Assembly: GCA_031285625.1 (NCBI GenBank)
Contig: JAITVV010000017.1
Span: 62,001 to 126,000 of the forward strand
Length of the DNA: 64,000 nucleotides
Direction: 5' to 3'
DNA from: Prevotella sp.
GTDB taxonomy: Bacteria > Bacteroidota > Bacteroidia > Bacteroidales > Dysgonomonadaceae
The first letter of the stretch is position 1. Every line of letters begins with the position of its first letter. The position numbers and the translations under genes were made by a program. Positions 1 through 64,000 of the stretch are shown here, piece after piece. The notes beneath the pieces are model-generated. The model had not been told where the DNA came from. It ran no database searches and saw nothing but the letters and a program-made list of their open reading frames with translations.

Positions 1-1
1 T

Positions 2-949
2 AGCCTGTATAATACAATTCCGGGCGAATGTAAGATCATTGATATGCCATCTACGGCAGACCTGATGAAAAGCATTAAGAACGAAACCGAGATACAAGGT
101 TTTCGTAATGCAATGGAACGTGATGGTATTGCATTAGTACACTTTCTTATGTGGCTTGAAAAAGCTGTACCGAATGGAAATGTAACTGAGATCATGATCC
201 CTGAAAAGCTGGTAGAATATCGTAGTCAACAAAAAAACTTTGTAGGCGAGAGTTTTGATACAATATCCGGCTATGGCCCTAATGGAGCCATTGTTCATTA
301 TCACGTTACAGCAGAGAGCTCACTTCCTGTAAGACCTGAAGGATTCTTATTGGTGGACTCGGGAGCGCAATACTTCGACGGGACAACAGATATTACCCGT
401 ACTATTGCTGTAGGCCCTTTGACAGATCAGATGAAGAAAGATTATACTATGGTTTTGAAAGGCCATATCGATTTGGCAACGGCAATCTACCCACAAGGCA
501 CCAGAGGCAGCCAGCTTGATATACTGGCCCGAAAAGCATTATGGGATGAAGGTCTAAACTATTTGCATGGTACAGGACACGGCATAGGTCACTTCCTGAA
601 TGTGCATGAAGGGCCTCAGAACATAAGGATGAACGAGAACCCCACAACATTGCAGATAGGTATGGTAACATCTAACGAACCGGGCATTTACAGAGCCGGG
701 CAATATGGTATCCGCATAGAAAACCTGATAAAAACAAAACATGAAACCACAACCGAGTTTGGAGATTTTTATTCATTCGAAACCCTTACTCTTTGTCCGA
801 TAGATACTACTCCTATTATAAAAGAGATGTTGACAGAAAAAGAAATCACATGGTTTAATGAATATCACAAATATGTATATGATCGTCTTTCCCCTCTATT
901 GACTGACGACGCAAAACAATGGTTAAAAGAAAAGACAAATGAAATTTAA
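2..949 (+). CDS. Xaa-Pro aminopeptidase (M24 family), 5' truncated by window edge
   Basis: Metallopeptidase that removes an N-terminal residue preceding proline. The reading frame is open from base 2, so the Met at base 44 is internal and the N-terminal part of the protein lies outside the window. All five dinuclear metal ligands of the M24 pita-bread fold are visible, numbered from the Met at base 44: D105 and D116 in VDSGAQYFDGTTDITRT, H179 in GTGHGIGH, E212 in NEPGIY and E246 in FETLTL. HYHVT near residue 85 supplies substrate-site histidines. No signal peptide can be judged because the start is missing. It overlaps the following secreted thioredoxin-like gene by 11 bases, which suggests co-transcription. 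The enzyme should be active; M24 family assignment is firm and the Xaa-Pro specificity is by family. Confidence 0.93.
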   Translation, partial: SLYNTIPGECKIIDMPSTADLMKSIKNETEIQGFRNAMERDGIALVHFLMWLEKAVPNGNVTEIMIPEKLVEYRSQQKNFVGESFDTISGYGPNGAIVHYHVTAESSLPVRPEGFLLVDSGAQYFDGTTDITRTIAVGPLTDQMKKDYTMVLKGHIDLATAIYPQGTRGSQLDILARKALWDEGLNYLHGTGHGIGHFLNVHEGPQNIRMNENPTTLQIGMVTSNEPGIYRAGQYGIRIENLIKTKHETTTEFGDFYSFETLTLCPIDTTPIIKEMLTEKEITWFNEYHKYVYDRLSPLLTDDAKQWLKEKTNEI

Positions 950-2354
950 AGCAGTTATTATACTAATGAGCCTCCTCTTCATATCTGAAATGGAGGCTCA
1001 AAATATTCAGGGTACAGATAATGGGTTTAATCTTGAAGTAACCTACCCGGGACAAGAAGGTAAAAAAATATACTTTGGGCAATACTGGAGAGGTAGCACA
1101 TACGCCCGCGACTCGGTAAAAGTGTCTGCAAGTGGCAAAGCTGTATTCTCTTCTAAAGAAAAGTATCCTGAAGGACAATACTTTATATATATAGCACCAG
1201 ACCTGAGGACTGATCTGCTAATTGGTAATGAACAAAGTAAAATACAAATAAATATCAATAGTCAGGATTATTTAAAGAGCAGCGTTTCGGGAAGTAACGA
1301 TACAAGATTATTGTGGAGTTATATGAACAAGGTTAATGAAAATGAAAGAATCATTGAAGCATTAAATGACCAGTTAGCCGACCCTAAAACTTCTTCGCAA
1401 AAGAAAGCCAGCCTTCAAAAAGAGATAGCAAAAGAAGAGGAACTGGCAGAAGCTTATATTGAAAGCCTTTTAAAAGAGAATAAAACGAGCTGGTTTACTA
1501 CCTTCCTTAAAGGTATGACCTCGGTCAATCTGCCATACCCTAATCCTAAAACAGAAAAAGAGTTTACGGATAATAAGAATTTTGGGAAAGCTCATTATTT
1601 TGATAATATAAATCTCACTGACCCTCGCTTGTGGCGAACAAACTATATGACCAGTTATATTGATACATACATGCGTCAATGGGTTGAACCGATTCCGGAT
1701 TCTTTAGCAATTGCAGCAAGTAAGTTAGTCGCAAAAACAAAAAGTAATGAAGCTTGTTTTAAAGAAATGCTGTCCTATATGGTGAATATGTCAACAACCA
1801 GTGACAGAATGGGAGACGAAAATATCTGGGCAAAGCTTTGCGAAGAATATATCTTTGATAAAAAACTTAAGTGGATCGACAGCATTCAGATGTCAGGCTT
1901 GCAATACATGTACGAGCATATAAAAAACAACCGGATAGGCATGAGAGCCCGTAATATAAAGCTCACATCAATGGATGGAAAAACAATAGAGACAAACGAT
2001 ATACAGGCCGAGTATCTTATGATATATTTTTATGGTCACGACTGTCATTATTGTTTAGAGGAGACACCGCGTATATACAATGATATATATCTTAAATACA
2101 AAGACAAAGGTCTGCAAGTAGTGGCTATCGATATTAAAGGAAGCGATAAAAAAGAATGGGAAAAATTTGTTAAAGATAATAAGATGACCGGCTGGATAAA
2201 TGCAGCTGACCCGAATAATAAATCACAATACTGGATGAATTATGACACCTCATATATTCCGTCGGTATTTGTGCTGGACAAAAACAAAAAAATAATAGCA
2301 AAGAAAATAGATTCCGAAGCACTGAAACATGTTTTCGATCATTATATTAAATAA
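939..2354 (+). CDS. Secreted TlpA-like thiol-disulfide protein (DUF5106/thioredoxin fold)
   Basis: Exported 471-residue protein with a signal peptide (residues 1-20, cleavage after EMEAQ). The N-terminal third is beta-rich and resembles the DUF4369-type domain; a helical middle (about 120-330) resembles DUF5106; the C-terminal part (about 335-471) is a thioredoxin fold. The redox motif is C369-H-Y-C372 in GHDCHYCLEETP, followed by the expected VVAIDIKG strand and a cis-Pro context, SYIPSVFVLD. Such proteins are common periplasmic or outer-membrane-associated disulfide reductases in Bacteroidales, with unknown partners. The start lies within the end of the aminopeptidase gene, and the stop is only three bases before the next gene, so it sits in the middle of an operon. 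N-terminal domain names are tentative; the thioredoxin domain is secure. Confidence 0.85.
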   Translation: MKFKAVIILMSLLFISEMEAQNIQGTDNGFNLEVTYPGQEGKKIYFGQYWRGSTYARDSVKVSASGKAVFSSKEKYPEGQYFIYIAPDLRTDLLIGNEQSKIQININSQDYLKSSVSGSNDTRLLWSYMNKVNENERIIEALNDQLADPKTSSQKKASLQKEIAKEEELAEAYIESLLKENKTSWFTTFLKGMTSVNLPYPNPKTEKEFTDNKNFGKAHYFDNINLTDPRLWRTNYMTSYIDTYMRQWVEPIPDSLAIAASKLVAKTKSNEACFKEMLSYMVNMSTTSDRMGDENIWAKLCEEYIFDKKLKWIDSIQMSGLQYMYEHIKNNRIGMRARNIKLTSMDGKTIETNDIQAEYLMIYFYGHDCHYCLEETPRIYNDIYLKYKDKGLQVVAIDIKGSDKKEWEKFVKDNKMTGWINAADPNNKSQYWMNYDTSYIPSVFVLDKNKKIIAKKIDSEALKHVFDHYIK

Positions 2355-2357
2355 AAA

Positions 2358-2882
2358 ATGGCATTAATAAAAGAAGTCAGAGGGTTTATCCCCGAGATTG
2401 GAGATAATACATACATGGCCGAAAATGCAACGATTATCGGCGATGTAGTGATAGGTAAAGATTGCAGTATCTGGTTTAACACTGTCCTTCGTGGCGATGT
2501 AAACTCAATACGGATAGGAAATAGAGTAAATATACAGGACGGAAGCGTACTACACACATTATATCAAAAATCGGTAGTAGAAATCGGCGACGATGTTTCT
2601 ATAGGCCACAATGTAGTAGTACATGGTGCAAAGATCGAAAATGGAGCATTAATCGGTATGGGAGCTATCGTGCTTGACCATGCCGTAATTGGAGAAGGTG
2701 CTATTATTGCTGCCGGCTCCGTTGTGTTAAGTGGCACGCAGGTCGAACCTGGAAGCATATATGCAGGTGTTCCTGCTAAATTTGTCAAAAAAGTGGATCC
2801 CGACCAAGCTAAAGAAATGAATCAGAAGATAGCTAAAAACTATCTGATGTACTCCGGCTGGTTTAAAGAAGACGAAGAATAG
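2358..2882 (+). CDS. Gamma-class carbonic anhydrase-like hexapeptide-repeat protein
   Basis: 174-residue left-handed beta-helix protein of the YrdA/PaaY/gamma-carbonic anhydrase group. Hexapeptide repeats run from about residue 12 to 145 (for example ATIIGDVVIGKDCSIWFNTV, then IGAGAI-like turns), with a short C-terminal helix. The three histidines expected to bind metal are seen in VLHTLY and in GHNVVVHGA. Length matches the family. It starts three bases after the stop of the TlpA-like gene. Members hydrate CO2 or act as CoA-related enzymes; exact activity cannot be read from sequence alone. Confidence 0.87.
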   Translation: MALIKEVRGFIPEIGDNTYMAENATIIGDVVIGKDCSIWFNTVLRGDVNSIRIGNRVNIQDGSVLHTLYQKSVVEIGDDVSIGHNVVVHGAKIENGALIGMGAIVLDHAVIGEGAIIAAGSVVLSGTQVEPGSIYAGVPAKFVKKVDPDQAKEMNQKIAKNYLMYSGWFKEDEE

Positions 2883-2886
2883 AACA

Positions 2887-3378
2887 TTGAAAGGCATCGT
2901 AATCAGGAGAATAAAAACAGATGAACTTCATTTTCTTGAAGGTATGCTGTATGAAGCTATTTATCAGCCGGAAAGTGAAACACTTCTCCCTCGTGAAATA
3001 ATAAAAACTCCTGAAATAGATGTTTTCATAAACAATTTTGGCAAACAACAGGATGATCATTGTTTAGTTGCAGATCTGAACGGGAAAATCATTGGGGCTG
3101 TATGGGTCAGGATTTTATCCGGTAAGATAAAAGGCTATGGTAACATTGATAATGAAACTCCCGAATTTGCTATCTCCTTATTTCAGGAATACCGGAATAA
3201 AGGTTACGGAACGCAAATGATGAAGAAAATGATAGAGTATCTCATAGAGAAGGGATATAAACAAACGTCATTAAGTGTAGATAAAAATAATTATGCTGTA
3301 AGAATGTACCAAAAGCTAGGATTTGAAACCATTCAGGAGAATGAGCATGATTACATAATGTTATTAAAACTAAGGTGA
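2887..3378 (+). CDS. GNAT family N-acetyltransferase (TTG start)
   Basis: 163-residue GNAT acetyltransferase. The acetyl-CoA-binding motif A is FQEYRNKGYGTQMMKKM (about residues 97-113), followed by the usual TSLSVDKNNYAVRMYQKLGF stretch. It starts four bases after the preceding stop with TTG; the next in-frame ATG (about base 2944) would delete the first beta strand, IVIRRIKTDEL, so the TTG start is preferred. The substrate is unknown. It lies in a tight same-strand run with the gamma carbonic anhydrase and a nitroreductase. Confidence 0.85.
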   Translation: MKGIVIRRIKTDELHFLEGMLYEAIYQPESETLLPREIIKTPEIDVFINNFGKQQDDHCLVADLNGKIIGAVWVRILSGKIKGYGNIDNETPEFAISLFQEYRNKGYGTQMMKKMIEYLIEKGYKQTSLSVDKNNYAVRMYQKLGFETIQENEHDYIMLLKLR

Positions 3379-3382
3379 AAAT

Positions 3383-4012
3383 ATGAATTTAATAGAAGAC
3401 CTGAATTGGCGGCATGCCTGTAAAGGGATGAATGGGACCAAGGTTCCACAAGAGAAAATAAACAGAATACTGGAAGCGGTCAACCTCGCTCCTACCTCAC
3501 TTGGCATGCAAGCATTTAAAGTGTTAGTAATAGAGAACAAAGAGCTTAAAGAGCAAATATATAAAGAAGCATGTCAACAGCAACCGATAACAGAATGCTC
3601 CCACCTGCTGGTATTCGCCTCCTATACAGAAATAACAGACAGATATCTGGATGAATATTTTTCTTTAATAGAGCGAAAACGAAATCCGGGTAAAGAGTGG
3701 TGTGACAAGTACAGGAAAAAGATCGAATTCTTCATGGAAAAGAATTATAATAATCTGGAGGGCTGGTTGGCAAAGCAAACCTACATAGCTTTAGGTATAG
3801 CATGTACCGTTGCAGCTAACGAACGTGTAGATTCAGTACCGATTGAAGGCTTTGACAAAGAGGCGTTGAATCGCATTTTAAACCTCCCGGACAAGCACCT
3901 TTCAGCCACCTTCATCTTACCACTGGGCTACAAAGATCCGGCACAAGACTGGATGAATAATCAACCTAAAGTACGAAAAGAACTGAATGACCTGATAGAA
4001 GTGATCAGGTAA
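3383..4012 (+). CDS. Nitroreductase family NAD(P)H-dependent FMN oxidoreductase
   Basis: 209-residue protein of the NfsB/YdgI-like nitroreductase family. The N-terminal region NLIEDLNWRHACKGMNG and the FMN-site pattern APTSLGMQAFKVLV (about residues 36-49) are diagnostic, with the C-terminal HLSATFILPLGY strand also typical. It would use FMN and NAD(P)H to reduce nitro compounds, quinones or similar; the physiological substrate is unknown. Only four bases separate it from the GNAT gene, so it is the last gene of the run that begins at the left edge of the window. Confidence 0.87.
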   Translation: MNLIEDLNWRHACKGMNGTKVPQEKINRILEAVNLAPTSLGMQAFKVLVIENKELKEQIYKEACQQQPITECSHLLVFASYTEITDRYLDEYFSLIERKRNPGKEWCDKYRKKIEFFMEKNYNNLEGWLAKQTYIALGIACTVAANERVDSVPIEGFDKEALNRILNLPDKHLSATFILPLGYKDPAQDWMNNQPKVRKELNDLIEVIR

Positions 4013-4057
4013 GGTTTGAGCTGGATATTTATCTATTATATAAGAACATTAACAATA

Positions 4058-4117
4058 AAAAAGGGAACAAAGTGACAGAATAAAATGAACAGAAAGCTGT
4101 TACCTTTGTTACTTTTT
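4058..4117 (+). repeat. Dispersed palindromic intergenic repeat, copy 1
   Basis: Left arm 4058-4078 and right arm 4097-4117 are complementary at 18 of 21 positions around an 18-base loop. The right arm contains the tandem GTTACCTTT GTTACTTTTT. Four related copies occur at 8418, 30939, 31124 and 58725. The TACCTTTG inside the right arm also fits the -7 box TAnnTTTG, 18 bases before the next gene, so this copy may double as its promoter. Confidence 0.7.
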
Positions 4118-4124
4118 ATAAAAT

Positions 4125-4424
4125 ATGGCAGGAGAAAAAGGGGATAGCAATCTGGCGAATAACTCTATTGGATGGGTTATTATTGTATTGAATCTACTTT
4201 GGCTATATAGTACTATTCATCGTTTTTACGATCAAAACTTTGGTAGTATCCTTTATATTTTCTTAATTCCGAACTGGATACTGATTATAAATATAATTTG
4301 CGGATTCGTTGGAATCTTCTTAGCAGCAAAGCTAATCAGAAAGAAAATAAGTGCATGGACTGCCCTACCTGTCAATTTTGGATTGTTTTGTCTCTGTATA
4401 TTGATTGAATGCTTAATAATATAA
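4125..4424 (+). CDS. Small hypothetical membrane protein
   Basis: 99 residues with three hydrophobic segments at about 14-29, 41-66 and 76-97. The N-terminus MAGEKGDSNLANN is polar. I do not recognise a family. It stands alone between the nitroreductase gene and ppk2, directly behind a dispersed palindromic repeat. Codon use looks like its neighbours. It is probably an inner-membrane protein; no function is offered. Confidence 0.65.
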   Translation: MAGEKGDSNLANNSIGWVIIVLNLLWLYSTIHRFYDQNFGSILYIFLIPNWILIINIICGFVGIFLAAKLIRKKISAWTALPVNFGLFCLCILIECLII

Positions 4425-4445
4425 TAGAACTAAAAATAAATAATT

Positions 4446-5417
4446 ATGAAAAAAGAAGTTCTAAAAAAGATGCTTGCGAAACCCGGAGAGAAACACAAAG
4501 TCTCTGAGTTTGATACAAATTATACTGCCGGATTAAAAAAAGAAGAGGGTGTACAGCTACTAGAAGAAAACAGAGAGCAATTAGCCAAACTACAGGATAA
4601 ACTATATGCTCAGGATCGTTACTCCATTTTGATTATATTCCAGGCAATGGATGCTGCTGGAAAAGACGGCACTGTCAAACATGTAATGTCAGGTATTAAT
4701 CCGCAGGGTTGTCAGGTTTTCTCATTCAAGCAGCCATCTGCTGAAGAACTGGATCATGATTATTTGTGGCGTATATACAAATGTCTTCCTGAACGTGGCA
4801 GAATAGGTATCTTTAACAGATCGCACTACGAAGATGTATTGGTAGCGAAGGTTCATCCATCAATCGTATTGAACGGCAAATTACCGAATATCAACACCGT
4901 AGAGGATATTGATGATAAGTTCTGGAAGAACCGTTACAGGCAGATCAATGATATGGAAAGGCATCTGACCGAAAATGGCACTATTATATTAAAGTTCTTT
5001 CTTAATGTTTCACATGATGAACAGGAAAAACGCTTTCTGGCTAGGCTCGATGATGAAGCTAAAAACTGGAAGTTTTCAGCATCTGACCTCAAAGAACGTT
5101 CATACTGGGACAATTACATGGAAGCATATTCGGATATGCTCACTCATACGTCTACAAGTGAAGCGCCTTGGCATGTAATCCCTGCTGATAATAAATGGTT
5201 TATGCGATATGCTGTCGGACAAATCATTTGTGACAAGATGGAGGAGTTAAAATTAAATTATCCGGTACTCTCCGAAGCAGCAAAAGTTGAGTTGGATGCT
5301 ACAAAGAAAGCGCTAGCCAATACTGCACAGCCAGAGGTAAAAGAAAAGAAATCAAAGAAATCAGAGAAAGAGAAATCAGGTAAGACGGATAAAAAAGAAA
5401 AGAAAAACAAGAAATAA
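4446..5417 (+). CDS. ppk2: Polyphosphate kinase 2 family protein (PPK2)
   Basis: 323-residue PPK2 enzyme, which transfers phosphate between polyphosphate and nucleotides. Walker A is AAGKDG (residues 70-75), the lid/Walker B region is GIFNRSHYED (121-130), and the middle carries KFFLNVSHDEQEKRF and the tryptophan-rich KERSYWDNYMEAYSDML stretch typical of the family. The catalytic core ends near residue 290. The last 30 residues are almost only Lys, Glu and Ser, an extension that is not needed for the fold and could bind polyphosphate or acidic partners. Class (AMP- or ADP-phosphorylating) cannot be decided here. A strong hairpin terminator follows. Start at ATG, with an A-rich upstream region. 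Confidence 0.9.
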   Translation: MKKEVLKKMLAKPGEKHKVSEFDTNYTAGLKKEEGVQLLEENREQLAKLQDKLYAQDRYSILIIFQAMDAAGKDGTVKHVMSGINPQGCQVFSFKQPSAEELDHDYLWRIYKCLPERGRIGIFNRSHYEDVLVAKVHPSIVLNGKLPNINTVEDIDDKFWKNRYRQINDMERHLTENGTIILKFFLNVSHDEQEKRFLARLDDEAKNWKFSASDLKERSYWDNYMEAYSDMLTHTSTSEAPWHVIPADNKWFMRYAVGQIICDKMEELKLNYPVLSEAAKVELDATKKALANTAQPEVKEKKSKKSEKEKSGKTDKKEKKNKK

Positions 5418-5431
5418 CTTAAAAATAAGAA

Positions 5432-5459
5432 AGCAGCACTGATATAGTGCTGCTTTTAT
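5432..5459. terminator. Bidirectional terminator between ppk2 and corA
   Basis: Nine-base perfect stem AGCAGCACT (5432-5440) and AGTGCTGCT (5446-5454) with a five-base loop, followed by TTTTATTT. The two flanking genes converge here. Confidence 0.85.
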
Positions 5460-5465
5460 TTATAG

Positions 5466-6410
5466 TCACAACCATTTATTCCTCTTAAAATAGATCAGGA
5501 TAAGAGCAACAGCAGCTACCATAAGCCCCAGCGAAAACTCGTATCCGTATTCCCACCTCAACTCAGGCATATCTCCAAAGTTCATACCATAGATACTGGC
5601 AATAAGTGTAGGCGGCATAAATATCACCGATATTACAGTAAACATCTTGATGATCTTATTTTGCTCAATGTTTACAAACCCGAGGAAAGTATCCTGTAAA
5701 TAATCGAGCCGGTCAAAACTGAACCGTATATGTTCGAGCAGGGAGTTTATATCTTTAACCAGAATAGTGATTCTACCATGTAGTTCTCTTGGGATCAGCT
5801 CACTCTTCAACATACTAGACACCGCACGTTGCTTATCTATAATATTCTCCCGGAGCATCATCGTCTTTTCCTGCAAATCCTTGATCTCCATCAAAAGCTC
5901 TTCGTCAGCTTCTTTTATACTGATGCTATTACTCAGTGAGGTAATTTGCTGTGTCACCCGCTCTATCATATCCGCATCTATTTCAACCCGTGTTTCCAAT
6001 ATTGCAACAAACACATGATAACCTGTAGGATACATCTTGGGATTGGCGGATATCTTCTTTATTGTCTCATGAAAAGACGACAGGTCTTCGCTACGAACGG
6101 TTATAAGTATATTATTCTTGAGTATGAATGAAACAGGTTCCTTTTCAAAATTACCAAGAAGGAAGTTTGAATTTACAACCAAAGAATCGGCTGTTTCCAT
6201 ATACCTGGCCGACATCTCAATTTCAACCATTTCTTCCTCTTCCTGAATATAGATCTTAAGATAATCTTCCAGTTCATTCTCGATCTCCTCATCTACATTG
6301 TTAAGGTCGATCCAGAGAAAGTTTTTGATAGGTGTGGTTTTCAAAAACTCAATGCTACGGCTCATTCTTATAGCATTGTCTTTATGATAGAATAGTTTTA
6401 CTTCTGACAT
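5466..6410 (-). CDS. corA: Magnesium/cobalt transporter CorA
   Basis: 314-residue divalent cation channel. The large cytosolic N-terminal domain is followed by two C-terminal membrane helices (about 255-275 and 290-308), with the diagnostic YGMN motif just after the first helix, in ASIYGMNFGDMPE. Length and helix arrangement match CorA. It is 37 bases downstream of rsmA on the same strand, so the pair is probably one transcript from the promoter upstream of rsmA. Confidence 0.94.
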   Translation of the reverse strand: MSEVKLFYHKDNAIRMSRSIEFLKTTPIKNFLWIDLNNVDEEIENELEDYLKIYIQEEEEMVEIEMSARYMETADSLVVNSNFLLGNFEKEPVSFILKNNILITVRSEDLSSFHETIKKISANPKMYPTGYHVFVAILETRVEIDADMIERVTQQITSLSNSISIKEADEELLMEIKDLQEKTMMLRENIIDKQRAVSSMLKSELIPRELHGRITILVKDINSLLEHIRFSFDRLDYLQDTFLGFVNIEQNKIIKMFTVISVIFMPPTLIASIYGMNFGDMPELRWEYGYEFSLGLMVAAVALILIYFKRNKWL

Positions 6411-6447
6411 GAGCTCTTTAATTAAAATGTACGACTCCTATTTCTTC

Positions 6448-7239
6448 TCACTTACCACTCCCGGGCAGAAAGGCTGCTACAATATTAGTCAGCTCTTCAA
6501 AATCTGCAACCGAGAGCCGCTCGGGTCGTTCATCAAAGATGCGATCTGAATATGCTTCACAGTCTTTTCCGAGCAACGGCTTCATCGAATTCCTCAGTGT
6601 TTTTCGTCTTTGGTTGAATCCGGTTTTCACAACCGTCTTAAATAGTTTTTCGTCACAGTTCAATTGCTTCCTATTATTCCGAGTTAGCTTTATTACTGCA
6701 GATTTCACTCTCGGAGGAGGATCGAATACCTTCTCACTTACTGTAAAAAGATATTCTATATCGTACCATGCCTGAAGCAGTACACTTAGTATACCATATG
6801 TCTTACCTCCCGGCTTAGAAGCTATCCGTTCAGCCACCTCTTTTTGCAACATTCCGGAACAACATGGTATCCTGTCTTTATATTCCAATACCTTGAAGAA
6901 TATCTGGGAAGATATATTATATGGATAGTTTCCTATTACACAAAATTTATCTTCGTAGATATCCGAAAGATCGAGGCGCAGAAAATCAGCTTCTATAATA
7001 TGTCCTCGCAAAGAAGGATAATGCTCGTTCAGATATGGCACAGAATCTCTGTCAAGTTCCACCACGGTCAATTCTTTTTCTTTTTCGATCAGAAACTGGG
7101 TTAGCACTCCCATCCCCGGACCTACTTCAATAACCGGTACATCCTGAAAATCATCAAGAGTATCGGCTATCCGACGAGCTATATCCAGATCTTTAAGGAA
7201 ATGTTGCCCTAAGAATTTCTTTGGTCTAACTACTGCCAT
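6448..7239 (-). CDS. rsmA: 16S rRNA (adenine1518-N6/adenine1519-N6)-dimethyltransferase RsmA
   Basis: 263-residue KsgA/RsmA enzyme that dimethylates two adjacent adenines in the 3' hairpin of 16S rRNA. The start KKFLGQHFLKD, the SAM-binding motif VIEVGPGMGVLTQFL, the catalytic NYPYNISSQ (an N-x-P-Y motif) and the C-terminal KTGFNQRRKTLRNSM are all present. It is the first gene of an apparent rsmA-corA operon, with a TACCTTTG box on the minus strand 30 bases before the start codon. Confidence 0.96.
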   Translation of the reverse strand: MAVVRPKKFLGQHFLKDLDIARRIADTLDDFQDVPVIEVGPGMGVLTQFLIEKEKELTVVELDRDSVPYLNEHYPSLRGHIIEADFLRLDLSDIYEDKFCVIGNYPYNISSQIFFKVLEYKDRIPCCSGMLQKEVAERIASKPGGKTYGILSVLLQAWYDIEYLFTVSEKVFDPPPRVKSAVIKLTRNNRKQLNCDEKLFKTVVKTGFNQRRKTLRNSMKPLLGKDCEAYSDRIFDERPERLSVADFEELTNIVAAFLPGSGK

Positions 7240-7254
7240 ACTTATAATTATGAT

Positions 7255-7262
7255 TATATTTG
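7255..7262 (+). promoter_or_regulatory. -7 box TATATTTG, candidate promoter of the flippase-like gene
   Basis: Matches the Bacteroidota -7 consensus TAnnTTTG, 84 bases upstream of the ATG at 7346. No clear -33 TTTG at the right distance was found. Confidence 0.4.
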
Positions 7263-7268
7263 CAGCGG

Positions 7269-7276
7269 CAAAGGTA
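7269..7276 (-). promoter_or_regulatory. -7 box TACCTTTG, candidate rsmA promoter
   Basis: On the minus strand this reads TACCTTTG, 30 bases upstream of the rsmA start at 7239. The two opposed boxes in this 106-base gap would drive divergent transcription. Confidence 0.5.
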
Positions 7277-7345
7277 GTGTTTTATTGCATAAAACTGGTC
7301 TTGTGAGAGAACCTTTATTTTGAAACTACGATATAAAAATAGAGA

Positions 7346-8356
7346 ATGGAAGAAAAAAATGAAGTAGCGACATCGAAAAAAAGCTCTTTATTAAACAAAC
7401 TTATAAAAGTCGTTTTACCTCTGGGACTAGGTATTGCGATTATATATTATCTCATTAGTAAAATAGATCCTAGGGAGCTCTGGGAAGTGCTCAAAGATGC
7501 CAATTGGCCCATTTTGCTGTTCTCCCTTTTATTCGGACTATTAGGAAATACAATCAGAGGATACCGTTGGCAATTATTCATAAAGCCGTTAGGTTATAAT
7601 CCTAAAGTTTCAATGTTGAATTATGCCATATATGGAGGCTATGCTGTAAACTTTGCTCTTCCGCGTGCAGGTGAAATCTGGCGATGTGGCGTACTGGCCA
7701 AAGAAGAGGATATACCTTTTACCAAATTATTTGGTACGATGATACTCGACCGTATATTTGATACCCTTACAGTTTTTACCATCTCACTGATTGCATTCTT
7801 GTTTAACATGCAATTCTTCCTGACCCAACTGCAGCAAAGTCAGGGTACGTTTGACACTGTACTTTCAGTATTAAAATCTCCACTCCTATATATTGCCATA
7901 GGTGCGGCAATAATCACAACTTATATTGTATTCAAGTACTTTAAGGAAAATGTTGTCGTACGCAAAATAAAAGACTTCCTAGCAGGAATGAGCAGAGATA
8001 TGAAGTCTATATGGCAGATGAAAACCAAAGGTAGATTGTTTTTATATACTATTGGTATCTGGGGCTCATATTTCTGTTATTTTTACATTACATTCTTCGC
8101 TTTTGACTTTACTACAAACCTTGGTATAACAGCCGGATTGATTGCATTTGCCCTAAGCAGCATCAGCATGGGAGTTCCTTCAAATGGAGGTTTGGGTCCA
8201 TGGCAAATAGCCGTTATCGCTTCACTTAGCTTATATGGTGTGGATAAACTGCATGCAACCGCTTTTGCAACCGGAGTTTTTGCGGTGCAATCCATATGGG
8301 TTATACTTTGTGGATTGTTTGGTATAGCTATGCTAGCAATAAAGAAGCGTAAATAA
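7346..8356 (+). CDS. Lysylphosphatidylglycerol synthase TM region/UPF0104 family membrane protein (flippase-like)
   Basis: 336-residue polytopic membrane protein of the LPG_synthase_TM (YbhN-like) family. Seven to eight hydrophobic segments run from residue 20 to the C-terminus. Family marks include GNTIRGYRWQLFIKPLG, NFALPRAGEIWRCGVL and the late motif GVPSNGGLGPWQIAVIASL. There is no catalytic lysyltransferase domain, so it corresponds to the membrane-only flippase-like group. It is divergent from rsmA and ends with the basic tail KKRK. The substrate is unknown. Confidence 0.87.
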   Translation: MEEKNEVATSKKSSLLNKLIKVVLPLGLGIAIIYYLISKIDPRELWEVLKDANWPILLFSLLFGLLGNTIRGYRWQLFIKPLGYNPKVSMLNYAIYGGYAVNFALPRAGEIWRCGVLAKEEDIPFTKLFGTMILDRIFDTLTVFTISLIAFLFNMQFFLTQLQQSQGTFDTVLSVLKSPLLYIAIGAAIITTYIVFKYFKENVVVRKIKDFLAGMSRDMKSIWQMKTKGRLFLYTIGIWGSYFCYFYITFFAFDFTTNLGITAGLIAFALSSISMGVPSNGGLGPWQIAVIASLSLYGVDKLHATAFATGVFAVQSIWVILCGLFGIAMLAIKKRK

Positions 8357-8417
8357 CATCCTTTTTTACTACAATAATTATCTATTCATGGATAACATCC
8401 CTTAAATAGGGAAATAT

Positions 8418-8468
8418 AAAAGTAACATTTCAAAAACATAGGAAAAGGTGTCACTTTTGTCACTTTTT
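8418..8468 (+). repeat. Dispersed palindromic intergenic repeat, copy 2
   Basis: Contains AAAGTAACATTT near 8419 and the tandem GTCACTTTT GTCACTTTTT at 8450-8468, the same layout as the copies at 4058, 30939, 31124 and 58725. It lies about 145 bases upstream of pepD. Confidence 0.6.
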
Positions 8469-8573
8469 ATTGTGCAGACTAAGTCAGAAGCCATGCAAAA
8501 TCAGATTGTCAACAAATATTCAGAAATAATCTAAAAATATAACTTCATCTGATCAGCTTCATCCTTATTTTCC

Positions 8574-8581
8574 TATCTTTG
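8574..8581 (+). promoter_or_regulatory. -7 box TATCTTTG, candidate pepD promoter
   Basis: Exact TAnnTTTG match 32 bases upstream of the pepD ATG at 8614. The -33 element is not obvious. Confidence 0.5.
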
Positions 8582-8613
8582 TTACTATTCGTAAATTTTA
8601 AAACATAATTTTT

Positions 8614-10068
8614 ATGTCAAAAGAGATACTTAAACTAAAACCGACACAATTGTGGAAGCATTTCTACGATTTGACTCAGATCCCCCGACCGACCGGACAA
8701 ATGAAAGAAGTCACAAAATTTGTAATAGATTTTGGTAAAGCATTGGGGCTGGATGTAAAACAAGATAAGACAGGCAATGTTCTGATCACAAAACCTGCAA
8801 CCAAAGGAATGGAAAAAGCGCCGGTAGTAATTCTACAATCGCATTTAGACATGGTTCCTCAAAAAAATGCAGATACAAAACATGATTTCACTAAAGACCC
8901 TATAGAGACCCGGATTGACGGGAATTTGGTAAAGGCCAGTTCAACCACCTTGGGGGCTGATAATGGTATTGGCGCTGCTGCCATGATGGCTGTTTTGGAA
9001 GACAAGAAGCTAAAACACGGTAAGATAGAAGCTCTATTCACTGTAGACGAAGAAGTGGGTATGGTAGGAGCTACAGGCCTTAAAAAAGGATTCTTATCTG
9101 GCAACGTTCTATTAAATCTGGATACAGAAGAGATAGGCGAACTATGTGTGGGTTGCGCAGGTGGTGCTGATGTAAATGCAGACTGGGAATTTAAGGATGT
9201 AAAAACACCAAAAGGTGATATAGCATACAAAGTAACTCTTAAAGGTCTTAGAGGCGGACATTCCGGAACAGAGATTCACTTAGGCAGAGCTAATGCAAAC
9301 AAGTTGATGTTCTATTTCCTGAAAGACGCTGTGGCTAATTATGAAGTACGCCTTTCAGCTATTGACGGAGGCTCATTACGCAATGCTATTCCACGTGAGG
9401 CTTTTGCTATTGTTACTTTACCGGAAGAGGATGAAAAGGATTTTCTTAAATTGGTAAAAAAATCTGAGAAAGTATTTAAGGAAGAATACAAAGCTGTAGA
9501 ATCGAATCTTTCATTTAAGGCTACCAAAACAGATGTACCAAAAACGCTTATTCCTGAAGAGATACAGGATAGTTTGATAAACGCTGTTGTTGGATGCCAG
9601 AATGGAGTTATCAGTATGCTTACAGATTTTGTAGGCATTGTGGAAACTTCTACAAACTTAGCTTCTGTAAAATCAGAACCGGGTCGTATATCAGCAAAGA
9701 TGCTGACCAGAAGTTCTTCTGAAACACGTAAGGATGAAATCTGCTCGAGCCTGGAAAGCATATTCGCACTAGCCGGTGCAAAAGTATCGATTGAGAACGG
9801 ATATCCGGGATGGCAGCCTAATGCCCAATCTGACACATTAAACATGATGGCTAAACTATATAAGGAAATGTACAAAGAAGATGCCCATGTGGTAGTTGTA
9901 CATGCTGGGCTGGAATGTGGCATTATCCTGGGTAGTACACCTGGACTGGATATTGTTTCATTTGGACCTACAATATTGAATGCTCATTCTCCTGACGAAT
10001 ACGTAGAAATAGATACAGTAGAAAAGTTCTATAACTACCTGGTAAAGACATTAGAAAGAATTAAATAG
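8614..10068 (+). CDS. pepD: Aminoacyl-histidine dipeptidase (peptidase M20C)
   Basis: 484-residue cytosolic zinc dipeptidase of the PepD/carnosinase-like type. Metal and catalytic sites are seen in LQSHLDMVPQ (first metal His and catalytic Asp), LGADNGIG (bridging Asp), TVDEEVGMVGATGL (catalytic Glu followed by the metal Glu), NLDTEE (metal Asp) and VVHAGLECG. The dimerisation/lid domain lies at about 205-390, beginning near LKGLRGGHSG. Length matches E. coli PepD. It stands as a single gene with its own promoter box and a very strong terminator. Confidence 0.95.
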   Translation: MSKEILKLKPTQLWKHFYDLTQIPRPTGQMKEVTKFVIDFGKALGLDVKQDKTGNVLITKPATKGMEKAPVVILQSHLDMVPQKNADTKHDFTKDPIETRIDGNLVKASSTTLGADNGIGAAAMMAVLEDKKLKHGKIEALFTVDEEVGMVGATGLKKGFLSGNVLLNLDTEEIGELCVGCAGGADVNADWEFKDVKTPKGDIAYKVTLKGLRGGHSGTEIHLGRANANKLMFYFLKDAVANYEVRLSAIDGGSLRNAIPREAFAIVTLPEEDEKDFLKLVKKSEKVFKEEYKAVESNLSFKATKTDVPKTLIPEEIQDSLINAVVGCQNGVISMLTDFVGIVETSTNLASVKSEPGRISAKMLTRSSSETRKDEICSSLESIFALAGAKVSIENGYPGWQPNAQSDTLNMMAKLYKEMYKEDAHVVVVHAGLECGIILGSTPGLDIVSFGPTILNAHSPDEYVEIDTVEKFYNYLVKTLERIK

Positions 10069-10080
10069 AACTAATAAAAG

Positions 10081-10112
10081 AATGGCGGGAAACTTTCCCG
10101 CCATTTTTTTAT
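10081..10112. terminator. Terminator after pepD, convergent with the lipoprotein cluster
   Basis: Perfect inverted repeat AATGGCGGGAAA / TTTCCCGCCATT at 10081-10105, followed by a run of T. It separates pepD from the minus-strand lipoprotein genes. Confidence 0.9.
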
Positions 10113-10127
10113 CTTCAGTTTGTAGCA

Positions 10128-11081
10128 TTATTCAAAAGGAATCACACCTCCATCTTTCAGTTCACCTAATGACAAATTGAAAGAAGCATTTGTGACGGTA
10201 TTACCTAGAGTTCCTTTGAGGGTAATCTTTTTACCTCCTTCAAAGTCCCCCTTATAGATAACCCTCTCTCCTAATATTTCAGTAGTGGACATTGTATGTT
10301 TTATAAACACCAACTTTGCAGTAGCACCTTTTGACGCCATAATGAACTTATTTGACAAGCCTTTTTCCCTAAAATCACTAACACTAGTTGCTGAAAGTGA
10401 TTGAAAATGTGCAGTAAGATCTTCACCATAGTTTTTAGACGGAATACCATCTGCTATATTGAATCCATAATAAAGAGGACTGATTGAAATATCAACAAGA
10501 GTTGTACCTTCGGGCAAAGTACATGTCTCGCCATCAGTTATTTGAACACTTATGTTTGACCACTTGGGCTGTAACTCAACATCTTTATTTACTTCTTCAT
10601 TACCTACGCCAACAGTAAAACTAACTTTTTCGTAATATAAGCCATAATGTTTATAAGCCGGATATGCTATATAAGTAGAACCGTAACAATAATCGGTATA
10701 AAAGTTTAAATTTGTTATATCAACATTAGCCCCGTCAGGATCTTCAGTCCAATTTATATTTATACCATCGAGTGCTCTATAGGCAGAAATAAAAACTATA
10801 TAATAACTTCCGGCAGGAAGATCTTCTACTACCTGTGCATTTCCGGCAGAACGATTATGATATCTGAACTTTATAGCCTTTCCACTCTCTTTTTCGTAGA
10901 TAGTATAATAAAGGGCTTGTCCCAAGCTTTCGGCCTTTAACGGTTTTGTCTCCATATCAAAGTTTGAAACATTGAATGTAACTTTGTAGGTCTTTCCTTC
11001 AGGAACAGTAGTATCGTCTGACTCACTGCTACAAGATGCGAACAAAATAGTTGCAAATAAAACAAAAAATAGTTTTTTCAT
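10128..11081 (-). CDS. Tandem paralogous surface lipoprotein, copy 3 (last in operon)
   Basis: 317-residue lipoprotein. The signal peptide MKKLFFVLFATILFASC ends in a lipobox with Cys17, followed by SSESDD, an acidic stretch that in Bacteroidota can act as a surface-export signal. The mature N-terminus has YKVTFNVSNF, then a variable middle, then the shared tail ILGERVIYKGDFEGGKKITL and a C-terminus ending DGGVIPFE. It is a paralogue of the two upstream genes and is separated from the previous one by a 24-base spacer. The beta-rich layout (an early L-x-Y-x-IYE strand) recalls fimbrillin-type or Mfa2-like domains, but this is only a resemblance. Probably outer-membrane anchored and surface exposed. 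Confidence 0.8.
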   Translation of the reverse strand: MKKLFFVLFATILFASCSSESDDTTVPEGKTYKVTFNVSNFDMETKPLKAESLGQALYYTIYEKESGKAIKFRYHNRSAGNAQVVEDLPAGSYYIVFISAYRALDGININWTEDPDGANVDITNLNFYTDYCYGSTYIAYPAYKHYGLYYEKVSFTVGVGNEEVNKDVELQPKWSNISVQITDGETCTLPEGTTLVDISISPLYYGFNIADGIPSKNYGEDLTAHFQSLSATSVSDFREKGLSNKFIMASKGATAKLVFIKHTMSTTEILGERVIYKGDFEGGKKITLKGTLGNTVTNASFNLSLGELKDGGVIPFE

Positions 11082-11105
11082 ATTATAAATAGTTTGTAAA
11101 GGATA

Positions 11106-12047
11106 TTAATTGAAAGGAATTACTCCTCCATCTGTCAATTCGCCTAAAGTCGGATTAAATGTAGCACTGGATGCAAATTTACCTAAGGTTCCCTTGAGAG
11201 TAATATTCTTACCTCCTTCAAAGTCACCTTTATAAATTACCCTCTCACCTAATATTTCGGTGCTGGATACTGTTCGTTTTATAAATACCAATTTTACAGT
11301 AACATCCTTCGATGCAGATACAACCTTACCAGACAGCCTCTTGTTTGTTCTAAAGTTAGTATCAGAAGTAGCAGTTCGCGATTGCTCCGGTATCGCAACA
11401 TTTTCATAGCTCTTCGATGGAATACCTTCGGCAATACTAAATCCATAATAAAAAGGATTTACTGTGCATTCGATTGTATTTGTACCTTCAGGTAAAAAAC
11501 ATATATCTGCATCAGTAACTTCAATATCTACTACAGACCACATTGGTTGTAATGTAATATCCATTTTCACATTATTTGTCAAACCAGCAGAAAAACTAGC
11601 TTTTTCATAATATGCATATAGATTGTCTCTACCATAATTGATCCAACCAACACCTTCAAAATAGTCGGAATAAAAATTGAAATCATCCAGATTAACGTCA
11701 GAATCCCAAGGACTCCAAGGTGCTCCAGGACCAGGTGAAGTAATCGTAGACGGAACTGAGAGAATGGCAATATAGTAATTTCCAGCTGCTACTTCCTCTG
11801 TAATTTGTCCAGCTTCAGTTTTCATTACATTACGTGCAACAGCCTTTCCACTCTCTTTTTCATATATGGTATAATAACAATAATTACTATGCGTTTCCGC
11901 CTTTAAAGGCCGGGCATATACTTCAAAAGTTGAAACATTGAATGTAACTTTGTATGTTTTTCCTTCTGGAATAGTAGCATCATCTGAATCGCTGCTACAA
12001 GATGCGAACAAGATAGTTGCAAATAAAAAGAAAAATAACTTTTTCAT
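11106..12047 (-). CDS. Tandem paralogous surface lipoprotein, copy 2
   Basis: 313-residue lipoprotein whose signal peptide MKKLFFFLFATILFASC and following SSDSDD are nearly identical to copy 3. It shares YKVTFNVSTF, YYTIYEKESGKAV and the C-terminal block ILGERVIYKGDFEGGKNITL with copy 3, and ends DGGVIPFN. The central region (about 95-250) is clearly diverged. Its start codon follows a 24-base spacer that is 23/24 identical to the spacer behind it, which shows that the unit including the translation-initiation region was duplicated. Function unknown; likely a surface or adhesin-like component. Confidence 0.8.
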   Translation of the reverse strand: MKKLFFFLFATILFASCSSDSDDATIPEGKTYKVTFNVSTFEVYARPLKAETHSNYCYYTIYEKESGKAVARNVMKTEAGQITEEVAAGNYYIAILSVPSTITSPGPGAPWSPWDSDVNLDDFNFYSDYFEGVGWINYGRDNLYAYYEKASFSAGLTNNVKMDITLQPMWSVVDIEVTDADICFLPEGTNTIECTVNPFYYGFSIAEGIPSKSYENVAIPEQSRTATSDTNFRTNKRLSGKVVSASKDVTVKLVFIKRTVSSTEILGERVIYKGDFEGGKNITLKGTLGKFASSATFNPTLGELTDGGVIPFN

Positions 12048-12071
12048 ATTATAAATAGTTTGTAAAGGTTA

Positions 12072-12998
12072 TTAATTGAAAGGAATTACTCCTCCATCCG
12101 TTAAGTCTGCTAAAGATAAATTAAATGAAGCGTTTGATTCAATACTACCCAAACTTCCGTTAAATGTTATATATTTACCCTTTTCAATATCTCCGGTATA
12201 TATCACTTTTTCACTCAGAACTGTTCCATTATTTGTCATACATACAAATTTTACAGTAGCATCTTTGGTGTAAGAAACAATTATGCTTTCCATACCTCCT
12301 TCTGAACGGAACTTAGCTACAGGTACTGGAAGATCACTACCTAAACCTGGGCTAGCTTCATATTTTTGTGATGAAACCCCATCTTTCAATCTGAATCCAT
12401 AGTAGTAAGGGCTAACCACACATTGAACATAAGTTGTCCCTTCTGGTAAATAACATACATCAGCATCTGATACTTTGATATTCAGATGAGACCACATAGG
12501 GTTAAGCACAACATCATTCACTTCGGTAGCACTCTCTCCAGCAGTAAATGCAAGTTTTTCATAATAAATACCCACATTGTCATGTCCTCTCGAAATCCAT
12601 GTATTTCCAAGGCAATAATCTGTATTAATATTAGACAAATCAGCCAGAACTACAGGCATATTATTAAAGCTGGATGCTGACACTATAGCTATCCAATAAT
12701 TTCCAGCTGATACTTCCCCTTCAATTTCAACATTAGCAGGATCAAATGATCCAGTCTCCATAAGCTTAGATTTCACCAATTCTCCACTCGCTTTATAGAT
12801 CGCATATTGGCAATAATTTGATGTAGGCCAGTAATCAGTGTTTTCAGCTTTCAGCGAAGAAATGTCAGATGTAAAGTTTGATACATTAAATTTTACTTTA
12901 TAAGTTTTTCCATTATCCACAGGATCGGATTCATCGCTGCTGCTACAGGAGGCAAATAATACGGTAGCCACAGTCAAAAAGAAAAATAGTTTTTTCAT
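12072..12998 (-). CDS. Tandem paralogous surface lipoprotein, copy 1 (first in operon)
   Basis: 308-residue lipoprotein with signal peptide MKKLFFFLTVATVLFASC and then SSSDESDP. It is the most diverged of the three: it retains YKVKFNVSNF, the CQYAIYKASGELVKS strand, the PYYYGFRLKDGVSSQKYE block and the DGGVIPFN C-terminus, but the rest of the sequence differs. It is the promoter-proximal member of the three-gene run. Its 5' region, 12999-13318, is gene-free. Fimbrillin-like fold is possible but not shown. Confidence 0.8.
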   Translation of the reverse strand: MKKLFFFLTVATVLFASCSSSDESDPVDNGKTYKVKFNVSNFTSDISSLKAENTDYWPTSNYCQYAIYKASGELVKSKLMETGSFDPANVEIEGEVSAGNYWIAIVSASSFNNMPVVLADLSNINTDYCLGNTWISRGHDNVGIYYEKLAFTAGESATEVNDVVLNPMWSHLNIKVSDADVCYLPEGTTYVQCVVSPYYYGFRLKDGVSSQKYEASPGLGSDLPVPVAKFRSEGGMESIIVSYTKDATVKFVCMTNNGTVLSEKVIYTGDIEKGKYITFNGSLGSIESNASFNLSLADLTDGGVIPFN

Positions 12999-13318
12999 TT
13001 GTAGTAAGTTTGTTCGTTAATAAGTTATTCTGGACGTAAATATTGGTAATTGTCGTTGCTATAAAATAAGTAGATTTTATGGTAACATCTTTTGAATAGT
13101 TTATTCAGCTTGAATGCATTAAAGTTTGTATTTTCATAATTGTTAATTCAACCTTATAAAGGTAGATATTAAATTTTGATTTAAATAAGATTTATACGTA
13201 TATTTTATTTTTAACGCAAAATATAAGTGTAAGTATGAGTCATTTAAGTAAAAAACAAATAGGGAGTAAGAATATTTAATCCTTACTCCCTTATTATTCT
13301 CATAATAAAATATTATAT
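12999..13318. other. Gene-free AT-rich spacer with minus-strand terminator
   Basis: A 320-base gap. The half near 12999 should hold the promoter of the lipoprotein cluster, but I could not identify a convincing TAnnTTTG box on the minus strand. At 13261-13291 there is a hairpin (AGGGAGTAAG / CTTACTCCCT) that, read on the minus strand, is followed by ATTTGTTTTTT, and so fits a terminator for the GHL10 gene that ends at 13319. Confidence 0.6.
13250..13291 (-). terminator. Terminator downstream of the GHL10 lipoprotein gene
   Basis: Ten-base stem 13261-13270 with 13282-13291 and an 11-base loop. On the minus strand the hairpin is followed by a T-rich run (the A-rich stretch at 13250-13260 on the plus strand). 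Confidence 0.7.
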
Positions 13319-14380
13319 CTATTTTGTTCTGTACTTACTCAGAATAGCCAACACTTCATCGGTAACATTTCCAAATATAGATACACCGGAAGCACCGTTA
13401 TCAAGAGCATACTTTATTCCTTCTTCCAATTCCTGATTATTCTTAAAGTCCGGCATATACAATCCGGCATAAAGAGGAAAACGTCCATCTATTCCCCGAA
13501 GTCCCTGCTTTACTGCATCGCCTATCCATGGGACATCTTCTTTGTAAAACCCATGATAAATCATTGGATAAACAGCATTCAACGGCCAGTTAGTCCAATC
13601 CTGCCTAACCAATCGCTTCGCAACATCCGGAGTAGGGAAAACCGCAGCAGTGAGTGGTTTGTGATGAGCTTTTGCAACTTCACCTATCTGGTTCACAATA
13701 TTTGTTACAGCATCATATCTGAATGATTTCCACGAAAGGTTCTCCTGCGGATATTGTATAGAATCTATATCTTTATGATATTTTTCTTTGAATTTAGCCT
13801 TGCAAACATCACAGTAACAAAAGTCGTATTCGGGCAACTCCTGAGTTTGTACAATATCATATACAGCCCATAAGTTAACAGCTAATATAACATCACTAAA
13901 CCTCACATAATCCATATGTATGCCATCTACATAATCTTTAGATAAAGTATTCTCTACATCTTTTACTAAAAAGTCAGCCACCTCAGGACGTGAAGGACAC
14001 ATCCAGCGGTAATAGTCAACATAAGGTGGATGATCGGCACAAGATTCTCCACTCCTACTTACAGCAGCCCACTCCGGATGAGTCTTTAAGGCATCTCCCC
14101 TATTCATGATCCACATCCAACGATGTGCTTCCAAACCTTGAGATTTTGCTGCTTTGTAATGCTTTTCGCTATCGGCTTCGAAAAAAATACCGACAATACC
14201 TGCTTCATGATATTTCTTATATCTGGCTGCTAATTCATCCTCTTTATCCGATTCTTGCGGATTCACCCACACCCAGTGTTTATAAATCGACTCATCATTT
14301 TTTTTAGCATCTGTTTTTTGATTACAACCTACCAACAGAAAAGGCAGAAATAATAAGGTTAACAAATAGAACTTACGCAT
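13319..14380 (-). CDS. Family 10-like glycosyl hydrolase lipoprotein (GHL10)
   Basis: 353-residue lipoprotein with signal MRKFYLLTLLFLPFLLVGC (lipobox LVGC, Cys19). The body is a TIM-barrel-type GHL10 domain: HWVWVNP at the start, GIVGIFFEADSEKHYK, and the family signature DGIHMDYVRFSD (about residues 153-164), plus NGASGVSIFGNV near the C-terminus. It also has a CYCDVCKAKFKEKY pair of cysteines after the signature. Members are glycan hydrolases or related enzymes whose substrates are mostly unknown. It is the last gene of a tight minus-strand run sirtuin, CBM9 protein, GHL10, 12 bases after the CBM9 gene, so the two surface proteins are likely to act together on an extracellular glycan. Confidence 0.85.
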   Translation of the reverse strand: MRKFYLLTLLFLPFLLVGCNQKTDAKKNDESIYKHWVWVNPQESDKEDELAARYKKYHEAGIVGIFFEADSEKHYKAAKSQGLEAHRWMWIMNRGDALKTHPEWAAVSRSGESCADHPPYVDYYRWMCPSRPEVADFLVKDVENTLSKDYVDGIHMDYVRFSDVILAVNLWAVYDIVQTQELPEYDFCYCDVCKAKFKEKYHKDIDSIQYPQENLSWKSFRYDAVTNIVNQIGEVAKAHHKPLTAAVFPTPDVAKRLVRQDWTNWPLNAVYPMIYHGFYKEDVPWIGDAVKQGLRGIDGRFPLYAGLYMPDFKNNQELEEGIKYALDNGASGVSIFGNVTDEVLAILSKYRTK

Positions 14381-14392
14381 ATTTTAAATATT

Positions 14393-15484
14393 TTAATTTG
14401 TGACTAATCCTTCTTCATTTAAGGATACAAATTTACCTAACTCATCTTTGATCATTATATCAAACCTGTGATCCGTAGAGATCAAGATCAATTCGTTCAT
14501 CTTCCCATCGATATCAATGTTTAGATCACTTAATCCCAATTCGCCCAAAGATTTAGCAAACCTCTTATTTTTATGTCTATAATCTTGTTGCTTGTAGTAG
14601 ATGAGCCACAGGTATTGCTTTTGTTTCTCACCATATGGTAATTCAAATTGAGATTGATTGTTTACCCCATTCTTTGTAAATAAAAGATAGCCCCACCTTT
14701 CAGGGCGATGCATATCGATAACACCTTGAGGAGACCACACCCAATTATTTTCGGGCAATACCTTTCCTTTAACATCTTTACGTTTTATATACTTTCCATC
14801 GATTATCTCGGTTTCCCACTGAACCCTGGAAAAATTTATCCGCCATAAACTTCCTTCCCTAGGTACATTCACCTCATTACCCATAGTTAGTGCCCGAAAT
14901 GGAATAGCCATTTCTACCGTCCATCCAGTATCTTCATCATTAGTATTATTAATAGTACCTTGAATTTGAACAGCATGTTGCATACCCTGACTATCCCAGC
15001 TAAATAGTGCTGATCCTCCGTTTCGATATGGCTTATACAAGAACAAATCAAATATGGTATTCAGAGCATTTACTTCAATCTCAAAATAATTATGAGCACT
15101 ATTCAACGGATCGATAAAAACCTCAAAATCATTATCAAAAAACACTATTTCATCCCTTTTGGTTAATGTAGCCCAAACATGTGGATCCTTCAACTCTGCT
15201 GCTATATAAAGATTTGAGTTATCCCACAACATCTTTACACGTGTTTCATGATAGGGTTTTGGCCTGATATCACCTTCAATATCCTGAAAATAGTCTGTCC
15301 AGGACGCATTTCCCCAAACCACATCATTTATATGGCCATCTATTATAGGTGGACTATCAGTATACCTTATTGTATAATTTGCCGGAACAGTAAATAAACT
15401 ACTATATTCGTTAAAAACGACCTGTGCTGAACCAATCAGCGAAAACAAACATAAAAAAGACAGAGTAATAAATCTAAAAAACAT
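14393..15484 (-). CDS. Secreted carbohydrate-binding family 9-like protein
   Basis: 363 residues with a signal peptide (about 1-20, ...LIGSAQ). A CBM9-like beta-sandwich follows: YTDSPPIIDGHINDVVW, VKMLWDNSNLYIAAELKDPH, then the calcium-site-like FFDNDFEVFIDP and NYFEIEVNALNT, ending with WTVEMAIPFRAL and WRINFSRVQWE. The C-terminal 100 residues contain RPERWGYLLF and a helical region. Such proteins usually bind or process polysaccharides. It lies between the sirtuin gene (8 bases away) and GHL10 (12 bases). Confidence 0.87.
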   Translation of the reverse strand: MFFRFITLSFLCLFSLIGSAQVVFNEYSSLFTVPANYTIRYTDSPPIIDGHINDVVWGNASWTDYFQDIEGDIRPKPYHETRVKMLWDNSNLYIAAELKDPHVWATLTKRDEIVFFDNDFEVFIDPLNSAHNYFEIEVNALNTIFDLFLYKPYRNGGSALFSWDSQGMQHAVQIQGTINNTNDEDTGWTVEMAIPFRALTMGNEVNVPREGSLWRINFSRVQWETEIIDGKYIKRKDVKGKVLPENNWVWSPQGVIDMHRPERWGYLLFTKNGVNNQSQFELPYGEKQKQYLWLIYYKQQDYRHKNKRFAKSLGELGLSDLNIDIDGKMNELILISTDHRFDIMIKDELGKFVSLNEEGLVTN

Positions 15485-15492
15485 TTCAATTA

Positions 15493-16179
15493 TTAAAATT
15501 TAAGAAGTTCGCGCAATTCGGCAACACCATCTGATGCGCCTTTGTGTATAAAGTGAATTCCTTTTTGGGTTGCTTTTACTTCATTTGGATCTATTAAAAA
15601 GATAGGGATACCCGGCTCTATATAATTCAGCAAACCGGCTGCCGGATAGACATTCAGCGATGTACCAATCACAACCAGATAGTCAGCAGTCTGCACCACC
15701 TTCATCGCTTTTTCAATCATAGGTACCGCTTCTCCAAACCAAACAATATGAGGACGTAGTTGAGAACCTTTCTCACACTTATCACCCATATGAATTTCAG
15801 AGTTATCCGTAGTAAGCGTATAGATCAATGACGGATCCATTGTAGAGCGCACTTTGCTTAACTCTCCATGCAAATGAATAACATTCGTACTACCTGCTCT
15901 TTCATGCAGGTCATCAACATTTTGTGTGATAATAGAAATTTTATAATCAGCCTCCATTTCAGCCAAGCCAATATGACCAAGATTAGGTTTTGCATCAAAC
16001 GCAGCCTTGCGTCTCTCGTTATAAAAATTAAGTACTAATTCAGGATCTCGCCGGAATCCTTCGGGCGTTGCAACATCCTCTATAGCATATTGCTCCCAAA
16101 GCCCGCCTGAATCGCGAAAAGTAGCTATTCCACTCTCTGCGCTCATTCCAGCTCCTGTTAAAACGACAATATGTTTCAT
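15493..16179 (-). CDS. cobB: Sir2 family NAD-dependent deacylase, zinc cysteines lost
   Basis: 228-residue sirtuin. The NAD site GAGMSAESGIATFRDSGG (9-26), TQNVDDLHERAG (85-96) and the catalytic His104 in HLHGE are intact, as is RPHIVWFGE. Y53 and R56 in NFYNERR match the Y-x-x-R pocket of class III (SIRT5/CobB) sirtuins, which favours succinyl or other acidic acyl groups. The segment that normally holds the four zinc cysteines (about 111-140) has only one, C135, so the structural zinc is predicted to be absent. It is the first gene of the run with CBM9 and GHL10 genes, an odd pairing of a cytosolic deacylase with extracellular glycan proteins. Confidence 0.9.
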   Translation of the reverse strand: MKHIVVLTGAGMSAESGIATFRDSGGLWEQYAIEDVATPEGFRRDPELVLNFYNERRKAAFDAKPNLGHIGLAEMEADYKISIITQNVDDLHERAGSTNVIHLHGELSKVRSTMDPSLIYTLTTDNSEIHMGDKCEKGSQLRPHIVWFGEAVPMIEKAMKVVQTADYLVVIGTSLNVYPAAGLLNYIEPGIPIFLIDPNEVKATQKGIHFIHKGASDGVAELRELLKF

Positions 16180-16259
16180 AAACTATTAAAAAATGTAAGT
16201 ATCACGTACAAATATAGTTTTTTAAAGGGTAAATTTTATTAAAGTATCATGAAAAGAAT

Positions 16260-16267
16260 TACTTTTG
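16260..16267 (+). promoter_or_regulatory. -7 box TACTTTTG, candidate promoter of the FKBP pair
   Basis: Matches TAnnTTTG 87 bases upstream of the ATG at 16354. It would place the hairpin at 16289-16334 in the 5' untranslated region. Confidence 0.45.
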
Positions 16268-16288
16268 TTGGCAAATTCAATTAAACTG

Positions 16289-16334
16289 TTAGCCTCAATA
16301 ATTTGATCCATATCAAATTGATTTACAAGGCTAA
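16289..16334 (+). promoter_or_regulatory. Nested hairpin in the 5' leader of the FKBP operon
   Basis: Outer arms TTAGCCT (16289-16295) and AGGCTAA (16328-16334) enclose a perfect eight-base inverted repeat AATTTGAT / ATCAAATT (16300-16307, 16312-16319) with a four-base loop. It ends 19 bases before the start codon. Either an RNA structure near the ribosome-binding region or a protein operator. Confidence 0.5.
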
Positions 16335-16353
16335 TAAATAAAACAAAAAATAT

Positions 16354-16941
16354 ATGGATAAAATCAGTTACGCTTTAGGTTTAAGCATTGGAAATAACTT
16401 TCTAAGTTCAGGCATCAAAAATGTTGATTTCGAAGCCTTTCTAAAAGGGATGAAAGATGTTATCAATGAAACCACACCTGCTATGAGTTATGAGGAAGCT
16501 AAAGAAGTAATGAATGACTATTTCTCTAAGTTACAAGATGAAAGATTGGAAGTTAACCAAAAAGCCGGTGAAGAATTCTTAGCTATAAATAAAAATAAAC
16601 CGGGAGTAGTAACATTACCTAGCGGATTACAATATGAAATACTGAAAAAAGGAGATGGTCCAATTCCGGTCCTCACTGATCAGGTAAAATGTCACTACCA
16701 TGGTACACTTATCGATGGCACAGTATTCGACAGTTCTGTTGAACGTGGACAGCCTGCAACATTTGGTGTTAATCAGGTAATTCCGGGATGGGTTGAAGCA
16801 TTACAACTAATGCCTGTAGGTTCTAAGTGGAAATTATTTATTCCTTCAAACCTGGCTTATGGTAAATCAGGTGCAGGTCAAATGATAGAGCCCAATTCTG
16901 CATTAATATTCGAAGTGGAAATTTTAGATATTGTTAAATAA
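16354..16941 (+). CDS. FKBP-type peptidyl-prolyl cis-trans isomerase, cytosolic
   Basis: 195 residues, no signal peptide. The N-terminal helical dimerisation segment SYALGLSIGNNFLSSGI (FkpA-type N domain) covers about 1-75; the FKBP domain covers about 85-195, with VKCHYHGTLIDGTVFDSS, VIPGWVEALQLMPVGSKW and LAYGKSGAG. It is followed 16 bases later by a lipoprotein homologue of the same architecture. The pair probably arose by duplication, with one copy kept in the cytosol and one exported. Confidence 0.92.
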   Translation: MDKISYALGLSIGNNFLSSGIKNVDFEAFLKGMKDVINETTPAMSYEEAKEVMNDYFSKLQDERLEVNQKAGEEFLAINKNKPGVVTLPSGLQYEILKKGDGPIPVLTDQVKCHYHGTLIDGTVFDSSVERGQPATFGVNQVIPGWVEALQLMPVGSKWKLFIPSNLAYGKSGAGQMIEPNSALIFEVEILDIVK

Positions 16942-16957
16942 TAATTCAGTAAAAAAA

Positions 16958-17986
16958 ATGAAAAAAATTCAAGTTGTGGCTCTTTGCACTTTTGTTGCTT
17001 TCGGAGCTTTATTTACATCTTGTGGAGGAAATGTTTCGACAAACGTTTCTCTTAAGACAGATCTTGACACTCTTTCTTATGCTTTTGGTGCCAGCCTATA
17101 TGAGCAGGGACTTTCTATGCACCTCCAACAATTAGGTGTTGTTAGTGATACCATGGTAGTGAAAGGTGATTACATGAGAAGAATACAAGCAGAGGCTGAT
17201 GCACAGAAGAAAACTGCATTAGAAAAAGAAATGAAGACTAAAATAGACTCTGTAGTAAAAGCAAATAACAGAAATATCTCAGAATTCCTGAATGGAGTAA
17301 AAGAAAGCTTAAGTGCTCCGGAATCAAAATCAGCATATATGGCTGGTGTATCGGTAGGCGGACAGATTGCAAAACAGATGATGCCCGGTATGATCCAACA
17401 GATCTATGGTGCTAATGCAAAAGAAAAATTCGACAATGACATCTTCCTTGCAGCAATGGCAACAGCTATGAAAAATGGTAAATTTGCCGTTAGTGATCCT
17501 TCTACTGTATTTAATATGAAAATGCAGGAAGCTCAGACAAAAGCGCAAGCCAGACAAGAAGAAGATTTGAAAAAAGAATATGCTTCTCAGATAGCTGAAG
17601 GTGAGAAATTCCTTGCAGAGAATAAAACAAAAGAAGGAGTAGTTACTCTTCCTGACGGACTACAGTATAAAATAATAAAAGAAGGTAATGGTCCTAAACC
17701 AACAGAATCTGATGTAGTAAAAGTGCACTACCACGGTACGCTTCTTGATGGTACAGTGTTTGATAGTTCTGTAGAAAGAAAAGAACCAGCAACATTCAAT
17801 GTAAACAGGGTAATAAAAGGATGGACAGAAGCATTACAACTAATGCCTGCCGGATCGAAATGGATTGTTTATATTCCATACGACCTAGCATATGGAGCAC
17901 GTGGAGGTGGTGAAAAAATCAAACCTTTCTCTACACTTGTTTTCGAAGTAGAGTTACTTGAAGTTAATCCGAAACCTGCAGGATAA
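16958..17986 (+). CDS. FKBP-type peptidyl-prolyl isomerase lipoprotein
   Basis: 342 residues from the ATG at 16958. An in-frame TTG at 16931 overlaps the previous gene and would put ten polar residues before the signal, so the ATG is chosen. The signal MKKIQVVALCTFVAFGALFTSC ends in the lipobox FTSC. An FkpA-like helical N domain (two halves, with TLSYAFGASLYEQGLSMH and KSAYMAGVSVGGQIAKQMM) precedes a C-terminal FKBP domain (VVKVHYHGTLLDGTVFDSS, LAYGARGGGEKI). Periplasmic, lipid-anchored folding helper. The FKBP cores of the two adjacent genes are very alike (for example the shared TEALQLMPAGSKW region). Confidence 0.92.
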   Translation: MKKIQVVALCTFVAFGALFTSCGGNVSTNVSLKTDLDTLSYAFGASLYEQGLSMHLQQLGVVSDTMVVKGDYMRRIQAEADAQKKTALEKEMKTKIDSVVKANNRNISEFLNGVKESLSAPESKSAYMAGVSVGGQIAKQMMPGMIQQIYGANAKEKFDNDIFLAAMATAMKNGKFAVSDPSTVFNMKMQEAQTKAQARQEEDLKKEYASQIAEGEKFLAENKTKEGVVTLPDGLQYKIIKEGNGPKPTESDVVKVHYHGTLLDGTVFDSSVERKEPATFNVNRVIKGWTEALQLMPAGSKWIVYIPYDLAYGARGGGEKIKPFSTLVFEVELLEVNPKPAG

Positions 17987-18073
17987 TTAGTTAAAAAAGC
18001 CGTATCAGATAATAATTTGGCAGAACATTTCTATTTTTCAGAGCAAAAAGCATGTTAATTGTAAAAAATATCA

Positions 18074-18081
18074 TATATTTG
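18074..18081 (+). promoter_or_regulatory. -7 box TATATTTG, candidate promoter of the Lrp/AsnC gene
   Basis: Exact TAnnTTTG match, 29 bases before the ATG at 18111. Confidence 0.5.
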
Positions 18082-18110
18082 AGATGCAATAACGATAAAA
18101 AGCTCATATT

Positions 18111-18575
18111 ATGCAAAAAATTGACAAACTTGATAAAAAGATTTTAGAGATCATCTCTCAGAATGCCAGGATTCCCTTCAAGGATGTGGCACTTGAGTGT
18201 GGTGTTTCTCGTGCTGCCATCCATCAGCGTGTACAACGTATGATAGAGATGGATGTGATTGTTGGTTCCGGTTATTTTGTTAACCCAAAAGTCTTAGGTT
18301 ATAATACTTGTACATATATAGGAGTTAAACTCGAAAGAGGTTCGATGTATAAAACAGTAATACCTGAACTAGACAAAATACCAGAAATAGTTGAATCTCA
18401 TTTTACAACAGGGCCTTATACAATCCTTATCAAGCTTTATGCCAGAGATAATGAGCATTTAATGGATTTGCTTAACAATAAAATACAGGATATCCCAGGT
18501 GTTGTTGCTACCGAAACAATGATTTCGTTGAGTCAGGGAGTAAAACGCCAAATCCCGATATCTAAATCTGAATAA
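18111..18575 (+). CDS. Lrp/AsnC family transcriptional regulator
   Basis: 154 residues. N-terminal winged helix-turn-helix (about 4-55: KIDKLDKKILEIISQNARIP, then DVALECGVSRAAIHQRVQRM) and a C-terminal RAM/Lrp effector domain (about 68-145: TYIGVKLERGSMYKTVIPEL and VVATETMISLSQGVKR). It should form octamers and respond to an amino acid, which cannot be named. It stands alone between terminators, with no obvious target gene beside it, so it may act as a global or remote regulator. Confidence 0.93.
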   Translation: MQKIDKLDKKILEIISQNARIPFKDVALECGVSRAAIHQRVQRMIEMDVIVGSGYFVNPKVLGYNTCTYIGVKLERGSMYKTVIPELDKIPEIVESHFTTGPYTILIKLYARDNEHLMDLLNNKIQDIPGVVATETMISLSQGVKRQIPISKSE

Positions 18576-18606
18576 TCAAGCCAAGTTATATTCAATTCTA
18601 TATGAG

Positions 18607-18638
18607 AAGGATAACTACCAAAATGTAGTTATCCTTTT
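18607..18638 (+). terminator. Terminator after the Lrp/AsnC gene
   Basis: Twelve-base perfect stem AAGGATAACTAC (18607-18618) and GTAGTTATCCTT (18625-18636), loop of six, followed by TTT. Confidence 0.85.
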
Positions 18639-18700
18639 TCATTTATCTTATTATAACTTAAATATGTGTTGTAAAAGAAATGAAACACACATTTTTTTAA

Positions 18701-18708
18701 TATTTTTG
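18701..18708 (+). promoter_or_regulatory. -7 box TATTTTTG, candidate promoter of the PASTA-rluD-ddl operon
   Basis: Exact TAnnTTTG match, 28 bases before the ATG at 18737. Confidence 0.5.
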
Positions 18709-18736
18709 TACCTCTGTTCGATAAGAATAAGTACAT

Positions 18737-19363
18737 ATGAAGAAAGAAAATATCATATTAAGATTATTGAAAAATATTTATTTTAAGAATCTATTACTTA
18801 TGGCAGGTGCAGTTGTTGTACTTGTAGTCATTGTATTGATTCTTCTAAACTTTTACACAAAACATAACGAATCGATCACAGTTCCCACCGTTAAAGGATT
18901 GCAAGTGCAAGAAGCATCAGGAATACTATCCTCATCTGATCTAAAATATGAAATAAGTGATTCTATATATCAGGCAGAAGGTGCAGCACCCGGCTCTATT
19001 ATAGAGCAGATACCGAAAGAACAATCGAAAGTAAAAAAAGGGCGCACTGTGTTCCTCGTTATAAAAGCTAAAAGCGAGCAGATGGTAGCCGTACCTGAAC
19101 TTAAAGATTACTCGCGACGCCAAGCAGAAGCTCAACTTAATTCACTGGGCTTTTCTAAAATAACAATTCAAGAAGTACCTGCTGCTTACAAAGGATTGGT
19201 TATCTCAATTTCTTATAAAGGGAAACAACTCACTCCTAATCAGAAAATACCAAAAGGGGCTGCCTTACAAATGACAGTGGGTGCCGGAGGCGAGTCATCA
19301 GAAGATGACAGTATTTCTGACCAAACAGATTCACAGGATATTGAAAAATCTTTTTTTGAATAA
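18737..19363 (+). CDS. Membrane-anchored PASTA domain protein
   Basis: 208 residues: short basic cytosolic N-terminus, one membrane helix (about 19-38, LLLMAGAVVVLVVIVLILLN), then two clear PASTA repeats, about 46-112 (VPTVKGLQVQEASGIL ... VKKGRTVFLVI) and 117-186 (VAVPELKDYSRRQAEAQL ... IPKGAALQMTVGAG), with an acidic tail. There is no kinase or penicillin-binding domain, unlike the classic PASTA carriers. PASTA repeats bind peptidoglycan fragments. Its stop codon overlaps the start of the pseudouridine synthase gene (TAATG). The neighbouring ddl supports a link with cell-wall synthesis. Confidence 0.9.
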   Translation: MKKENIILRLLKNIYFKNLLLMAGAVVVLVVIVLILLNFYTKHNESITVPTVKGLQVQEASGILSSSDLKYEISDSIYQAEGAAPGSIIEQIPKEQSKVKKGRTVFLVIKAKSEQMVAVPELKDYSRRQAEAQLNSLGFSKITIQEVPAAYKGLVISISYKGKQLTPNQKIPKGAALQMTVGAGGESSEDDSISDQTDSQDIEKSFFE

Positions 19364-20430
19364 TGATTGATGACTCATTCGATGATATCGAAGATATTTC
19401 GGAAGACGATTTTGCAGAAGAACAAAATTCCGAACTTTATGAACATTATCGGTTTGTAGCTGATAAGGGGCAGGGAATGATACGTGTAGATAAATATCTG
19501 GCGATGCATATCGTTGGTGTGTCACGTAACCGCATTCAGCAGGCAGCTGAAGCCGATTGCATTCTGGTTAATGATGTTCCTGTAAAATCTAATTACCGGA
19601 TTAAGCCCCTCGATACTATCTCTGTGGTAATGAATCGCCCTCCACGCGAACTGGAGATTATACCCGAAGATATACCCCTCGACGTCGTTTACGAAGACGA
19701 TGACCTTATGGTTATCAATAAAGCCCCCGGATTGGTGGTACATCCCGGATTTGGCAACTACCAGGGAACAATGGTCAATGCTATAGCATACAGGCTTAAA
19801 GACACACCGGACTACGATCCGAAAGATCCTCGCTTGGGAATAGTTCACAGGATAGATAAAGATACCTCTGGACTGATCCTCGTTGCAAAAAATGCCTTTG
19901 CCAAGACTCACCTATCAGCCCAGTTTTTCAATAAAACAACAAAACGTCAATATGTGGCGCTAGTATGGGGTATTATAAACGAAGATGAAGGACGCATAGA
20001 AGGTAATATAGGCCGCAGCCTTAAAGACCGGATGCTGATGACTGTATTTCCTGATGGAGACTATGGAAAACCAGCAGTTACACATTACAAAGTTTTGGAA
20101 CGCTTGGGATATGTTACATTGATTCAATGCAGACTTGAAACAGGGCGTACACACCAGATACGTGTGCATATGAAACATATAGGTCACACCCTCTTCAATG
20201 ATGAACGTTATGGAGGAAATGAAATTCTGAAAGGAACGAATTTCTCTAAATATAAACAGTTTGTACAAAATTGCTTCAATATATGCCCACGACAAGCATT
20301 ACATGCTCAGACTTTGGGATTTGTACATCCCCGTACAGGAGAAGAACTCTTATTCGAGTCTCCCATACCACCTGATATGAACGAACTTCTTGAAAAATGG
20401 CGTGGCTACATTGCCTATAGAGATATTTAG
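19363..20430 (+). CDS. rluD: RluD-type 23S rRNA pseudouridine synthase
   Basis: 355 residues. A very acidic N-terminal extension (about 1-28) precedes an S4 RNA-binding domain (about 40-100, IRVDKYLAMHIVGVSRNRIQ) and the RluA/RluD catalytic domain with HRIDKDTSGLILVAKN (catalytic Asp) and GRTHQIRVHMKHIGHTLFND. The reaction isomerises uridines in helix 69 of 23S rRNA if it is a true RluD; RluA-family assignment is certain and the RluD subfamily probable. Start overlaps the stop of the PASTA gene by one base. Confidence 0.93.
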   Translation: MIDDSFDDIEDISEDDFAEEQNSELYEHYRFVADKGQGMIRVDKYLAMHIVGVSRNRIQQAAEADCILVNDVPVKSNYRIKPLDTISVVMNRPPRELEIIPEDIPLDVVYEDDDLMVINKAPGLVVHPGFGNYQGTMVNAIAYRLKDTPDYDPKDPRLGIVHRIDKDTSGLILVAKNAFAKTHLSAQFFNKTTKRQYVALVWGIINEDEGRIEGNIGRSLKDRMLMTVFPDGDYGKPAVTHYKVLERLGYVTLIQCRLETGRTHQIRVHMKHIGHTLFNDERYGGNEILKGTNFSKYKQFVQNCFNICPRQALHAQTLGFVHPRTGEELLFESPIPPDMNELLEKWRGYIAYRDI

Positions 20431-20455
20431 AAATACGATAACTATTTAGATTAAA

Positions 20456-21439
20456 ATGAAACGTAATATAGCTATTGTTTGGGGAGGATATTCTTCCGAA
20501 ATCATTGTTTCTGCTAAAAGTATGGCTAGTGTATATTCTTTTTTAGATAAAGAGAGATACAACATATATAAAGTTAAAGTAGTAAAAGAAGGTTGGAGCA
20601 TAGATATTGATGAAAAGCAATATCCTGTTGATAAAAATGATTTCAGTTTTGTGCATCCATCCAACAAAGAAAAGATTAAATTTGACTTTGCCTTCATTAT
20701 CATACATGGTACACCCGGTGAAGATGGACATCTACAAGGTTATTTTGATATGCTCGATATTCCCTACTCTACTTGTGGAATGATTGCATCTTCTTTAACA
20801 ATGAATAAGTTTATATGCAATAATTATCTCAAAAATTTTGGCATAAAAGTTGCTAATTCTTTATATTTGAATAAAGGTTCTAAATATAATATTAACGATA
20901 TTGCCGAATCACTAGGTTTTCCTATGTTTGTTAAACCTAATACAGGAGGCTCAAGTTTTGCAACAACTAAAGTAAAATCTATAGACCAGTTACAAAAGGC
21001 TATTGATATTGCATTTGGAGAAACTCCGGATGTAATCATGGAAAGCTTTATTCAAGGTACGGAAGTTACATGCGGATGTTATAAAACAAAGGACAAGGAG
21101 GTAGTTTTACCTCTAACAGAAGTAGTTACCCCTAATGAATTCTTTGATTACAATGCAAAGTATGAAGGACAGGTAGAAGAAATTACTCCTGCACGTATAT
21201 CAAAGAATATGACTGATGAAATACAACGGCTAACTCGTAAAATATATGGTTTGGTTGGGGCCAAAGGTATAATCAGAGTCGATTATATTATCTCTGGAGA
21301 TACCCCTTACTTATTAGAAGTAAACACTGTTCCGGGCATGACTCAGACCAGTTTTATACCCCAGCAGATAGCTGCTGCAGGTTTAAACATTACTGAAGTC
21401 TTAACTGAGATTATAGAAAACGAATTTAATGTAAATTGA
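20456..21439 (+). CDS. ddl: D-alanine--D-alanine ligase
   Basis: 327-residue ATP-grasp enzyme that makes the D-Ala-D-Ala dipeptide for peptidoglycan. N-terminal NIAIVWGGYSSEIIVS (Ddl GGxSSE-type motif), IHGTPGEDGHLQGYFDMLDI, the ATP-grasp loop KPNTGGSSFATTKV, and the C-terminal LLEVNTVPGMTQTSFIP are all there. Third gene of the PASTA-rluD-ddl-acyltransferase run. The spacing to the acyltransferase is four bases. Confidence 0.96.
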   Translation: MKRNIAIVWGGYSSEIIVSAKSMASVYSFLDKERYNIYKVKVVKEGWSIDIDEKQYPVDKNDFSFVHPSNKEKIKFDFAFIIIHGTPGEDGHLQGYFDMLDIPYSTCGMIASSLTMNKFICNNYLKNFGIKVANSLYLNKGSKYNINDIAESLGFPMFVKPNTGGSSFATTKVKSIDQLQKAIDIAFGETPDVIMESFIQGTEVTCGCYKTKDKEVVLPLTEVVTPNEFFDYNAKYEGQVEEITPARISKNMTDEIQRLTRKIYGLVGAKGIIRVDYIISGDTPYLLEVNTVPGMTQTSFIPQQIAAAGLNITEVLTEIIENEFNVN

Positions 21440-21443
21440 TACC

Positions 21444-22592
21444 ATGAGTAACAAATTTGATGATATTGCACCTCTTTACGACCACGAGGTGAAACAAGCC
21501 ATTCAGGATATATTAGTAGATCCCGGATTTCAGCATGCAGTCAGATATATTATGCCTGATATCAATTGGGACGAATTCTCTGCCGAAATGTCTAAATATG
21601 AAACCAAAGAGCAGTTTCAATCACAGATGATTTATCCGGTTGTAAAAATGCTGGGAATGAAGGTTTCGGACAGCATGCTACTTGATAAGTGGGAGACCAT
21701 AGACAAATCTGTAGAACATCTATTCCTGTCTAACCATCGGGATATTGTATTGGATGCAGGTTTACTTAATATTCTGCGTCACGAAAAAGGATTCGCTACT
21801 ACCGAAATAGCAATTGGAGATAATCTTCTTATCCACCCATGGATAGATAAGCTGGTACGCTTAAATAAAAGCTTTATAGTACGAAGAGGATTATCCATCA
21901 AAGAAAGGCTCATAGCCTCTAAACACATGTCTGAATATATACATTACGCTATCTCTGAAAAGAAAGAATCGGTGTGGATAGCACAGCGCGAAGGACGTGC
22001 CAAAAACTCAGATGACAGAACACAGGATAGCCTTTTGAAGATGTTAGCACTATATCCTGAAGATAAACCATTTATAGAAAGTTTGAAAGAATTAAACCTG
22101 ATCCCATTATCTATTTCCTATGAGTATGATCCTTGTGACTATCTGAAAGCAAAGGAATTTCAACAAAAAAGGGATAATCCTGATTTCAAGAAAACTCAGC
22201 GGGATGACTTACTAAATATGGAAATTGGTATTTTAGGAAAAAAAGGAAATGTTATTTTCCGTTTTGGAAATTGTATAAATCCGGAGCTTGACAAAATAAC
22301 AGAACCGGACAAACGTATACAACCCGAAATAGCTGCACATATAATTGATAAAGAAATTCATCGTAATTACGAAATATTCCCTTGTAATTATATGGCTCAT
22401 GATCTTTTTAATAAAGAAACCAGATTTAGTGACAAATATACTCCGGAGCAGGTAGATGAATTTAAAGACTATCTGGATAAGCAAATTAAGAAGATTGACC
22501 TGGATTACATCGATTACGACTTTGTCTTCGATAAAATGCTGGAAATGTACTCCAATACATTAAAAAACCATCTGGTAGCAATACAATCATAA
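21444..22592 (+). CDS. Glycerolipid acyltransferase (PlsC/PlsB-like)
   Basis: 382-residue acyltransferase. The catalytic block is SNHRDIVLD (97-104). Counting from His98, the next Asp after the usual region is D104, so the motif is H-x5-D rather than the standard H-x4-D, although an Asp also lies at D100. The phosphate-binding block is WIAQREGRAKNSDDRTQ. A long C-terminal region (about 210-382), ending YSNTLKNHLVAIQS, is beyond the minimal PlsC length. Probably inner-membrane associated and involved in phospholipid or aminolipid acylation; the substrate cannot be deduced. Last gene of the ddl operon. Confidence 0.83.
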   Translation: MSNKFDDIAPLYDHEVKQAIQDILVDPGFQHAVRYIMPDINWDEFSAEMSKYETKEQFQSQMIYPVVKMLGMKVSDSMLLDKWETIDKSVEHLFLSNHRDIVLDAGLLNILRHEKGFATTEIAIGDNLLIHPWIDKLVRLNKSFIVRRGLSIKERLIASKHMSEYIHYAISEKKESVWIAQREGRAKNSDDRTQDSLLKMLALYPEDKPFIESLKELNLIPLSISYEYDPCDYLKAKEFQQKRDNPDFKKTQRDDLLNMEIGILGKKGNVIFRFGNCINPELDKITEPDKRIQPEIAAHIIDKEIHRNYEIFPCNYMAHDLFNKETRFSDKYTPEQVDEFKDYLDKQIKKIDLDYIDYDFVFDKMLEMYSNTLKNHLVAIQS

Positions 22593-22615
22593 GGCAAAGA
22601 TAATTTTGTATAGCT

Positions 22616-22646
22616 TTTGAGTTATATAAATATATTTCTATATTTG
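22616..22646 (+). promoter_or_regulatory. Bacteroidota-type promoter of the DUF4468 gene
   Basis: TTTG (22616-22619), 19-base spacer, TATATTTG (22639-22646). This is a full match to the -33/-7 consensus, 22 bases before the ATG at 22669. Confidence 0.8.
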
Positions 22647-22668
22647 TATAACTCAAAAAGGCCCAGCT

Positions 22669-23241
22669 ATGAAAAAAATTCTACTTTACATTACATGCAG
22701 CCTCCTATCCATCACGTGTTTTTCACAGGTAGTAAAACAGGGTGAGCAATTCACCAAAGTTCCTGTTCTTGAGGAAAAAGTAATCTTCATGAAGGAAATT
22801 CCTCTCAAATCGGGATTATCAGCTGAAGATAATTATAAGTTATTAAAAGAATGGGCAGGTATAAATTATGGAAAAGATCCATTTATCTCCAGTATCAGAT
22901 ACAATCTGGATAATAAAGAATTTATAGCTAAGTCGAGAATAGAACTTTTATTACCTGCTAACTCAAAAGGAGAAAGGGAGAAAATGATTATGCGATATCG
23001 CGTAAACGGATTTATCTTCCAGGATAAATGTGTATTGGAAATAATTGATATTTCATATTTATACGAAAATTCAGGTAAGGGAAATCTATTATCACGTGTA
23101 ATACGTGCAGAAGACTTTATTACAGACAAAGCTCTTGAAGATAATAATCACCTTGAAATAAAAACCAACACTCGCAAAAGCACACTATATTTTCTGAATG
23201 AGCTTGGTGCAAACTTTGAAAACAAGTTTGGGTATAAATAA
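22669..23241 (+). CDS. Secreted DUF4468 domain protein
   Basis: 190 residues with a signal peptide (1-20, ...ITCFSQ). The rest is a DUF4468 domain with a TBP-like fold: EKVIFMKEIPLKSGLSAEDN, then WAGINYGKDPFISSIRYNLD and a C-terminal YRVNGFIFQDKCVLEIIDISY. Function unknown; members are widespread in Bacteroidales as small secreted proteins. Single gene with its own strong promoter and a terminator shared with the convergent lipoprotein gene. Confidence 0.88.
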   Translation: MKKILLYITCSLLSITCFSQVVKQGEQFTKVPVLEEKVIFMKEIPLKSGLSAEDNYKLLKEWAGINYGKDPFISSIRYNLDNKEFIAKSRIELLLPANSKGEREKMIMRYRVNGFIFQDKCVLEIIDISYLYENSGKGNLLSRVIRAEDFITDKALEDNNHLEIKTNTRKSTLYFLNELGANFENKFGYK

Positions 23242-23260
23242 GAATAAAAGAATATCTAGA

Positions 23261-23306
23261 AATAAAAAAGACCACACTTCATTTACAAGTATGGTCTTTT
23301 TCTTTT
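23261..23306. terminator. Bidirectional terminator between DUF4468 gene and lipoprotein gene
   Basis: Stem AAGACCACACTT / AAGTATGGTCTT with a seven-base loop, flanked by A-run and T-run (one mismatch). Confidence 0.8.
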
Positions 23307-23321
23307 TATATAGGTTTATAT

Positions 23322-23855
23322 TTATATCTTTTTCCAATAAGTATATTTACCGTTAAAATTAAGTTCCAGCTTCAAATTATCTGATGCAGGAATATCTTCA
23401 GATGGAGTAAATGTCACATTTATTTTCAGAGTATGTTGATTAACCATTCTGGTAAATGAATTCTTAAAAAAATCTATATGTTTATTGGTATATAAATCTA
23501 TATCAGCTACAGTAATGTCTCCAAAAGATTGTTCAACACCATTTATTTTCACTTTGAAATCTTTTAATACAACACCATTTCTCAGTCCAGTTACACTTGC
23601 AGTGACTTTACCTAAGTTCAGTTCACCTGTCGAAATCCTTGTACCATCATAACCTGTAGCACTAACTTTAAGTAAATCTTCTAAAGAAGCACTGACTTCG
23701 GGAATTGTCACAACTTGATCTTTAAAGCCTTTCAACTCTACAGTCTGTTTACAATCAGAGGTAAAAGTTACAGCTTCTTTCTCATCGTCACTACCACATG
23801 CTGTAAATGCAAACATTGCTGTTATTGTAAATAAAACAAAAAATAATTTCTTCAT
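23322..23855 (-). CDS. Small lipoprotein of unknown function
   Basis: 177 residues from the ATG at 23855; a TTG nine bases upstream in frame gives a slightly longer reading but is less likely. The signal MKKLFFVLFTITAMFAFTAC has lipobox FTAC, followed by GSDDEKEA. The mature part is beta-rich with no recognised motif: QTVELKGFKDQVVTIPEVSA, then VTASVTGLRNGVVLKDFKVK. Probably lipid-anchored, possibly surface exposed because of the acidic start. A TACCTTTG box lies 68 bases upstream. Confidence 0.75.
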   Translation of the reverse strand: MKKLFFVLFTITAMFAFTACGSDDEKEAVTFTSDCKQTVELKGFKDQVVTIPEVSASLEDLLKVSATGYDGTRISTGELNLGKVTASVTGLRNGVVLKDFKVKINGVEQSFGDITVADIDLYTNKHIDFFKNSFTRMVNQHTLKINVTFTPSEDIPASDNLKLELNFNGKYTYWKKI

Positions 23856-23922
23856 AAATGTCAATGATTTTAATTTAATTCTAGAAAATTGTGTTTTGAA
23901 AATTCTGTTAATGATCCGGGCA

Positions 23923-23930
23923 CAAAGGTA
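23923..23930 (-). promoter_or_regulatory. -7 box TACCTTTG, candidate promoter of the small lipoprotein gene
   Basis: Minus-strand TAnnTTTG match upstream of the start at 23855. Confidence 0.45.
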
Positions 23931-24037
23931 ATTCTTTTTTAATAATATAATATTTACTGATAAAAGATTTATCAGTTCATTCCTATCTAATCAGAATTTA
24001 TTACCTTTAGACATCTGATAATCTTACATTTACTATA

Positions 24038-24565
24038 ATGAAAAACAAAGTCATCGAAATCCGGAAAGAAACCATTAATGATTATCCCTCTGTATATGCT
24101 GTTAATTCCGCGGCTTTCAACAGAAAAGATGAAGCACGTCTTACTGACAGATTACGCCTGAGTAATGCTTTTGTACCTGAACTATCGTTAGTAGCAACAA
24201 TAGAAGATAAAATCATTGGAGCAATCCTATTCACAGAAATTTATATCGTAGATACTGATAAAGAAGTAGTGAGTCTTTCACTTGCACCTATAGCAGTAGT
24301 CCCGGATCAACAAAATAAGGGAATAGGTAGTCAACTCATACAATATGGACTTGATAAAGCGAAAGAACTGGGATATAAATCCGTTATCGTGTTAGGACAT
24401 AAAGATTATTATCCTCGATTCGGATTCAAACCTGCAAAGAAATGGTCTATAAAAGCCCCATTTAATATCCCTGATGATGCATTTATGGCTCTCGAATTAG
24501 TAGAAGACAGTTTGAATAATGTAAAAGGAATGGTAAGATACGCAAAAGAATTCGGCGATATCTAA
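24038..24565 (+). CDS. GNAT family N-acetyltransferase (YhbS-like)
   Basis: 175 residues. Acetyl-CoA motif VVPDQQNKGIGSQLIQYGL (about 88-106) and the YhbS-type block SVIVLGHKDYYPRFGFKPA (about 118-136). Substrate unknown. Convergent with the thioesterase gene, with only seven bases between stop codons. Confidence 0.88.
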   Translation: MKNKVIEIRKETINDYPSVYAVNSAAFNRKDEARLTDRLRLSNAFVPELSLVATIEDKIIGAILFTEIYIVDTDKEVVSLSLAPIAVVPDQQNKGIGSQLIQYGLDKAKELGYKSVIVLGHKDYYPRFGFKPAKKWSIKAPFNIPDDAFMALELVEDSLNNVKGMVRYAKEFGDI

Positions 24566-24572
24566 TGCTGAA

Positions 24573-25004
24573 TTATAAGCTCATACCTTCATATTTTGAT
24601 ATAGCCTCACGCCATACATCAGGTATGTGCATCGAGGATTGAGTTTCAGCATTATAAGTAACAAAAACTGACTGGCAACGACATTTTATTTCATTATTCT
24701 TTGTATTCCTTATTTGCTGAAGAAAGACTCCGCTTTTATCTCCAAGCTTTACTATTTTGGTTTCTACAGCAATAGCCTCTTTATAGTAGATAGGAGAAAA
24801 GAAATCCGTTTCTATATGTGCTACAACTATCAACCCGTCTATCCAACTGACAGTTGTAGGCTTTATGACATCAAAATAGCTTGTCTTACCAAGATCAAAA
24901 TAGCTGAAATATACGTTATTATTTATATGTCCCAGAGCATCGATATCACTAAAGCGAATCTGCACGGGTAAAGTAGTTTTGAATGTCTCGGGTTTTATTT
25001 CCAT
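24573..25004 (-). CDS. Acyl-CoA thioesterase, 4HBT/YbgC family
   Basis: 143 residues from the ATG at 25004 (M-E-I-K-P-E-T-F). A longer in-frame start at 25049 would overlap the DUF721 gene and adds a non-conserved segment, so the shorter start is chosen; it lies four bases after the upstream stop. Hotdog-fold signature IRFSDIDALGHINNNVYFSY has the catalytic Asp of the D-x-x-G-H-x-N-N motif. Hydrolyses acyl-CoA or acyl-ACP of unknown chain. Last gene in the recF-DUF721-thioesterase run. Confidence 0.87.
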   Translation of the reverse strand: MEIKPETFKTTLPVQIRFSDIDALGHINNNVYFSYFDLGKTSYFDVIKPTTVSWIDGLIVVAHIETDFFSPIYYKEAIAVETKIVKLGDKSGVFLQQIRNTKNNEIKCRCQSVFVTYNAETQSSMHIPDVWREAISKYEGMSL

Positions 25005-25008
25005 AAAA

Positions 25009-25302
25009 TTATCTGAATATAATATCATTAACGACATACATGCCCGCATGTTCGTTCAACTTATTTATTAGTTTATCTTTTGCCATTAGTAATTCTGAAC
25101 GTAATACAGATGAACTAAGTGAAACGTAAAGCACACCATTACGCAAATAGATATTGGTTGTGTAAGACGTTATCATTGGGCCAAGCAGTTTTGACCAACC
25201 TGTAACAGCCCTACTTTCGGCAAATTTTCTCTTAAAAAACTGGTTCTCTTCAAAGAATTGCCTCAGAACTTCGCCTATACTTTCCGTATTTCGTTTTCTC
25301 AT
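25009..25302 (-). CDS. DUF721 (DciA-like) domain protein
   Basis: 97 residues of DUF721: IGEVLRQFFEENQFFKRK, then SKLLGPMITSYTTNIYLRNG and VLYVSLSSSVLRSELLMAK. DUF721 proteins next to recF are related to DciA, a loader of the replicative helicase in bacteria that lack DnaC; a role here is inference. Its start overlaps the recF stop by four bases (ATGA type), so translation is coupled. Confidence 0.88.
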   Translation of the reverse strand: MRKRNTESIGEVLRQFFEENQFFKRKFAESRAVTGWSKLLGPMITSYTTNIYLRNGVLYVSLSSSVLRSELLMAKDKLINKLNEHAGMYVVNDIIFR

Positions 25303-26405
25303 ATAGCAATGTTCTTTTGTATTACTTCTCCTTTAGTTACTTCATAAAGGTGATAATCACTATTTGTACTGGAGAGAATATCATCAAGATGTTCCCTGTT
25401 AGTATCTGTTATAAATATTTGACCAAAGTCTTTATCAAGTACTAATGTAATAATTTTTTCTACTCTTGACGAATCCAGTTTATCAAATATATCATCCAAT
25501 AATAAGATAGGAGTTGTATCCGTAGCCTTTCTGAGAAAATCGAATTGAGCTAATTTTAAAGCAACCACATAAGTTTTGTTTTGCCCCTGAGATCCAACCC
25601 TTTTCATCGAATAACTATCCATTTGCATATCCAGATCATCCTTATGTATACCAACAGTAGTATATCCAAGTATCTTATCCCTTTCTCTCCTTTGCTTTAG
25701 CAGTTGTGAAAAATCAGTATCATCGAAATGAGATTCATACTTCAACTCTACTTTTTCATTTGATGAACATATAAAATCATAGAATTTTTGAAAAATTGGA
25801 ATAAACTTATCTATAAAATCTTTTCTTTTTGAATAGATAATTTTTCCCTCATCTATCAACTGATCATCCCACAGGTCTAAAAGTGTCTCATCTATATGCC
25901 CATCGGTTTTCAACAAGGCATTTCGTTGTTGCAAAGCCTTATTATAGCGAATAAGGGAATGCAGATATTCTTTATCGAATTGGGAAAGAAAAAGATCAAT
26001 AAATTTACGGCGTTCGTCACTACCGCCATTTATCAGATCCGTATCGGAAGGAGAAACCATCACCAGAGGTAGTAAACCTATATGACCAGATAAGCGCTCA
26101 TACTCTTTCTTATTACGCTTAAATTGCTTTTTTTGTTTACGCCTGAGACTACAGAAGAATTCATCTTGTTTATCATTCATTAAATACCATCCTTGTATTA
26201 CAGCAAAATCAGCGCTATGACGAATATTCTGTGAATCGATCGGATTATTGTAACTCTTACAGAATGACAGATAATATATGGCATCCAGAAGATTCGTTTT
26301 CCCCATACCATTACTACCTAAAAAACAATTTATCTTAGAAGATAAATTCAATTCAGTTTGCTCTATATTCTTATAATTAAGGATGGATAAACGTTCTAAT
26401 ATCAT
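25299..26405 (-). CDS. recF: DNA replication and repair protein RecF
   Basis: 368 residues from the ATG at 26405 (MILERLSILNYKNIEQ); an upstream in-frame start at 26438 would add 11 residues not typical of RecF. Walker A is GSNGMGKTNLLDAIYYL (near 32-48), the signature MKRVGSQGQNKTYVVALKLA lies near 280, and Walker B is PILLLDDIFDKLD near 313. SMC-like ATPase that loads RecA at gaps with RecOR. Followed by DUF721 with a four-base overlap. Confidence 0.95.
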   Translation of the reverse strand: MILERLSILNYKNIEQTELNLSSKINCFLGSNGMGKTNLLDAIYYLSFCKSYNNPIDSQNIRHSADFAVIQGWYLMNDKQDEFFCSLRRKQKKQFKRNKKEYERLSGHIGLLPLVMVSPSDTDLINGGSDERRKFIDLFLSQFDKEYLHSLIRYNKALQQRNALLKTDGHIDETLLDLWDDQLIDEGKIIYSKRKDFIDKFIPIFQKFYDFICSSNEKVELKYESHFDDTDFSQLLKQRRERDKILGYTTVGIHKDDLDMQMDSYSMKRVGSQGQNKTYVVALKLAQFDFLRKATDTTPILLLDDIFDKLDSSRVEKIITLVLDKDFGQIFITDTNREHLDDILSSTNSDYHLYEVTKGEVIQKNIAI

Positions 26406-26427
26406 TTTCTGAAAGATCAATATTCCA

Positions 26428-26435
26428 CAAAAATA
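26428..26435 (-). promoter_or_regulatory. -7 box TATTTTTG, candidate recF promoter
   Basis: Minus-strand TAnnTTTG match 22 bases before the recF ATG at 26405. It supports the shorter recF start, since the alternative start at 26438 would lie upstream of the box. Confidence 0.45.
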
Positions 26436-26510
26436 CAATTTTTATATGGGATACCAGTTTTTAATATGATAAAGAACAGAAGATTTATTATGTATATCTT
26501 CCGAAACGAA

Positions 26511-27131
26511 TCACAGCAACTTAAACGAATAGCCTTGTTCTTTCAGCCATTCTATACTTTTGGGCAAAGCATATTTCATATTCCTTTCAGCCTTCAAGGA
26601 ATCATGGAACACTATAACAGAACCGTCACGCGTATATTTCTTCACATTTTCATATACTTGTTCCGGGGTCATCAGTTTACTATAGTCACGAGTCACGACA
26701 TCCCACATCACAATCTGGTAATAGCGCCGTAATGTAAAAAATTGAGGGATACGCATGTGTCCATGGGGTGGGCGGAAAATATCTGATTCTATATATTCAG
26801 AAGCCAGTCTGGTATTTTCCAGATATCTTTTCGAAAACTTTCGTATGCCTTGTATATGGTTAAAAGTATGATTGCCTACACGATGTCCCCTGTTGAGTAC
26901 CATCTTATAAATTTCGGGGTGCTTACGAACATTATCTCCAACACAAAAAAACGTTGCCTTAATGTTATATTCATCTAACAAGTCCAATACCCACGGTGTA
27001 ATTTCAGGTATAGGTCCATCATCAAATGTGAGATAAACAGTCTTTTGACCTTTTATAGGTTTTCGCCATATAGCTCCGGGAAAGAGCATGCGATATATAA
27101 TAGGAGGTTGTTCAATTAACATGACGAACAT
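26511..27131 (-). CDS. Polysaccharide deacetylase family protein (NodB homology)
   Basis: 206 residues. NodB motifs in order: motif 1 YLTFDDGPIPE (catalytic base and metal Asp), motif 2 GHRVGNHTFNHIQG (two metal His), motif 3 DIFRPPHGHMR, then a late MWDVVTRDYSKL and VIVFHDSLKAERNM (His). No clear signal peptide, but the N-terminus FVMLIEQPPIIYRMLFPGAIW could be membrane associated. Removes N-acetyl groups from peptidoglycan, chitin-like or surface glycans; substrate unknown. Lies between recF and the DUF2723 gene. Confidence 0.9.
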   Translation of the reverse strand: MFVMLIEQPPIIYRMLFPGAIWRKPIKGQKTVYLTFDDGPIPEITPWVLDLLDEYNIKATFFCVGDNVRKHPEIYKMVLNRGHRVGNHTFNHIQGIRKFSKRYLENTRLASEYIESDIFRPPHGHMRIPQFFTLRRYYQIVMWDVVTRDYSKLMTPEQVYENVKKYTRDGSVIVFHDSLKAERNMKYALPKSIEWLKEQGYSFKLL

Positions 27132-27142
27132 TCACAAACAAG

Positions 27143-27170
27143 CGGATTTTCATGAGATCATGAAAATCCG
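27143..27170. repeat. Perfect 12-bp inverted repeat between DUF2723 and deacetylase genes
   Basis: CGGATTTTCATG (27143-27154) and CATGAAAATCCG (27159-27170), four-base loop. Followed by TGTTCATC on the plus strand. No T-run, so it is a weak candidate as terminator. Confidence 0.7.
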
Positions 27171-27186
27171 TGTTCATCTATTTATA

Positions 27187-30100
27187 TTAATTTCTATATT
27201 TTTGTAAAAGTCTTGGATTATACCTTTGCATAAGTTCACCAATACGGTTTGCCATCTCATGCTCTTCTCTCTCAACAACAGAGTCTTCCCCTGATAAGTA
27301 GAAACCTCTCATAGTTACACGCATCAGATAGTCTAAAGGATGCCTGCTTTCGCTGAAACTCACTCCATTGCTAAGGAATTTATCTGTAAGTAACATGAGC
27401 TTATCAAGCATAGCCTTATATTTAGCTCTGTCGTAACGTTGATAAACATCCAATATCTGAATCTCATTATTCAAATAATCACGAATATCAGAACTACAAG
27501 TAATCATATCTATCTGTTTCATACTTGCATACCATTGCAGTGAGCCATTTGTTCTATAGAGTATCTCATCAATTATCTTCTGAGCCTTTTCCGGCTGTCC
27601 AAGCTGATAGTATGCTTCAGCAAAAATAACTGACTCTCCGCTTCTAGGAACTGTATTACCAGGAATCTTTTCCATACATGTATCAAGAGCTATCAAAGCT
27701 TTCTCATTATCACCCTTTTCCAATAATGCAGTGATTAAATCACCAAACATCAGACGGAAAGTGCGGCACATTCTCAGGTTATTTTCATCCAGGTATACTT
27801 TAGGATTTTCAATACCACCATATTTGTATTTATTGACCATATTGTCAAACATTACATCTGTATTTACACCGGTACTGTCTACAATTCCCGGAGTGATACG
27901 GCATATAATACCTTCTTTTACTGATTGGTCTGTCAACTTCAATGGCGGCTCTCCTATTGTCATAGCATAGTATATACCACGCTTCCAGTCATCTTTATTG
28001 ATATTGTTCAACATATCCAATATCATCATTTCCTGTCTGTATATACCACCTTTATTATCTCCAAGATCGAATATAAATTCACGCTTAGGAGTAGCCCCCA
28101 GAGTCTTCCAATCTACCTTGGACTCATCTATATTCATCTTAAAGATACTACTAGGTATAATTACGCCCTTATCGATACCAAATGGATTACGAGGTGTATA
28201 ATTATCTTTTGTTTTTAGTATATCAAGTACTTCGTCTACTGACATAGTATCTTTATATGCGGCTGTATCATAATATTCATTATAATTGATCCGGCCAAAC
28301 ATAGAGGCCCCATCTTGCGAACTCTTCAATTCCCGGTTTATTACACTTTCTATGTCTTTACGGGACAATACATATGCCGACTGACCTTTAGAACCCTGAT
28401 ATCTGTCTTCTTCCCATTCTATTGGCAGTGGCGACGAATCATAAGCCTGACGGCGCATTTGATCTACGTACCAATCTGTTTGCAAGTAACTAAGGTTACA
28501 AACCCGCACATCGGTACGGAAGCCCTCAACTTCCTGAGCATACCATAATGGGAATGTATCGTTGTCACCCATAGAGAAGAGGATACTATTCGGCTCGCAT
28601 CCGCGAAGGTAGTTCATACCAAAATCGCGCATTGTATATCTATCCGAGCGGTCATGGTCATCCCAGTTTTGTCCGGCCATCTGTATTGGTATAAATAGAG
28701 AAAGACCTGTAGCAAGAGATGCTGCAATCTGACTAGGCAGGAATTTACTGAAGATTCTCCACAAAAATGCAACACCAAATCCTATCCAGATACAAAATGC
28801 ATAGAACGAGCCTGCATAAGCATAATCACGTTCACGTGGTTCAAATGGTTGCTGATTCAAGTATATAATAATCGCAATACCTGTCATGAAGAACAACATG
28901 AATGTTATAAGGAATTGTTGTTCCCCTTTACGTCCTCTTGTCAATTGGAAACCTATACCAAGTATTCCTAATATCAAAGGCAACATATAGTATTTGTTAT
29001 GGCCCTTATTTTCAGCAATATCCGGTGGTAAATTATCTTGTGGACCACGTCCTAACAACTCATCAACAAAACTAATACCTGTTATCCAGTTACCGTTACT
29101 CATATTACCTACAGCCTGAACATCATTCTGACGACCAGAGAAGTTCCACATGAAATAACGGAAATACATGAAATCCAATTGATATGTAAAGAAGAATTTC
29201 AGATTCTCGAACATTGTAGGTTGTACCGATGTATCTTTTATATCCGCCCATATCTGATAACCTAATAAATGCCTGTCTTCTGTAGAATACATTCGTGGAA
29301 GAAGCATTGTATTTGTATATCCATAAGTTGGGATTGTACCGGTTACAACATATTCATCTTTCTGGTCAGGAGATTTCTTTACAACTTTATCATAAGTTTT
29401 CTTTTCGCTTTCCGGAGGAGATATCCTACCTGATGCACCGTCTCTTTTTTCGGTAGAAGCATATGTTTTCCCATAAAACAATGGCCTGTCCCCATACTGT
29501 TCACGATTAAGATAACTGGCCAAAGTAAATACATTCTCCGGAGAGTTCTGATCCATTGGTGTATTAGCCACTGAACGGATAGGAATAAGTGCAAAAGAGG
29601 AATATCCTACCAGAATAACCATCAGACACAAAACTGTTGTATTCAGAAATCTAAGATCTATTTTCTTATAGAAGAATAAAAAAGCAGCAGTGGCAGCTAT
29701 AAGTACTAACCAAAGTAATATACTTGATCCGATAAAAGTAACCCCACTCAACGCTAAAGTGATTAGAACAGCTATTTTTGCCCTTTTCATATTTCCCTTT
29801 GGCGAAAGAGTTTCATAAAGTGCCCAGATAATAGAAACAATTATCAGTAGGATATAAGTCAATGCACCTGTATTATATGAAAAACCTAAGCTATTAACAA
29901 ACAGCATTTCAAACCATCCGCCGACTTTTGTGAATCCGGGGATAATACCATACATGAGTATAACAATAAGCAAAACAGAAACAGCTAATGCAACCAGCGT
30001 TCCTTTTACATCTATATCCTTTGCCTTCTTGAAGTAATATACCAGAACAATAGCCGGAATACAAAGCAAGTTGAGCAAATGGACTCCAATAGACAGTCCC

Positions 30101-30654
30101 ATCGCATATGCTATAATAACCAACCATTTGTCAGCACCGGGCTGTCCTGCGCGATTCTCCCATTTCAGTATCAGCCAAAACACGAGAGCCGTAAACATGG
30201 AAGAATAGGCATAAACCTCACCCTCCACAGCCGAGAACCAAAATGTATCTGTGAATGTATACGTAAGGGCACCAACTAAACCGCTACCAATAATAGCTAT
30301 AAGCTGTCCCAAAGACATTTCTTTTTCAGTATCTGTATAAATTAATTTCTTAGCAAGATGTGTAATAGTCCAGAACAGGAATAATATGGTAAGGGCACTC
30401 AATAAAGCTGACATACTGTTTATCATAGCAGCAACCTGACTAGGATCAGAAGCAAATAATGAGAAAAACTTTCCGGTTAGCATGAAAAACGGAGCTCCCG
30501 GCGGGTGACCAACTTCCAGTTTGTAGGCAGAAGTAATAAACTCGCCACAATCCCAAAAACTGGCTGTAGGTTCAATTGTCATCAGGTAAACAATAGCAGC
30601 TATGGCAAAACTAAACCAACCAAAGATATTGTTTATCAGGTTATATTTCTTCAT
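27187..30654 (-). CDS. DUF2723 large polytopic membrane protein (GT-C-like)
   Basis: 1155 residues, the largest gene in the window. The N-terminal half has at least ten membrane helices; DUF2723 marks are EPTASFWDCGEFITSAYKLE (about 29-48) and VGHPPGAPFFML, where the D/E pair in the first loop resembles the catalytic loop of GT-C glycosyltransferases. NQQPFEPRERDYAYAGSF closes the membrane region, followed by a soluble part with FSMGDNDTFPLWYAQEVEG and a TPR-like C-terminus with KALIALDTCMEKIPG. Probably transfers sugars from a lipid carrier in the periplasm, perhaps to proteins; this is family-based inference. It has its own TATCTTTG box. Confidence 0.88.
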   Translation of the reverse strand: MKKYNLINNIFGWFSFAIAAIVYLMTIEPTASFWDCGEFITSAYKLEVGHPPGAPFFMLTGKFFSLFASDPSQVAAMINSMSALLSALTILFLFWTITHLAKKLIYTDTEKEMSLGQLIAIIGSGLVGALTYTFTDTFWFSAVEGEVYAYSSMFTALVFWLILKWENRAGQPGADKWLVIIAYAMGLSIGVHLLNLLCIPAIVLVYYFKKAKDIDVKGTLVALAVSVLLIVILMYGIIPGFTKVGGWFEMLFVNSLGFSYNTGALTYILLIIVSIIWALYETLSPKGNMKRAKIAVLITLALSGVTFIGSSILLWLVLIAATAAFLFFYKKIDLRFLNTTVLCLMVILVGYSSFALIPIRSVANTPMDQNSPENVFTLASYLNREQYGDRPLFYGKTYASTEKRDGASGRISPPESEKKTYDKVVKKSPDQKDEYVVTGTIPTYGYTNTMLLPRMYSTEDRHLLGYQIWADIKDTSVQPTMFENLKFFFTYQLDFMYFRYFMWNFSGRQNDVQAVGNMSNGNWITGISFVDELLGRGPQDNLPPDIAENKGHNKYYMLPLILGILGIGFQLTRGRKGEQQFLITFMLFFMTGIAIIIYLNQQPFEPRERDYAYAGSFYAFCIWIGFGVAFLWRIFSKFLPSQIAASLATGLSLFIPIQMAGQNWDDHDRSDRYTMRDFGMNYLRGCEPNSILFSMGDNDTFPLWYAQEVEGFRTDVRVCNLSYLQTDWYVDQMRRQAYDSSPLPIEWEEDRYQGSKGQSAYVLSRKDIESVINRELKSSQDGASMFGRINYNEYYDTAAYKDTMSVDEVLDILKTKDNYTPRNPFGIDKGVIIPSSIFKMNIDESKVDWKTLGATPKREFIFDLGDNKGGIYRQEMMILDMLNNINKDDWKRGIYYAMTIGEPPLKLTDQSVKEGIICRITPGIVDSTGVNTDVMFDNMVNKYKYGGIENPKVYLDENNLRMCRTFRLMFGDLITALLEKGDNEKALIALDTCMEKIPGNTVPRSGESVIFAEAYYQLGQPEKAQKIIDEILYRTNGSLQWYASMKQIDMITCSSDIRDYLNNEIQILDVYQRYDRAKYKAMLDKLMLLTDKFLSNGVSFSESRHPLDYLMRVTMRGFYLSGEDSVVEREEHEMANRIGELMQRYNPRLLQKYRN

Positions 30655-30715
30655 AATGAACAGGTGTTGAATAATGTCTGCTTGATTAAACAGTTGTTTT
30701 TTATATATTTGGGTG

Positions 30716-30723
30716 CAAAGATA
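30716..30723 (-). promoter_or_regulatory. -7 box TATCTTTG, candidate promoter of the DUF2723 gene
   Basis: Minus-strand TAnnTTTG match about 62 bases upstream of the start at 30654. Confidence 0.5.
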
Positions 30724-30896
30724 GTTAAATCAATGAAAGTATTATTTTATATTCCTTTGTTTTTAACTCTCAAATTCAAAAACTTCTTAAAAAGAAGAAT
30801 TCTTTTATAAGATTATCTAATTAAGTAATGCGAATCAGTGAAACATAGCAAAGAATAGAATTGAAAATCGGCAGAGCTAAATTTTATGAAAAAAGT

Positions 30897-30988
30897 CGTT
30901 GAGATGTCTCCTTGCAGTCGATATGACGAGAGAATAAGAAAAGGTAACAGCTAAAATAATACAAAAGGTGTAACCTTTGTCACCTTTT
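30897..30988 (+). repeat. Direct repeat unit 1 containing palindromic repeat copy 3
   Basis: The first 91 of these 92 bases align without gaps with 31082-31172; I count six mismatches. The first part (GAGATGTCTCCTT...ATATGACGAG) belongs to the GTCAT-type repeat group; the second (30939-30988) is dispersed repeat copy 3, with AAAGGTAACAG and the tandem GTAACCTTT GTCACCTTTT. Confidence 0.85.
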
Positions 30989-30999
30989 TTGCCTCGCCT

Positions 31000-31070
31000 T
31001 TCGGATTTACAATCCGACAAATGTAAAAATCCTCACATTTAGGATATCTTCGGATTGCAAATCCGAAGAT
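31000..31070. repeat. Three consecutive hairpins between the direct repeats
   Basis: TCGGATT-TAC-AATCCGA (31001-31017), AAATGT/ACATTT (31019-31040), and the perfect 11-base repeat ATCTTCGGATT-GCA-AATCCGAAGAT (31046-31070). The first and third share the core CGGATT-N3-AATCCG. Confidence 0.75.
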
Positions 31071-31081
31071 ACTGGGGAAAC

Positions 31082-31173
31082 CGTTGAGATGTCTCCTTAC
31101 AGTCGACATGACGAGATAATAAGAAAAGGTAACAGCTAAAACAATGCAAAAGATGTAACCTTTGTCACCTTTA
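31082..31173 (+). repeat. Direct repeat unit 2 containing palindromic repeat copy 4
   Basis: Second copy of the 92-base unit, with a 185-base period. The repeat-family part (31124-31172) has GGTAACAG and the tandem GTAACCTTT GTCACCTTT. Confidence 0.85.
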
Positions 31174-31324
31174 TATTTAGTATATTAGCTATCAGGCTTC
31201 TGGTTTACTAATTCAACACCTAGTATACTTTGAAAATGTAAAACTAAGCGTTATTATTTTTATTTGATCAATGTGCAACTTTTCAGTTTTAAATTGCATC
31301 ATAATATATAGAGAGTAAAAACCA

Positions 31325-31885
31325 ATGGACGAACTACAGTTAATTGCCGGATGTAAACGTGGCGAATCATGGGCTCGTAAGAAATTATACGAGTTGCATG
31401 CTCCTGCTATGATGAGCGTTTGTATGCGGTATATTAATAATAGGGAAACGGCCAAAGATTTACTTCAGGATGGCTTCATAAAAGTATTCACAAAAATCGA
31501 CACTTATTCCGGCGCCGGGTCTTTTAAGGGGTGGATGCGCCGGGTCTTTGTAACAACAGCCCTTGAGCACCTTCGGCGTAACGATGCCCTACGGCTCAGT
31601 TCAGATATAGATGAGTATGACGATACTATTGAGAATATAGAAGCTTCTGCTGTAGACCAACTCTCTGCGAATGAATTATTAGCTTGTATAGCCAGGTTGC
31701 CTAATGGATATCGCACTGTTTTCAATCTGTATGCTATTGAGGGATATTCTCATAGCGAAATTGCTAACATGCTAAACATCAACGAAAGCACTTCCCGTTC
31801 ACAGTTTATTAGAGCACGGAAAGTTTTACAAAAAAGTGTGGAATCTTTAATAACGCATGCAAATGCAAGACAAAGAAAAGTATAA
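31325..31885 (+). CDS. ECF-type RNA polymerase sigma factor
   Basis: 186 residues. Region 2 (about 20-85): LYELHAPAMMSVCMRYINN, TAKDLLQDGFIKVFTKI and FKGWMRRVFVTTALEHLRR. Region 4 (about 118-175): LPNGYRTVFNLYAIEGYSHS, then EIANMLNINESTSRSQFIRA. No region 1 or 3, so ECF type. Its last 29 bases overlap the start of the following membrane/beta-barrel gene, indicating translational coupling, as is usual for a sigma factor and its controller. Confidence 0.94.
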   Translation: MDELQLIAGCKRGESWARKKLYELHAPAMMSVCMRYINNRETAKDLLQDGFIKVFTKIDTYSGAGSFKGWMRRVFVTTALEHLRRNDALRLSSDIDEYDDTIENIEASAVDQLSANELLACIARLPNGYRTVFNLYAIEGYSHSEIANMLNINESTSRSQFIRARKVLQKSVESLITHANARQRKV

Positions 31886-33149
31886 AAGTCAACTTGACGG
31901 TTTCAGTGAACTGATAAGGCAAAAAGTGGAAAACCACACGATGCCTGTTGATGCAGACTGCTGGGATGAAATAGAACTACGCATGAATCCAAAAAGGCGG
32001 TCAATTGCGTGGTGGGTGGCTGGTTCTGCGGCCGCAGCTGCAATCTTACTTATACTTTTATTCTTTCCGTATGGAAAGGATGAAAGCTTATACCTCGAGG
32101 CTGTTCAAACAAATGAATTTATAGACTTTATCTCATCACCGACACAATTAGGAAAAGATAAAGAAGACCAAACTGTAAAGAAAAAAATTGAAAGACAAAA
32201 TATAACAATAAAGAAATCTACAGGAAGCGTCCAGTTGATTTCACAACAAGCAAGTAAGACAATATCAGAAAAAGATGGTTCGTCCGGCACAACGCAACCT
32301 GTTGAAAATTCTCTGTTAATGATTGATAGTGTCCAGCTTGCAACTATTGGCAATTCTCTCACAATTGCAGATCCTGATGATGAGCCTGACCAACTAGTAA
32401 CAGACTCTGTCCCTTCTCGGATGAAAAAGGAAATTAGAAAAGAAGAAAAACCAACTAAAATTTTGATTGAAAAGACTAAGAAACAAGACAAGTGGCTGTT
32501 AGCAGCATCTTTCTCCTCAGGAGGGAGCTCTTCTATCGGAGGTGAAGCACAAAAAGGCTATGACTTTTTAAGTTCCTTGCCTCCGGCATTAGAAGATGCA
32601 TCTTCTCCCGAAGACTATGGCAGCAAGTTTCTCTCATATGAAGAATTCTCAAGTGTAAACCACTCTATGCCTATATCATTCGGCCTCTCTGTACGTAAAA
32701 ATCTCAATGATCGTATTGGCGTTGAAGCAGGTCTGATGTATACTTATCTGTCTTCAAAATTCAATAATGGCGGTCATGCACGGGCAAAACAAGAATTACA
32801 CTATTTAGGTATTCCTGTCAATGTCATAGTTTATATATGGAATAATCCAAACTGGAGTATATATGCTTCAGCAGGAGGTATGGCAGAAAAAGGCCTAAGA
32901 ATGAATTTAACTCAAAGTGTATATCAGGGCAACAATCCGCCATCCGAACTTTCCGTAAAAGAAAGTATAGACGGACTACAATGGTCTATAAATGCATCGA
33001 TAGGTATTTCATACAAATTTTATCAGAATTGGGGACTGTATTTCGAGCCGCGTTATTCTTATTTCTTTGACAACAATCAACCTTTTAGTATTCGTACTGA
33101 GAACTCCCAGACATTTGGTCTTAGTGCCGGGTTAAGATATGAGTTTTAA
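31857..33149 (+). CDS. Single-TM protein with C-terminal outer-membrane-type beta-barrel (possible anti-sigma)
   Basis: 430 residues. A cytosolic N-terminus of about 48 residues (KYKSQLDGFSELIRQKVENH, with a DCWDEIELRM segment typical of proteins that follow ECF sigma genes) leads into one membrane helix (about 51-70, IAWWVAGSAAAAAILLILLF). A low-complexity Lys/Ser/Asp linker (about 80-205) follows, then an OMP_b-brl type domain (about 210-430) with alternating strands such as RIGVEAGLMYTYLSSKF and WGLYFEPRYSYFFD, ending in the aromatic FGLSAGLRYEF. The N-terminus probably controls the sigma factor. A second start at 31863 is possible. Confidence 0.82.
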   Translation: MQMQDKEKYKSQLDGFSELIRQKVENHTMPVDADCWDEIELRMNPKRRSIAWWVAGSAAAAAILLILLFFPYGKDESLYLEAVQTNEFIDFISSPTQLGKDKEDQTVKKKIERQNITIKKSTGSVQLISQQASKTISEKDGSSGTTQPVENSLLMIDSVQLATIGNSLTIADPDDEPDQLVTDSVPSRMKKEIRKEEKPTKILIEKTKKQDKWLLAASFSSGGSSSIGGEAQKGYDFLSSLPPALEDASSPEDYGSKFLSYEEFSSVNHSMPISFGLSVRKNLNDRIGVEAGLMYTYLSSKFNNGGHARAKQELHYLGIPVNVIVYIWNNPNWSIYASAGGMAEKGLRMNLTQSVYQGNNPPSELSVKESIDGLQWSINASIGISYKFYQNWGLYFEPRYSYFFDNNQPFSIRTENSQTFGLSAGLRYEF

Positions 33150-33271
33150 ACATTAACATTATAATGTATTGCTGACGACGGACTATATCAATACGATTAT
33201 TCAGACCTGAAAAATATAAAACAATTAAGTAAGTTATCCATAGGACAATAAATGCCTTTTTTAATTTTGTT

Positions 33272-33303
33272 AAAGCACTGCGTTACTATTCGTAGTGCTT
33301 TTA
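33272..33303. terminator. Bidirectional terminator between the sigma operon and the HTH regulator gene
   Basis: Stem AAAGCACT (33272-33279) and AGTGCTTT (33294-33301), 14-base loop, T-rich on the plus-strand side. Confidence 0.65.
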
Positions 33304-33319
33304 TTGTAAAAGGCTACAA

Positions 33320-34306
33320 TCACAAAGAATAAAGTTCTTTATCTTCAGCCAGATTTCTAATATATTCCTTCTGATGTTGAAAAAAATCCATTTGAGTTGC
33401 TTCATTTGAAGCTGTTATCAATACCGAATTCTTCATTAAAGACTCTAAACTTCTTTTATGTATCGAGCATAAATTTTTATCAACTGTCAATAGAGGCTGC
33501 ATACTATACTGATAAAAGAAGGTTTTACATTTCTCATCACATTCTATATACATACTATTGCTATATACATTGAGATATGATAAGAAGAGTGAATGAGTTA
33601 CACCTAAATGCATTCCATTTAAGGCCAATAGTTCTGTATGTTTTATTATTTCATTCAGGTCACTGGCTATAAGATGTAATTCCCTATTATTTATAAGTTT
33701 TCTTCTATAATAATATTGAATATCCTTTATAGTATTAAAATAAATAAGTTTATCCAATATAAATATTGTGTTGTTTATATCCTTTAATTGAGTAAGCACC
33801 TTATTTTTTTTCTCTATTATCTCTGTCGGTATTATTATATCTTCCAAACATATCTTTAGGGGGTTTTTAGATGATTGTATCAGGTACTTATAATAAAAGA
33901 ATTTGAAAAGATTATCTGACCCTACAGTGTATACAAGCCAGAGATTATTCATTGCAAATATAGCCTTACGAGTCCCCGATTTATTTTCTGCTAATAAATT
34001 TTCATAAAAATGCTCCAGTATATTCAGAAAGAAATTCTGAATACTGAATTCATCTTTTTTAGGATATATAAAGATTACTTTATCACTGGAATCTGCATGT
34101 ACTATGTCTTCTATAGAGATATCCAATTCTGATGAGATTTCTACGACTTCATCATATGTAAAAGGCAATTGACAGTTCAGTCTACGATAGGCAGATACTT
34201 TACTAATACCCAACAAGTCTACAAGAAAATCGACTGATTTGATATGATCGGGGATAGCCTTTAATATTTTCTCTACAAATATCCCTCTGGAATTTATTTT
34301 ATCCAT
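33320..34306 (-). CDS. HTH-containing regulator-like protein of unknown family
   Basis: 328 residues. The N-terminus (about 14-70) reads as an XRE-like helix-turn-helix: DHIKSVDFLVDLLGISKVSA, with YRRLNCQLPFTYDEVVEIS as turn and recognition helix, then LDISIEDIVHAD. The remaining 250 residues are predicted helical, rich in Leu, Tyr and Asn, with no motif I recognise (for example YLIQSSKNPLKICLEDIIIP). It is divergently transcribed from the two-gene lectin-like surface operon across a 271-base gap, so it is the natural candidate regulator of that operon. Local A+T is high. A DNA-binding role is likely; the sensor function is unknown. Confidence 0.72.
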   Translation of the reverse strand: MDKINSRGIFVEKILKAIPDHIKSVDFLVDLLGISKVSAYRRLNCQLPFTYDEVVEISSELDISIEDIVHADSSDKVIFIYPKKDEFSIQNFFLNILEHFYENLLAENKSGTRKAIFAMNNLWLVYTVGSDNLFKFFYYKYLIQSSKNPLKICLEDIIIPTEIIEKKNKVLTQLKDINNTIFILDKLIYFNTIKDIQYYYRRKLINNRELHLIASDLNEIIKHTELLALNGMHLGVTHSLFLSYLNVYSNSMYIECDEKCKTFFYQYSMQPLLTVDKNLCSIHKRSLESLMKNSVLITASNEATQMDFFQHQKEYIRNLAEDKELYSL

Positions 34307-34521
34307 AGTGTTTTTTTAAAGGGTAATAAATGGGCATTAATGACAAAATAATTTGAAAAGAAATATATCATATATGGAATAAAACTCTCCATATAATTCA
34401 TTTATGAGAATAACTCACCTAACTATAAAAAAACTGTCAGATATGACAAAACTAATAACAAGCGTTTCATAAATACACAAATTTAGTCAAAAACGAGAAA
34501 ATAAACCTACATTTTAGTAAG

Positions 34522-34529
34522 TAATTTTG
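34522..34529 (+). promoter_or_regulatory. -7 box TAATTTTG, candidate promoter of the surface operon
   Basis: Exact TAnnTTTG match, 48 bases before the ATG at 34578. It covers the in-frame TTG at 34527, which argues against that earlier start. Confidence 0.5.
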
Positions 34530-34577
34530 CATAAGATCATACAAAAAAGATATAAATGCGCCCAATACATTTATACC

Positions 34578-35306
34578 ATGTCTAATTTAAAAAATAAAAA
34601 AATGCTATCTATACTGAAAAAGACAACAGCCATCCTTGCAGTACTTATATTTATATTTTCATATAACCTGAAAGCTCAGGTTACAATAGGCTCGAGTCTG
34701 GAACCTGAGAAAGCTGCAATACTGGACATAAAAGACAAAAAAAATGAAACGAACCCTAATGAACTGGAAACTGCAGATCTTGGAGGTCTACTACTCCCAA
34801 GAGTAAATTTGAATGATATCACTAAATTTGATATTTTTTCTACTGTTCATGAAAATGATGGTGATATTGCAACCCAAAAGAAGAGACATACAGGACTTAT
34901 GGTTTATAACCTAAATGAAGCTCCACTAAAAAATCTTGAAAAAGGTATATATGTATGGAACGGGGAGAAATGGGAGAAATCCTCTTTTGTTAGACGTGTT
35001 AATTTCTTCTACATGCCTTCTATAAAAGTAGAGGCACCTAACAGTGGATATGAAGGAAGAATCGAATTGTATAAAGAATATAAAAAACAATTTGAACAAC
35101 CTGTTGCTAAAAGCACAGGAGCCCCTGCCTCTATACCATTTTATGCTGCCGAAGGCGACCTCTATTATTACATTTCATATTGGGACACCAGCGTCTTTGA
35201 TGCAAGTAATTCCACTATAGATGAAAATGGTGTTTTCGAATATAAGATAATTAACCCACCTACAGAAGGTATATCATTTATCAATATTATCCTTGTTGTA
35301 AAATAG
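34578..35306 (+). CDS. Secreted protein of a Bacteroidota surface-fibre type, unknown function
   Basis: 242 residues from ATG 34578 (a second ATG at 34602 is equally possible; the in-frame TTG at 34527 overlaps the promoter box and is rejected). Signal peptide ends NLKAQ, mature start VTIGSSLEPEKAAILDIKD. The blocks AILDIKDKK, LGGLLLPRVNL, TGLMVYNLNEAP and KGIYVWNGEKWEKSS are a recurrent pattern in Bacteroidota cell-surface proteins of unknown role. First gene of a pair with the lectin-like gene that starts 26 bases after its stop. Confidence 0.75.
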   Translation: MSNLKNKKMLSILKKTTAILAVLIFIFSYNLKAQVTIGSSLEPEKAAILDIKDKKNETNPNELETADLGGLLLPRVNLNDITKFDIFSTVHENDGDIATQKKRHTGLMVYNLNEAPLKNLEKGIYVWNGEKWEKSSFVRRVNFFYMPSIKVEAPNSGYEGRIELYKEYKKQFEQPVAKSTGAPASIPFYAAEGDLYYYISYWDTSVFDASNSTIDENGVFEYKIINPPTEGISFINIILVVK

Positions 35307-35332
35307 TCCAATTCAATTCTAACACTCTTTTT

Positions 35333-36967
35333 ATGAAACTCTATAAATATTATATATCTATTTCACTATTCATTTTCTTTGCCAATGGCATTATAGCACA
35401 AGAAAATGAAGATTTTGGGGATTTCCCTTATCAGGAATCCTTTTTGAATCAGATTACCCTTCCCGTAGGGGTCATAAGGCCAGACCCAGCAAAGAATAGT
35501 GCTAAACCAGACGTGAATGGGCTAATCCTCACTCCTGATGAGTATAATAAATTCGGTGCTATATATCTGGACAATCATAAATTCAAATCGAGAAATGGAA
35601 TTCTCATCGAATTTGAGTATATGATTTTTAATGATGATGAGAATGAAAAGAATTTCGGAGGAGACGGATTATCATTATTCTTCTTTAATGCAGACCTTAA
35701 AGGAGAAACTCCTAATATTGGGGCAGCAGGAGCAGGATTAGGTTATACCTATAACCGAAGTTTGCTAAATACACCTGCTAATGTATATCGAGCGGAAGGA
35801 CTACGGGGAGCCTACATGGGGGTTGCTTTCGACTCATATGGTAACTTCAAAGAACTACGTTTCCAGGGAGAGTCACGTGTTAGTGGGCTACCTCTGGCAT
35901 TTACATCCACAGGTGCCAATGATATTAGACCAGATCCCGGTACAGATATGACCAATCATGTAACAATACGTGGAGCCCGGAGACTACAAGGATTTAGCCC
36001 TCCCGGCATGGGGCTAGGATATTGCGGTTACCCTGTACTTGTATCTCAATCAACCATAAATGATTATGGAGTTAAATTAAAAACAGTCAGCAATTATGCA
36101 TATACAAAAGAAAAATTATCTATAGGAAAAAATTACTTTAAAATTCGTGGAGGTAAAGAATTTGAAAAGCCCGGCGATAAAGGTTACAGAAAAGCTTTTG
36201 TAGAATTGTTCCCAAATGGTGATGAAGGTTTCTTCGTTTCGGTAATGATAGAGCATGAAACAAAAAAAGATACCATTATTTATGATTATGAATATAAAAA
36301 GAGCCTTACCTATCTGGAGAATGCCATTACAGATCCTGCAAATCTTGGCGATAATACCGATCAACAAGTACCTAGAACAACAGCTTCTGTACAAACCCTG
36401 GACGTACCTATACCTCTGGAATTGAAAATCGGATTGGCGGCAGCTACAGGTAATGGCTTGGCAGGCAGTAAACATGACAAACATGTAATAAAAAATCTAG
36501 GTATCAGGTTACCGCGTTCTGCTGAAGCATATGACGACTTCCTTGATGATCAATATGCAGGAATAACAGTAACTTTTAAACCACTCCTCAACGACCTGGC
36601 ATACAAAGGTCTCATAAGTAAACAGCAGAAAGGTGATCCCAAGAATATAGATCCTACAACATTCCGATTCATCAAACCTGATGGAAAACCGAGTGATGAT
36701 TATTACAATTACACTGATACTGATGGAGGTATATGGAAATATGACGAAACGACCGGAGCTGTAACATACAGGCATCCTGATAGAACTTTTACAGGAAAAC
36801 CGAGAGTAAAATACAGTATAAAGGGATTACCGGATCCACCAAACCCATATGCTAATGAAGCCTATCGATCGCTTCCCGCAACAATAGGAGTAAATATCAT
36901 AGAGAACCCGAATAAACAAAAGAATATTATATCCAACAGAATGATAACAAATGATGTGACAGGATAA
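35333..36967 (+). CDS. Secreted L-type lectin-like (concanavalin A-like) surface protein
   Basis: 544 residues with a signal peptide (1-22, ...GIIAQ). Residues of about 25-300 look like a bacterial L-type lectin: ILIEFEYMIFND, then NFGGDGLSLFFFNADL (the GGDGL-x-F core strand of legume-type lectins), GAYMGVAFDSYGNFKE and TNHVTIRGARR. The C-terminal part (about 390-544), starting YDDFLDDQYAGITVTFKPLL, has KYSIKGLPDPPNP-type repeats suggestive of an Ig-like or stalk domain. No GPI or sortase signal is visible; it may depend on its smaller partner for surface placement. A hairpin terminator follows. Confidence 0.75.
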   Translation: MKLYKYYISISLFIFFANGIIAQENEDFGDFPYQESFLNQITLPVGVIRPDPAKNSAKPDVNGLILTPDEYNKFGAIYLDNHKFKSRNGILIEFEYMIFNDDENEKNFGGDGLSLFFFNADLKGETPNIGAAGAGLGYTYNRSLLNTPANVYRAEGLRGAYMGVAFDSYGNFKELRFQGESRVSGLPLAFTSTGANDIRPDPGTDMTNHVTIRGARRLQGFSPPGMGLGYCGYPVLVSQSTINDYGVKLKTVSNYAYTKEKLSIGKNYFKIRGGKEFEKPGDKGYRKAFVELFPNGDEGFFVSVMIEHETKKDTIIYDYEYKKSLTYLENAITDPANLGDNTDQQVPRTTASVQTLDVPIPLELKIGLAAATGNGLAGSKHDKHVIKNLGIRLPRSAEAYDDFLDDQYAGITVTFKPLLNDLAYKGLISKQQKGDPKNIDPTTFRFIKPDGKPSDDYYNYTDTDGGIWKYDETTGAVTYRHPDRTFTGKPRVKYSIKGLPDPPNPYANEAYRSLPATIGVNIIENPNKQKNIISNRMITNDVTG

Positions 36968-36990
36968 AGGTTCATTATTAGTTGATGAAT

Positions 36991-37014
36991 AACCCCTCTT
37001 AATGAGGGGTTAAT
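36991..37014 (+). terminator. Terminator after the lectin-like gene
   Basis: Stem AACCCCTC (36991-36998) and GAGGGGTT (37004-37011) with a five-base loop, followed by AATTGTT. Confidence 0.75.
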
Positions 37015-37048
37015 TGTTAAACACCTCATACATATGATAGAAAATATG

Positions 37049-37056
37049 TATATTTG
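37049..37056 (+). promoter_or_regulatory. -7 box TATATTTG, candidate acpH promoter
   Basis: Exact TAnnTTTG match 20 bases before the ATG at 37077. Confidence 0.5.
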
Positions 37057-37076
37057 TAGCCTAAGATCTAGAAATA

Positions 37077-37667
37077 ATGAACTTCCTTGCACACGCTTAT
37101 CTCTCATTTGGGAATCCAGATATATTAGTTGGAAATATGATAGCCGATCAGGTAAAAGGCAGACAGATAGAAACATACCCAGAGGCCATTCAACATGGCA
37201 TTCATATACATCGCAAAATAGATGCTTTTACAGACAGTCACCCTGTTACATTAGAAACAATGTCTATCTTCAGAGCTTCCGCAGGGAAATATGCTGGAGC
37301 ATTTCTGGATGTATCTTATGATCACTTTCTTGCTATTGACAATCAGAATGAGCCTGAAGAGGGATGGGAACCTTTTGCTCAAAGGTGTTACTCTCAGATC
37401 GAACTACACACCGAGCTTCTCCCATCCAAATTCTGTACAATGTTTATGTATATGAAAAAAGAAGACTGGCTCTACAACTACAGGTATAACTGGCTTATAG
37501 AAAAAAGTTTTGAGAGATTAAAAAACCGGGCTAATTACCTTGATGATAATGCTCCTGTTTTTTCTGACTTCGAAAATCATTATCGGGAAATTCAAGAAAG
37601 TTATAATACATTTTTTCCAGAGTTAAAAGCTTATATAAAAGATATAATACAAAATAAAGAACCTTAA
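37077..37667 (+). CDS. acpH: Acyl carrier protein phosphodiesterase-like protein
   Basis: 196 residues of the AcpH family (HD-like fold). N-terminal MNFLAHAYLSFGNPDILVGN, then MIADQVKGRQ and GIHIHRKIDAFTDSHP, place the conserved metal-site His and Asp residues. The C-terminal part has MKKEDWLYNYRYNW and FFPELKAYIKD. Cleaves the phosphopantetheine arm from holo-ACP. Followed 17 bases later by the DUF805 gene; probably one transcript. Confidence 0.9.
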   Translation: MNFLAHAYLSFGNPDILVGNMIADQVKGRQIETYPEAIQHGIHIHRKIDAFTDSHPVTLETMSIFRASAGKYAGAFLDVSYDHFLAIDNQNEPEEGWEPFAQRCYSQIELHTELLPSKFCTMFMYMKKEDWLYNYRYNWLIEKSFERLKNRANYLDDNAPVFSDFENHYREIQESYNTFFPELKAYIKDIIQNKEP

Positions 37668-37684
37668 ATCGCTATACAAATATT

Positions 37685-38662
37685 ATGTTTGAGAATAAAT
37701 TTTTACGAATGCTCTTCGATTATAGAGGAACAATCAGCCGTCGGCAATATTGGGGCAGTTTGCTTTTTTTGTTGATCTTACTATCCACCAGTAATCTCAT
37801 ATACAGATGGGAATTTTTGGGTACTTTATTAGGGGTTGACAGAGGAGATTCTATCCAAAGTTACAACTTTGATGCGTATCTCTTCCTAACATATCTCTCT
37901 AATGCTTTTATAACGATCTTATATTTTTCATCTATCGCTGTAGCCATATCCTTAATAGTGGTGACATTGAAGCGTAGTAAGACTTTAGGATATTCAAAAG
38001 TATCATCATGGCTTTTTGCAATTATAACCTATCTGGCTTACTTCTCCCTCAATGCCCTGTCCAACTATTATCAATACAAAAGTAATAGTCATCGTTATAA
38101 CGAAGTGAGTGATACTGCAAATATTGAAATGGTAATCCCCATTGGCCTTGTTATTATAGGTCTCCTTATAGCATTCACTATAATAATAGTTATTCTCCTA
38201 TCCAGACAAACAGAAGTTGACAGTGAAGAAGATGTAGACTATTACGCATACGACTCTATCAATTGTATATTTGGACTAATGAAGTTCTCGATAACATATA
38301 CTATCATCATTATATGCTGGAAATATGCCCTGTCATGGATGATAGACCAGAGCCTTCTTCTCACAAAATTACTGGCATTTGCACTTATCATATCATATGT
38401 CTATTTCTACTTAAATATATTTGTAAAACGTTCGCGTGATGCAAGGGTGAATAGTGCATATATTATCTGCGCTTTCTTCCTTTTAATTATAATCATTGGG
38501 CTATATATTTTTGCAGGAGCAACATATCTGTTTGACGGAAAGCCTCTTTTTGGCTTCTTTTCTAATAAGATCTGCTTCATACTGATTAATCTTTATATAA
38601 TAAGCACATATGTACTCATTGCTCTTCCCAGCAAACAGATTGAATATGTAGATCCTGATTAA
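37685..38662 (+). CDS. DUF805-like polytopic membrane protein
   Basis: 325 residues with about seven hydrophobic segments. The N-terminal DYRGTISRRQYWGSLLFLL matches the DUF805 start pattern (RGRISRxxYW), and the later NIFVKRSRDARVNS matches the KRxxD segment of that family; between them is an acidic cytosolic loop (about 180-195, QTEVDSEEDVDYYAYD). Length is well above the usual 120-150 residues, so this may be a fused or duplicated form. Function unknown. Confidence 0.72.
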   Translation: MFENKFLRMLFDYRGTISRRQYWGSLLFLLILLSTSNLIYRWEFLGTLLGVDRGDSIQSYNFDAYLFLTYLSNAFITILYFSSIAVAISLIVVTLKRSKTLGYSKVSSWLFAIITYLAYFSLNALSNYYQYKSNSHRYNEVSDTANIEMVIPIGLVIIGLLIAFTIIIVILLSRQTEVDSEEDVDYYAYDSINCIFGLMKFSITYTIIIICWKYALSWMIDQSLLLTKLLAFALIISYVYFYLNIFVKRSRDARVNSAYIICAFFLLIIIIGLYIFAGATYLFDGKPLFGFFSNKICFILINLYIISTYVLIALPSKQIEYVDPD

Positions 38663-38668
38663 TTGTAT

Positions 38669-38676
38669 TATCTTTG
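38669..38676 (+). promoter_or_regulatory. -7 box TATCTTTG, candidate promoter of the glycosyltransferase gene
   Basis: Exact TAnnTTTG match 32 bases before the ATG at 38709. Confidence 0.5.
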
Positions 38677-38708
38677 TAAAAATAAACAATATAGAGTTAT
38701 ATCTAAAT

Positions 38709-39806
38709 ATGAAAATTCTTTTAATAGGTGAATATAGCCGGGTACATCTTACGCTGGCTGAAGGATTGAGAAGCATGGGACATGAAGTTGTCGTTGCATC
38801 TGATGGTGATGGATTTAAAAATTACCCCCGGGATATTGATTTGTCCCGTAAGAGCTCGGGAATTATGGATACACTATCGAGTCTTATATCTGTCACTAAC
38901 AAATTTAAGAAATTTAAAGACTATGATGTTGTACAACTTATAAATCCCGGTTTTACGACTCAGAATGTTCGTGTAAATAACTATCTATATAAAAATCTGA
39001 AAAAGAATAATAAAAAAGTTTTTTTAGGAGCATTTGGAGATGATTCGTACTGGGTACGTGCCTGCCTGGGAAATGAAATATTCGATTATTCTGAATTTTT
39101 TGTTGACGGTAAGGCCATAAATGTGGATTTCAACCAGCGATTTATTGATAAATGGATAGATACACCATTAGAAACCTCTAATAAGATGATGGCCGAATCA
39201 TCCGACGGAATTGTAGCCTGTCTCTACGAATATTATGTGGCTTATGAGCCTTTCTTCGCAAACAAAGTACGTTATATACCATTACCTCTAAATACTTCCC
39301 AGATAGAATTTCAACCAATAGAAGAAGAACCTGAAAAAGTAAATTTCTTTATCGGAATTAACAAAGTAAGAGAAAAATTTAAAGGTACTGATGTAATGGA
39401 AAAAGCATTAGCCAGAGTAAAAGACAAGTATCCGGACAAAGTAATTGTTACCAGAGTAGAGTCGGTAAGCTACGATGTATATAAGCAGCTAATGTCGGAA
39501 GCCCATGTTGTTCTGGACCAGCTTTATTCGCACACACCGGCAATGAATGCCCTGCTAGCTATGGCACAAGGTAAAGTTCTGATAGGAGGAGGCGAATCAT
39601 ATATCTATGACCTGTATGGAGAATACGATAACAGACCTATTATCAATGTACACCCAACCGAAGATGATGTATTTGAAAAATTGGAATGGGTGGTATTGAA
39701 CAAAAAAGAGATCCCTCAAATATCGCGCAATAGCAGATTATTTGTGGAAAAGAATCACGACTATATGACTGTTTCGAAAAAGTATCTTGATTTCTGGTCT
39801 AAATAA
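38709..39806 (+). CDS. Glycosyltransferase (GT-B/GT4-like)
   Basis: 365 residues. GT-B style start MKILLIGEYSRVHLTLAEGL, with RSMGHEVVVASDG. The C-terminal domain has VNFFIGINKVREKFKGTDVM, KVIVTRVESVSYD, and the acceptor-side VVLDQLYSHTPAMNALLAMA with AQGKVLIGGGESY where GT4 enzymes carry the nucleotide-sugar E-x7-E region. Cytosolic face of the inner membrane. Stands alone, away from other glycan genes. The sugar and acceptor are unknown. Confidence 0.8.
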   Translation: MKILLIGEYSRVHLTLAEGLRSMGHEVVVASDGDGFKNYPRDIDLSRKSSGIMDTLSSLISVTNKFKKFKDYDVVQLINPGFTTQNVRVNNYLYKNLKKNNKKVFLGAFGDDSYWVRACLGNEIFDYSEFFVDGKAINVDFNQRFIDKWIDTPLETSNKMMAESSDGIVACLYEYYVAYEPFFANKVRYIPLPLNTSQIEFQPIEEEPEKVNFFIGINKVREKFKGTDVMEKALARVKDKYPDKVIVTRVESVSYDVYKQLMSEAHVVLDQLYSHTPAMNALLAMAQGKVLIGGGESYIYDLYGEYDNRPIINVHPTEDDVFEKLEWVVLNKKEIPQISRNSRLFVEKNHDYMTVSKKYLDFWSK

Positions 39807-39830
39807 TTCAGTAACACTCTAAAAAATAAT

Positions 39831-39862
39831 AAGGACTATTCTTCCCAGAATAGTCCTTATCT
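39831..39862. terminator. Bidirectional terminator after the glycosyltransferase gene
   Basis: Perfect stem AAGGACTATTCT (39831-39842) and AGAATAGTCCTT (39847-39858), loop of four, A-rich before and T-rich after. Confidence 0.85.
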
Positions 39863-39914
39863 CTTATTTATTACCAAACTTTACAAAACATTTACCTTAT
39901 ATCTTACCTAATTA

Positions 39915-40667
39915 TTATCTTCTATTTGAAGCCAATCTGTAGTTACTTCTTTCAGATGATCGACTAACTTTGGATTCTTTTTTATTATCACTTCTGCTAG
40001 TTGATCTGCTTACACTACTTCTATCCGATTGTCTATTTTTGTTGCTGTTAAAGTTTTGTTCTTTTTTATTATCTCTTTTTTTATTGTCACTATAGCTCTT
40101 ATTATTGTTATTTCGTCCCTCATTACGAGAATGGTTCCGATTATTATTGTAGTTATAATCTTTCTTATTATCCTTACGGTTATGATTATAATTATTGTGA
40201 TTATCTCTACGATAGTTATTATGCTTATCTCCTGAATACCAAGCTATCTTATTATTACGGCTCGACCTGTAACGATCATCACGGCTATCACGGATCACAT
40301 ATTGGTGTCTATGCCCTTTGTAACGACCATAATCTCTGTAGTGAACATTATTATATCTCCAAGGATTTACAGTATTAACAAGGACAACTTTATACATTCC
40401 ATACAAATCGTAATGACGATAAGCATAAGGTAAGTAACGAGCTGATATCCATCGTCCGCGATCCGGATAATAAAATAATCCAAGATTTACATTGTAGTAA
40501 CAGTTAATATCAGGTATATAATAATAGTCCACGTAATCATAACCTACTGGCCCCCATGCCGGTTGATTTCCTATATTTATGCTGATGTTTACACTTTGAG
40601 CTTCAACTTTATTATTAAATGATGCTATTCCTATCAATAATGCAAATGCGAATATAAACTTTTTCAT
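39915..40667 (-). CDS. Secreted Tyr/Asn/Arg-rich low-complexity protein
   Basis: 250 residues from the ATG at 40667; the longer in-frame start at 40703 adds residues before the signal peptide and is rejected. Signal peptide ends NKVEAQ. The mature N-terminus has NISINIGNQPAWGPVGYDYV and a Tyr-rich section (about 35-95) with a WGPVGYDYVDYYYIPDINCY block seen in several small Bacteroidota envelope proteins. From about residue 120 the protein is Asn, Arg, Lys, Ser and Asp in near-random mix, strongly basic. Function unknown; the tail could bind nucleic acid or acidic glycan. Confidence 0.72.
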   Translation of the reverse strand: MKKFIFAFALLIGIASFNNKVEAQSVNISINIGNQPAWGPVGYDYVDYYYIPDINCYYNVNLGLFYYPDRGRWISARYLPYAYRHYDLYGMYKVVLVNTVNPWRYNNVHYRDYGRYKGHRHQYVIRDSRDDRYRSSRNNKIAWYSGDKHNNYRRDNHNNYNHNRKDNKKDYNYNNNRNHSRNEGRNNNNKSYSDNKKRDNKKEQNFNSNKNRQSDRSSVSRSTSRSDNKKESKVSRSSERSNYRLASNRR

Positions 40668-40938
40668 AACTTTAAGTATTAAAAGGTGAATACTTGTTTT
40701 CATCTCTTTGTATCTTTGATGTTATATCTTTGAAAAAGATTAATCGGCTCTGCGTTGTTTAACTTTAATTAACCTTAATAAAAACCAAAATAAAACAATA
40801 AAAAACTGTATATAAATAACATACACAACTTATCAAAAAGTTAAAATATAAATTAGCAAGAATGGATAACCTTATTTTTACATGTATTTTCTTTATTTGC
40901 ATAGTAAATCATTTAATAACCTAAAAAATAAAAAAGTT

Positions 40939-41214
40939 ATGGATCAGAAATTTTGTCAAAGCTGTGGAATGCCACTAAACGTTAGCGAAGAATTTGGAAC
41001 AAATAAAGATCAAAGCCAAAATGATGAATATTGTATCTATTGCTTCAAAGATGGTGAATTTACCTCTGATTGTACAATGGATGAGATGATAGAGCATTGT
41101 TTATTGCATATCGACGAGTTTAATAAGAGCTCGGAAAAGAAATTCACAGTAGAAGAGGCACGTGCCGGAATGAAAGAGTTTTTCCCACACCTTAAACGAT
41201 GGGCAAAGGCATAA
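40939..41214 (+). CDS. Small zinc-ribbon protein
   Basis: 91 residues from the ATG at 40939 (MDQKFCQSCGMPL); an ORF start at 40882 adds a non-conserved leader. FCQSCGMPL and YCIYCFKDGEF form two C-x2-C zinc knuckles (putative zinc-ribbon domain), then ARAGMKEFFPHLKRW. First gene of a cassette with the AraC/GyrI regulator seven bases on, the SPL-type radical SAM gene and the YoaP-type acetyltransferase. Role unknown. Confidence 0.85.
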   Translation: MDQKFCQSCGMPLNVSEEFGTNKDQSQNDEYCIYCFKDGEFTSDCTMDEMIEHCLLHIDEFNKSSEKKFTVEEARAGMKEFFPHLKRWAKA

Positions 41215-41221
41215 ATAATCA

Positions 41222-42088
41222 ATGAGGGAGACAACACAAAGTGGTTATGAGAAAGCAATAAACAGAGTTGTAGATTATATAAACAAGCATCTGTTAAAGA
41301 ATCCGGATATTAAAGAGTTAGCAGAAATAGCCAATATATCCGAATATCATTTTCATCGCATATTTAAAACAATCATTGGTGAAAATACAGGCGAATACAT
41401 CAACCGACTGCGACTGGAATATATCGCTCAATGCTTACAAACAACAAAGCTAAATCTAAGTGACTTAGCGATCAAAACAGGATATGGTACAAAATATGCC
41501 TTATCAAAAGCTTTCAAAAAACATTTTGGTGTCTCCCCTTCGATTTATAGGAATCAAAAAGATGAGATTGAATTTTTCAAAAAGAGCGAAGAGAAGATAT
41601 TCACCCTGATACCTGAAATAAGAGAGATACCATCTAAGAAAATTGTTTATATCCGTATTATTGACTGGTACGGTTCACCGGAATCCTATTATGCAGCATG
41701 GAAAAAACTTGGACAATTTGCAAAAAAGAATAATCTGGTAAATGGTCAAACGGAATTTATTGGACTGAGTTTCGATAATCCGACAATAACACTACCTGAA
41801 AATTGCCGGTTTTATGCATGTTTTACCATCGATAAGCCTGTAGAACCGGAAGGTGCATTCGGGATACAAGAAATAGATGGCGGATTATATGCTGTATTTA
41901 CGCTCAAAGGATCCTATGATGGATTAATGGATATGTATTACAACATATACATTAAGTGGCTACAAGAGAGCGATTATAAATTAAGAAAGGGTTGTAGTTT
42001 CGAAAAATACCTCAATAATCCTGATTACGTTTCAGAAAAAGATATACTAACGGAAATATACATTCCCATAACAAAACGAACGAGTTAA
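41222..42088 (+). CDS. AraC family regulator with GyrI-like effector domain
   Basis: 288 residues. N-terminal double HTH (about 10-108): DYINKHLLKNPDIKELAEIA, HFHRIFKTIIGENTGEYINR, then GYGTKYALSKAFKKHFGVSP. C-terminal GyrI-like domain (about 125-285) with EIREIPSKKIVYIRIIDWYG and the late FEKYLNNPDYVSEKDILTEI, which in this family binds small hydrophobic molecules. Similar in layout to Rob/SoxS-GyrI or BltR-like regulators. Probably controls its own cassette. Confidence 0.9.
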   Translation: MRETTQSGYEKAINRVVDYINKHLLKNPDIKELAEIANISEYHFHRIFKTIIGENTGEYINRLRLEYIAQCLQTTKLNLSDLAIKTGYGTKYALSKAFKKHFGVSPSIYRNQKDEIEFFKKSEEKIFTLIPEIREIPSKKIVYIRIIDWYGSPESYYAAWKKLGQFAKKNNLVNGQTEFIGLSFDNPTITLPENCRFYACFTIDKPVEPEGAFGIQEIDGGLYAVFTLKGSYDGLMDMYYNIYIKWLQESDYKLRKGCSFEKYLNNPDYVSEKDILTEIYIPITKRTS

Positions 42089-42093
42089 TATTT

Positions 42094-42963
42094 GTGATTC
42101 AATACATAGAGGCAAAAACAATCTTATCGAAACTCCGAGGTAACGATTCCATGTTTGGACTAACATACAACATGAATCTCTATCGCGGATGCCAGCACGG
42201 TTGTATATATTGTGATACACGAAGTGAATGTTACGGAGTGGGAGATATATCACAAATATCTGTAAAGAAAAATGCCCTTGAATTACTTCGTAAAGAGTTG
42301 AGAAGCAAAAAAGCTAAAGGTACAATTGGGACAGGATCTATGAACGATCCTTATATGCCTATCGAAAAGGATACCCTTATGACCCGCAATGCCCTAACTA
42401 TCATATCAGAGGCAAAGTTTCCTGTACATGTAATAACTAAAAGCAATTTAGTTGTAAGAGACTACGATATACTTCAGGAAATAAGTAAAACATATGCAGC
42501 TATAAGCATCACCATAACATGTGCTGACGATACCCTATCCCGAAAACTGGAACCCAATGCACCCTCTACATCCGATAGGCTGAAAACAATCGAGTTTTTA
42601 TCTAAAAATGGTATATACACAGGAATAACCCTCATGCCTCTACTCCCCTACATAAATGATACAGAAAATAACATAAAATCTATCATACAAAAAGCTAAAG
42701 ACTCAGGAGCAGCCTATATAATACCAATGTTAGGTGTTACCTTACGCAAGGGTTCCAGAGATTATTTATATAAGGCTTTTAACAAAAGTTTTCAAGGCAT
42801 GAGTGCTCTTTACCAAAAAGAATTTGGAGAGGAATATATATGCTCCAGCCCCAATTACAAGACACTACAAAAAACTTTTTATGATGAAACACACAAATTT
42901 GGAATACCATCTAAAATGAGATTCTACACACCTCAGAAAGATCAACAATTAACTCTATTCTAA
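42094..42963 (+). CDS. Radical SAM protein of the spore photoproduct lyase-like group (GTG start)
   Basis: 289 residues. The iron-sulfur motif is C33-x3-C37-x2-C40 (RGCQHGCIYCDTRS). Following GSMNDPYMPIEKD and PVHVITKSNLVVRDYDIL are typical of the SPL_like/Rv2578c type. The start codon is GTG at 42094, six bases after the AraC stop. Not expected to repair spore DNA here, since these bacteria do not sporulate; the role is unknown, and the pairing with zinc-ribbon, GyrI and YoaP proteins is the main clue. Confidence 0.87.
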   Translation: MIQYIEAKTILSKLRGNDSMFGLTYNMNLYRGCQHGCIYCDTRSECYGVGDISQISVKKNALELLRKELRSKKAKGTIGTGSMNDPYMPIEKDTLMTRNALTIISEAKFPVHVITKSNLVVRDYDILQEISKTYAAISITITCADDTLSRKLEPNAPSTSDRLKTIEFLSKNGIYTGITLMPLLPYINDTENNIKSIIQKAKDSGAAYIIPMLGVTLRKGSRDYLYKAFNKSFQGMSALYQKEFGEEYICSSPNYKTLQKTFYDETHKFGIPSKMRFYTPQKDQQLTLF

Positions 42964-42964
42964 T

Positions 42965-43738
42965 ATGGACATTATAACATTAACACAAGAAAACATTGCT
43001 GCAGAACATATATGCTGTGCAATGAGCAGCAAATCGTCAGAAATAGGGATCAACGCTAAAAAAGAATGGCTGAAATGCAGAATGCAGGAAGGCTTGAAGT
43101 TTAAGAAGCTAGATGCCAGAGGAAAAGTATTTATAGAATATCTACCTGCAGAGAATGCCTGGCTACCTATTACTGCCGATGGCTATATACTTATCAATTG
43201 TTTCTGGGTTTCCGGTTCATTCAAAGGGAAAGGCTATGGGAAACAGTTACTTACCGAATGTGAGAAAGATGCTAAAGAACAAGGATATAAAGGGATTACC
43301 TTAATTGTTGGACAAAAGAAAAAGCCATACTTATCTGATAAAACTTTTATGCTGAAACATGGATATCAGGTATGTGATAGCTGTCCACCATATTTCGAAC
43401 TGATAGCTAAACGCTTTGATAAAAAAGCACCACTACCTCAATTTAAAGCCTGCGCACATGAAGGGATGGGAAATGGGATTCAGGGAATCGATATATTCTT
43501 CACAGCGCAATGTCCATTTACAGTACCATATACAAGATTATTAGAACCAATTATATTGGCCTCTGAGTATCCTGTACGGCTACATCAAATTACATCAAAG
43601 GAAATGGCACAAAATCATCTTTGCCCGGTTACCACATATAGCATATTTATTAATGGACAGTTTTATTCGAATGAAATACTAACACCAGATAAGTTAACTA
43701 AACTAATTGAAGCGAGTAATAAAAAGGTTGAACGATAG
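42965..43738 (+). CDS. GNAT acetyltransferase with YoaP-like C-terminal domain
   Basis: 257 residues. The N-terminal GNAT domain (about 1-145) has the acetyl-CoA motif VSGSFKGKGYGKQLL and GYKGITLIVGQKKKPYLSDK. The C-terminal YoaP-like part (about 165-250) has GIDIFFTAQCPFTVPYTRLL, VRLHQITSKEMAQNH and YSIFINGQFYSNEILTPDKL, which reads like a thioredoxin-type fold and includes a CPFTVPY motif in the position of a redox-active Cys. Starts two bases after the radical SAM stop. Substrate unknown. Confidence 0.85.
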   Translation: MDIITLTQENIAAEHICCAMSSKSSEIGINAKKEWLKCRMQEGLKFKKLDARGKVFIEYLPAENAWLPITADGYILINCFWVSGSFKGKGYGKQLLTECEKDAKEQGYKGITLIVGQKKKPYLSDKTFMLKHGYQVCDSCPPYFELIAKRFDKKAPLPQFKACAHEGMGNGIQGIDIFFTAQCPFTVPYTRLLEPIILASEYPVRLHQITSKEMAQNHLCPVTTYSIFINGQFYSNEILTPDKLTKLIEASNKKVER

Positions 43739-43768
43739 TAAATATTTTACTATCGTTCAATATATTAT
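43728..43768. terminator. Bidirectional terminator overlapping the stop of the YoaP-type gene
   Basis: Perfect 15-base arms TTGAACGATAGTAAA (43728-43742) and TTTACTATCGTTCAA (43746-43760). The left arm includes the stop codon of the YoaP-type gene, and a T-rich run follows. The convergent metallophosphoesterase gene ends at 43765. Confidence 0.85.
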
Positions 43769-44754
43769 TTAGTTACAGCAAATGTTGTAGGATATTCAAC
43801 AGGATAAAGCTTTTCTCCACCCAATAATCTTATATAAGTAGAGAAAGTACGCTTTCCTTCCTCTAGTTCTATCACACGGCAACCGTTCTTTCCCAGATTG
43901 TTATACTCGGTATTACCTCCTGAGAAACGGCCGTAAGCAAGATATATGCCGTAGTACTCGCCGATGTAGTCATTGTCATGGTCGTGGCCTACAAAGGTAC
44001 CCATCACATCCCCGGCTTCACGCATGGCAGCAAACATACCGGTGTTTAGCTTACCATTACATTCCTTTTCATCCTTGCTGCCGATTAGTTCATCATACTT
44101 TTCAGCCTTCATCAATGGATACTCAGCCAAAGGTATATGAAAGAATGCCAGAGCCGGAAGTGGGTTTCCTTCATTCTCTTTTGTATAAGCAGTACTTTCT
44201 CTCTTATACCATTCTATCTGATTAAAAGCAAGCCAGTCATATGTACCCAGCCCTTTTATCGGAGTGTACGCACCCGAATCGAAAAAGTAGAGGACAGACT
44301 TTATCTTATCATCAAGACCTTTCACCTCAAGTATGTAATTTCCAATACCTTTCAGGGATTTGTCTCCAGCCTGCGCCAGGCAATATGGTTTCTCTACCAC
44401 AAAGTCCATTATTTCCTGCAGTGTCATTCCCTGTTCATGATCGTGGTTACCAAAGACATATGCCCAAGGTATTTTGCGGTCTATCACAGGATTAAATACA
44501 TCATTCAGCCCTTCTTTTACAGGCTTAGCATAAATAACATCCCCCGTGAAAACAACAAAATCGGGCTTTTCGGCATCCAGGACTTCATTAATCAGTTTAA
44601 TAGCGACTGCAGACTCGGTATTCTCTTTCTGATAATGAATATCAGTAAATTGGATAATCTTGAATTTTCCTTCAGTATTGAAATGCAAAGACTGTTTTTG
44701 GGCATTCATCGAAACAGAGAATAGGACGAGTAATGTAATAATAAGATCACGCAT
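43765..44754 (-). CDS. Secreted metallophosphoesterase (calcineurin-like)
   Basis: 329 residues with signal peptide ending MNAQ. Metallophosphoesterase motifs in order: FTDIHYQ (D-x-H), FTGDVIYA (GD), FGNHDHE (GNHD), LAFFHIPLAEYPL (late His) and FVGHDHDND (GHxH). These place all dimetal ligands. Exported to the periplasm or surface, where it probably cleaves phosphate monoesters; substrate unknown. The promoter box TACCTTTG is 43 bases upstream of the start. Confidence 0.93.
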   Translation of the reverse strand: MRDLIITLLVLFSVSMNAQKQSLHFNTEGKFKIIQFTDIHYQKENTESAVAIKLINEVLDAEKPDFVVFTGDVIYAKPVKEGLNDVFNPVIDRKIPWAYVFGNHDHEQGMTLQEIMDFVVEKPYCLAQAGDKSLKGIGNYILEVKGLDDKIKSVLYFFDSGAYTPIKGLGTYDWLAFNQIEWYKRESTAYTKENEGNPLPALAFFHIPLAEYPLMKAEKYDELIGSKDEKECNGKLNTGMFAAMREAGDVMGTFVGHDHDNDYIGEYYGIYLAYGRFSGGNTEYNNLGKNGCRVIELEEGKRTFSTYIRLLGGEKLYPVEYPTTFAVTK

Positions 44755-44796
44755 GTTTTTATGTATTTAGATAAATTTGTTCTAACAAGAGTATTA

Positions 44797-44804
44797 CAAA
44801 GGTA
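44797..44804 (-). promoter_or_regulatory. -7 box TACCTTTG, candidate promoter of the metallophosphoesterase gene
   Basis: Minus-strand TAnnTTTG match upstream of the start at 44754. Confidence 0.5.
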
Positions 44805-44883
44805 TAACCTTTTAGGCTTACAGGCAACCATAGCCTAAAAAAAACAACAATCATTAATCAAAATAAAAAAATCGCGGGGAATA

Positions 44884-44913
44884 TTTGTTAGATTCATTTT
44901 TTTTATATCTTTG
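44884..44913 (+). promoter_or_regulatory. trp operon promoter
   Basis: TTTG (44884-44887), 18-base spacer, TATCTTTG (44906-44913). Best-matching promoter in the window together with the DUF4468 one. Transcription would start near 44920, some 15 bases before the leader-peptide ATG. Confidence 0.85.
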
Positions 44914-44934
44914 CAAAAACAAAAAGTAAGAAGA

Positions 44935-44994
44935 ATGAATTTTCTATTAACAAATACATTTTGGTGGTGGCACTCTCAACTGGAAAAGTCGTGA
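44935..44994 (+). CDS. trpL: trp operon leader peptide with three consecutive Trp codons
   Basis: 19-residue open frame MNFLLTNTFWWWHSQLEKS, with TGG TGG TGG at 44962-44970. It lies between a strong promoter and a terminator hairpin and ahead of trpB, the arrangement of ribosome-mediated attenuation. The tandem Trp codons are the decisive sign. Its last codons and stop (TCG TGA G, 44989-44995) are complementary to CTCACGA at 45056-45062 inside the terminator. Confidence 0.9.
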   Translation: MNFLLTNTFWWWHSQLEKS

Positions 44995-45075
44995 GCCAAA
45001 TCGGTGTGTATTTATAAATAGAAAGTTTATATCAAAAATACAAAGCCTGTCGTAACTCACGATAGGCTTTTTTTT
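44941..45075 (+). promoter_or_regulatory. trp attenuator with alternative RNA pairings
   Basis: Three pairings can be drawn. (a) Early segment 44941-44958 with 45007-45024, 16 of 18 positions, enclosing the Trp codons. (b) TCGTGAG 44989-44995 with CTCACGA 45056-45062, an antiterminator that breaks the terminator. (c) Terminator stem 45042-45053 with 45059-45070. A ribosome stalled at the Trp codons leaves the 44989-44995 segment free; a ribosome that reaches the stop codon covers it. Confidence 0.8.
45042..45075 (+). terminator. Rho-independent terminator of the trp leader
   Basis: Stem AAAGCCTGTCGT / ACGATAGGCTTT (one G.T pair), loop AACTC, and then an uninterrupted T-run to 45075. It sits 27 bases before the trpB start codon. 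Confidence 0.9.
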
Positions 45076-45102
45076 ATGACAATATAACAAACACAATATA
45101 AA

Positions 45103-46284
45103 ATGGAAAAATTTACAGTTGATACGAACGGTTTTTACGGGGAATTTGGAGGAGCTTATATTCCTGAGATTCTTTACGACAATGTAGAGACATTGAAGGA
45201 CTCCTACCTCAAAATTATAGAAGACCCTGCTTTTCAGAAAGAATATAATGACCTTCTTAGAGATTATGCCGGGCGCCCTTCCCCTCTCTACTTAGCCAAT
45301 AGATTATCCGGAAAGTACGGATGCAAAATATACCTGAAGCGGGAAGACCTCAACCATACAGGTTCGCACAAGATAAACAATGCACTGGGACAGGCACTTA
45401 TTGCACGCAGGATGGGTAAAACCCGTATTCTGGCCGAGACAGGAGCAGGTCAACACGGTGTGGCTACAGCAACTGTCTGTGCCCTGATGAATATGGAGTG
45501 TATTGTATATATGGGCGCTACTGATGTAGAACGCCAAAAGCTGAATGTACAGAAAATGGAAATGCTGGGAGCTACAGTTATCCCTGTTACCAGTGGCAAT
45601 ATGACGCTTAAAGATGCCACCAACGAAGCTATTCGCGACTGGTGTAGTCATCCATCCGATACATACTATGTGATTGGTTCTACTATCGGTCCACATCCCT
45701 ACCCTGATATGGTAGCTCGCCTGCAGTCTGTTATCAGTCAAGAAATTCGCAAACAGCTCAAAGAAAAAGAAGGTCGCGAAACGCCTGACTATCTTATTGC
45801 CTGTGTAGGCGGAGGAAGTAATGCTGCGGGAACGATCTATCATTTTATAGATGAACCTCAGACTAAGATTGTGTTGGCCGAAGCTGCAGGAAAAGGAATA
45901 GATACTGGAGAATCCGCAGCGACAATTCATTTGGGCAGACGGGGTATCATACATGGCTGCAAAACCCTGATTATGCAGTCGGAAGACGGACAAATAGAAG
46001 AGCCATATTCCATCTCGGCAGGACTCGATTATCCAGGCATTGGACCAATGCATGCACACCTTTCTCAGATAGGGCGATCAGAAGTATTAGCCGTAACAGA
46101 TAACGAAGCCATGAAAGCTGCATTTGAACTCACAAAACTGGAAGGGATTATTCCGGCGATAGAATCAGCTCACGCTTTGGGTGCATTGGAAAAGAAGAAA
46201 TTCAAGACTGATGATGTGATTGTACTCTGCCTTTCAGGACGTGGTGATAAAGATATGGAGACGTATATTAATTATAAGAGCTAA
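45103..46284 (+). CDS. trpB: Tryptophan synthase beta chain (TrpB1 type)
   Basis: 393 residues, canonical length. PLP lysine in LNHTGSHKINNALGQ (about residue 88), catalytic Glu in LAETGAGQHGVATA, phosphate-binding GGGSNAAG near 230, and C-terminal LCLSGRGDKDMETY. It condenses indole with serine in complex with TrpA, the last gene of this operon. Promoter-proximal placement of trpB is common in Bacteroidales. It is followed four bases after its stop by trpE. Confidence 0.97.
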   Translation: MEKFTVDTNGFYGEFGGAYIPEILYDNVETLKDSYLKIIEDPAFQKEYNDLLRDYAGRPSPLYLANRLSGKYGCKIYLKREDLNHTGSHKINNALGQALIARRMGKTRILAETGAGQHGVATATVCALMNMECIVYMGATDVERQKLNVQKMEMLGATVIPVTSGNMTLKDATNEAIRDWCSHPSDTYYVIGSTIGPHPYPDMVARLQSVISQEIRKQLKEKEGRETPDYLIACVGGGSNAAGTIYHFIDEPQTKIVLAEAAGKGIDTGESAATIHLGRRGIIHGCKTLIMQSEDGQIEEPYSISAGLDYPGIGPMHAHLSQIGRSEVLAVTDNEAMKAAFELTKLEGIIPAIESAHALGALEKKKFKTDDVIVLCLSGRGDKDMETYINYKS

Positions 46285-46288
46285 AAAC

Positions 46289-47695
46289 ATGAAATACAAT
46301 ATACAAGTAAAAACTAAAAATCTTCTGGCCGACCTTCAAACCCCTGTTGGTATCTACCTAAAAGTAAGAGATGTATATCCCGAATCTGCATTACTTGAAA
46401 GTTCGGATTATCATGGTGGGGAAAACAGTTATTCATTTATAGGAATAAGCCCTATTGCACGGTTTAAAGTTGAGAATGATGAGATAACCACTACGTATCC
46501 CGATAATACAACCAGACAGGAAACACTATTAGGTCATGAAAAATTGACTGATAAATTTAATAATTTCATCAAGCAATTTGATGTGCAGGGCGAAAATAAA
46601 ACGAATATAAATGGTTTTTTCGGTTATACTTCTTATGATGCCATACGCTACTTCGAAGCTGTTGACCCGGTGAATACAAAACTGAGAAATGCTGACCTTC
46701 CGGAATTCTATTATATACTATATCGCTTCATCCTGGTTATTAATCATCTGAAAAACGAACTGACCATTGTAGAGAATATAGTAGAAGGTGTACAGGAGAA
46801 AACGCCCGAGCTCGAAGCTATCCTTACAAACAACAATATTGCATCTTATAACTTTGAATCTATCGGAAGCGAACAATCAATGATTACAGATGATGAGCAT
46901 CAGGAAATGATAAAGAAAGGCATTGCCCATTGCAAACGTGGAGATGTATTCCAGATTGTCCTTTCACGCTGTTTCACTCAAAAGTTTTCAGGTGACGACT
47001 TTAAGGTATACCGTTCCCTGCGTTCTATTAATCCTTCCCCTTATCTATTCTATTTCGATTTCGGTTCTTACCGTATTTTCGGTTCATCGCCCGAAACCCA
47101 TTGTAAAATAACAAAAGGGAAAGCCTATATAGATCCCATTGCGGGCACATATTTCCGTACAGGGGATGATGAAAAAGACCGTATCCTGTCCGAAAACCTG
47201 TTGAATGACGAGAAAGAAAATGCCGAGCATGTTATGCTGGTTGACCTTGCAAGGAATGACCTTAGCCGTAACTGCTACGATGTACAGGTTGAATTTTATA
47301 AGAATGTGCAATTTTATTCCCATGTAATTCATCTGGTATCACGTGTCAGTGGTATTGTCGACAAAGGGAATAACAATATTTCCGTCTTTGCGGATACATT
47401 TCCGGCAGGTACACTATCCGGCGCGCCAAAAGTAAGGGCTATGCAACTGATACGCGATATAGAGAAACAAATGCGTGGCGTATATGGGGGATGTATCGGT
47501 TATATAGGCTTCAACGGTGACCTCAACCAGGCTATCACTATCCGCACATTTCTGAGCCGCAATAATACACTTTATTATCAGGCAGGGGGTGGCATTGTTT
47601 CCAAATCGAACCCCGAAACAGAAGTAATGGAAGTAAAGAATAAGCTTGGTGCTTTAACTAAAGCTGTAAAATTTGCAGAAGAATTAAGAAATTAA
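46289..47695 (+). CDS. trpE: Anthranilate synthase component I
   Basis: 468 residues from ATG 46289; an ORF start at 46220 lies inside trpB and is rejected. The N-terminal region has ESALLESSDYHGGENSYSFI, which contains the LLES element of the tryptophan feedback site, so Trp inhibition of the enzyme is likely on top of attenuation. Chorismate-binding domain (about 200-465): GDVFQIVLSRCFTQKF, FGSSPETHCKI, DPIAGTYFRTGDDEKD and TLSGAPKVRAMQLIRD. Works with TrpG to make anthranilate. Confidence 0.96.
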   Translation: MKYNIQVKTKNLLADLQTPVGIYLKVRDVYPESALLESSDYHGGENSYSFIGISPIARFKVENDEITTTYPDNTTRQETLLGHEKLTDKFNNFIKQFDVQGENKTNINGFFGYTSYDAIRYFEAVDPVNTKLRNADLPEFYYILYRFILVINHLKNELTIVENIVEGVQEKTPELEAILTNNNIASYNFESIGSEQSMITDDEHQEMIKKGIAHCKRGDVFQIVLSRCFTQKFSGDDFKVYRSLRSINPSPYLFYFDFGSYRIFGSSPETHCKITKGKAYIDPIAGTYFRTGDDEKDRILSENLLNDEKENAEHVMLVDLARNDLSRNCYDVQVEFYKNVQFYSHVIHLVSRVSGIVDKGNNNISVFADTFPAGTLSGAPKVRAMQLIRDIEKQMRGVYGGCIGYIGFNGDLNQAITIRTFLSRNNTLYYQAGGGIVSKSNPETEVMEVKNKLGALTKAVKFAEELRN

Positions 47696-47713
47696 AAAAT
47701 TAATAATATAAGC

Positions 47714-47759
47714 TTTAGCCAAGCTAAAAGCTAACGGCTAAAAGCTAAAAGCTTAAAAG
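47714..47759 (+). repeat. 7-base iterated array between trpE and trpG
   Basis: From 47721 five units follow with an exact period of seven: AAGCTAA, AAGCTAA, CGGCTAA, AAGCTAA, AAGCTTA. The array ends directly at the translation start of trpG. A related array lies before trpD. Confidence 0.75.
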
Positions 47760-48326
47760 ATGAAAATCCTGATATTCGATAATTACGACTCATTCACATA
47801 TAATCTGGTACATCTGGTCAAAGAAATGGGGTATACAGATGTGGATGTATATAGAAATGACAAAATAGCACTCGAAGATATCGCTAAATATGATAAAATA
47901 ATTCTGTCTCCTGGTCCGGGCATTCCTTCCGAAGCAGGTTTGCTTCTACCTTTAATTAAAGAGTATGCCAGTAAAAAACCTATACTGGGCGTATGCCTCG
48001 GACATCAGGCTATAGGAGAAGCTTTCGGAGCAAAATTAAAAAATCTGGAAGATGTATATCACGGAGTGGCAACACAGATAATAATAAACGAACCGGATTA
48101 TCTATTCGATGGATTAGATAAATATGTGGAAGTAGGCCGCTATCATTCATGGATAGTAGATAATACCAATTTGCCGGGATGCATCGAGGTTACGGCCACA
48201 GACAGAAACGGACAGATAATGGCTTTGCGACATAAAGAATATGATATACATGGCGTACAGTTCCATCCTGAGTCCGTTTTAACTCCTGTGGGAGAAGTAA
48301 TAGTAAAAAATTTCTTAAACAAATAA
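47760..48326 (+). CDS. trpG: Anthranilate synthase component II (glutamine amidotransferase)
   Basis: 188-residue class I amidotransferase. Oxyanion strand ILSPGPGIPSEAGL, nucleophile Cys in LGVCLGHQAIGEAFG (about residue 80), and His/Glu in HGVQFHPESVLT. Provides ammonia to TrpE. Not fused to trpE or trpD, as in most Bacteroidales. Confidence 0.96.
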   Translation: MKILIFDNYDSFTYNLVHLVKEMGYTDVDVYRNDKIALEDIAKYDKIILSPGPGIPSEAGLLLPLIKEYASKKPILGVCLGHQAIGEAFGAKLKNLEDVYHGVATQIIINEPDYLFDGLDKYVEVGRYHSWIVDNTNLPGCIEVTATDRNGQIMALRHKEYDIHGVQFHPESVLTPVGEVIVKNFLNK

Positions 48327-48342
48327 ATAAAATCTAACACAC

Positions 48343-49704
48343 ATGAACAAGAAAATCATTTTAAGCGAAAACGACATCCCGAAAAGCTGGTACAACATTG
48401 TGGCGGATATGAAAAATAAGCCACTGCCACCTCTTCATCCGGGGACAAAAAAGCCATTGGAAGTAAGTGATCTGGAACCAATATTTGCAACAGAGCTTGC
48501 TAAACAGGAACTAAATAGTACTGACCGCTGGATAGAAATCCCTGAACCAATACGAGAACTATATAAGAACTATCGTCCGACTCCACTTGTACGTGCTTAT
48601 GGACTGGAGAAAGCTTTGGATACTCCGGCACATATTTACTTCAAGAATGAGAGTGTCAGTCCTGTAGGCTCACACAAACTGAACTCGGCAATCGCACAAG
48701 CCTATTACTGTAAAGAGCAGGGAGTAACAAATATTACCACTGAAACCGGAGCCGGACAATGGGGTGCAGCCTTATCGTATGCGGCTAATCATTTCGGACT
48801 CGATTTGGCTGTTTATATGGTAAAAATCAGTTATCATCAGAAGCCTTACCGCCGTTCCATTATGCAGACATACGGCGCAGAAGTCATAGCCTCGCCAAGT
48901 ATGAGTACCAAAGCCGGACGGAAGATTATTACTGATAACCCTACATATCAGGGAAGCCTCGGAACAGCCATATCAGAAGCCATAGAACTGGCCCTGAATA
49001 CACCAAATTGTAAATACACATTAGGCAGTGTATTGAATCATGTAGCACTTCATCAGACCATCATTGGATTGGAGGCAGAAAAACAGATGGAAATAGCTGG
49101 GGAATATCCGGATGTAGTTATCGGTTGCTTTGGCGGCGGTTCCAATTTTTCGGGTATCAGTTTCCCATTCCTGCGCCATAAACTGACCGAAGGTAAGGAC
49201 GTACGCCTTATTGCGGCAGAGCCGGCATCATGTCCTAAATTAACGCGTGGCAAATTTGAGTATGACTTTGGTGACGAAGCCGGATATACACCTCTGCTGC
49301 CTATGTACACGCTGGGGCACAATTTTGCTCCTGCGAATATCCATGCAGGAGGACTCCGGTATCATGGTGCTGGAACAATTGTCAGCCAATTGATGAAGGA
49401 TGGGTATATAGAAGCTATGGACGTGAAACAACTCGATACATTCGAAGCTGCCCTACTATTTGCAAAAGCAGAAGGTATAATCCCTGCACCTGAATCTTCG
49501 CATGCTATATATGCCGCCATTCAGGAAGCATTGAAAGCAAAAGAAGAAGGCAGGCAAAAAACAATCCTGTTCAATTTATCCGGGCACGGACTTATCGATA
49601 TGGCTGCTTACGATCGTTATTTCGATGGTGAATTGTCTAATCATGCGCTATCTGATGAAGAAATAGCAAAAACAACAGATAATTTGGAGCATCTGGTTCC
49701 ATAA
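48343..49704 (+). CDS. trpB2: TrpB2-type tryptophan synthase beta-like enzyme
   Basis: 453 residues, about 60 longer than the trpB at the operon start, and clearly of the TrpB2 class: FKNESVSPVGSHKLNSAIAQ carries the PLP lysine, then TETGAGQWGAALSYAANHFG, and the phosphate cup GCFGGGSNFSGISFPF. The N-terminal extension (about 1-90, with DMKNKPLPPLHPGTKKP) is typical of TrpB2, which generally acts without a tight TrpA complex. Second beta subunit in the same operon; may scavenge indole or use another substrate. Confidence 0.93.
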   Translation: MNKKIILSENDIPKSWYNIVADMKNKPLPPLHPGTKKPLEVSDLEPIFATELAKQELNSTDRWIEIPEPIRELYKNYRPTPLVRAYGLEKALDTPAHIYFKNESVSPVGSHKLNSAIAQAYYCKEQGVTNITTETGAGQWGAALSYAANHFGLDLAVYMVKISYHQKPYRRSIMQTYGAEVIASPSMSTKAGRKIITDNPTYQGSLGTAISEAIELALNTPNCKYTLGSVLNHVALHQTIIGLEAEKQMEIAGEYPDVVIGCFGGGSNFSGISFPFLRHKLTEGKDVRLIAAEPASCPKLTRGKFEYDFGDEAGYTPLLPMYTLGHNFAPANIHAGGLRYHGAGTIVSQLMKDGYIEAMDVKQLDTFEAALLFAKAEGIIPAPESSHAIYAAIQEALKAKEEGRQKTILFNLSGHGLIDMAAYDRYFDGELSNHALSDEEIAKTTDNLEHLVP

Positions 49705-49782
49705 ATTAAACTTTTAGCTGATAGCCGTTAGCAATATTATAACGGCTAAAAGCTAATAGCTATAAGCTAACAGCTAAAAAAC
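49705..49782 (+). repeat. Hairpin and 7-base array before trpD
   Basis: Units CGGCTAA, AAGCTAA, TAGCTAT, AAGCTAA, CAGCTAA from 49743, period seven, preceded by their inverted form (TTTTAGCTGATAGCCGTTAGC at 49712-49732 region), so the spacer can fold on itself. The array ends just before the trpD ATG. Confidence 0.7.
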
Positions 49783-50784
49783 ATGAAACAAATACTAAAT
49801 AGACTTTTCGAACATCAATACCTCAACCGGGACGAAGCAAAGGAAATATTGACAACAATGTCTGCCGGAGAATATAATGATTCTGAAATAGCAGCATTTA
49901 TCAGCGTCTTCCTTATGCGTAGCATCAGTGTAGATGAATTTCTCGGATTCTCGGATGCATTGCTTGACCTGCGAGCCAATGTAGACGCACTGGCAGCATA
50001 TAACCCAATCGACATAGTAGGTACAGGAGGAGACAACAAAAATACATTCAACATTTCTACACTGGCATGCTTTGTTGTAGCTGCATCAGGGTATAAGGTT
50101 GCCAAACATGGGAATTATGGAGCAACCTCAGTTAGCGGGGCATCCAATGTGATGGAACAGCACGGTGTAAAGTTTACCTCTGATGTGAGCAAACTGGAAG
50201 AATCGTTGGATAAAACCAATATTGCTTATATGCACGCGCCTTTATTCAATAATGCACTGAAAGTTGTTGCCCCTGTGCGTAAGGCTTTAGGTGTACGTAC
50301 TTTCTTCAATATGCTTGGACCAGTGGTAAATCCTATCCGGCCTAAACGGACAGTATTAGGAGTTTTCAATCTCAAAATGGCTCGCCTGTACTTCTATATG
50401 TATCAACAAACAGACGTAGACTATTCGATTGTACATAGTCTGGATGGATATGATGAAATCTCTCTTACCTGTGACTTTAAGATTATCAATAAGCTGGAAG
50501 AAAAAATATACAGTCCTGAACAAATCGGCCTTGAACGTTGCACAGAACTAGATCTGGATGGAGGGGCTACTCCGGAAGACGCATCAAAGATATTTGATAA
50601 TGTAATCAGCAATACAGCTACCAAAGCTCAGAAAAATGCAGTAATAGCAAATGCGGCAGCAGCTATTCAGACAATCAATCCGGCTATGTCATTCCAGGAC
50701 AGTATAACACAGGCACGCGAAACAATTGAAAGTGGACGGTTGAAGGATACATTTTTGAAGTTTCTGGAGTTGAATACTATATAG
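49783..50784 (+). CDS. trpD: Anthranilate phosphoribosyltransferase
   Basis: 333 residues. PRPP-site motif DIVGTGGDNKNTFNISTLAC, then KHGNYGATSVSGASNVMEQH, HAPLFNNALKVVAPVRKALG and RTFFNMLGPVVNP are all conserved. Transfers phosphoribosyl to anthranilate. The next trp gene, trpC, is almost 2 kb downstream, after a repeat and two non-trp genes. Confidence 0.96.
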   Translation: MKQILNRLFEHQYLNRDEAKEILTTMSAGEYNDSEIAAFISVFLMRSISVDEFLGFSDALLDLRANVDALAAYNPIDIVGTGGDNKNTFNISTLACFVVAASGYKVAKHGNYGATSVSGASNVMEQHGVKFTSDVSKLEESLDKTNIAYMHAPLFNNALKVVAPVRKALGVRTFFNMLGPVVNPIRPKRTVLGVFNLKMARLYFYMYQQTDVDYSIVHSLDGYDEISLTCDFKIINKLEEKIYSPEQIGLERCTELDLDGGATPEDASKIFDNVISNTATKAQKNAVIANAAAAIQTINPAMSFQDSITQARETIESGRLKDTFLKFLELNTI

Positions 50785-50963
50785 TTGCAAAAACAAAGGA
50801 GATAGTGACGAGTTTCTTTCTGTCATTCTGAATGAAATGAAGAATCTCGACCCTCCGGACACGAGATGTTTCACTCCTGGTTGGCTCCGCCGATTCTTAC
50901 GAATTCAACATGACAAAGAGAAAATAATAATTACTTTTGATACAGCCTAACAGCTTATTTAAA
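50785..50963 (+). repeat. GTCAT-type intergenic repeat inside the trp operon
   Basis: From about 50806 to 50918: GTCATTCTGAATGAAATGAA, AAGAATCTC, a central CCTCCGGA, CGAGATGTTTCACTCC and AACATGACAAAG. The ends are imperfectly inverted. A known style of dispersed intergenic element in Bacteroidota; it marks the boundary between trpD and the inserted genes. Confidence 0.65.
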
Positions 50964-51539
50964 ATGAAAAAAGTACTCATCATTAACGGACATCCTGATA
51001 AAGAAAGCTTTTGCTTTGGGTTGCATCAGAAATATAAAAAAGGTAGTCTCGAAAGAGGTAACGAAGTAAAAGAAATTATTCTTTCCGATATGACTTTCAA
51101 TCCTATTCTGATGTATGGTTACCGAAAACGTACAGAACAGGAACCCGACTTATTAGAAGCGTGGGATAAATTGCAATGGGCTGAACATATCGTATGGATA
51201 TATCCTACATGGTGGGCTTCGCCTCCTGCCCTGTTAAAAGGATTTATCGAAAGGATATTTTTACCGGGATTTACATTTGAGTATCAGGAGAAATCTCCAT
51301 TTCCAAAAAAGCTTTTAATCGGGAAAACTTCCGAAATTATAAGTACAATGGATGCTCCCGTGTTTTACTATAAATGGATGGTAAAAGATATCGGAGGCAA
51401 AATGATAAGGAAAGAAATAGGAGCATTCTGTGGCATAAAGAATATAAGGACAACATATCTGGCGACAATAAAAACATCGACAGCAGAACAGAGAGAGAAA
51501 TGGTTAACAAAAATAGAGTTACTAGCAAAGAATGGATAA
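50964..51539 (+). CDS. NAD(P)H-dependent flavodoxin-fold oxidoreductase
   Basis: 191 residues from ATG 50964 (an in-frame TTG at 50937 is not supported). NAD(P)H quinone-oxidoreductase/KefF-like: KKVLIINGHPDKESFCFGLH (FMN phosphate loop), WAEHIVWIYPTWWASPPALL and KGFIERIFLPGFTFEY. Uses FMN to reduce quinones or related compounds. It lies inside the trp operon and overlaps the MFS gene by eight bases, so the two are a unit. Confidence 0.87.
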   Translation: MKKVLIINGHPDKESFCFGLHQKYKKGSLERGNEVKEIILSDMTFNPILMYGYRKRTEQEPDLLEAWDKLQWAEHIVWIYPTWWASPPALLKGFIERIFLPGFTFEYQEKSPFPKKLLIGKTSEIISTMDAPVFYYKWMVKDIGGKMIRKEIGAFCGIKNIRTTYLATIKTSTAEQREKWLTKIELLAKNG

Positions 51540-52716
51540 CGACACACTTACAACCTCAAAAGAGCGCATACGACTCGCTATTTTCTGTATATATTTTTGT
51601 ACAGGTATTTGCTTCTCCAGTTGGGCAAGCCGTATCCCCGATATAAAGAATTCGTTAGGATTAGGCGATGCAGCTTGGGGGACAATCTTATTAATGATTC
51701 CAATTGGACAAATCTGTGGTATGACTATTTCCGGCTTGCTCATCTCCAAGATAGGTAGTAAGCGGATTCTTCCTATAGCTCTGTTGGGATATGTATTATC
51801 TCTACTGTTTATCGGATTATCAGCAACTGAATATGCATTAATTATCAGCCTTATTGTTTTCGGCTTTTTTGGAAATTTCTGTAATATTTCCGTAAATACA
51901 CAAGCAGTCACCCTTGAGGCTGTTTACCACAAACCGATTATGGCATCTTTTCATGGAGGCTGGAGCCTAGCCGGGTTAACGGGCGCATCGGTTGGGCTGT
52001 TAATGGCTTCATTAAAGATTCATCCGATTTATCATTTCTGCATTATAGGACTCCTTGTATTGGCAACTCTTTATATAAATAAACCTTATCTGCAACCTGA
52101 CTTAAAGAGAGAAAAAGATCCGGCAGATATATTAGCAAAAAAGAAAAATAAACCTGAAAAATTTCTATTTCTACTAGGAATAGTTGCATTCTGCGGAATG
52201 GCAGCAGAAGGAGCCATGTCAGACTGGAGCGGGCTCTACCTGATAGATGTAGTGGGTACTCCAAAACACCTGGCACCAATAGGATTAGCAGCTTATATGA
52301 TAACGATGGCATCAGGACGATTTGTCATAGACAAAGCCACTCAGAAATGGGGACGCCAACGGGTGGTTCAGGCAGGAGGAATACTTATTGCAACAGGACT
52401 ATTCTCAGCTGTAGCATTTCCTCACTTCATTACTACAATAATTGCTTTTATGATTATAGGTTTTGGTACAGCAGGCATCGTCCCTACAATATATAGTACA
52501 GCAGGACAAAAAACAAAAATACCGACAAGCATTGCACTAACAATTGTTTCCAGTGTAAGTTTCCTTGGATTTCTGATGGGACCGCCACTGATCGGCTATA
52601 TATCGAGTGTGACCAATCTGAGATACTCTTATGCCCTGATAGGACTCTTCGGTATATGTATTGTAGCTCTAGCATCAATAATAAAAGTTTTAAAAGAGGA
52701 TAGAAATAATGAATAG
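51532..52716 (+). CDS. MFS transporter (YbjJ-like)
   Basis: 394 residues with about 12 membrane helices. FSSWASRIPDIKNSLGLGDA at the start and FHGGWSLAGLTGASVGLLMA near 150 are typical of the YbjJ-type MFS group; a cytosolic loop (about 190-218) is Lys-rich. The transported compound is unknown; its place between trpD and trpC makes an aromatic or indole-type compound conceivable. Its stop overlaps the longer possible start of trpC by eight bases. Confidence 0.85.
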   Translation: MDNDTLTTSKERIRLAIFCIYFCTGICFSSWASRIPDIKNSLGLGDAAWGTILLMIPIGQICGMTISGLLISKIGSKRILPIALLGYVLSLLFIGLSATEYALIISLIVFGFFGNFCNISVNTQAVTLEAVYHKPIMASFHGGWSLAGLTGASVGLLMASLKIHPIYHFCIIGLLVLATLYINKPYLQPDLKREKDPADILAKKKNKPEKFLFLLGIVAFCGMAAEGAMSDWSGLYLIDVVGTPKHLAPIGLAAYMITMASGRFVIDKATQKWGRQRVVQAGGILIATGLFSAVAFPHFITTIIAFMIIGFGTAGIVPTIYSTAGQKTKIPTSIALTIVSSVSFLGFLMGPPLIGYISSVTNLRYSYALIGLFGICIVALASIIKVLKEDRNNE

Positions 52717-52729
52717 CAAAATAAAAGAT

Positions 52730-53512
52730 ATGGCAAATATTCTTGATAAAATAATAGCAAATAAGAAGATTGAGGTAAAAAAGCGCAAATCAGAAATTCC
52801 AATTAAAGAAATAGAGAAAAGAATAGAAGCAGTTCCTGTTTTAGCTTCATTTAAAGAAGCAATAAAGAATTCACCAACAGGAATTATTGCCGAATTTAAA
52901 CGCCGTTCACCATCCCGTGACTGGATATTTAAGGATGCTAAAATAGAAGATATTATACCTCTCTATTCACAAAACGGAGCAAGTGCAATATCTGTACTTA
53001 CCGATATGGATTTCTTCGGAGGCAGCCTCGCAGACCTAGAAGCAGCTCACAGCCTGACTAAAACACCATTATTACGTAAAGATTTTGTTATAGATGAATA
53101 TCAACTCTATCAGGCAAAGATATCAGGAGCAAGTGCAATACTGCTTATAGCCTCAGCTCTCACAATAGAGGAGACAAAACATCTTGCTAAAAAAGCAAAA
53201 GAACTAAATCTGGATGTTTTACTGGAAATACATAATGACAAAGAGCTTAATCATATAAATGAGAATGTGGATGTAGTAGGTGTAAATAACCGGAACCTTG
53301 GAACATTCGTTACTGATGTACAAATCTCTTTCGATCTGGCTGACAAAATCCCTAATGAGTTTGTAAAAATATCAGAAAGTGGTATTTCTGAGCCTCAGAC
53401 GGTTATAGATCTGCAACAGGCTGGATACCAGGGATTCCTTATGGGCGAGAATTTTATGAAAACGAATAATCCGGGTAAGGCTTTAGAAGATTTTATAAAA
53501 CAGTTGGGATGA
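52730..53512 (+). CDS. trpC: Indole-3-glycerol phosphate synthase
   Basis: 260 residues from ATG 52730 (MANILDKIIANKKIEVKKRK), the start that best fits TrpC; an earlier ATG at 52709 overlaps the MFS stop and cannot be excluded. TIM-barrel motifs: IIAEFKRRSPSRDWIFKDA (catalytic Lys), SVLTDMDFFGGSLADLEAA, PLLRKDFVIDEYQLYQA, GVNNRNLGTF and ISESGISEPQTV. Its stop overlaps trpF by four bases. Confidence 0.96.
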   Translation: MANILDKIIANKKIEVKKRKSEIPIKEIEKRIEAVPVLASFKEAIKNSPTGIIAEFKRRSPSRDWIFKDAKIEDIIPLYSQNGASAISVLTDMDFFGGSLADLEAAHSLTKTPLLRKDFVIDEYQLYQAKISGASAILLIASALTIEETKHLAKKAKELNLDVLLEIHNDKELNHINENVDVVGVNNRNLGTFVTDVQISFDLADKIPNEFVKISESGISEPQTVIDLQQAGYQGFLMGENFMKTNNPGKALEDFIKQLG

Positions 53513-54183
53513 AAATAAAGGTATGCGGGATGAAATATCCCGACAATATACATGAACTGGGAAAATTGCCGATAGACTATATGGGATTTATAATATATTC
53601 TAAATCTCCACGATATTTATTGAATCCAAATTTAGGCTCAGAAAACTTCACCGAAGATCGTTTAAAAGAAAAAAGAGACCTGCTGGATACGATTCCGTCC
53701 CACATAAAAAAAGTGGGAGTAGTGGTGAACGATATACCGAATCTTGTAATCTCATATATTAAAGATTTTGGACTAGATTGTGCTCAGCTACATGGAACGG
53801 AAAATCATTTTTTTTGTGAATTTATCAGGGAGGAATCACCCGAAACCGAAATAATAAAAGCAATAAGTGTATCGGAAGTATCAGACCTGGAAAGAACAAA
53901 GAAATATACAAAAGATGATTGTGATTATTTCCTGTTCGACACTAAAACACCTCAATACGGAGGTTCGGGGCACAAGTTTGACTGGAATATACTGAACGAA
54001 TATAATGGAGATATACCTTTCTTCCTCAGTGGAGGAATATCTATTGATGATGTAAAAACAATCAACGGAATAAAACACCCTCAACTATACGGACTCGACT
54101 TAAATAGTAAATTTGAGATAGAACCGGGACTAAAAGACATAGAATTATTGAAACAATTTATACAACAACTAAAATATGAATAG
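53509..54183 (+). CDS. trpF: Phosphoribosylanthranilate isomerase
   Basis: 224 residues. [20 protein letters not shown] (catalytic Cys), [42 protein letters not shown] (catalytic Asp) and [12 protein letters not shown] are all present. Overlaps trpC by four bases and trpA by eight, so the trpC-F-A block is tightly coupled. Confidence 0.95.
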
Positions 54184-54949
54184 AATAAAGCAATTGTTTG
54201 AAAAAAAACAAAAGGATATCCTTTCCATCTATTTTACAGCCGGATTTCCGCACCTGAACGACACATGCGATGTTATCCGTGAACTTGAAGCAAACGGTAT
54301 TGATCTAATAGAAGTAGGGATCCCTTTTTCGGACCCGATGGCTGATGGGCCTACGATCCAGGATAGCGGTACCATTGCCTTGCGTAATGGCATGACACTA
54401 AAAGTCCTATTTGAACAATTAAAGGATATAAGGAAAAATGTTACTATTCCACTTATTATGATGGGCTACCTTAACCCTATTATGCAATATGGATTTGATA
54501 ACTTTTGCAGAGATTGTAAAGAGATAGGCATAGATGGTGCCATTATTCCCGATCTTCCGTTCGATGATTATATAGATGAATATAAGCCAATAGCCGATAA
54601 ATATGGTATTAAAGTAGTGATGCTCATCACCCCTGAAACATCTGACGAACGCATCCGACTTATCGATGAGCATACTGATGGATTTATTTATATGGTATCA
54701 TCGGCTGCAACTACCGGAGCACAACAAAGCTTCGATGATAAAAAACAGGCATATTTCCGCAAAATAAACGGAATGAACCTGCGTAATCCCCGTCTGATAG
54801 GTTTTGGGATATCTAATAAGGCAACCCTAGAGGCAGCACAAGAAAATGCTAGTGGAGCTATTATAGGTAGCAAATTTATCACATTACTCAAGGAAAGCAC
54901 TAATGTAAAAGAGGCAGTAAAAGCATTGAAAGATGCATTGAGTAAATAA
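54176..54949 (+). CDS. trpA: Tryptophan synthase alpha chain
   Basis: 257 residues. [36 protein letters not shown] (catalytic Glu, second Asp), [34 protein letters not shown] and [12 protein letters not shown] match TrpA. Final gene of the operon; a palindromic repeat after it may stop transcription. Confidence 0.97.
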
Positions 54950-54991
54950 AAAGTATCAACATTCTTTTATTATGATAAATATTTGTTTACA

Positions 54992-55076
54992 CATCCTTTG
55001 TCATGCTGACCATCCCTATTCTTTTATTCATGGAAAAGAGTAAAGAGATCCTTCGTTCCTCAGGATGACAAGGATG
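54992..55076. repeat. Palindromic GTCAT-type repeat after trpA
   Basis: Imperfect inverted ends CATCCTTTGTCATGCTGA (54992-55009) and TCAGGATGACAAGGATG (55060-55076). Contains AAGAGATCCT in the middle, as does the related copy at 57536-57625. Confidence 0.75.
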
Positions 55077-55128
55077 AAGTAAACTACGACAAGAAATACT
55101 TTTAATTACTTAATACAAACAAAGAAAA

Positions 55129-55146
55129 GTTGTACGTTCGTACAAC
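55129..55146. promoter_or_regulatory. 18-bp palindrome, candidate operator
   Basis: GTTGTACG-TT-CGTACAAC, perfect eight-base arms. It covers the -33 position of the promoter at 55154-55161 and so could block RNA polymerase when bound. Confidence 0.65.
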
Positions 55147-55161
55147 AAAATGGTATATTTG
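55130..55161 (+). promoter_or_regulatory. Promoter of the phosphoethanolamine transferase gene
   Basis: TTG at 55130-55132, 21-base spacer, TATATTTG at 55154-55161; 29 bases before the ATG at 55191. Confidence 0.6.
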
Positions 55162-55190
55162 CAATCTGAATTCAACTTTCAGATATAGCA

Positions 55191-56822
55191 ATGTCAAAAC
55201 TAAAAGAATATATAAAACTGTGCGGTAAATTTGTTTATAAATACAAGTTTACCATATTGGTTTTAGTATATATTGGACTGATTGCCTTTCTGCCGATAAA
55301 GATGGCTGCAAGTTTTCCTATGGCATTTCATGTTATATCATTCTTTTTTCTACTGTATATTTTAGCGAAAGCAAAGTATACTTTTATATTCACCTTTATA
55401 CTGGCTTTTATACTTACTTTCAATGCCTATTTTGCATTTGCTCTGGGGAGTGATATATCGATGGATATAATGGCTTCCATATTTGAAACGCATATGGCAG
55501 AGGCTGTGAGTATGCTCAAAGGTGGGGTTCTCATAGGTAGTCTGGTAGCGCTCATCCTCACTACTCTCATTTTATATTTATCTGAAAAAGAATTGAAAGA
55601 TGTAAAACTTTCGATAAAATGGCCTGTTATTGGATTATTAGTCTATCTGCTATTGTTCCTTCCATTCATTTCATACAAACGTATTGTATATGAATACGAA
55701 GAAAACTTGTTCATAGAATTTCCAATCCGTGTAGGGCAGGACAAAGTGAATATGTATGCTCCTATTCTCTACGGAAATATAGCTACAATAATAGCTTATC
55801 AGGAAGAAATGGCTCAGTTGCGTAAATTCTCGGAAAGTGACAAGAAGTTACCTGATGGAATAGTACATAATGATACAATACAAACACCTGAAAAAATATA
55901 TCTTATTATTGGTGAAAGTGCCTATCGTAAACATCTATCTTTATATGGATACCCTGTAAAAACGACTCCATTTCTGGATAGCCTGACACAAATTACACCC
56001 TCTCCAATAGACTACTACAATGGCATTGCTCCAGCAGCATTTACACGAAATGTACTGCGGATAGCATTATCCTTTGCCTCACCAACGGATATACAGCCAT
56101 TCTATGAAGAGAAGACACTTATAAATCTTGCTCATGACGCCGGATATGAAACATACTGGATATCGAATCAGGGAGCATCAGGAATACAAGACTCATATCT
56201 TGGATATCTGGCTGCCGGAACAGATAAGGCTGTATTCACCCAAGGAGGATATTTGGCAAATGATGATTTTAATCTGATTCCACTACTAAAAGAAGAGCAT
56301 AAACCAAATAAGAAACAATTTTTTGTAATCCATCTGGTAGGTAGCCATAATAACTACTCAGACCGCTACGATAAGACAGATGCAGAGGCCATACCTGACT
56401 CCGGATCGTCATTACAAACAGACTATGACCGGTCTATACATCATACCGACAGAGTATTGCATGCGATATACGACATTATGCAACAAGATTCCACAGCCGT
56501 ATTCTTTCACTTTTCGGATCATGGTGAAATACTGGGAAAAGGCCATGGGCCTTGGAAAAATGGAATTGCGCAGTTCGAGATTCCTCTTATTACGATTCAG
56601 AAGAATGCTGAAAAGATCAGTTCTGTAATGGAAAAATATCTGGATACGGATACTAAGTTGATCAACAATTCGAGTACTATATACATTCTGGCAGAAATGA
56701 TGGGATACACCATTCCCGAGAAAATGATAGAGAAGTCTATTTTAGAAGGACGGTATGTCCGTCATTCGGATCAAACATATTCTCCGTTCTCGGAAGTTAA
56801 AGAGAAGCCGGAAGAACGCTAA
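55191..56822 (+). CDS. Phosphoethanolamine transferase (EptA-like sulfatase-fold)
   Basis: 543 residues. About five N-terminal membrane helices (residues 15-165) and a periplasmic alkaline-phosphatase-type domain from about 225. Marks: IYLIIGESAYRKHLSLYGYP (metal Glu and family start), PAAFTRNVLRIALSFASPT with the candidate Thr nucleophile, FFVIHLVGSHNNYSDRY and FHFSDHGEILGKGHG (metal Asp-His). Transfers phosphoethanolamine to lipid A or another envelope glycan; the exact acceptor is unknown. Preceded by a promoter with an 18-bp palindrome. Its stop codon directly abuts that of the convergent carbonic anhydrase. Confidence 0.87.
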   Translation: MSKLKEYIKLCGKFVYKYKFTILVLVYIGLIAFLPIKMAASFPMAFHVISFFFLLYILAKAKYTFIFTFILAFILTFNAYFAFALGSDISMDIMASIFETHMAEAVSMLKGGVLIGSLVALILTTLILYLSEKELKDVKLSIKWPVIGLLVYLLLFLPFISYKRIVYEYEENLFIEFPIRVGQDKVNMYAPILYGNIATIIAYQEEMAQLRKFSESDKKLPDGIVHNDTIQTPEKIYLIIGESAYRKHLSLYGYPVKTTPFLDSLTQITPSPIDYYNGIAPAAFTRNVLRIALSFASPTDIQPFYEEKTLINLAHDAGYETYWISNQGASGIQDSYLGYLAAGTDKAVFTQGGYLANDDFNLIPLLKEEHKPNKKQFFVIHLVGSHNNYSDRYDKTDAEAIPDSGSSLQTDYDRSIHHTDRVLHAIYDIMQQDSTAVFFHFSDHGEILGKGHGPWKNGIAQFEIPLITIQKNAEKISSVMEKYLDTDTKLINNSSTIYILAEMMGYTIPEKMIEKSILEGRYVRHSDQTYSPFSEVKEKPEER

Positions 56823-57476
56823 TTACCGAACTTGTCCTGTAATATCATAAATATCCTTTATCTTATCAAGCTCCCCATCCAGATCGAAATGGAGGTCATG
56901 CAATCGGGCATCTTCTATATCGAACACCCATCCTGCAACCTTGGGATACCCTTTTTCGTAATAAGATTTCTGCACTTCTCCTATCTTTATTATATTACGA
57001 CATTGCTCATATGTATTGAGTTCGACAAGACGCCTATGCCTGGCTTCCATATCATCTATAGCATCCAGCTCTTCTTTATGGAGATGATACACATCGCGTA
57101 TACTTCGCAGCCATGGATTAAGTATACCATAATCGGAATTTTCCATAGCCGCATGTATTCCACCACACCCATAATGGCCACAAACAATAATAAATTTTAC
57201 CTTGAGGTATTCCACTCCATAATTAATAACCGAAAGGGCATTCAGATCGGTGGTTATAACCATGTTCGCAATGTTACGATGGATAAAAACCTCCCCTGGC
57301 TTTAGGCCCATTACCTGATTAGGATGTACTCTGCTATCCGAACATCCGATATATAAAAAATCGGGGTGCTGGTCGGCTGCTAGTAACTTGAATAATCCGG
57401 GGTTATCTACTTTATTTTTCTCTATCCATTTATTATTGGCTTCAAATATCTGGTTATATTTTTCTTGATCGGACAT
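56823..57476 (-). CDS. can: Beta-class carbonic anhydrase
   Basis: 217 residues. Zinc ligands: Cys in IGCSDSRVHPNQV with the paired Asp and Arg, and His and Cys in VCGHYGCGGIHAAM. Then a C-terminal extension including GWVFDIEDARLHDLHFDLDG, usual for the family. Hydrates CO2 for carboxylation reactions. The window also holds a gamma-class homologue at 2358, so two unrelated carbonic anhydrase folds occur here. Confidence 0.94.
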   Translation of the reverse strand: MSDQEKYNQIFEANNKWIEKNKVDNPGLFKLLAADQHPDFLYIGCSDSRVHPNQVMGLKPGEVFIHRNIANMVITTDLNALSVINYGVEYLKVKFIIVCGHYGCGGIHAAMENSDYGILNPWLRSIRDVYHLHKEELDAIDDMEARHRRLVELNTYEQCRNIIKIGEVQKSYYEKGYPKVAGWVFDIEDARLHDLHFDLDGELDKIKDIYDITGQVR

Positions 57477-57807
57477 ACTAGTAATTAAAGAATTATATGT
57501 TTACAATATGTGTTTTGAATTATTCAATGTATTTTGTCATCCTTCGTTGCACTCAGGATCTCTTTCCTTTTGTCCTTGATAAATGGGTCGGGATACTTCC
57601 TGTCGTCAGCATGACAACAACGGTCACATAAGCCTAGCATATGTAAATACCTCAACAAATGTTTATCAAAACTTAAAATAATCGCTAAAGATAATACTTC
57701 CACTTTCTGCACACAAGACCAAATATAGTTTTCCTTTCATTCTAAATAATGAAAATGAGTATCTGTTCTCACATTTTTGATAACTTTGCGAAAACAAATA
57801 GTATTTG
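57477..57807. other. Gene-free spacer with GTCAT-type repeat and fucosyltransferase promoter
   Basis: 331 bases. A repeat at 57536-57625 (GTCATCCTTCGTTGCACTCA, AGGATCTCTTTCC and GTCAGCATGACAAC) is the reverse-oriented relative of the element after trpA. A TAACTTTG box lies at 57781. A 62-codon minus-strand frame in this stretch is simply the repeat read in translation. Confidence 0.75.
57781..57788 (+). promoter_or_regulatory. -7 box TAACTTTG, candidate promoter of the fucosyltransferase gene
   Basis: Exact TAnnTTTG match 19 bases before the ATG at 57808. Confidence 0.5.
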
Positions 57808-58683
57808 ATGGTTACAGTATTACTTTCGGGTGGATTAGGGAATCAAATGTTCCAGTATGCAGCAGCAAAGGCTTTAGCTACACGCTTGAACACATCACTT
57901 AGAATAGACTTGTATACTTTTACAAAAAAGACACAAGCTACTGTGCGCCCCTACGAACTGGATATTTTCAATATCGTAAACTTACCTGAACGCTCTACAT
58001 TAAAAGGTAAACTGATAACAAAAGCAAGACCATTTATACAAAAACACAGGACCTTCTTTCAGAAATTCGGTATTCTCACCGATACTTATGCAATCCTTTA
58101 CCAGCCTGTTTTTGAATCAATAACCGGTAATATAACAATGTCAGGATATTTTCAGAATGAAAAATATTTTAAAGATATAGTAAAGGTACTGAGGAATGAT
58201 TTTACTTTCAAAAGCCCTTTAATTGATGATAATCTGAAAGTTTCAGACAAAATACGCTCTTCGCAATCTGTCGCAATACATATACGAAGAGGTGATTATC
58301 TAAGTCAAAATTCTCAATCGAATTTCATCACGTTGGATAAAGCATATTATGAGAAAGCGATCCGGTTAGCTATAAACCAGATTAAGAATCCGGAATTCTT
58401 TGTTTTTTCTGAAGATTTTGAATGGATAAAAGAAAATCTTAATTTTGAGAATTACCCTGTAACCTTTATTGATTGGAACAAAGGTAAGAACAGCTATATA
58501 GATATGCAGCTGATGAGCTTATGCAAACATAATATTATAGCCAATAGCAGCTTTAGCTGGTGGGCAGCGTGGCTCAACAATAATCAGGATAAAGTAGTTA
58601 TCGCACCTGGGCATTGGTTTCAGGATGAGAAAAAAAACATACTGTTGGATGATTTCTATCCTGACGGATGGAAAAAAATATAA
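57808..58683 (+). CDS. Alpha-1,2-fucosyltransferase-like (GT11)
   Basis: 291 residues from ATG 57808; the TTG three bases earlier is not needed. GT11 marks: LLSGGLGNQMFQYAAAKALA (N-terminal loop), VAIHIRRGDYL near 155 (the HxRRGDY donor motif) and ANSSFSWWAAWLNNNQDKV near 250. Adds fucose in alpha-1,2 linkage to surface glycans, by family. Followed by GT2 and LicD genes, so the three likely build or decorate one glycan. Confidence 0.92.
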   Translation: MVTVLLSGGLGNQMFQYAAAKALATRLNTSLRIDLYTFTKKTQATVRPYELDIFNIVNLPERSTLKGKLITKARPFIQKHRTFFQKFGILTDTYAILYQPVFESITGNITMSGYFQNEKYFKDIVKVLRNDFTFKSPLIDDNLKVSDKIRSSQSVAIHIRRGDYLSQNSQSNFITLDKAYYEKAIRLAINQIKNPEFFVFSEDFEWIKENLNFENYPVTFIDWNKGKNSYIDMQLMSLCKHNIIANSSFSWWAAWLNNNQDKVVIAPGHWFQDEKKNILLDDFYPDGWKKI

Positions 58684-58724
58684 ATATTTATCTAATAATA
58701 AAGCCTGAAGAGAAGTAAGAAAAG

Positions 58725-58774
58725 AAAGGTAACAATAAAAAACATGCAAAAAACTGTTACTTTTGTCACTTTTT
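58725..58774 (+). repeat. Dispersed palindromic intergenic repeat, copy 5
   Basis: AAAGGTAACA (58725-58734) and TGTTAC with the tandem GTTACTTTT GTCACTTTTT (58756-58774). Similarity to copies 3 and 4 extends over about 60 bases, including the A-rich loop with ATGCAAAA. Confidence 0.75.
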
Positions 58775-58809
58775 AATATTAATAATCAGTTACTCAAACA
58801 CATAACAAT

Positions 58810-59814
58810 ATGCCTAGAGTTTCCATACTAATGCCTGTATATAATGCTGAACAGTATATTGCTCAAGCACTGGAAAGCATTATATCACAAAGCTTCAAAG
58901 ACTGGGAACTGATACTTATAAATGACGCTTCGACAGACAATAGCGAATCTGTTATTATGCAATATGAAGATGACCGCATTTATTATATAAAGAATACGGA
59001 AAACCTGAGATTGATAAAAACATTAAATAAAGGGATTGGCTACTGTGACGGAGAGTATATTGCACGAATGGATGCCGATGATATTTGCCTGCCTGACAGA
59101 TTGAAACAACAGGTAGACTTTCTGGACAATCATACCGATTACCTGATGTGTGGAACAAATGCCAGCGTGATTGACAGTAATAGTAGAAGGACAGGAAAAA
59201 TACATAACCTGACAGATAATAACTACTTACAGATAAGTCTCCTGTTCTCCCCTTCATTTATTCATCCAAGTATGATGATCCGTAAGGAGATCCTGCAACA
59301 AAACAAATATGATGAAGCGTATAAGCATGTGGAAGACTATGAGTTATGGTGTAGAATAGCCAAACAAGGAAAGATAGCAAACCTTGATAATGAATTACTT
59401 AAATATCGATGGCATAGTACAAATGTTTCGGTTGTAAACAATCAGGCACAAGACGAGCTAAAAGAGAGGATAATCAGGAAGGAACTGGAAAGGTTGAATA
59501 TAATACCGACGGATAAAGAGTTATACTGCCATAAGATAACCTTCCAACTATACAATCTTGGGAATAAGCAGGATATAACTGTAGATTTGTATAATGAGGT
59601 ATCTGGTTGGTTTTCTAAACTGATCCATCACAATCAGATAAAAAAAATATACAATCAATCCGATCTTATTGCATTCCTCTGGTCGCGATGGGTGGTATTG
59701 TGCATCTCCCAGAAGAGTTACAGCAAGACACTTGCTCCGCCATTTTCATCATTCAAGCCTGCAATAATAACGAAACTGGTAAAACTTATCCTTTTCCTAA
59801 GAAAGAAAAAATGA
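58810..59814 (+). CDS. Family 2 glycosyltransferase
   Basis: 334 residues. GT2 GT-A fold: RVSILMPVYNAEQYIAQALE, then SIISQSFKDWELILINDAST, the D-x-D region YIARMDADDICLPDRLKQQV and the catalytic-base loop HVEDYELWCRIAKQGKI. The C-terminal part is helical with a basic end, LFLRKKK. Soluble or peripheral in the cytosol. Its stop TGA overlaps the ATG of the LicD gene (ATGA), indicating coupled translation. Confidence 0.92.
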   Translation: MPRVSILMPVYNAEQYIAQALESIISQSFKDWELILINDASTDNSESVIMQYEDDRIYYIKNTENLRLIKTLNKGIGYCDGEYIARMDADDICLPDRLKQQVDFLDNHTDYLMCGTNASVIDSNSRRTGKIHNLTDNNYLQISLLFSPSFIHPSMMIRKEILQQNKYDEAYKHVEDYELWCRIAKQGKIANLDNELLKYRWHSTNVSVVNNQAQDELKERIIRKELERLNIIPTDKELYCHKITFQLYNLGNKQDITVDLYNEVSGWFSKLIHHNQIKKIYNQSDLIAFLWSRWVVLCISQKSYSKTLAPPFSSFKPAIITKLVKLILFLRKKK

Positions 59815-60617
59815 CAGAAACAGAAGAACTAAGAGAAATATATAATCCCGATGGCTCGGAACTAAGAACATTACAATTAAAGATGTTGGATATTCTTACC
59901 ACTGTTGCCTCCATCTGCGATAAGTATGAAATACCTTATTGGATAAGTGGGGGAACCCTGTTGGGTGCTGTTCGTCATGGTGGCTTTATCCCTTGGGATG
60001 ATGATATAGATATTGAATTGCTCCGTCCTGATTATAAAAAGCTGCTAAGTATCCTACCCAAAGAGCTTCCCGGCAATCTATATTTGCAGACACCCAAAGA
60101 GAAAAGTTACAGGCTGCTATTTTCGAAAGTCAGGGACAGACACTCTATAGTTTACTCCGAAGAAGAAGATATGGCCAAATACAAAGAAAAAGGAATCTTT
60201 ATTGATATCTTTCCTGAGGAAAGAAGTTACAGATGGATGAAAAATATAGTTGACTTCTTTTATGGGAGAGCCTTTAGGCGGCTGAAGAGAGGACGCGCAT
60301 TCCATTCTTTAAAATACTTTTTTGAATATGCGACATCACTCCTTTTATACCCCATAGGGATTGTCTTGATTTGCATATCAAGGGCCATATGTAGTATTAC
60401 CAAACCTGACAATATACTGCACAGTTATGGGATAGGAAACTCTACAAACCATAATGCAAAATATATGTTTCCGGTTAGCAAGATTAAATTTGAAGGGAAA
60501 GAGTTCTATGCGCCGAAGGAACCCGACACTTACCTGCGTAAACAGTATGGAGACTATACAACCATCCCTCCCAAAGAGAAACGGGCTACCCACTTTATGA
60601 AGGTGGAGTATCTATAA
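59811..60617 (+). CDS. LicD family phosphotransferase
   Basis: 268 residues from ATG 59811; a longer in-frame start at 59688 lies inside the GT2 gene. LicD marks: YWISGGTLLGAVRHGGFIPW followed by DDDIDIELLRPDYKK, a nucleotidyltransferase-type Gly-Gly and DxD. Middle: GIFIDIFPEE and a weak hydrophobic stretch near 185-205. Adds phosphocholine or a similar phospho-group to surface glycans. Its stop overlaps the stop of the HU-LysM gene by six bases in convergent orientation. Confidence 0.9.
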   Translation: MTETEELREIYNPDGSELRTLQLKMLDILTTVASICDKYEIPYWISGGTLLGAVRHGGFIPWDDDIDIELLRPDYKKLLSILPKELPGNLYLQTPKEKSYRLLFSKVRDRHSIVYSEEEDMAKYKEKGIFIDIFPEERSYRWMKNIVDFFYGRAFRRLKRGRAFHSLKYFFEYATSLLLYPIGIVLICISRAICSITKPDNILHSYGIGNSTNHNAKYMFPVSKIKFEGKEFYAPKEPDTYLRKQYGDYTTIPPKEKRATHFMKVEYL

Positions 60618-61877
60618 TCCCATTTCGGAGAAAAGTCTTTGTTCTTTTTGTTTAGCTGTATCGATTGACGTTTTGTCCTGAGGATTAATCCCGTATTTTG
60701 CCGGGAATGGGATTATAAGTTTAGTTCCCAGAGGTACATTATTAGCATTCTTGATCTTATCCTTATTCTCTTCATAGATATAGACCCAAAAGGACTTATG
60801 CCCATAATATTTGAGAGAGATATTACGAAGCGTACTTCCCGGCTCTATTGTGATCGTCGCCAAATGCGCAGAAGTTGTGGCATTATCTGTCGTTGCATTT
60901 TCGGTTTTATCAGGAATGATAGAAGAATCTATAACTTCGTCCACACGGGCAGAGTCTATTTTATTTGTCAAGGAATCCGGAGTGATCACAGCATCTAACT
61001 TCTTATCCTCAACTATAGCTACGGTCTTATTTTCATCAGCAGGACCTTCTGTCAGGAATTTAGCTATTTCCTGAAAATATAATCCACCAATAAAAAATCC
61101 TGCAATGATAAGGAATATAAAGAAAGCCAGAGAGATAAAACGTCGTCTTCTTTTCGAAGCATGTTTTTGGTCTACCAGTACTGTTTCGGTGTCATCTGAT
61201 TCGACCTTATCTTCCGGCAAAGGAGAAGAAATTGCTTCATTCTGTTGCTGTTCTACTTCTGCTACTGATGGTACATTTTCAATAGTCTCTACTTCTTCCT
61301 GAACGACTATATCCTGAGTTTTTTCAATTATATCTTCAGATGGTTCATTCTCTATAATTTCAGCAACCGGAGGAACAACTTCTCCTACATATTCTATACC
61401 ATCAGGCTTATCAGTTACAATTTCCTGTAAAATAATGGAGGATATAGCGGCTTCGTTACTTACAGACGTTTCTGTTGATTCAACTTCATCTATATTAGCT
61501 TCCGACTCCACTAACTCAGAAGACTCTTCCTTCTCTATATAATCAAAGGATACACCATCTTCAAGCACTACACTTTCGAAATGAGCAAACGGGCGATTTA
61601 TCGCTTCCTTCAATGATTTATCAGGAGTAAAACTCAATTTATAATGTGCAGCTATCTCAATAGCTTCACCTGTGTTTACATCAACACTCCTGCGCGCATT
61701 GACTTTTACAAGCTTAAAGACACCAAATTCTTTGATCTTTACAGACTCATTATTCTCTATATTCTCTGAAATAACAGCTATAAGTTCGCGCAAAAAAGAC
61801 TCAGCATCCTTCTTGGTTATCTCCTGTTTCTTAGCCAGAAGATCAATCAAATCCTGTAGACTAAGACGTTCATTCAT
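60612..61877 (-). CDS. HU-transmembrane-LysM fusion protein
   Basis: 421 residues with three parts. (1) HU/IHF-type domain at 1-95: LQDLIDLLAKKQEITKKDAE, SVKIKEFGVFKLVKVNARR and KLSFTPDKSLKEAINR. (2) An acidic linker (100-235) rich in Glu and Val, then SKRRRRF (241-247) and one membrane helix at 247-267. (3) A periplasmic linker and a LysM domain at about 339-393 (ATITIEPGSTLRNISLKYYG to LGTKLIIPF). The positive-inside rule puts the HU domain in the cytosol and LysM in the periplasm, so the protein could link DNA to peptidoglycan. Starts eight bases inside the upstream HU gene. Architecture is clear; function is inference. Confidence 0.9.
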   Translation of the reverse strand: MNERLSLQDLIDLLAKKQEITKKDAESFLRELIAVISENIENNESVKIKEFGVFKLVKVNARRSVDVNTGEAIEIAAHYKLSFTPDKSLKEAINRPFAHFESVVLEDGVSFDYIEKEESSELVESEANIDEVESTETSVSNEAAISSIILQEIVTDKPDGIEYVGEVVPPVAEIIENEPSEDIIEKTQDIVVQEEVETIENVPSVAEVEQQQNEAISSPLPEDKVESDDTETVLVDQKHASKRRRRFISLAFFIFLIIAGFFIGGLYFQEIAKFLTEGPADENKTVAIVEDKKLDAVITPDSLTNKIDSARVDEVIDSSIIPDKTENATTDNATTSAHLATITIEPGSTLRNISLKYYGHKSFWVYIYEENKDKIKNANNVPLGTKLIIPFPAKYGINPQDKTSIDTAKQKEQRLFSEMGL

Positions 61878-62166
61878 TTACTTCAAGTTTTTTAAGTGTT
61901 TCTTTGATAGTTTGTCCCGGGCGGAATGACAAAGATATTTTAGGAGGAATCAAGAACCGTTGTTTCGAAACCGGATTTACAGATATACGCTCTCCTTTTT
62001 TTTTCGTTTCAAATAAGCCAAACCCTTGGATATTAATAGAATTATTCTCCTCTAAATTCGTATTGATAATGGAGACAGTAGCTTCCAATATCTCAGAAGC
62101 TTGGCGTTGTGTCCATCCTAAACGCTTAGCCAAAGTTGCTATTAATTCCTGGTTTGTCATAGTCAT
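61870..62166 (-). CDS. HU family DNA-binding protein
   Basis: 98 residues. MTNQELIATLAKRLGWTQRQ begins the HU helix pair; INIQGFGLFETKKKGERISV and PKISLSFRPGQTIKETL form the beta arm and C-terminal helix. Met1 (62166) or Met3 (62160) may be the start. Binds and bends DNA. Its last eight bases overlap the start of the HU-TM-LysM gene, which suggests the two form a pair and might heterodimerise. 86 bases downstream of rimO. Confidence 0.92.
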   Translation of the reverse strand: MTMTNQELIATLAKRLGWTQRQASEILEATVSIINTNLEENNSINIQGFGLFETKKKGERISVNPVSKQRFLIPPKISLSFRPGQTIKETLKKLEVNE

Positions 62167-62252
62167 AATATATTAAAGTTAAGTCGCAGACCCTATTTAT
62201 TATTTTGATATGTATGAAAGAAACAGTCTGTTACAATAATTCTTTCTATTAT

Positions 62253-63548
62253 TTATAACACTTCTCCATATAAATCGAAAGATTGTGTACCTGTTATCTT
62301 AACATCATAAAACTCTCCAATATTAAGCATTTTATTTTTCTTTATCAAGACCTCCGGATCAACTTCCGGGGAATCAAACTCTGTACGGCCAATATAATAA
62401 TCACCTTCTTCTTTATCTATAATGACTTTCAGTGTTTGTCCTATTTTATTATCATTGATCTCAAAAGCGATTCTCTCCTGTACTGACATTAGCAAGTCCA
62501 TTCGTTCTTGCTTTGTAGTGTCAGAAATGCTATCCTTGTAATGCTTATAAGCATATGTCCCATCCTCATGGGAATATGGGAATGCTCCCATCCTTTCAAA
62601 ACGCACATCTTTCACAAATTGCAAAAGATCTTCAAAGTCTTTTTTTGTTTCTCCCGGATGACCAACCATTAATGTCGTACGCAAATGTATTCCGGGCACC
62701 TCTTCCCTTATACGACGCATCAAGTCATAAGTTTCCCGCTTTGATATATTACGACGCATCTTGGTCAAGATATTATCACTTACATGTTGCAAAGCTATAT
62801 CAAGATATTTACATACATTATCATTCTCCCGCATCACTCTAAGTAGATCATAAGGGAAATTTGCCGGATAGGCATAATGAAGACGAATCCATTCTACACC
62901 CTCTATCTTTGCAATACGTTCTATTAGCTCCGGAAGCTTAGCCTGCTTATAGTTATCATAACCATAAAAAGACAGATCCTGGGCTATCACCTGAAATTCT
63001 TTAACTCCTGATATTACCAAATGCCTCACTTCTTCTTCTATCTCCTCTATAGGGCGAGACTGATGTTTTCCGGTCATTATAGGAATCGAGCAATACGAAC
63101 AAGTACGATTACATCCTTCAGATATTTTAAGATAAGCATAATGCTTTGGAGTAGTAATACTACGCTCCAAAGCTAAGTCCTGATTAAAAGACTTACCTAA
63201 ATCTGCTATAAGAGCCTTCCAGTTAAACTTACCATAGAAATTATCTACTTCTGGTATTTCAACCTTTAATTCATCCATATATCTCTCTGTAAGACATCCC
63301 ATAACAAAGAGCTTGTTCAATTTTCGTTCTTTTTTTGCCTCTGCAAACTCAAGAATCATATTAATAGATTCTTCTTTGGCATCGCCAATAAATCCACATG
63401 TATTGATTACAACAATTTCTCCTTCCGATTTATCAGGATCATGTTTTACGGTATAACCATTTGCTAATAGTTGTTTCATCAACAACTCTGAATCCACCAG
63501 GTTTTTAGAACAACCAAGTGTTATTACATCAATTCTATTCTTCTTCAT
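62253..63548 (-). CDS. rimO: Ribosomal protein S12 methylthiotransferase RimO
   Basis: 431 residues. N-terminal UPF0004 domain with three cysteines (TLGCSKNLVDSELLMKQL, NTCGFIGDAKEESI and GCLTERYMDEL), the radical SAM motif EGCNRTCSYCSIP (C-x3-C-x2-C), and a C-terminal TRAM domain (about 365-431). The enzyme adds a methylthio group to an Asp of S12; RimO is favoured over MiaB by length and by ISEGCNRTCSYCSIPIMTGK. It starts three bases after the ftsY stop. Confidence 0.95.
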   Translation of the reverse strand: MKKNRIDVITLGCSKNLVDSELLMKQLLANGYTVKHDPDKSEGEIVVINTCGFIGDAKEESINMILEFAEAKKERKLNKLFVMGCLTERYMDELKVEIPEVDNFYGKFNWKALIADLGKSFNQDLALERSITTPKHYAYLKISEGCNRTCSYCSIPIMTGKHQSRPIEEIEEEVRHLVISGVKEFQVIAQDLSFYGYDNYKQAKLPELIERIAKIEGVEWIRLHYAYPANFPYDLLRVMRENDNVCKYLDIALQHVSDNILTKMRRNISKRETYDLMRRIREEVPGIHLRTTLMVGHPGETKKDFEDLLQFVKDVRFERMGAFPYSHEDGTYAYKHYKDSISDTTKQERMDLLMSVQERIAFEINDNKIGQTLKVIIDKEEGDYYIGRTEFDSPEVDPEVLIKKNKMLNIGEFYDVKITGTQSFDLYGEVL

Positions 63549-63551
63549 TTT

Positions 63552-64000
63552 TTACGCTCCAAAAAGGCTATCGACAAATTCCTTACGTCTAAAGACTTGC
63601 AAGTCATCAATGCCCTCTCCCAATCCAATATATTTTACCGGAATCTTAAACTGATCTGAAATACCGATTACAACACCACCTTTTGCCGTACCATCCAGTT
63701 TGGTGATAGCCAGCGCGGTAACATCTGTTGCCGCCGTAAATTGGGTAGCCTGTTCAAATGCATTTTGTCCGGTCGAACCATCCAGTACAAGTAAAACTTC
63801 GTGAGGTGCTCCGGGAACTATTTTATCCATCACCTTCTTTATCTTGGTAAGCTCGTTCATCAGTCCAACCTTATTATGTAAACGACCGGCTGTATCTATG
63901 ATTACTACATCTGCATTATTTGCCTTTGCAGAACTCAAGGTATCAAAAGCTACAGACGCCGGATCCGATCCCATAGCCTGTTTAACCACCGGAACTCCAA
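63552..64000 (-). CDS. ftsY: Signal recognition particle receptor FtsY, 5' truncated by window edge
   Basis: Only the C-terminal 149 residues are inside the window; the frame is open to base 64000 (beginning GVPVVKQAMGSDPASV), so the GTG at 63989 is internal. SRP GTPase marks: DVVIIDTAGRLHNKVGLMNE (G3), LLVLDGSTGQNAFEQA, ALAITKLDGTAKGG (G4, TKLD) and PVKYIGLGEGIDDLQVF near the C-terminus. Delivers SRP-bound ribosomes to the membrane. Heads the ftsY-rimO-HU cluster. Confidence 0.95.
   Translation of the reverse strand, partial: GVPVVKQAMGSDPASVAFDTLSSAKANNADVVIIDTAGRLHNKVGLMNELTKIKKVMDKIVPGAPHEVLLVLDGSTGQNAFEQATQFTAATDVTALAITKLDGTAKGGVVIGISDQFKIPVKYIGLGEGIDDLQVFRRKEFVDSLFGA

Follow-up and report, generated by a model that had tools for sequence, protein, structure and literature searches.

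A membrane-anchored HU-LysM protein and its HU partner in Bacteroidales: a candidate link between nucleoid and cell wall

The window, the whole 64,000-nucleotide stretch of DNA that was analyzed, encodes on its minus strand a 421-residue protein (60612–61877) that was delineated from the open reading frame list and from Pfam, NCBIfam, and PHROG profile matches. Residues 1–95 (61593–61877) form an HU domain with an arm of low basicity, the tip of which (SVDVNTG) lacks proline; the Pfam profile PF00216 matches residues 8–94 with an E-value of 6.7e-24, covering profile positions 4–90 of 90. There follow an acidic, presumably cytoplasmic spacer (residues 96–245, 61143–61592; 41 Asp and Glu versus 9 Lys and Arg), which begins directly after HU with a PFAxFE motif (61575–61592), and a single predicted membrane helix at about residues 247–266 (61080–61139; hydropathy 2.6), which is preceded by the sequence KRRRR. 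Toward the C-terminus, profile matches place a LysM-type domain at residues 340–391 (60705–60860), with the signature FWVYIYEEN, and this domain is followed by a conserved tail. The first-pass annotation had proposed this same succession of an HU-type domain, an acidic spacer, a basic stretch with one membrane helix, and a C-terminal LysM domain, and each of these elements is borne out, the last through NCBIfam and PHROG, though Pfam gives no LysM.

A second HU gene, which the first-pass annotation had missed, lies at 61870–62166 on the same strand. It encodes a 98-residue protein with a basic arm and an NP tip that matches PF00216 with an E-value of 5.6e-23 over profile positions 1–89 of 90, and it overlaps the start of the HU-LysM gene by 8 nt (ATGAATGA). 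Further upstream and in the same direction (minus strand) are a gene at 62253–63548 with Radical_SAM, UPF0004, and TRAM_2 domains, which we take to be rimO, and a partial open reading frame at 63552–63998, presumably the end of ftsY. A promoter scan gave 14 sites versus a shuffle mean of 12.0, and a terminator scan gave 0 versus a shuffle mean of 2.0.

We compared 110 loci, 30 of them from a genome search and 80 being the best of 149 from named genomes, with some genomes present in both sets. HU and LysM share one open reading frame in 107 of these loci, corresponding to 98 distinct proteins, and a chance fusion or a frameshift artefact was rejected on this ground. Of the three other loci, L028 and L030 are truncated where the fetched sequence ends, and L035 encodes an HU-TM protein without LysM. 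In all 107 full-architecture loci, the small HU gene lies directly upstream on the same strand, and the two reading frames overlap in 64, by 8 nt in 34 and by 4 nt in 24; the two genes form a conserved two-gene system. The spacer is acidic in 98/98 distinct proteins, and in 77 sequences the PFAxFE motif has a nearly invariant Pro96 and invariant Phe97 and Phe100. Lengths vary widely across the 98 proteins, with spacers of 52–330 and linkers of 15–119 residues. Two further candidate explanations were set aside: no PADLOC match at E ≤ 0.01 was found for either the large protein or the small HU that would indicate a defense system, and the conserved chromosomal neighbors speak against a phage or plasmid origin.

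Each of the 98 distinct proteins contains one hydrophobic segment, with a lowest hydropathy of 1.53 and a value of at least 1.6 in 95 of them, and no second segment was found in any at 1.6. Lys and Arg residues flanking the helix are more numerous on its N-terminal side in 87 proteins, equal in 8, and fewer in 3. Together with the acidic spacer, the single segment and this charge bias form the pattern of a protein with HU inside and LysM outside, a topology that we regard as very likely.

In the window protein, residues 332–390 or thereabouts match NCBIfam PRK11198 with an E-value of 3.7e-5, which is far under the 134-bit cutoff of that model, and the C-terminus matches the endolysin profile PHROG 380 with an E-value of 1.3e-9; the Pfam LysM profile PF01476 gave no match even at an E-value of 5. 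Among relatives, 39/39 match the PHROG endolysin profile, and 3 of 39 C-terminal pieces match Pfam LysM at E ≤ 0.01. The domain is conserved like HU, at 1.50 bits, and FWVYIYEEN is the signature of this family's LysM-type domain. The nearest solved relative of its profile is the LysM domain of Kbp (7pvc; E-value 5.6e-10). Binding of the LysM side to peptidoglycan is reasonably probable. The same LysM subtype, together with the tail, is also found at the end of an outer-membrane protein of the OmpA family that lacks HU (L201:276-1952). Two further genera of the window's family have HU-TM proteins that stop just past the helix and contain no LysM (L035:1486-2070 and L184:639-1235); in L184, the partner arm is degenerate as well, with a charge of −3.

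The two HU domains are joined in a single HU-HU-TM-LysM chain in five other genomes (L186, L189, L195, L198, and, weakly, L199), and in L188 the second HU of a fused chain is reduced. These six fusions amount to five changes on the tree, of which at least three are forced by supported branches. The sequences also diverge jointly: in 43 loci, the distances of small and big HU show a correlation of 0.834 (0.712 as a partial correlation given MoxR), versus 0.488 for small HU and LysM and 0.396 for big HU and LysM, values that do not represent independent data points. Among the 35 armed loci alone, this contrast shrinks to a partial correlation of 0.683 for the two HU domains versus 0.598 and 0.516. 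In a tree built from 75 domains, namely 22 small and 22 big HU taken from every fourth armed pair and 31 ordinary HU, a supported branch sets off the small HU as a group, and another does so for the big HU; the program warned of few columns and long branches.

The arms decay together. Among 98 pairs, 11 have a big HU without an arm, and their partners have arm charges of −5 to +1; the partners in the other 87 have charges of +4 to +7. In a larger set of 131 pairs, from which L201 (no HU), duplicate proteins, and L135 and L147 (whole small HU absent from the fetched stretch) were left out, the partner charge is at least +4 (+4 to +7) in 107/110 pairs whose big arm is full-length and at most +2 in 19/21 in which it is short. 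The exceptions are of two kinds: in L184, L185, and L190, a full-length big arm with a scrambled-looking tip goes with a partner charge no higher than 0, and in L195 and L196, a short big arm goes with one of +4. Short arms correspond to eight changes on the best tree, four of them forced. A sign test on the four independent pairs on supported branches, which is underpowered, gave the same direction in 3.1 on average and never the opposite one, with a median p of 0.25. Fusions, joint divergence, and coupled arm decay thus suggest that the two HU domains work together. The earlier notion of one HU domain as the DNA side consequently gives way to a functional unit that very probably consists of two HU subunits. 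A heterodimer of the small HU and the anchored HU is likely, and the DNA-facing part would most likely be an IHF-like heterodimer that is moored by the HU-TM-LysM protein.

Of the two HU domains, the anchored one has the weaker arm and its partner the strongly basic one. The 87 of 98 big HU domains that keep the arm have net arm charges of 0 to +6, with a mean of +1.9, and the partner arms in these armed pairs average +5.9; the arms of 31 ordinary Bacteroidales HU proteins average +7.3. The proline of the β-arm of HU and IHF intercalates into DNA. This residue is present at the partner tip in 91/98 and at the big-HU tip in 0/98, where the tip residue is Val in 83, Ile in 4, and a gap in 11. 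Its absence is not decisive, because 8 of the 31 ordinary HU proteins, as read by eye, have RNI in place of NP at the tip; the missing proline was therefore rejected as proof that DNA is not bound. These RNI-tipped proteins (L002 and L177–L183) make up a second type among the ordinary HU proteins of Bacteroidales. Where the arm is present, the big-HU arm columns carry 1.41 bits versus 1.69 bits for the helices, which we call equally conserved. DNA binding is fairly probable in the armed lineages and likely in that of the window, and it appears unlikely in the disarmed ones.

At E ≤ 1e-15, a strict cutoff at which divergent members may be missed, 52 of 295 Bacteroidales genomes contain a match to a LysM-tail profile. 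Among 42 of the 56 LysM-tail matches that were examined, 41 have an N-terminal HU domain (weakly so in L199 and L200), and one is the OmpA-family protein. When 198 genomes drawn from the phylum were searched at E ≤ 1e-10, the window's own genome and three others matched the tail, and those three matches are ordinary LysM proteins without HU. One Bacteroidales locus, L096, comes from a record titled Lachnospiraceae, which is probably mislabeled or a mixed bin.

Of the 80 named-genome loci, the best of 149, 43 have a same-strand MoxR gene downstream; 76 of the loci had at least 1300 nt of downstream sequence, and the distance to MoxR is 120–325 nt in 39 of the 43. DUF58 (34/80), DUF4381 (34/80), and BatA (33/80) type genes, each named from one representative, lie further downstream in the same 80 loci. 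A rimO relative was found in 13 of these 80, and phmmer relatives of the putative ftsY end in 12 of the 110 loci, many of which are too short to reach that position. Two loci, L095 and L117, carry both the rimO and the MoxR neighbor, which suggests one ancestral order. The window has no MoxR-DUF58-Bat cluster next door. In its place, on the opposite strand downstream (57805–60617), are genes that look glycosyltransferase-like by eye and a LicD gene identified by Pfam, a neighborhood of the surface-polysaccharide type.

To our knowledge, little is known about nucleoid positioning relative to the envelope in Bacteroidota. The pair offers a possible explanation in the form of a tether between nucleoid and wall. 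The small HU and the HU domain of the 421-residue protein would form an obligate IHF-like heterodimer, held by the single helix on the cytoplasmic side of the inner membrane, and the periplasmic LysM domain would attach the complex to peptidoglycan. Chromosomal DNA would be gripped, in the lineage of the window, by the basic, proline-tipped arm of the partner together with the weaker arm of the anchored HU, and the pair would in this way fasten the edge of the nucleoid to membrane and wall. Reach would come from the long acidic spacer, which may also repel unspecific DNA. In armless lineages, the complex would serve as an envelope scaffold only. For this explanation as a whole we see an even chance. 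We infer the dimer, its binding to DNA and to peptidoglycan, and its biological role, which could be nucleoid placement or a report of the wall state to the DNA.

At the level of sequence, gene pairing, the 8-nt overlap, domain order, the membrane segment, the charge bias, joint divergence, fusions, and coupled arm decay all speak for the tether, as does the envelope context given by the LysM subtype on the outer-membrane protein of L201; the MoxR gene downstream in 43 of the best 80 of 149 loci counts on the same side. Against it stand the big-HU tips without proline, the repeatedly shortened arms, the two proteins without LysM (L035 and L184), and Kbp as the nearest solved LysM. The repeated loss of arms and the loss of LysM in two genomes mean that a tether cannot be the sole function everywhere. 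Of the DNA-to-wall tether that had been proposed at the outset, the anatomy, the topology with HU inside and LysM outside, and the possible link itself stand. A nucleoid-to-wall tether, unproven as it is, fits most lineages examined. Somewhat more tentatively, we propose that a two-gene IHF-like heterodimer, anchored to peptidoglycan across the inner membrane, forms a direct tie between nucleoid and wall in part of the Bacteroidales, that its genes have been fused several times, and that both arms have been disarmed together more than once, leaving natural DNA-binding-dead controls. The natural variants without arms or without LysM would separate the two activities with no need for engineering. 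A bridge that links DNA directly to the wall within a single complex would be unusual, since the polar tethers that are known, HubP for example, work by way of partner proteins.

The loss of arms also bears on another explanation, rather unlikely in our estimate, in which the HU pair is a protein–protein dimer module that organizes envelope machinery such as MoxR-DUF58-Bat at wall sites, DNA binding being a leftover or secondary. The persistence of pair, helix, and LysM through repeated arm loss agrees with such a scaffold, as do the MoxR-DUF58-BatA type cluster downstream in many of the best 80 of 149 loci and the second HU of the parallel HU-CCDC81-SPOR proteins, which looks armless by eye in five sequences. 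The arm is, however, strongly conserved where present, the partner arm keeps its charge of +4 to +7 in 107/110 pairs with a full-length big arm, and the cluster is not next door in the window. Moreover, deletion of all bat genes in Leptospira biflexa left growth and shape unaltered (PMC3557215), so that a Bat neighborhood alone says little.

The same neighbors of MoxR, DUF58, and BatA type, found in many of the best 80 of 149 loci, would also suit a membrane-bound regulator that responds to the state of the wall by bending promoter DNA at the membrane, whether or not proteolysis releases it. Wall sensing could fall to the LysM side, and IHF-like heterodimers act at specific sites; the wide variation of spacer and linker lengths argues against this mechanism, which we consider improbable. 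More doubtful still is a complex in which LysM binds an ion or another protein rather than peptidoglycan, leaving only a membrane-anchored HU pair. The match to the Kbp LysM, the scarcity of Pfam LysM matches among relatives, and the absence of the domain from L035 and L184 would fit this idea, but the endolysin profile that all 39 relatives match, the predicted periplasmic side, and the occurrence of the same subtype on an OmpA-family protein oppose it.

Kbp (YgaU) is a cytoplasmic protein, and HubP and FimV have the opposite domain order to that of the HU-LysM protein and an indirect link to DNA. The LysM domain of Kbp, which the PDB lists as a potassium-binding protein, is the nearest solved relative of the one described here. 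The features that HubP and FimV have in common with the HU-LysM protein are a periplasmic LysM domain, one membrane region, and an acidic cytoplasmic stretch (PMC12918733); unlike it, they have no HU domain and end in a TPR domain. In the window protein, Pfam scans gave no C-terminal FimV TPR domain. HubP localizes oriC at the pole, and the LysM domain of Pseudomonas putida FimV binds peptidoglycan with no role for the protein in chromosome segregation (PMC12918733). IHF (α/β) and HU heterodimers resemble the pair in that two different HU subunits are expected as one dimer, with a basic, NP-tipped arm on the partner; they differ in that the HU-LysM subunit is membrane-anchored and has no tip proline, its dimer being predicted from sequence.

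The literature that we searched, mainly outside subscription papers, yielded no description of an HU-LysM protein. The first-pass annotation had seen in it a candidate for an undescribed mechanism, but proteins of this kind are already known in part: 107 of the 119 Bacteroidales genomes that were sampled have HU-CCDC81 proteins (PF18174). Among 16 genomes of this sample in which an HU-LysM protein was also examined, 14 have CCDC81, and G063 and G119 do not. A SPOR match was found in four of five examined HU-CCDC81 proteins, L152 having none. The window's own genome encodes such a protein elsewhere, with the order HU-HU-TM-SPOR (L037:775-1701; G000:C52). A 2017 Cell Cycle paper on the clades of the HU superfamily reportedly predicted a role in chromosome partition for HU-CCDC81 proteins. 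With PF18175, the large protein scores 16.4 bits and the small HU 20.7 bits, under the cutoff of 35 bits; PF18174 is not among the matches, and SPOR (PF05036) gave none in the window protein at E-values up to 5. Since the HU-LysM pair misses the profiles that define HU-CCDC81, it is a parallel variant. HU-CCDC81-SPOR (PF18174, PF18175, PF05036) shares with it two HU domains, one membrane helix, and a C-terminal peptidoglycan-binding module, but has its two HU domains, which are of other HU families, on one chain and SPOR in place of LysM. The HU-LysM pair, in contrast, is usually encoded by two genes, has LysM and a long acidic spacer, occupies a narrower range, and keeps the basic arm in most members examined. 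The HU-TM-LysM protein is thus a real and conserved variant of a known architecture, of which HU-CCDC81-SPOR is the closest kind.
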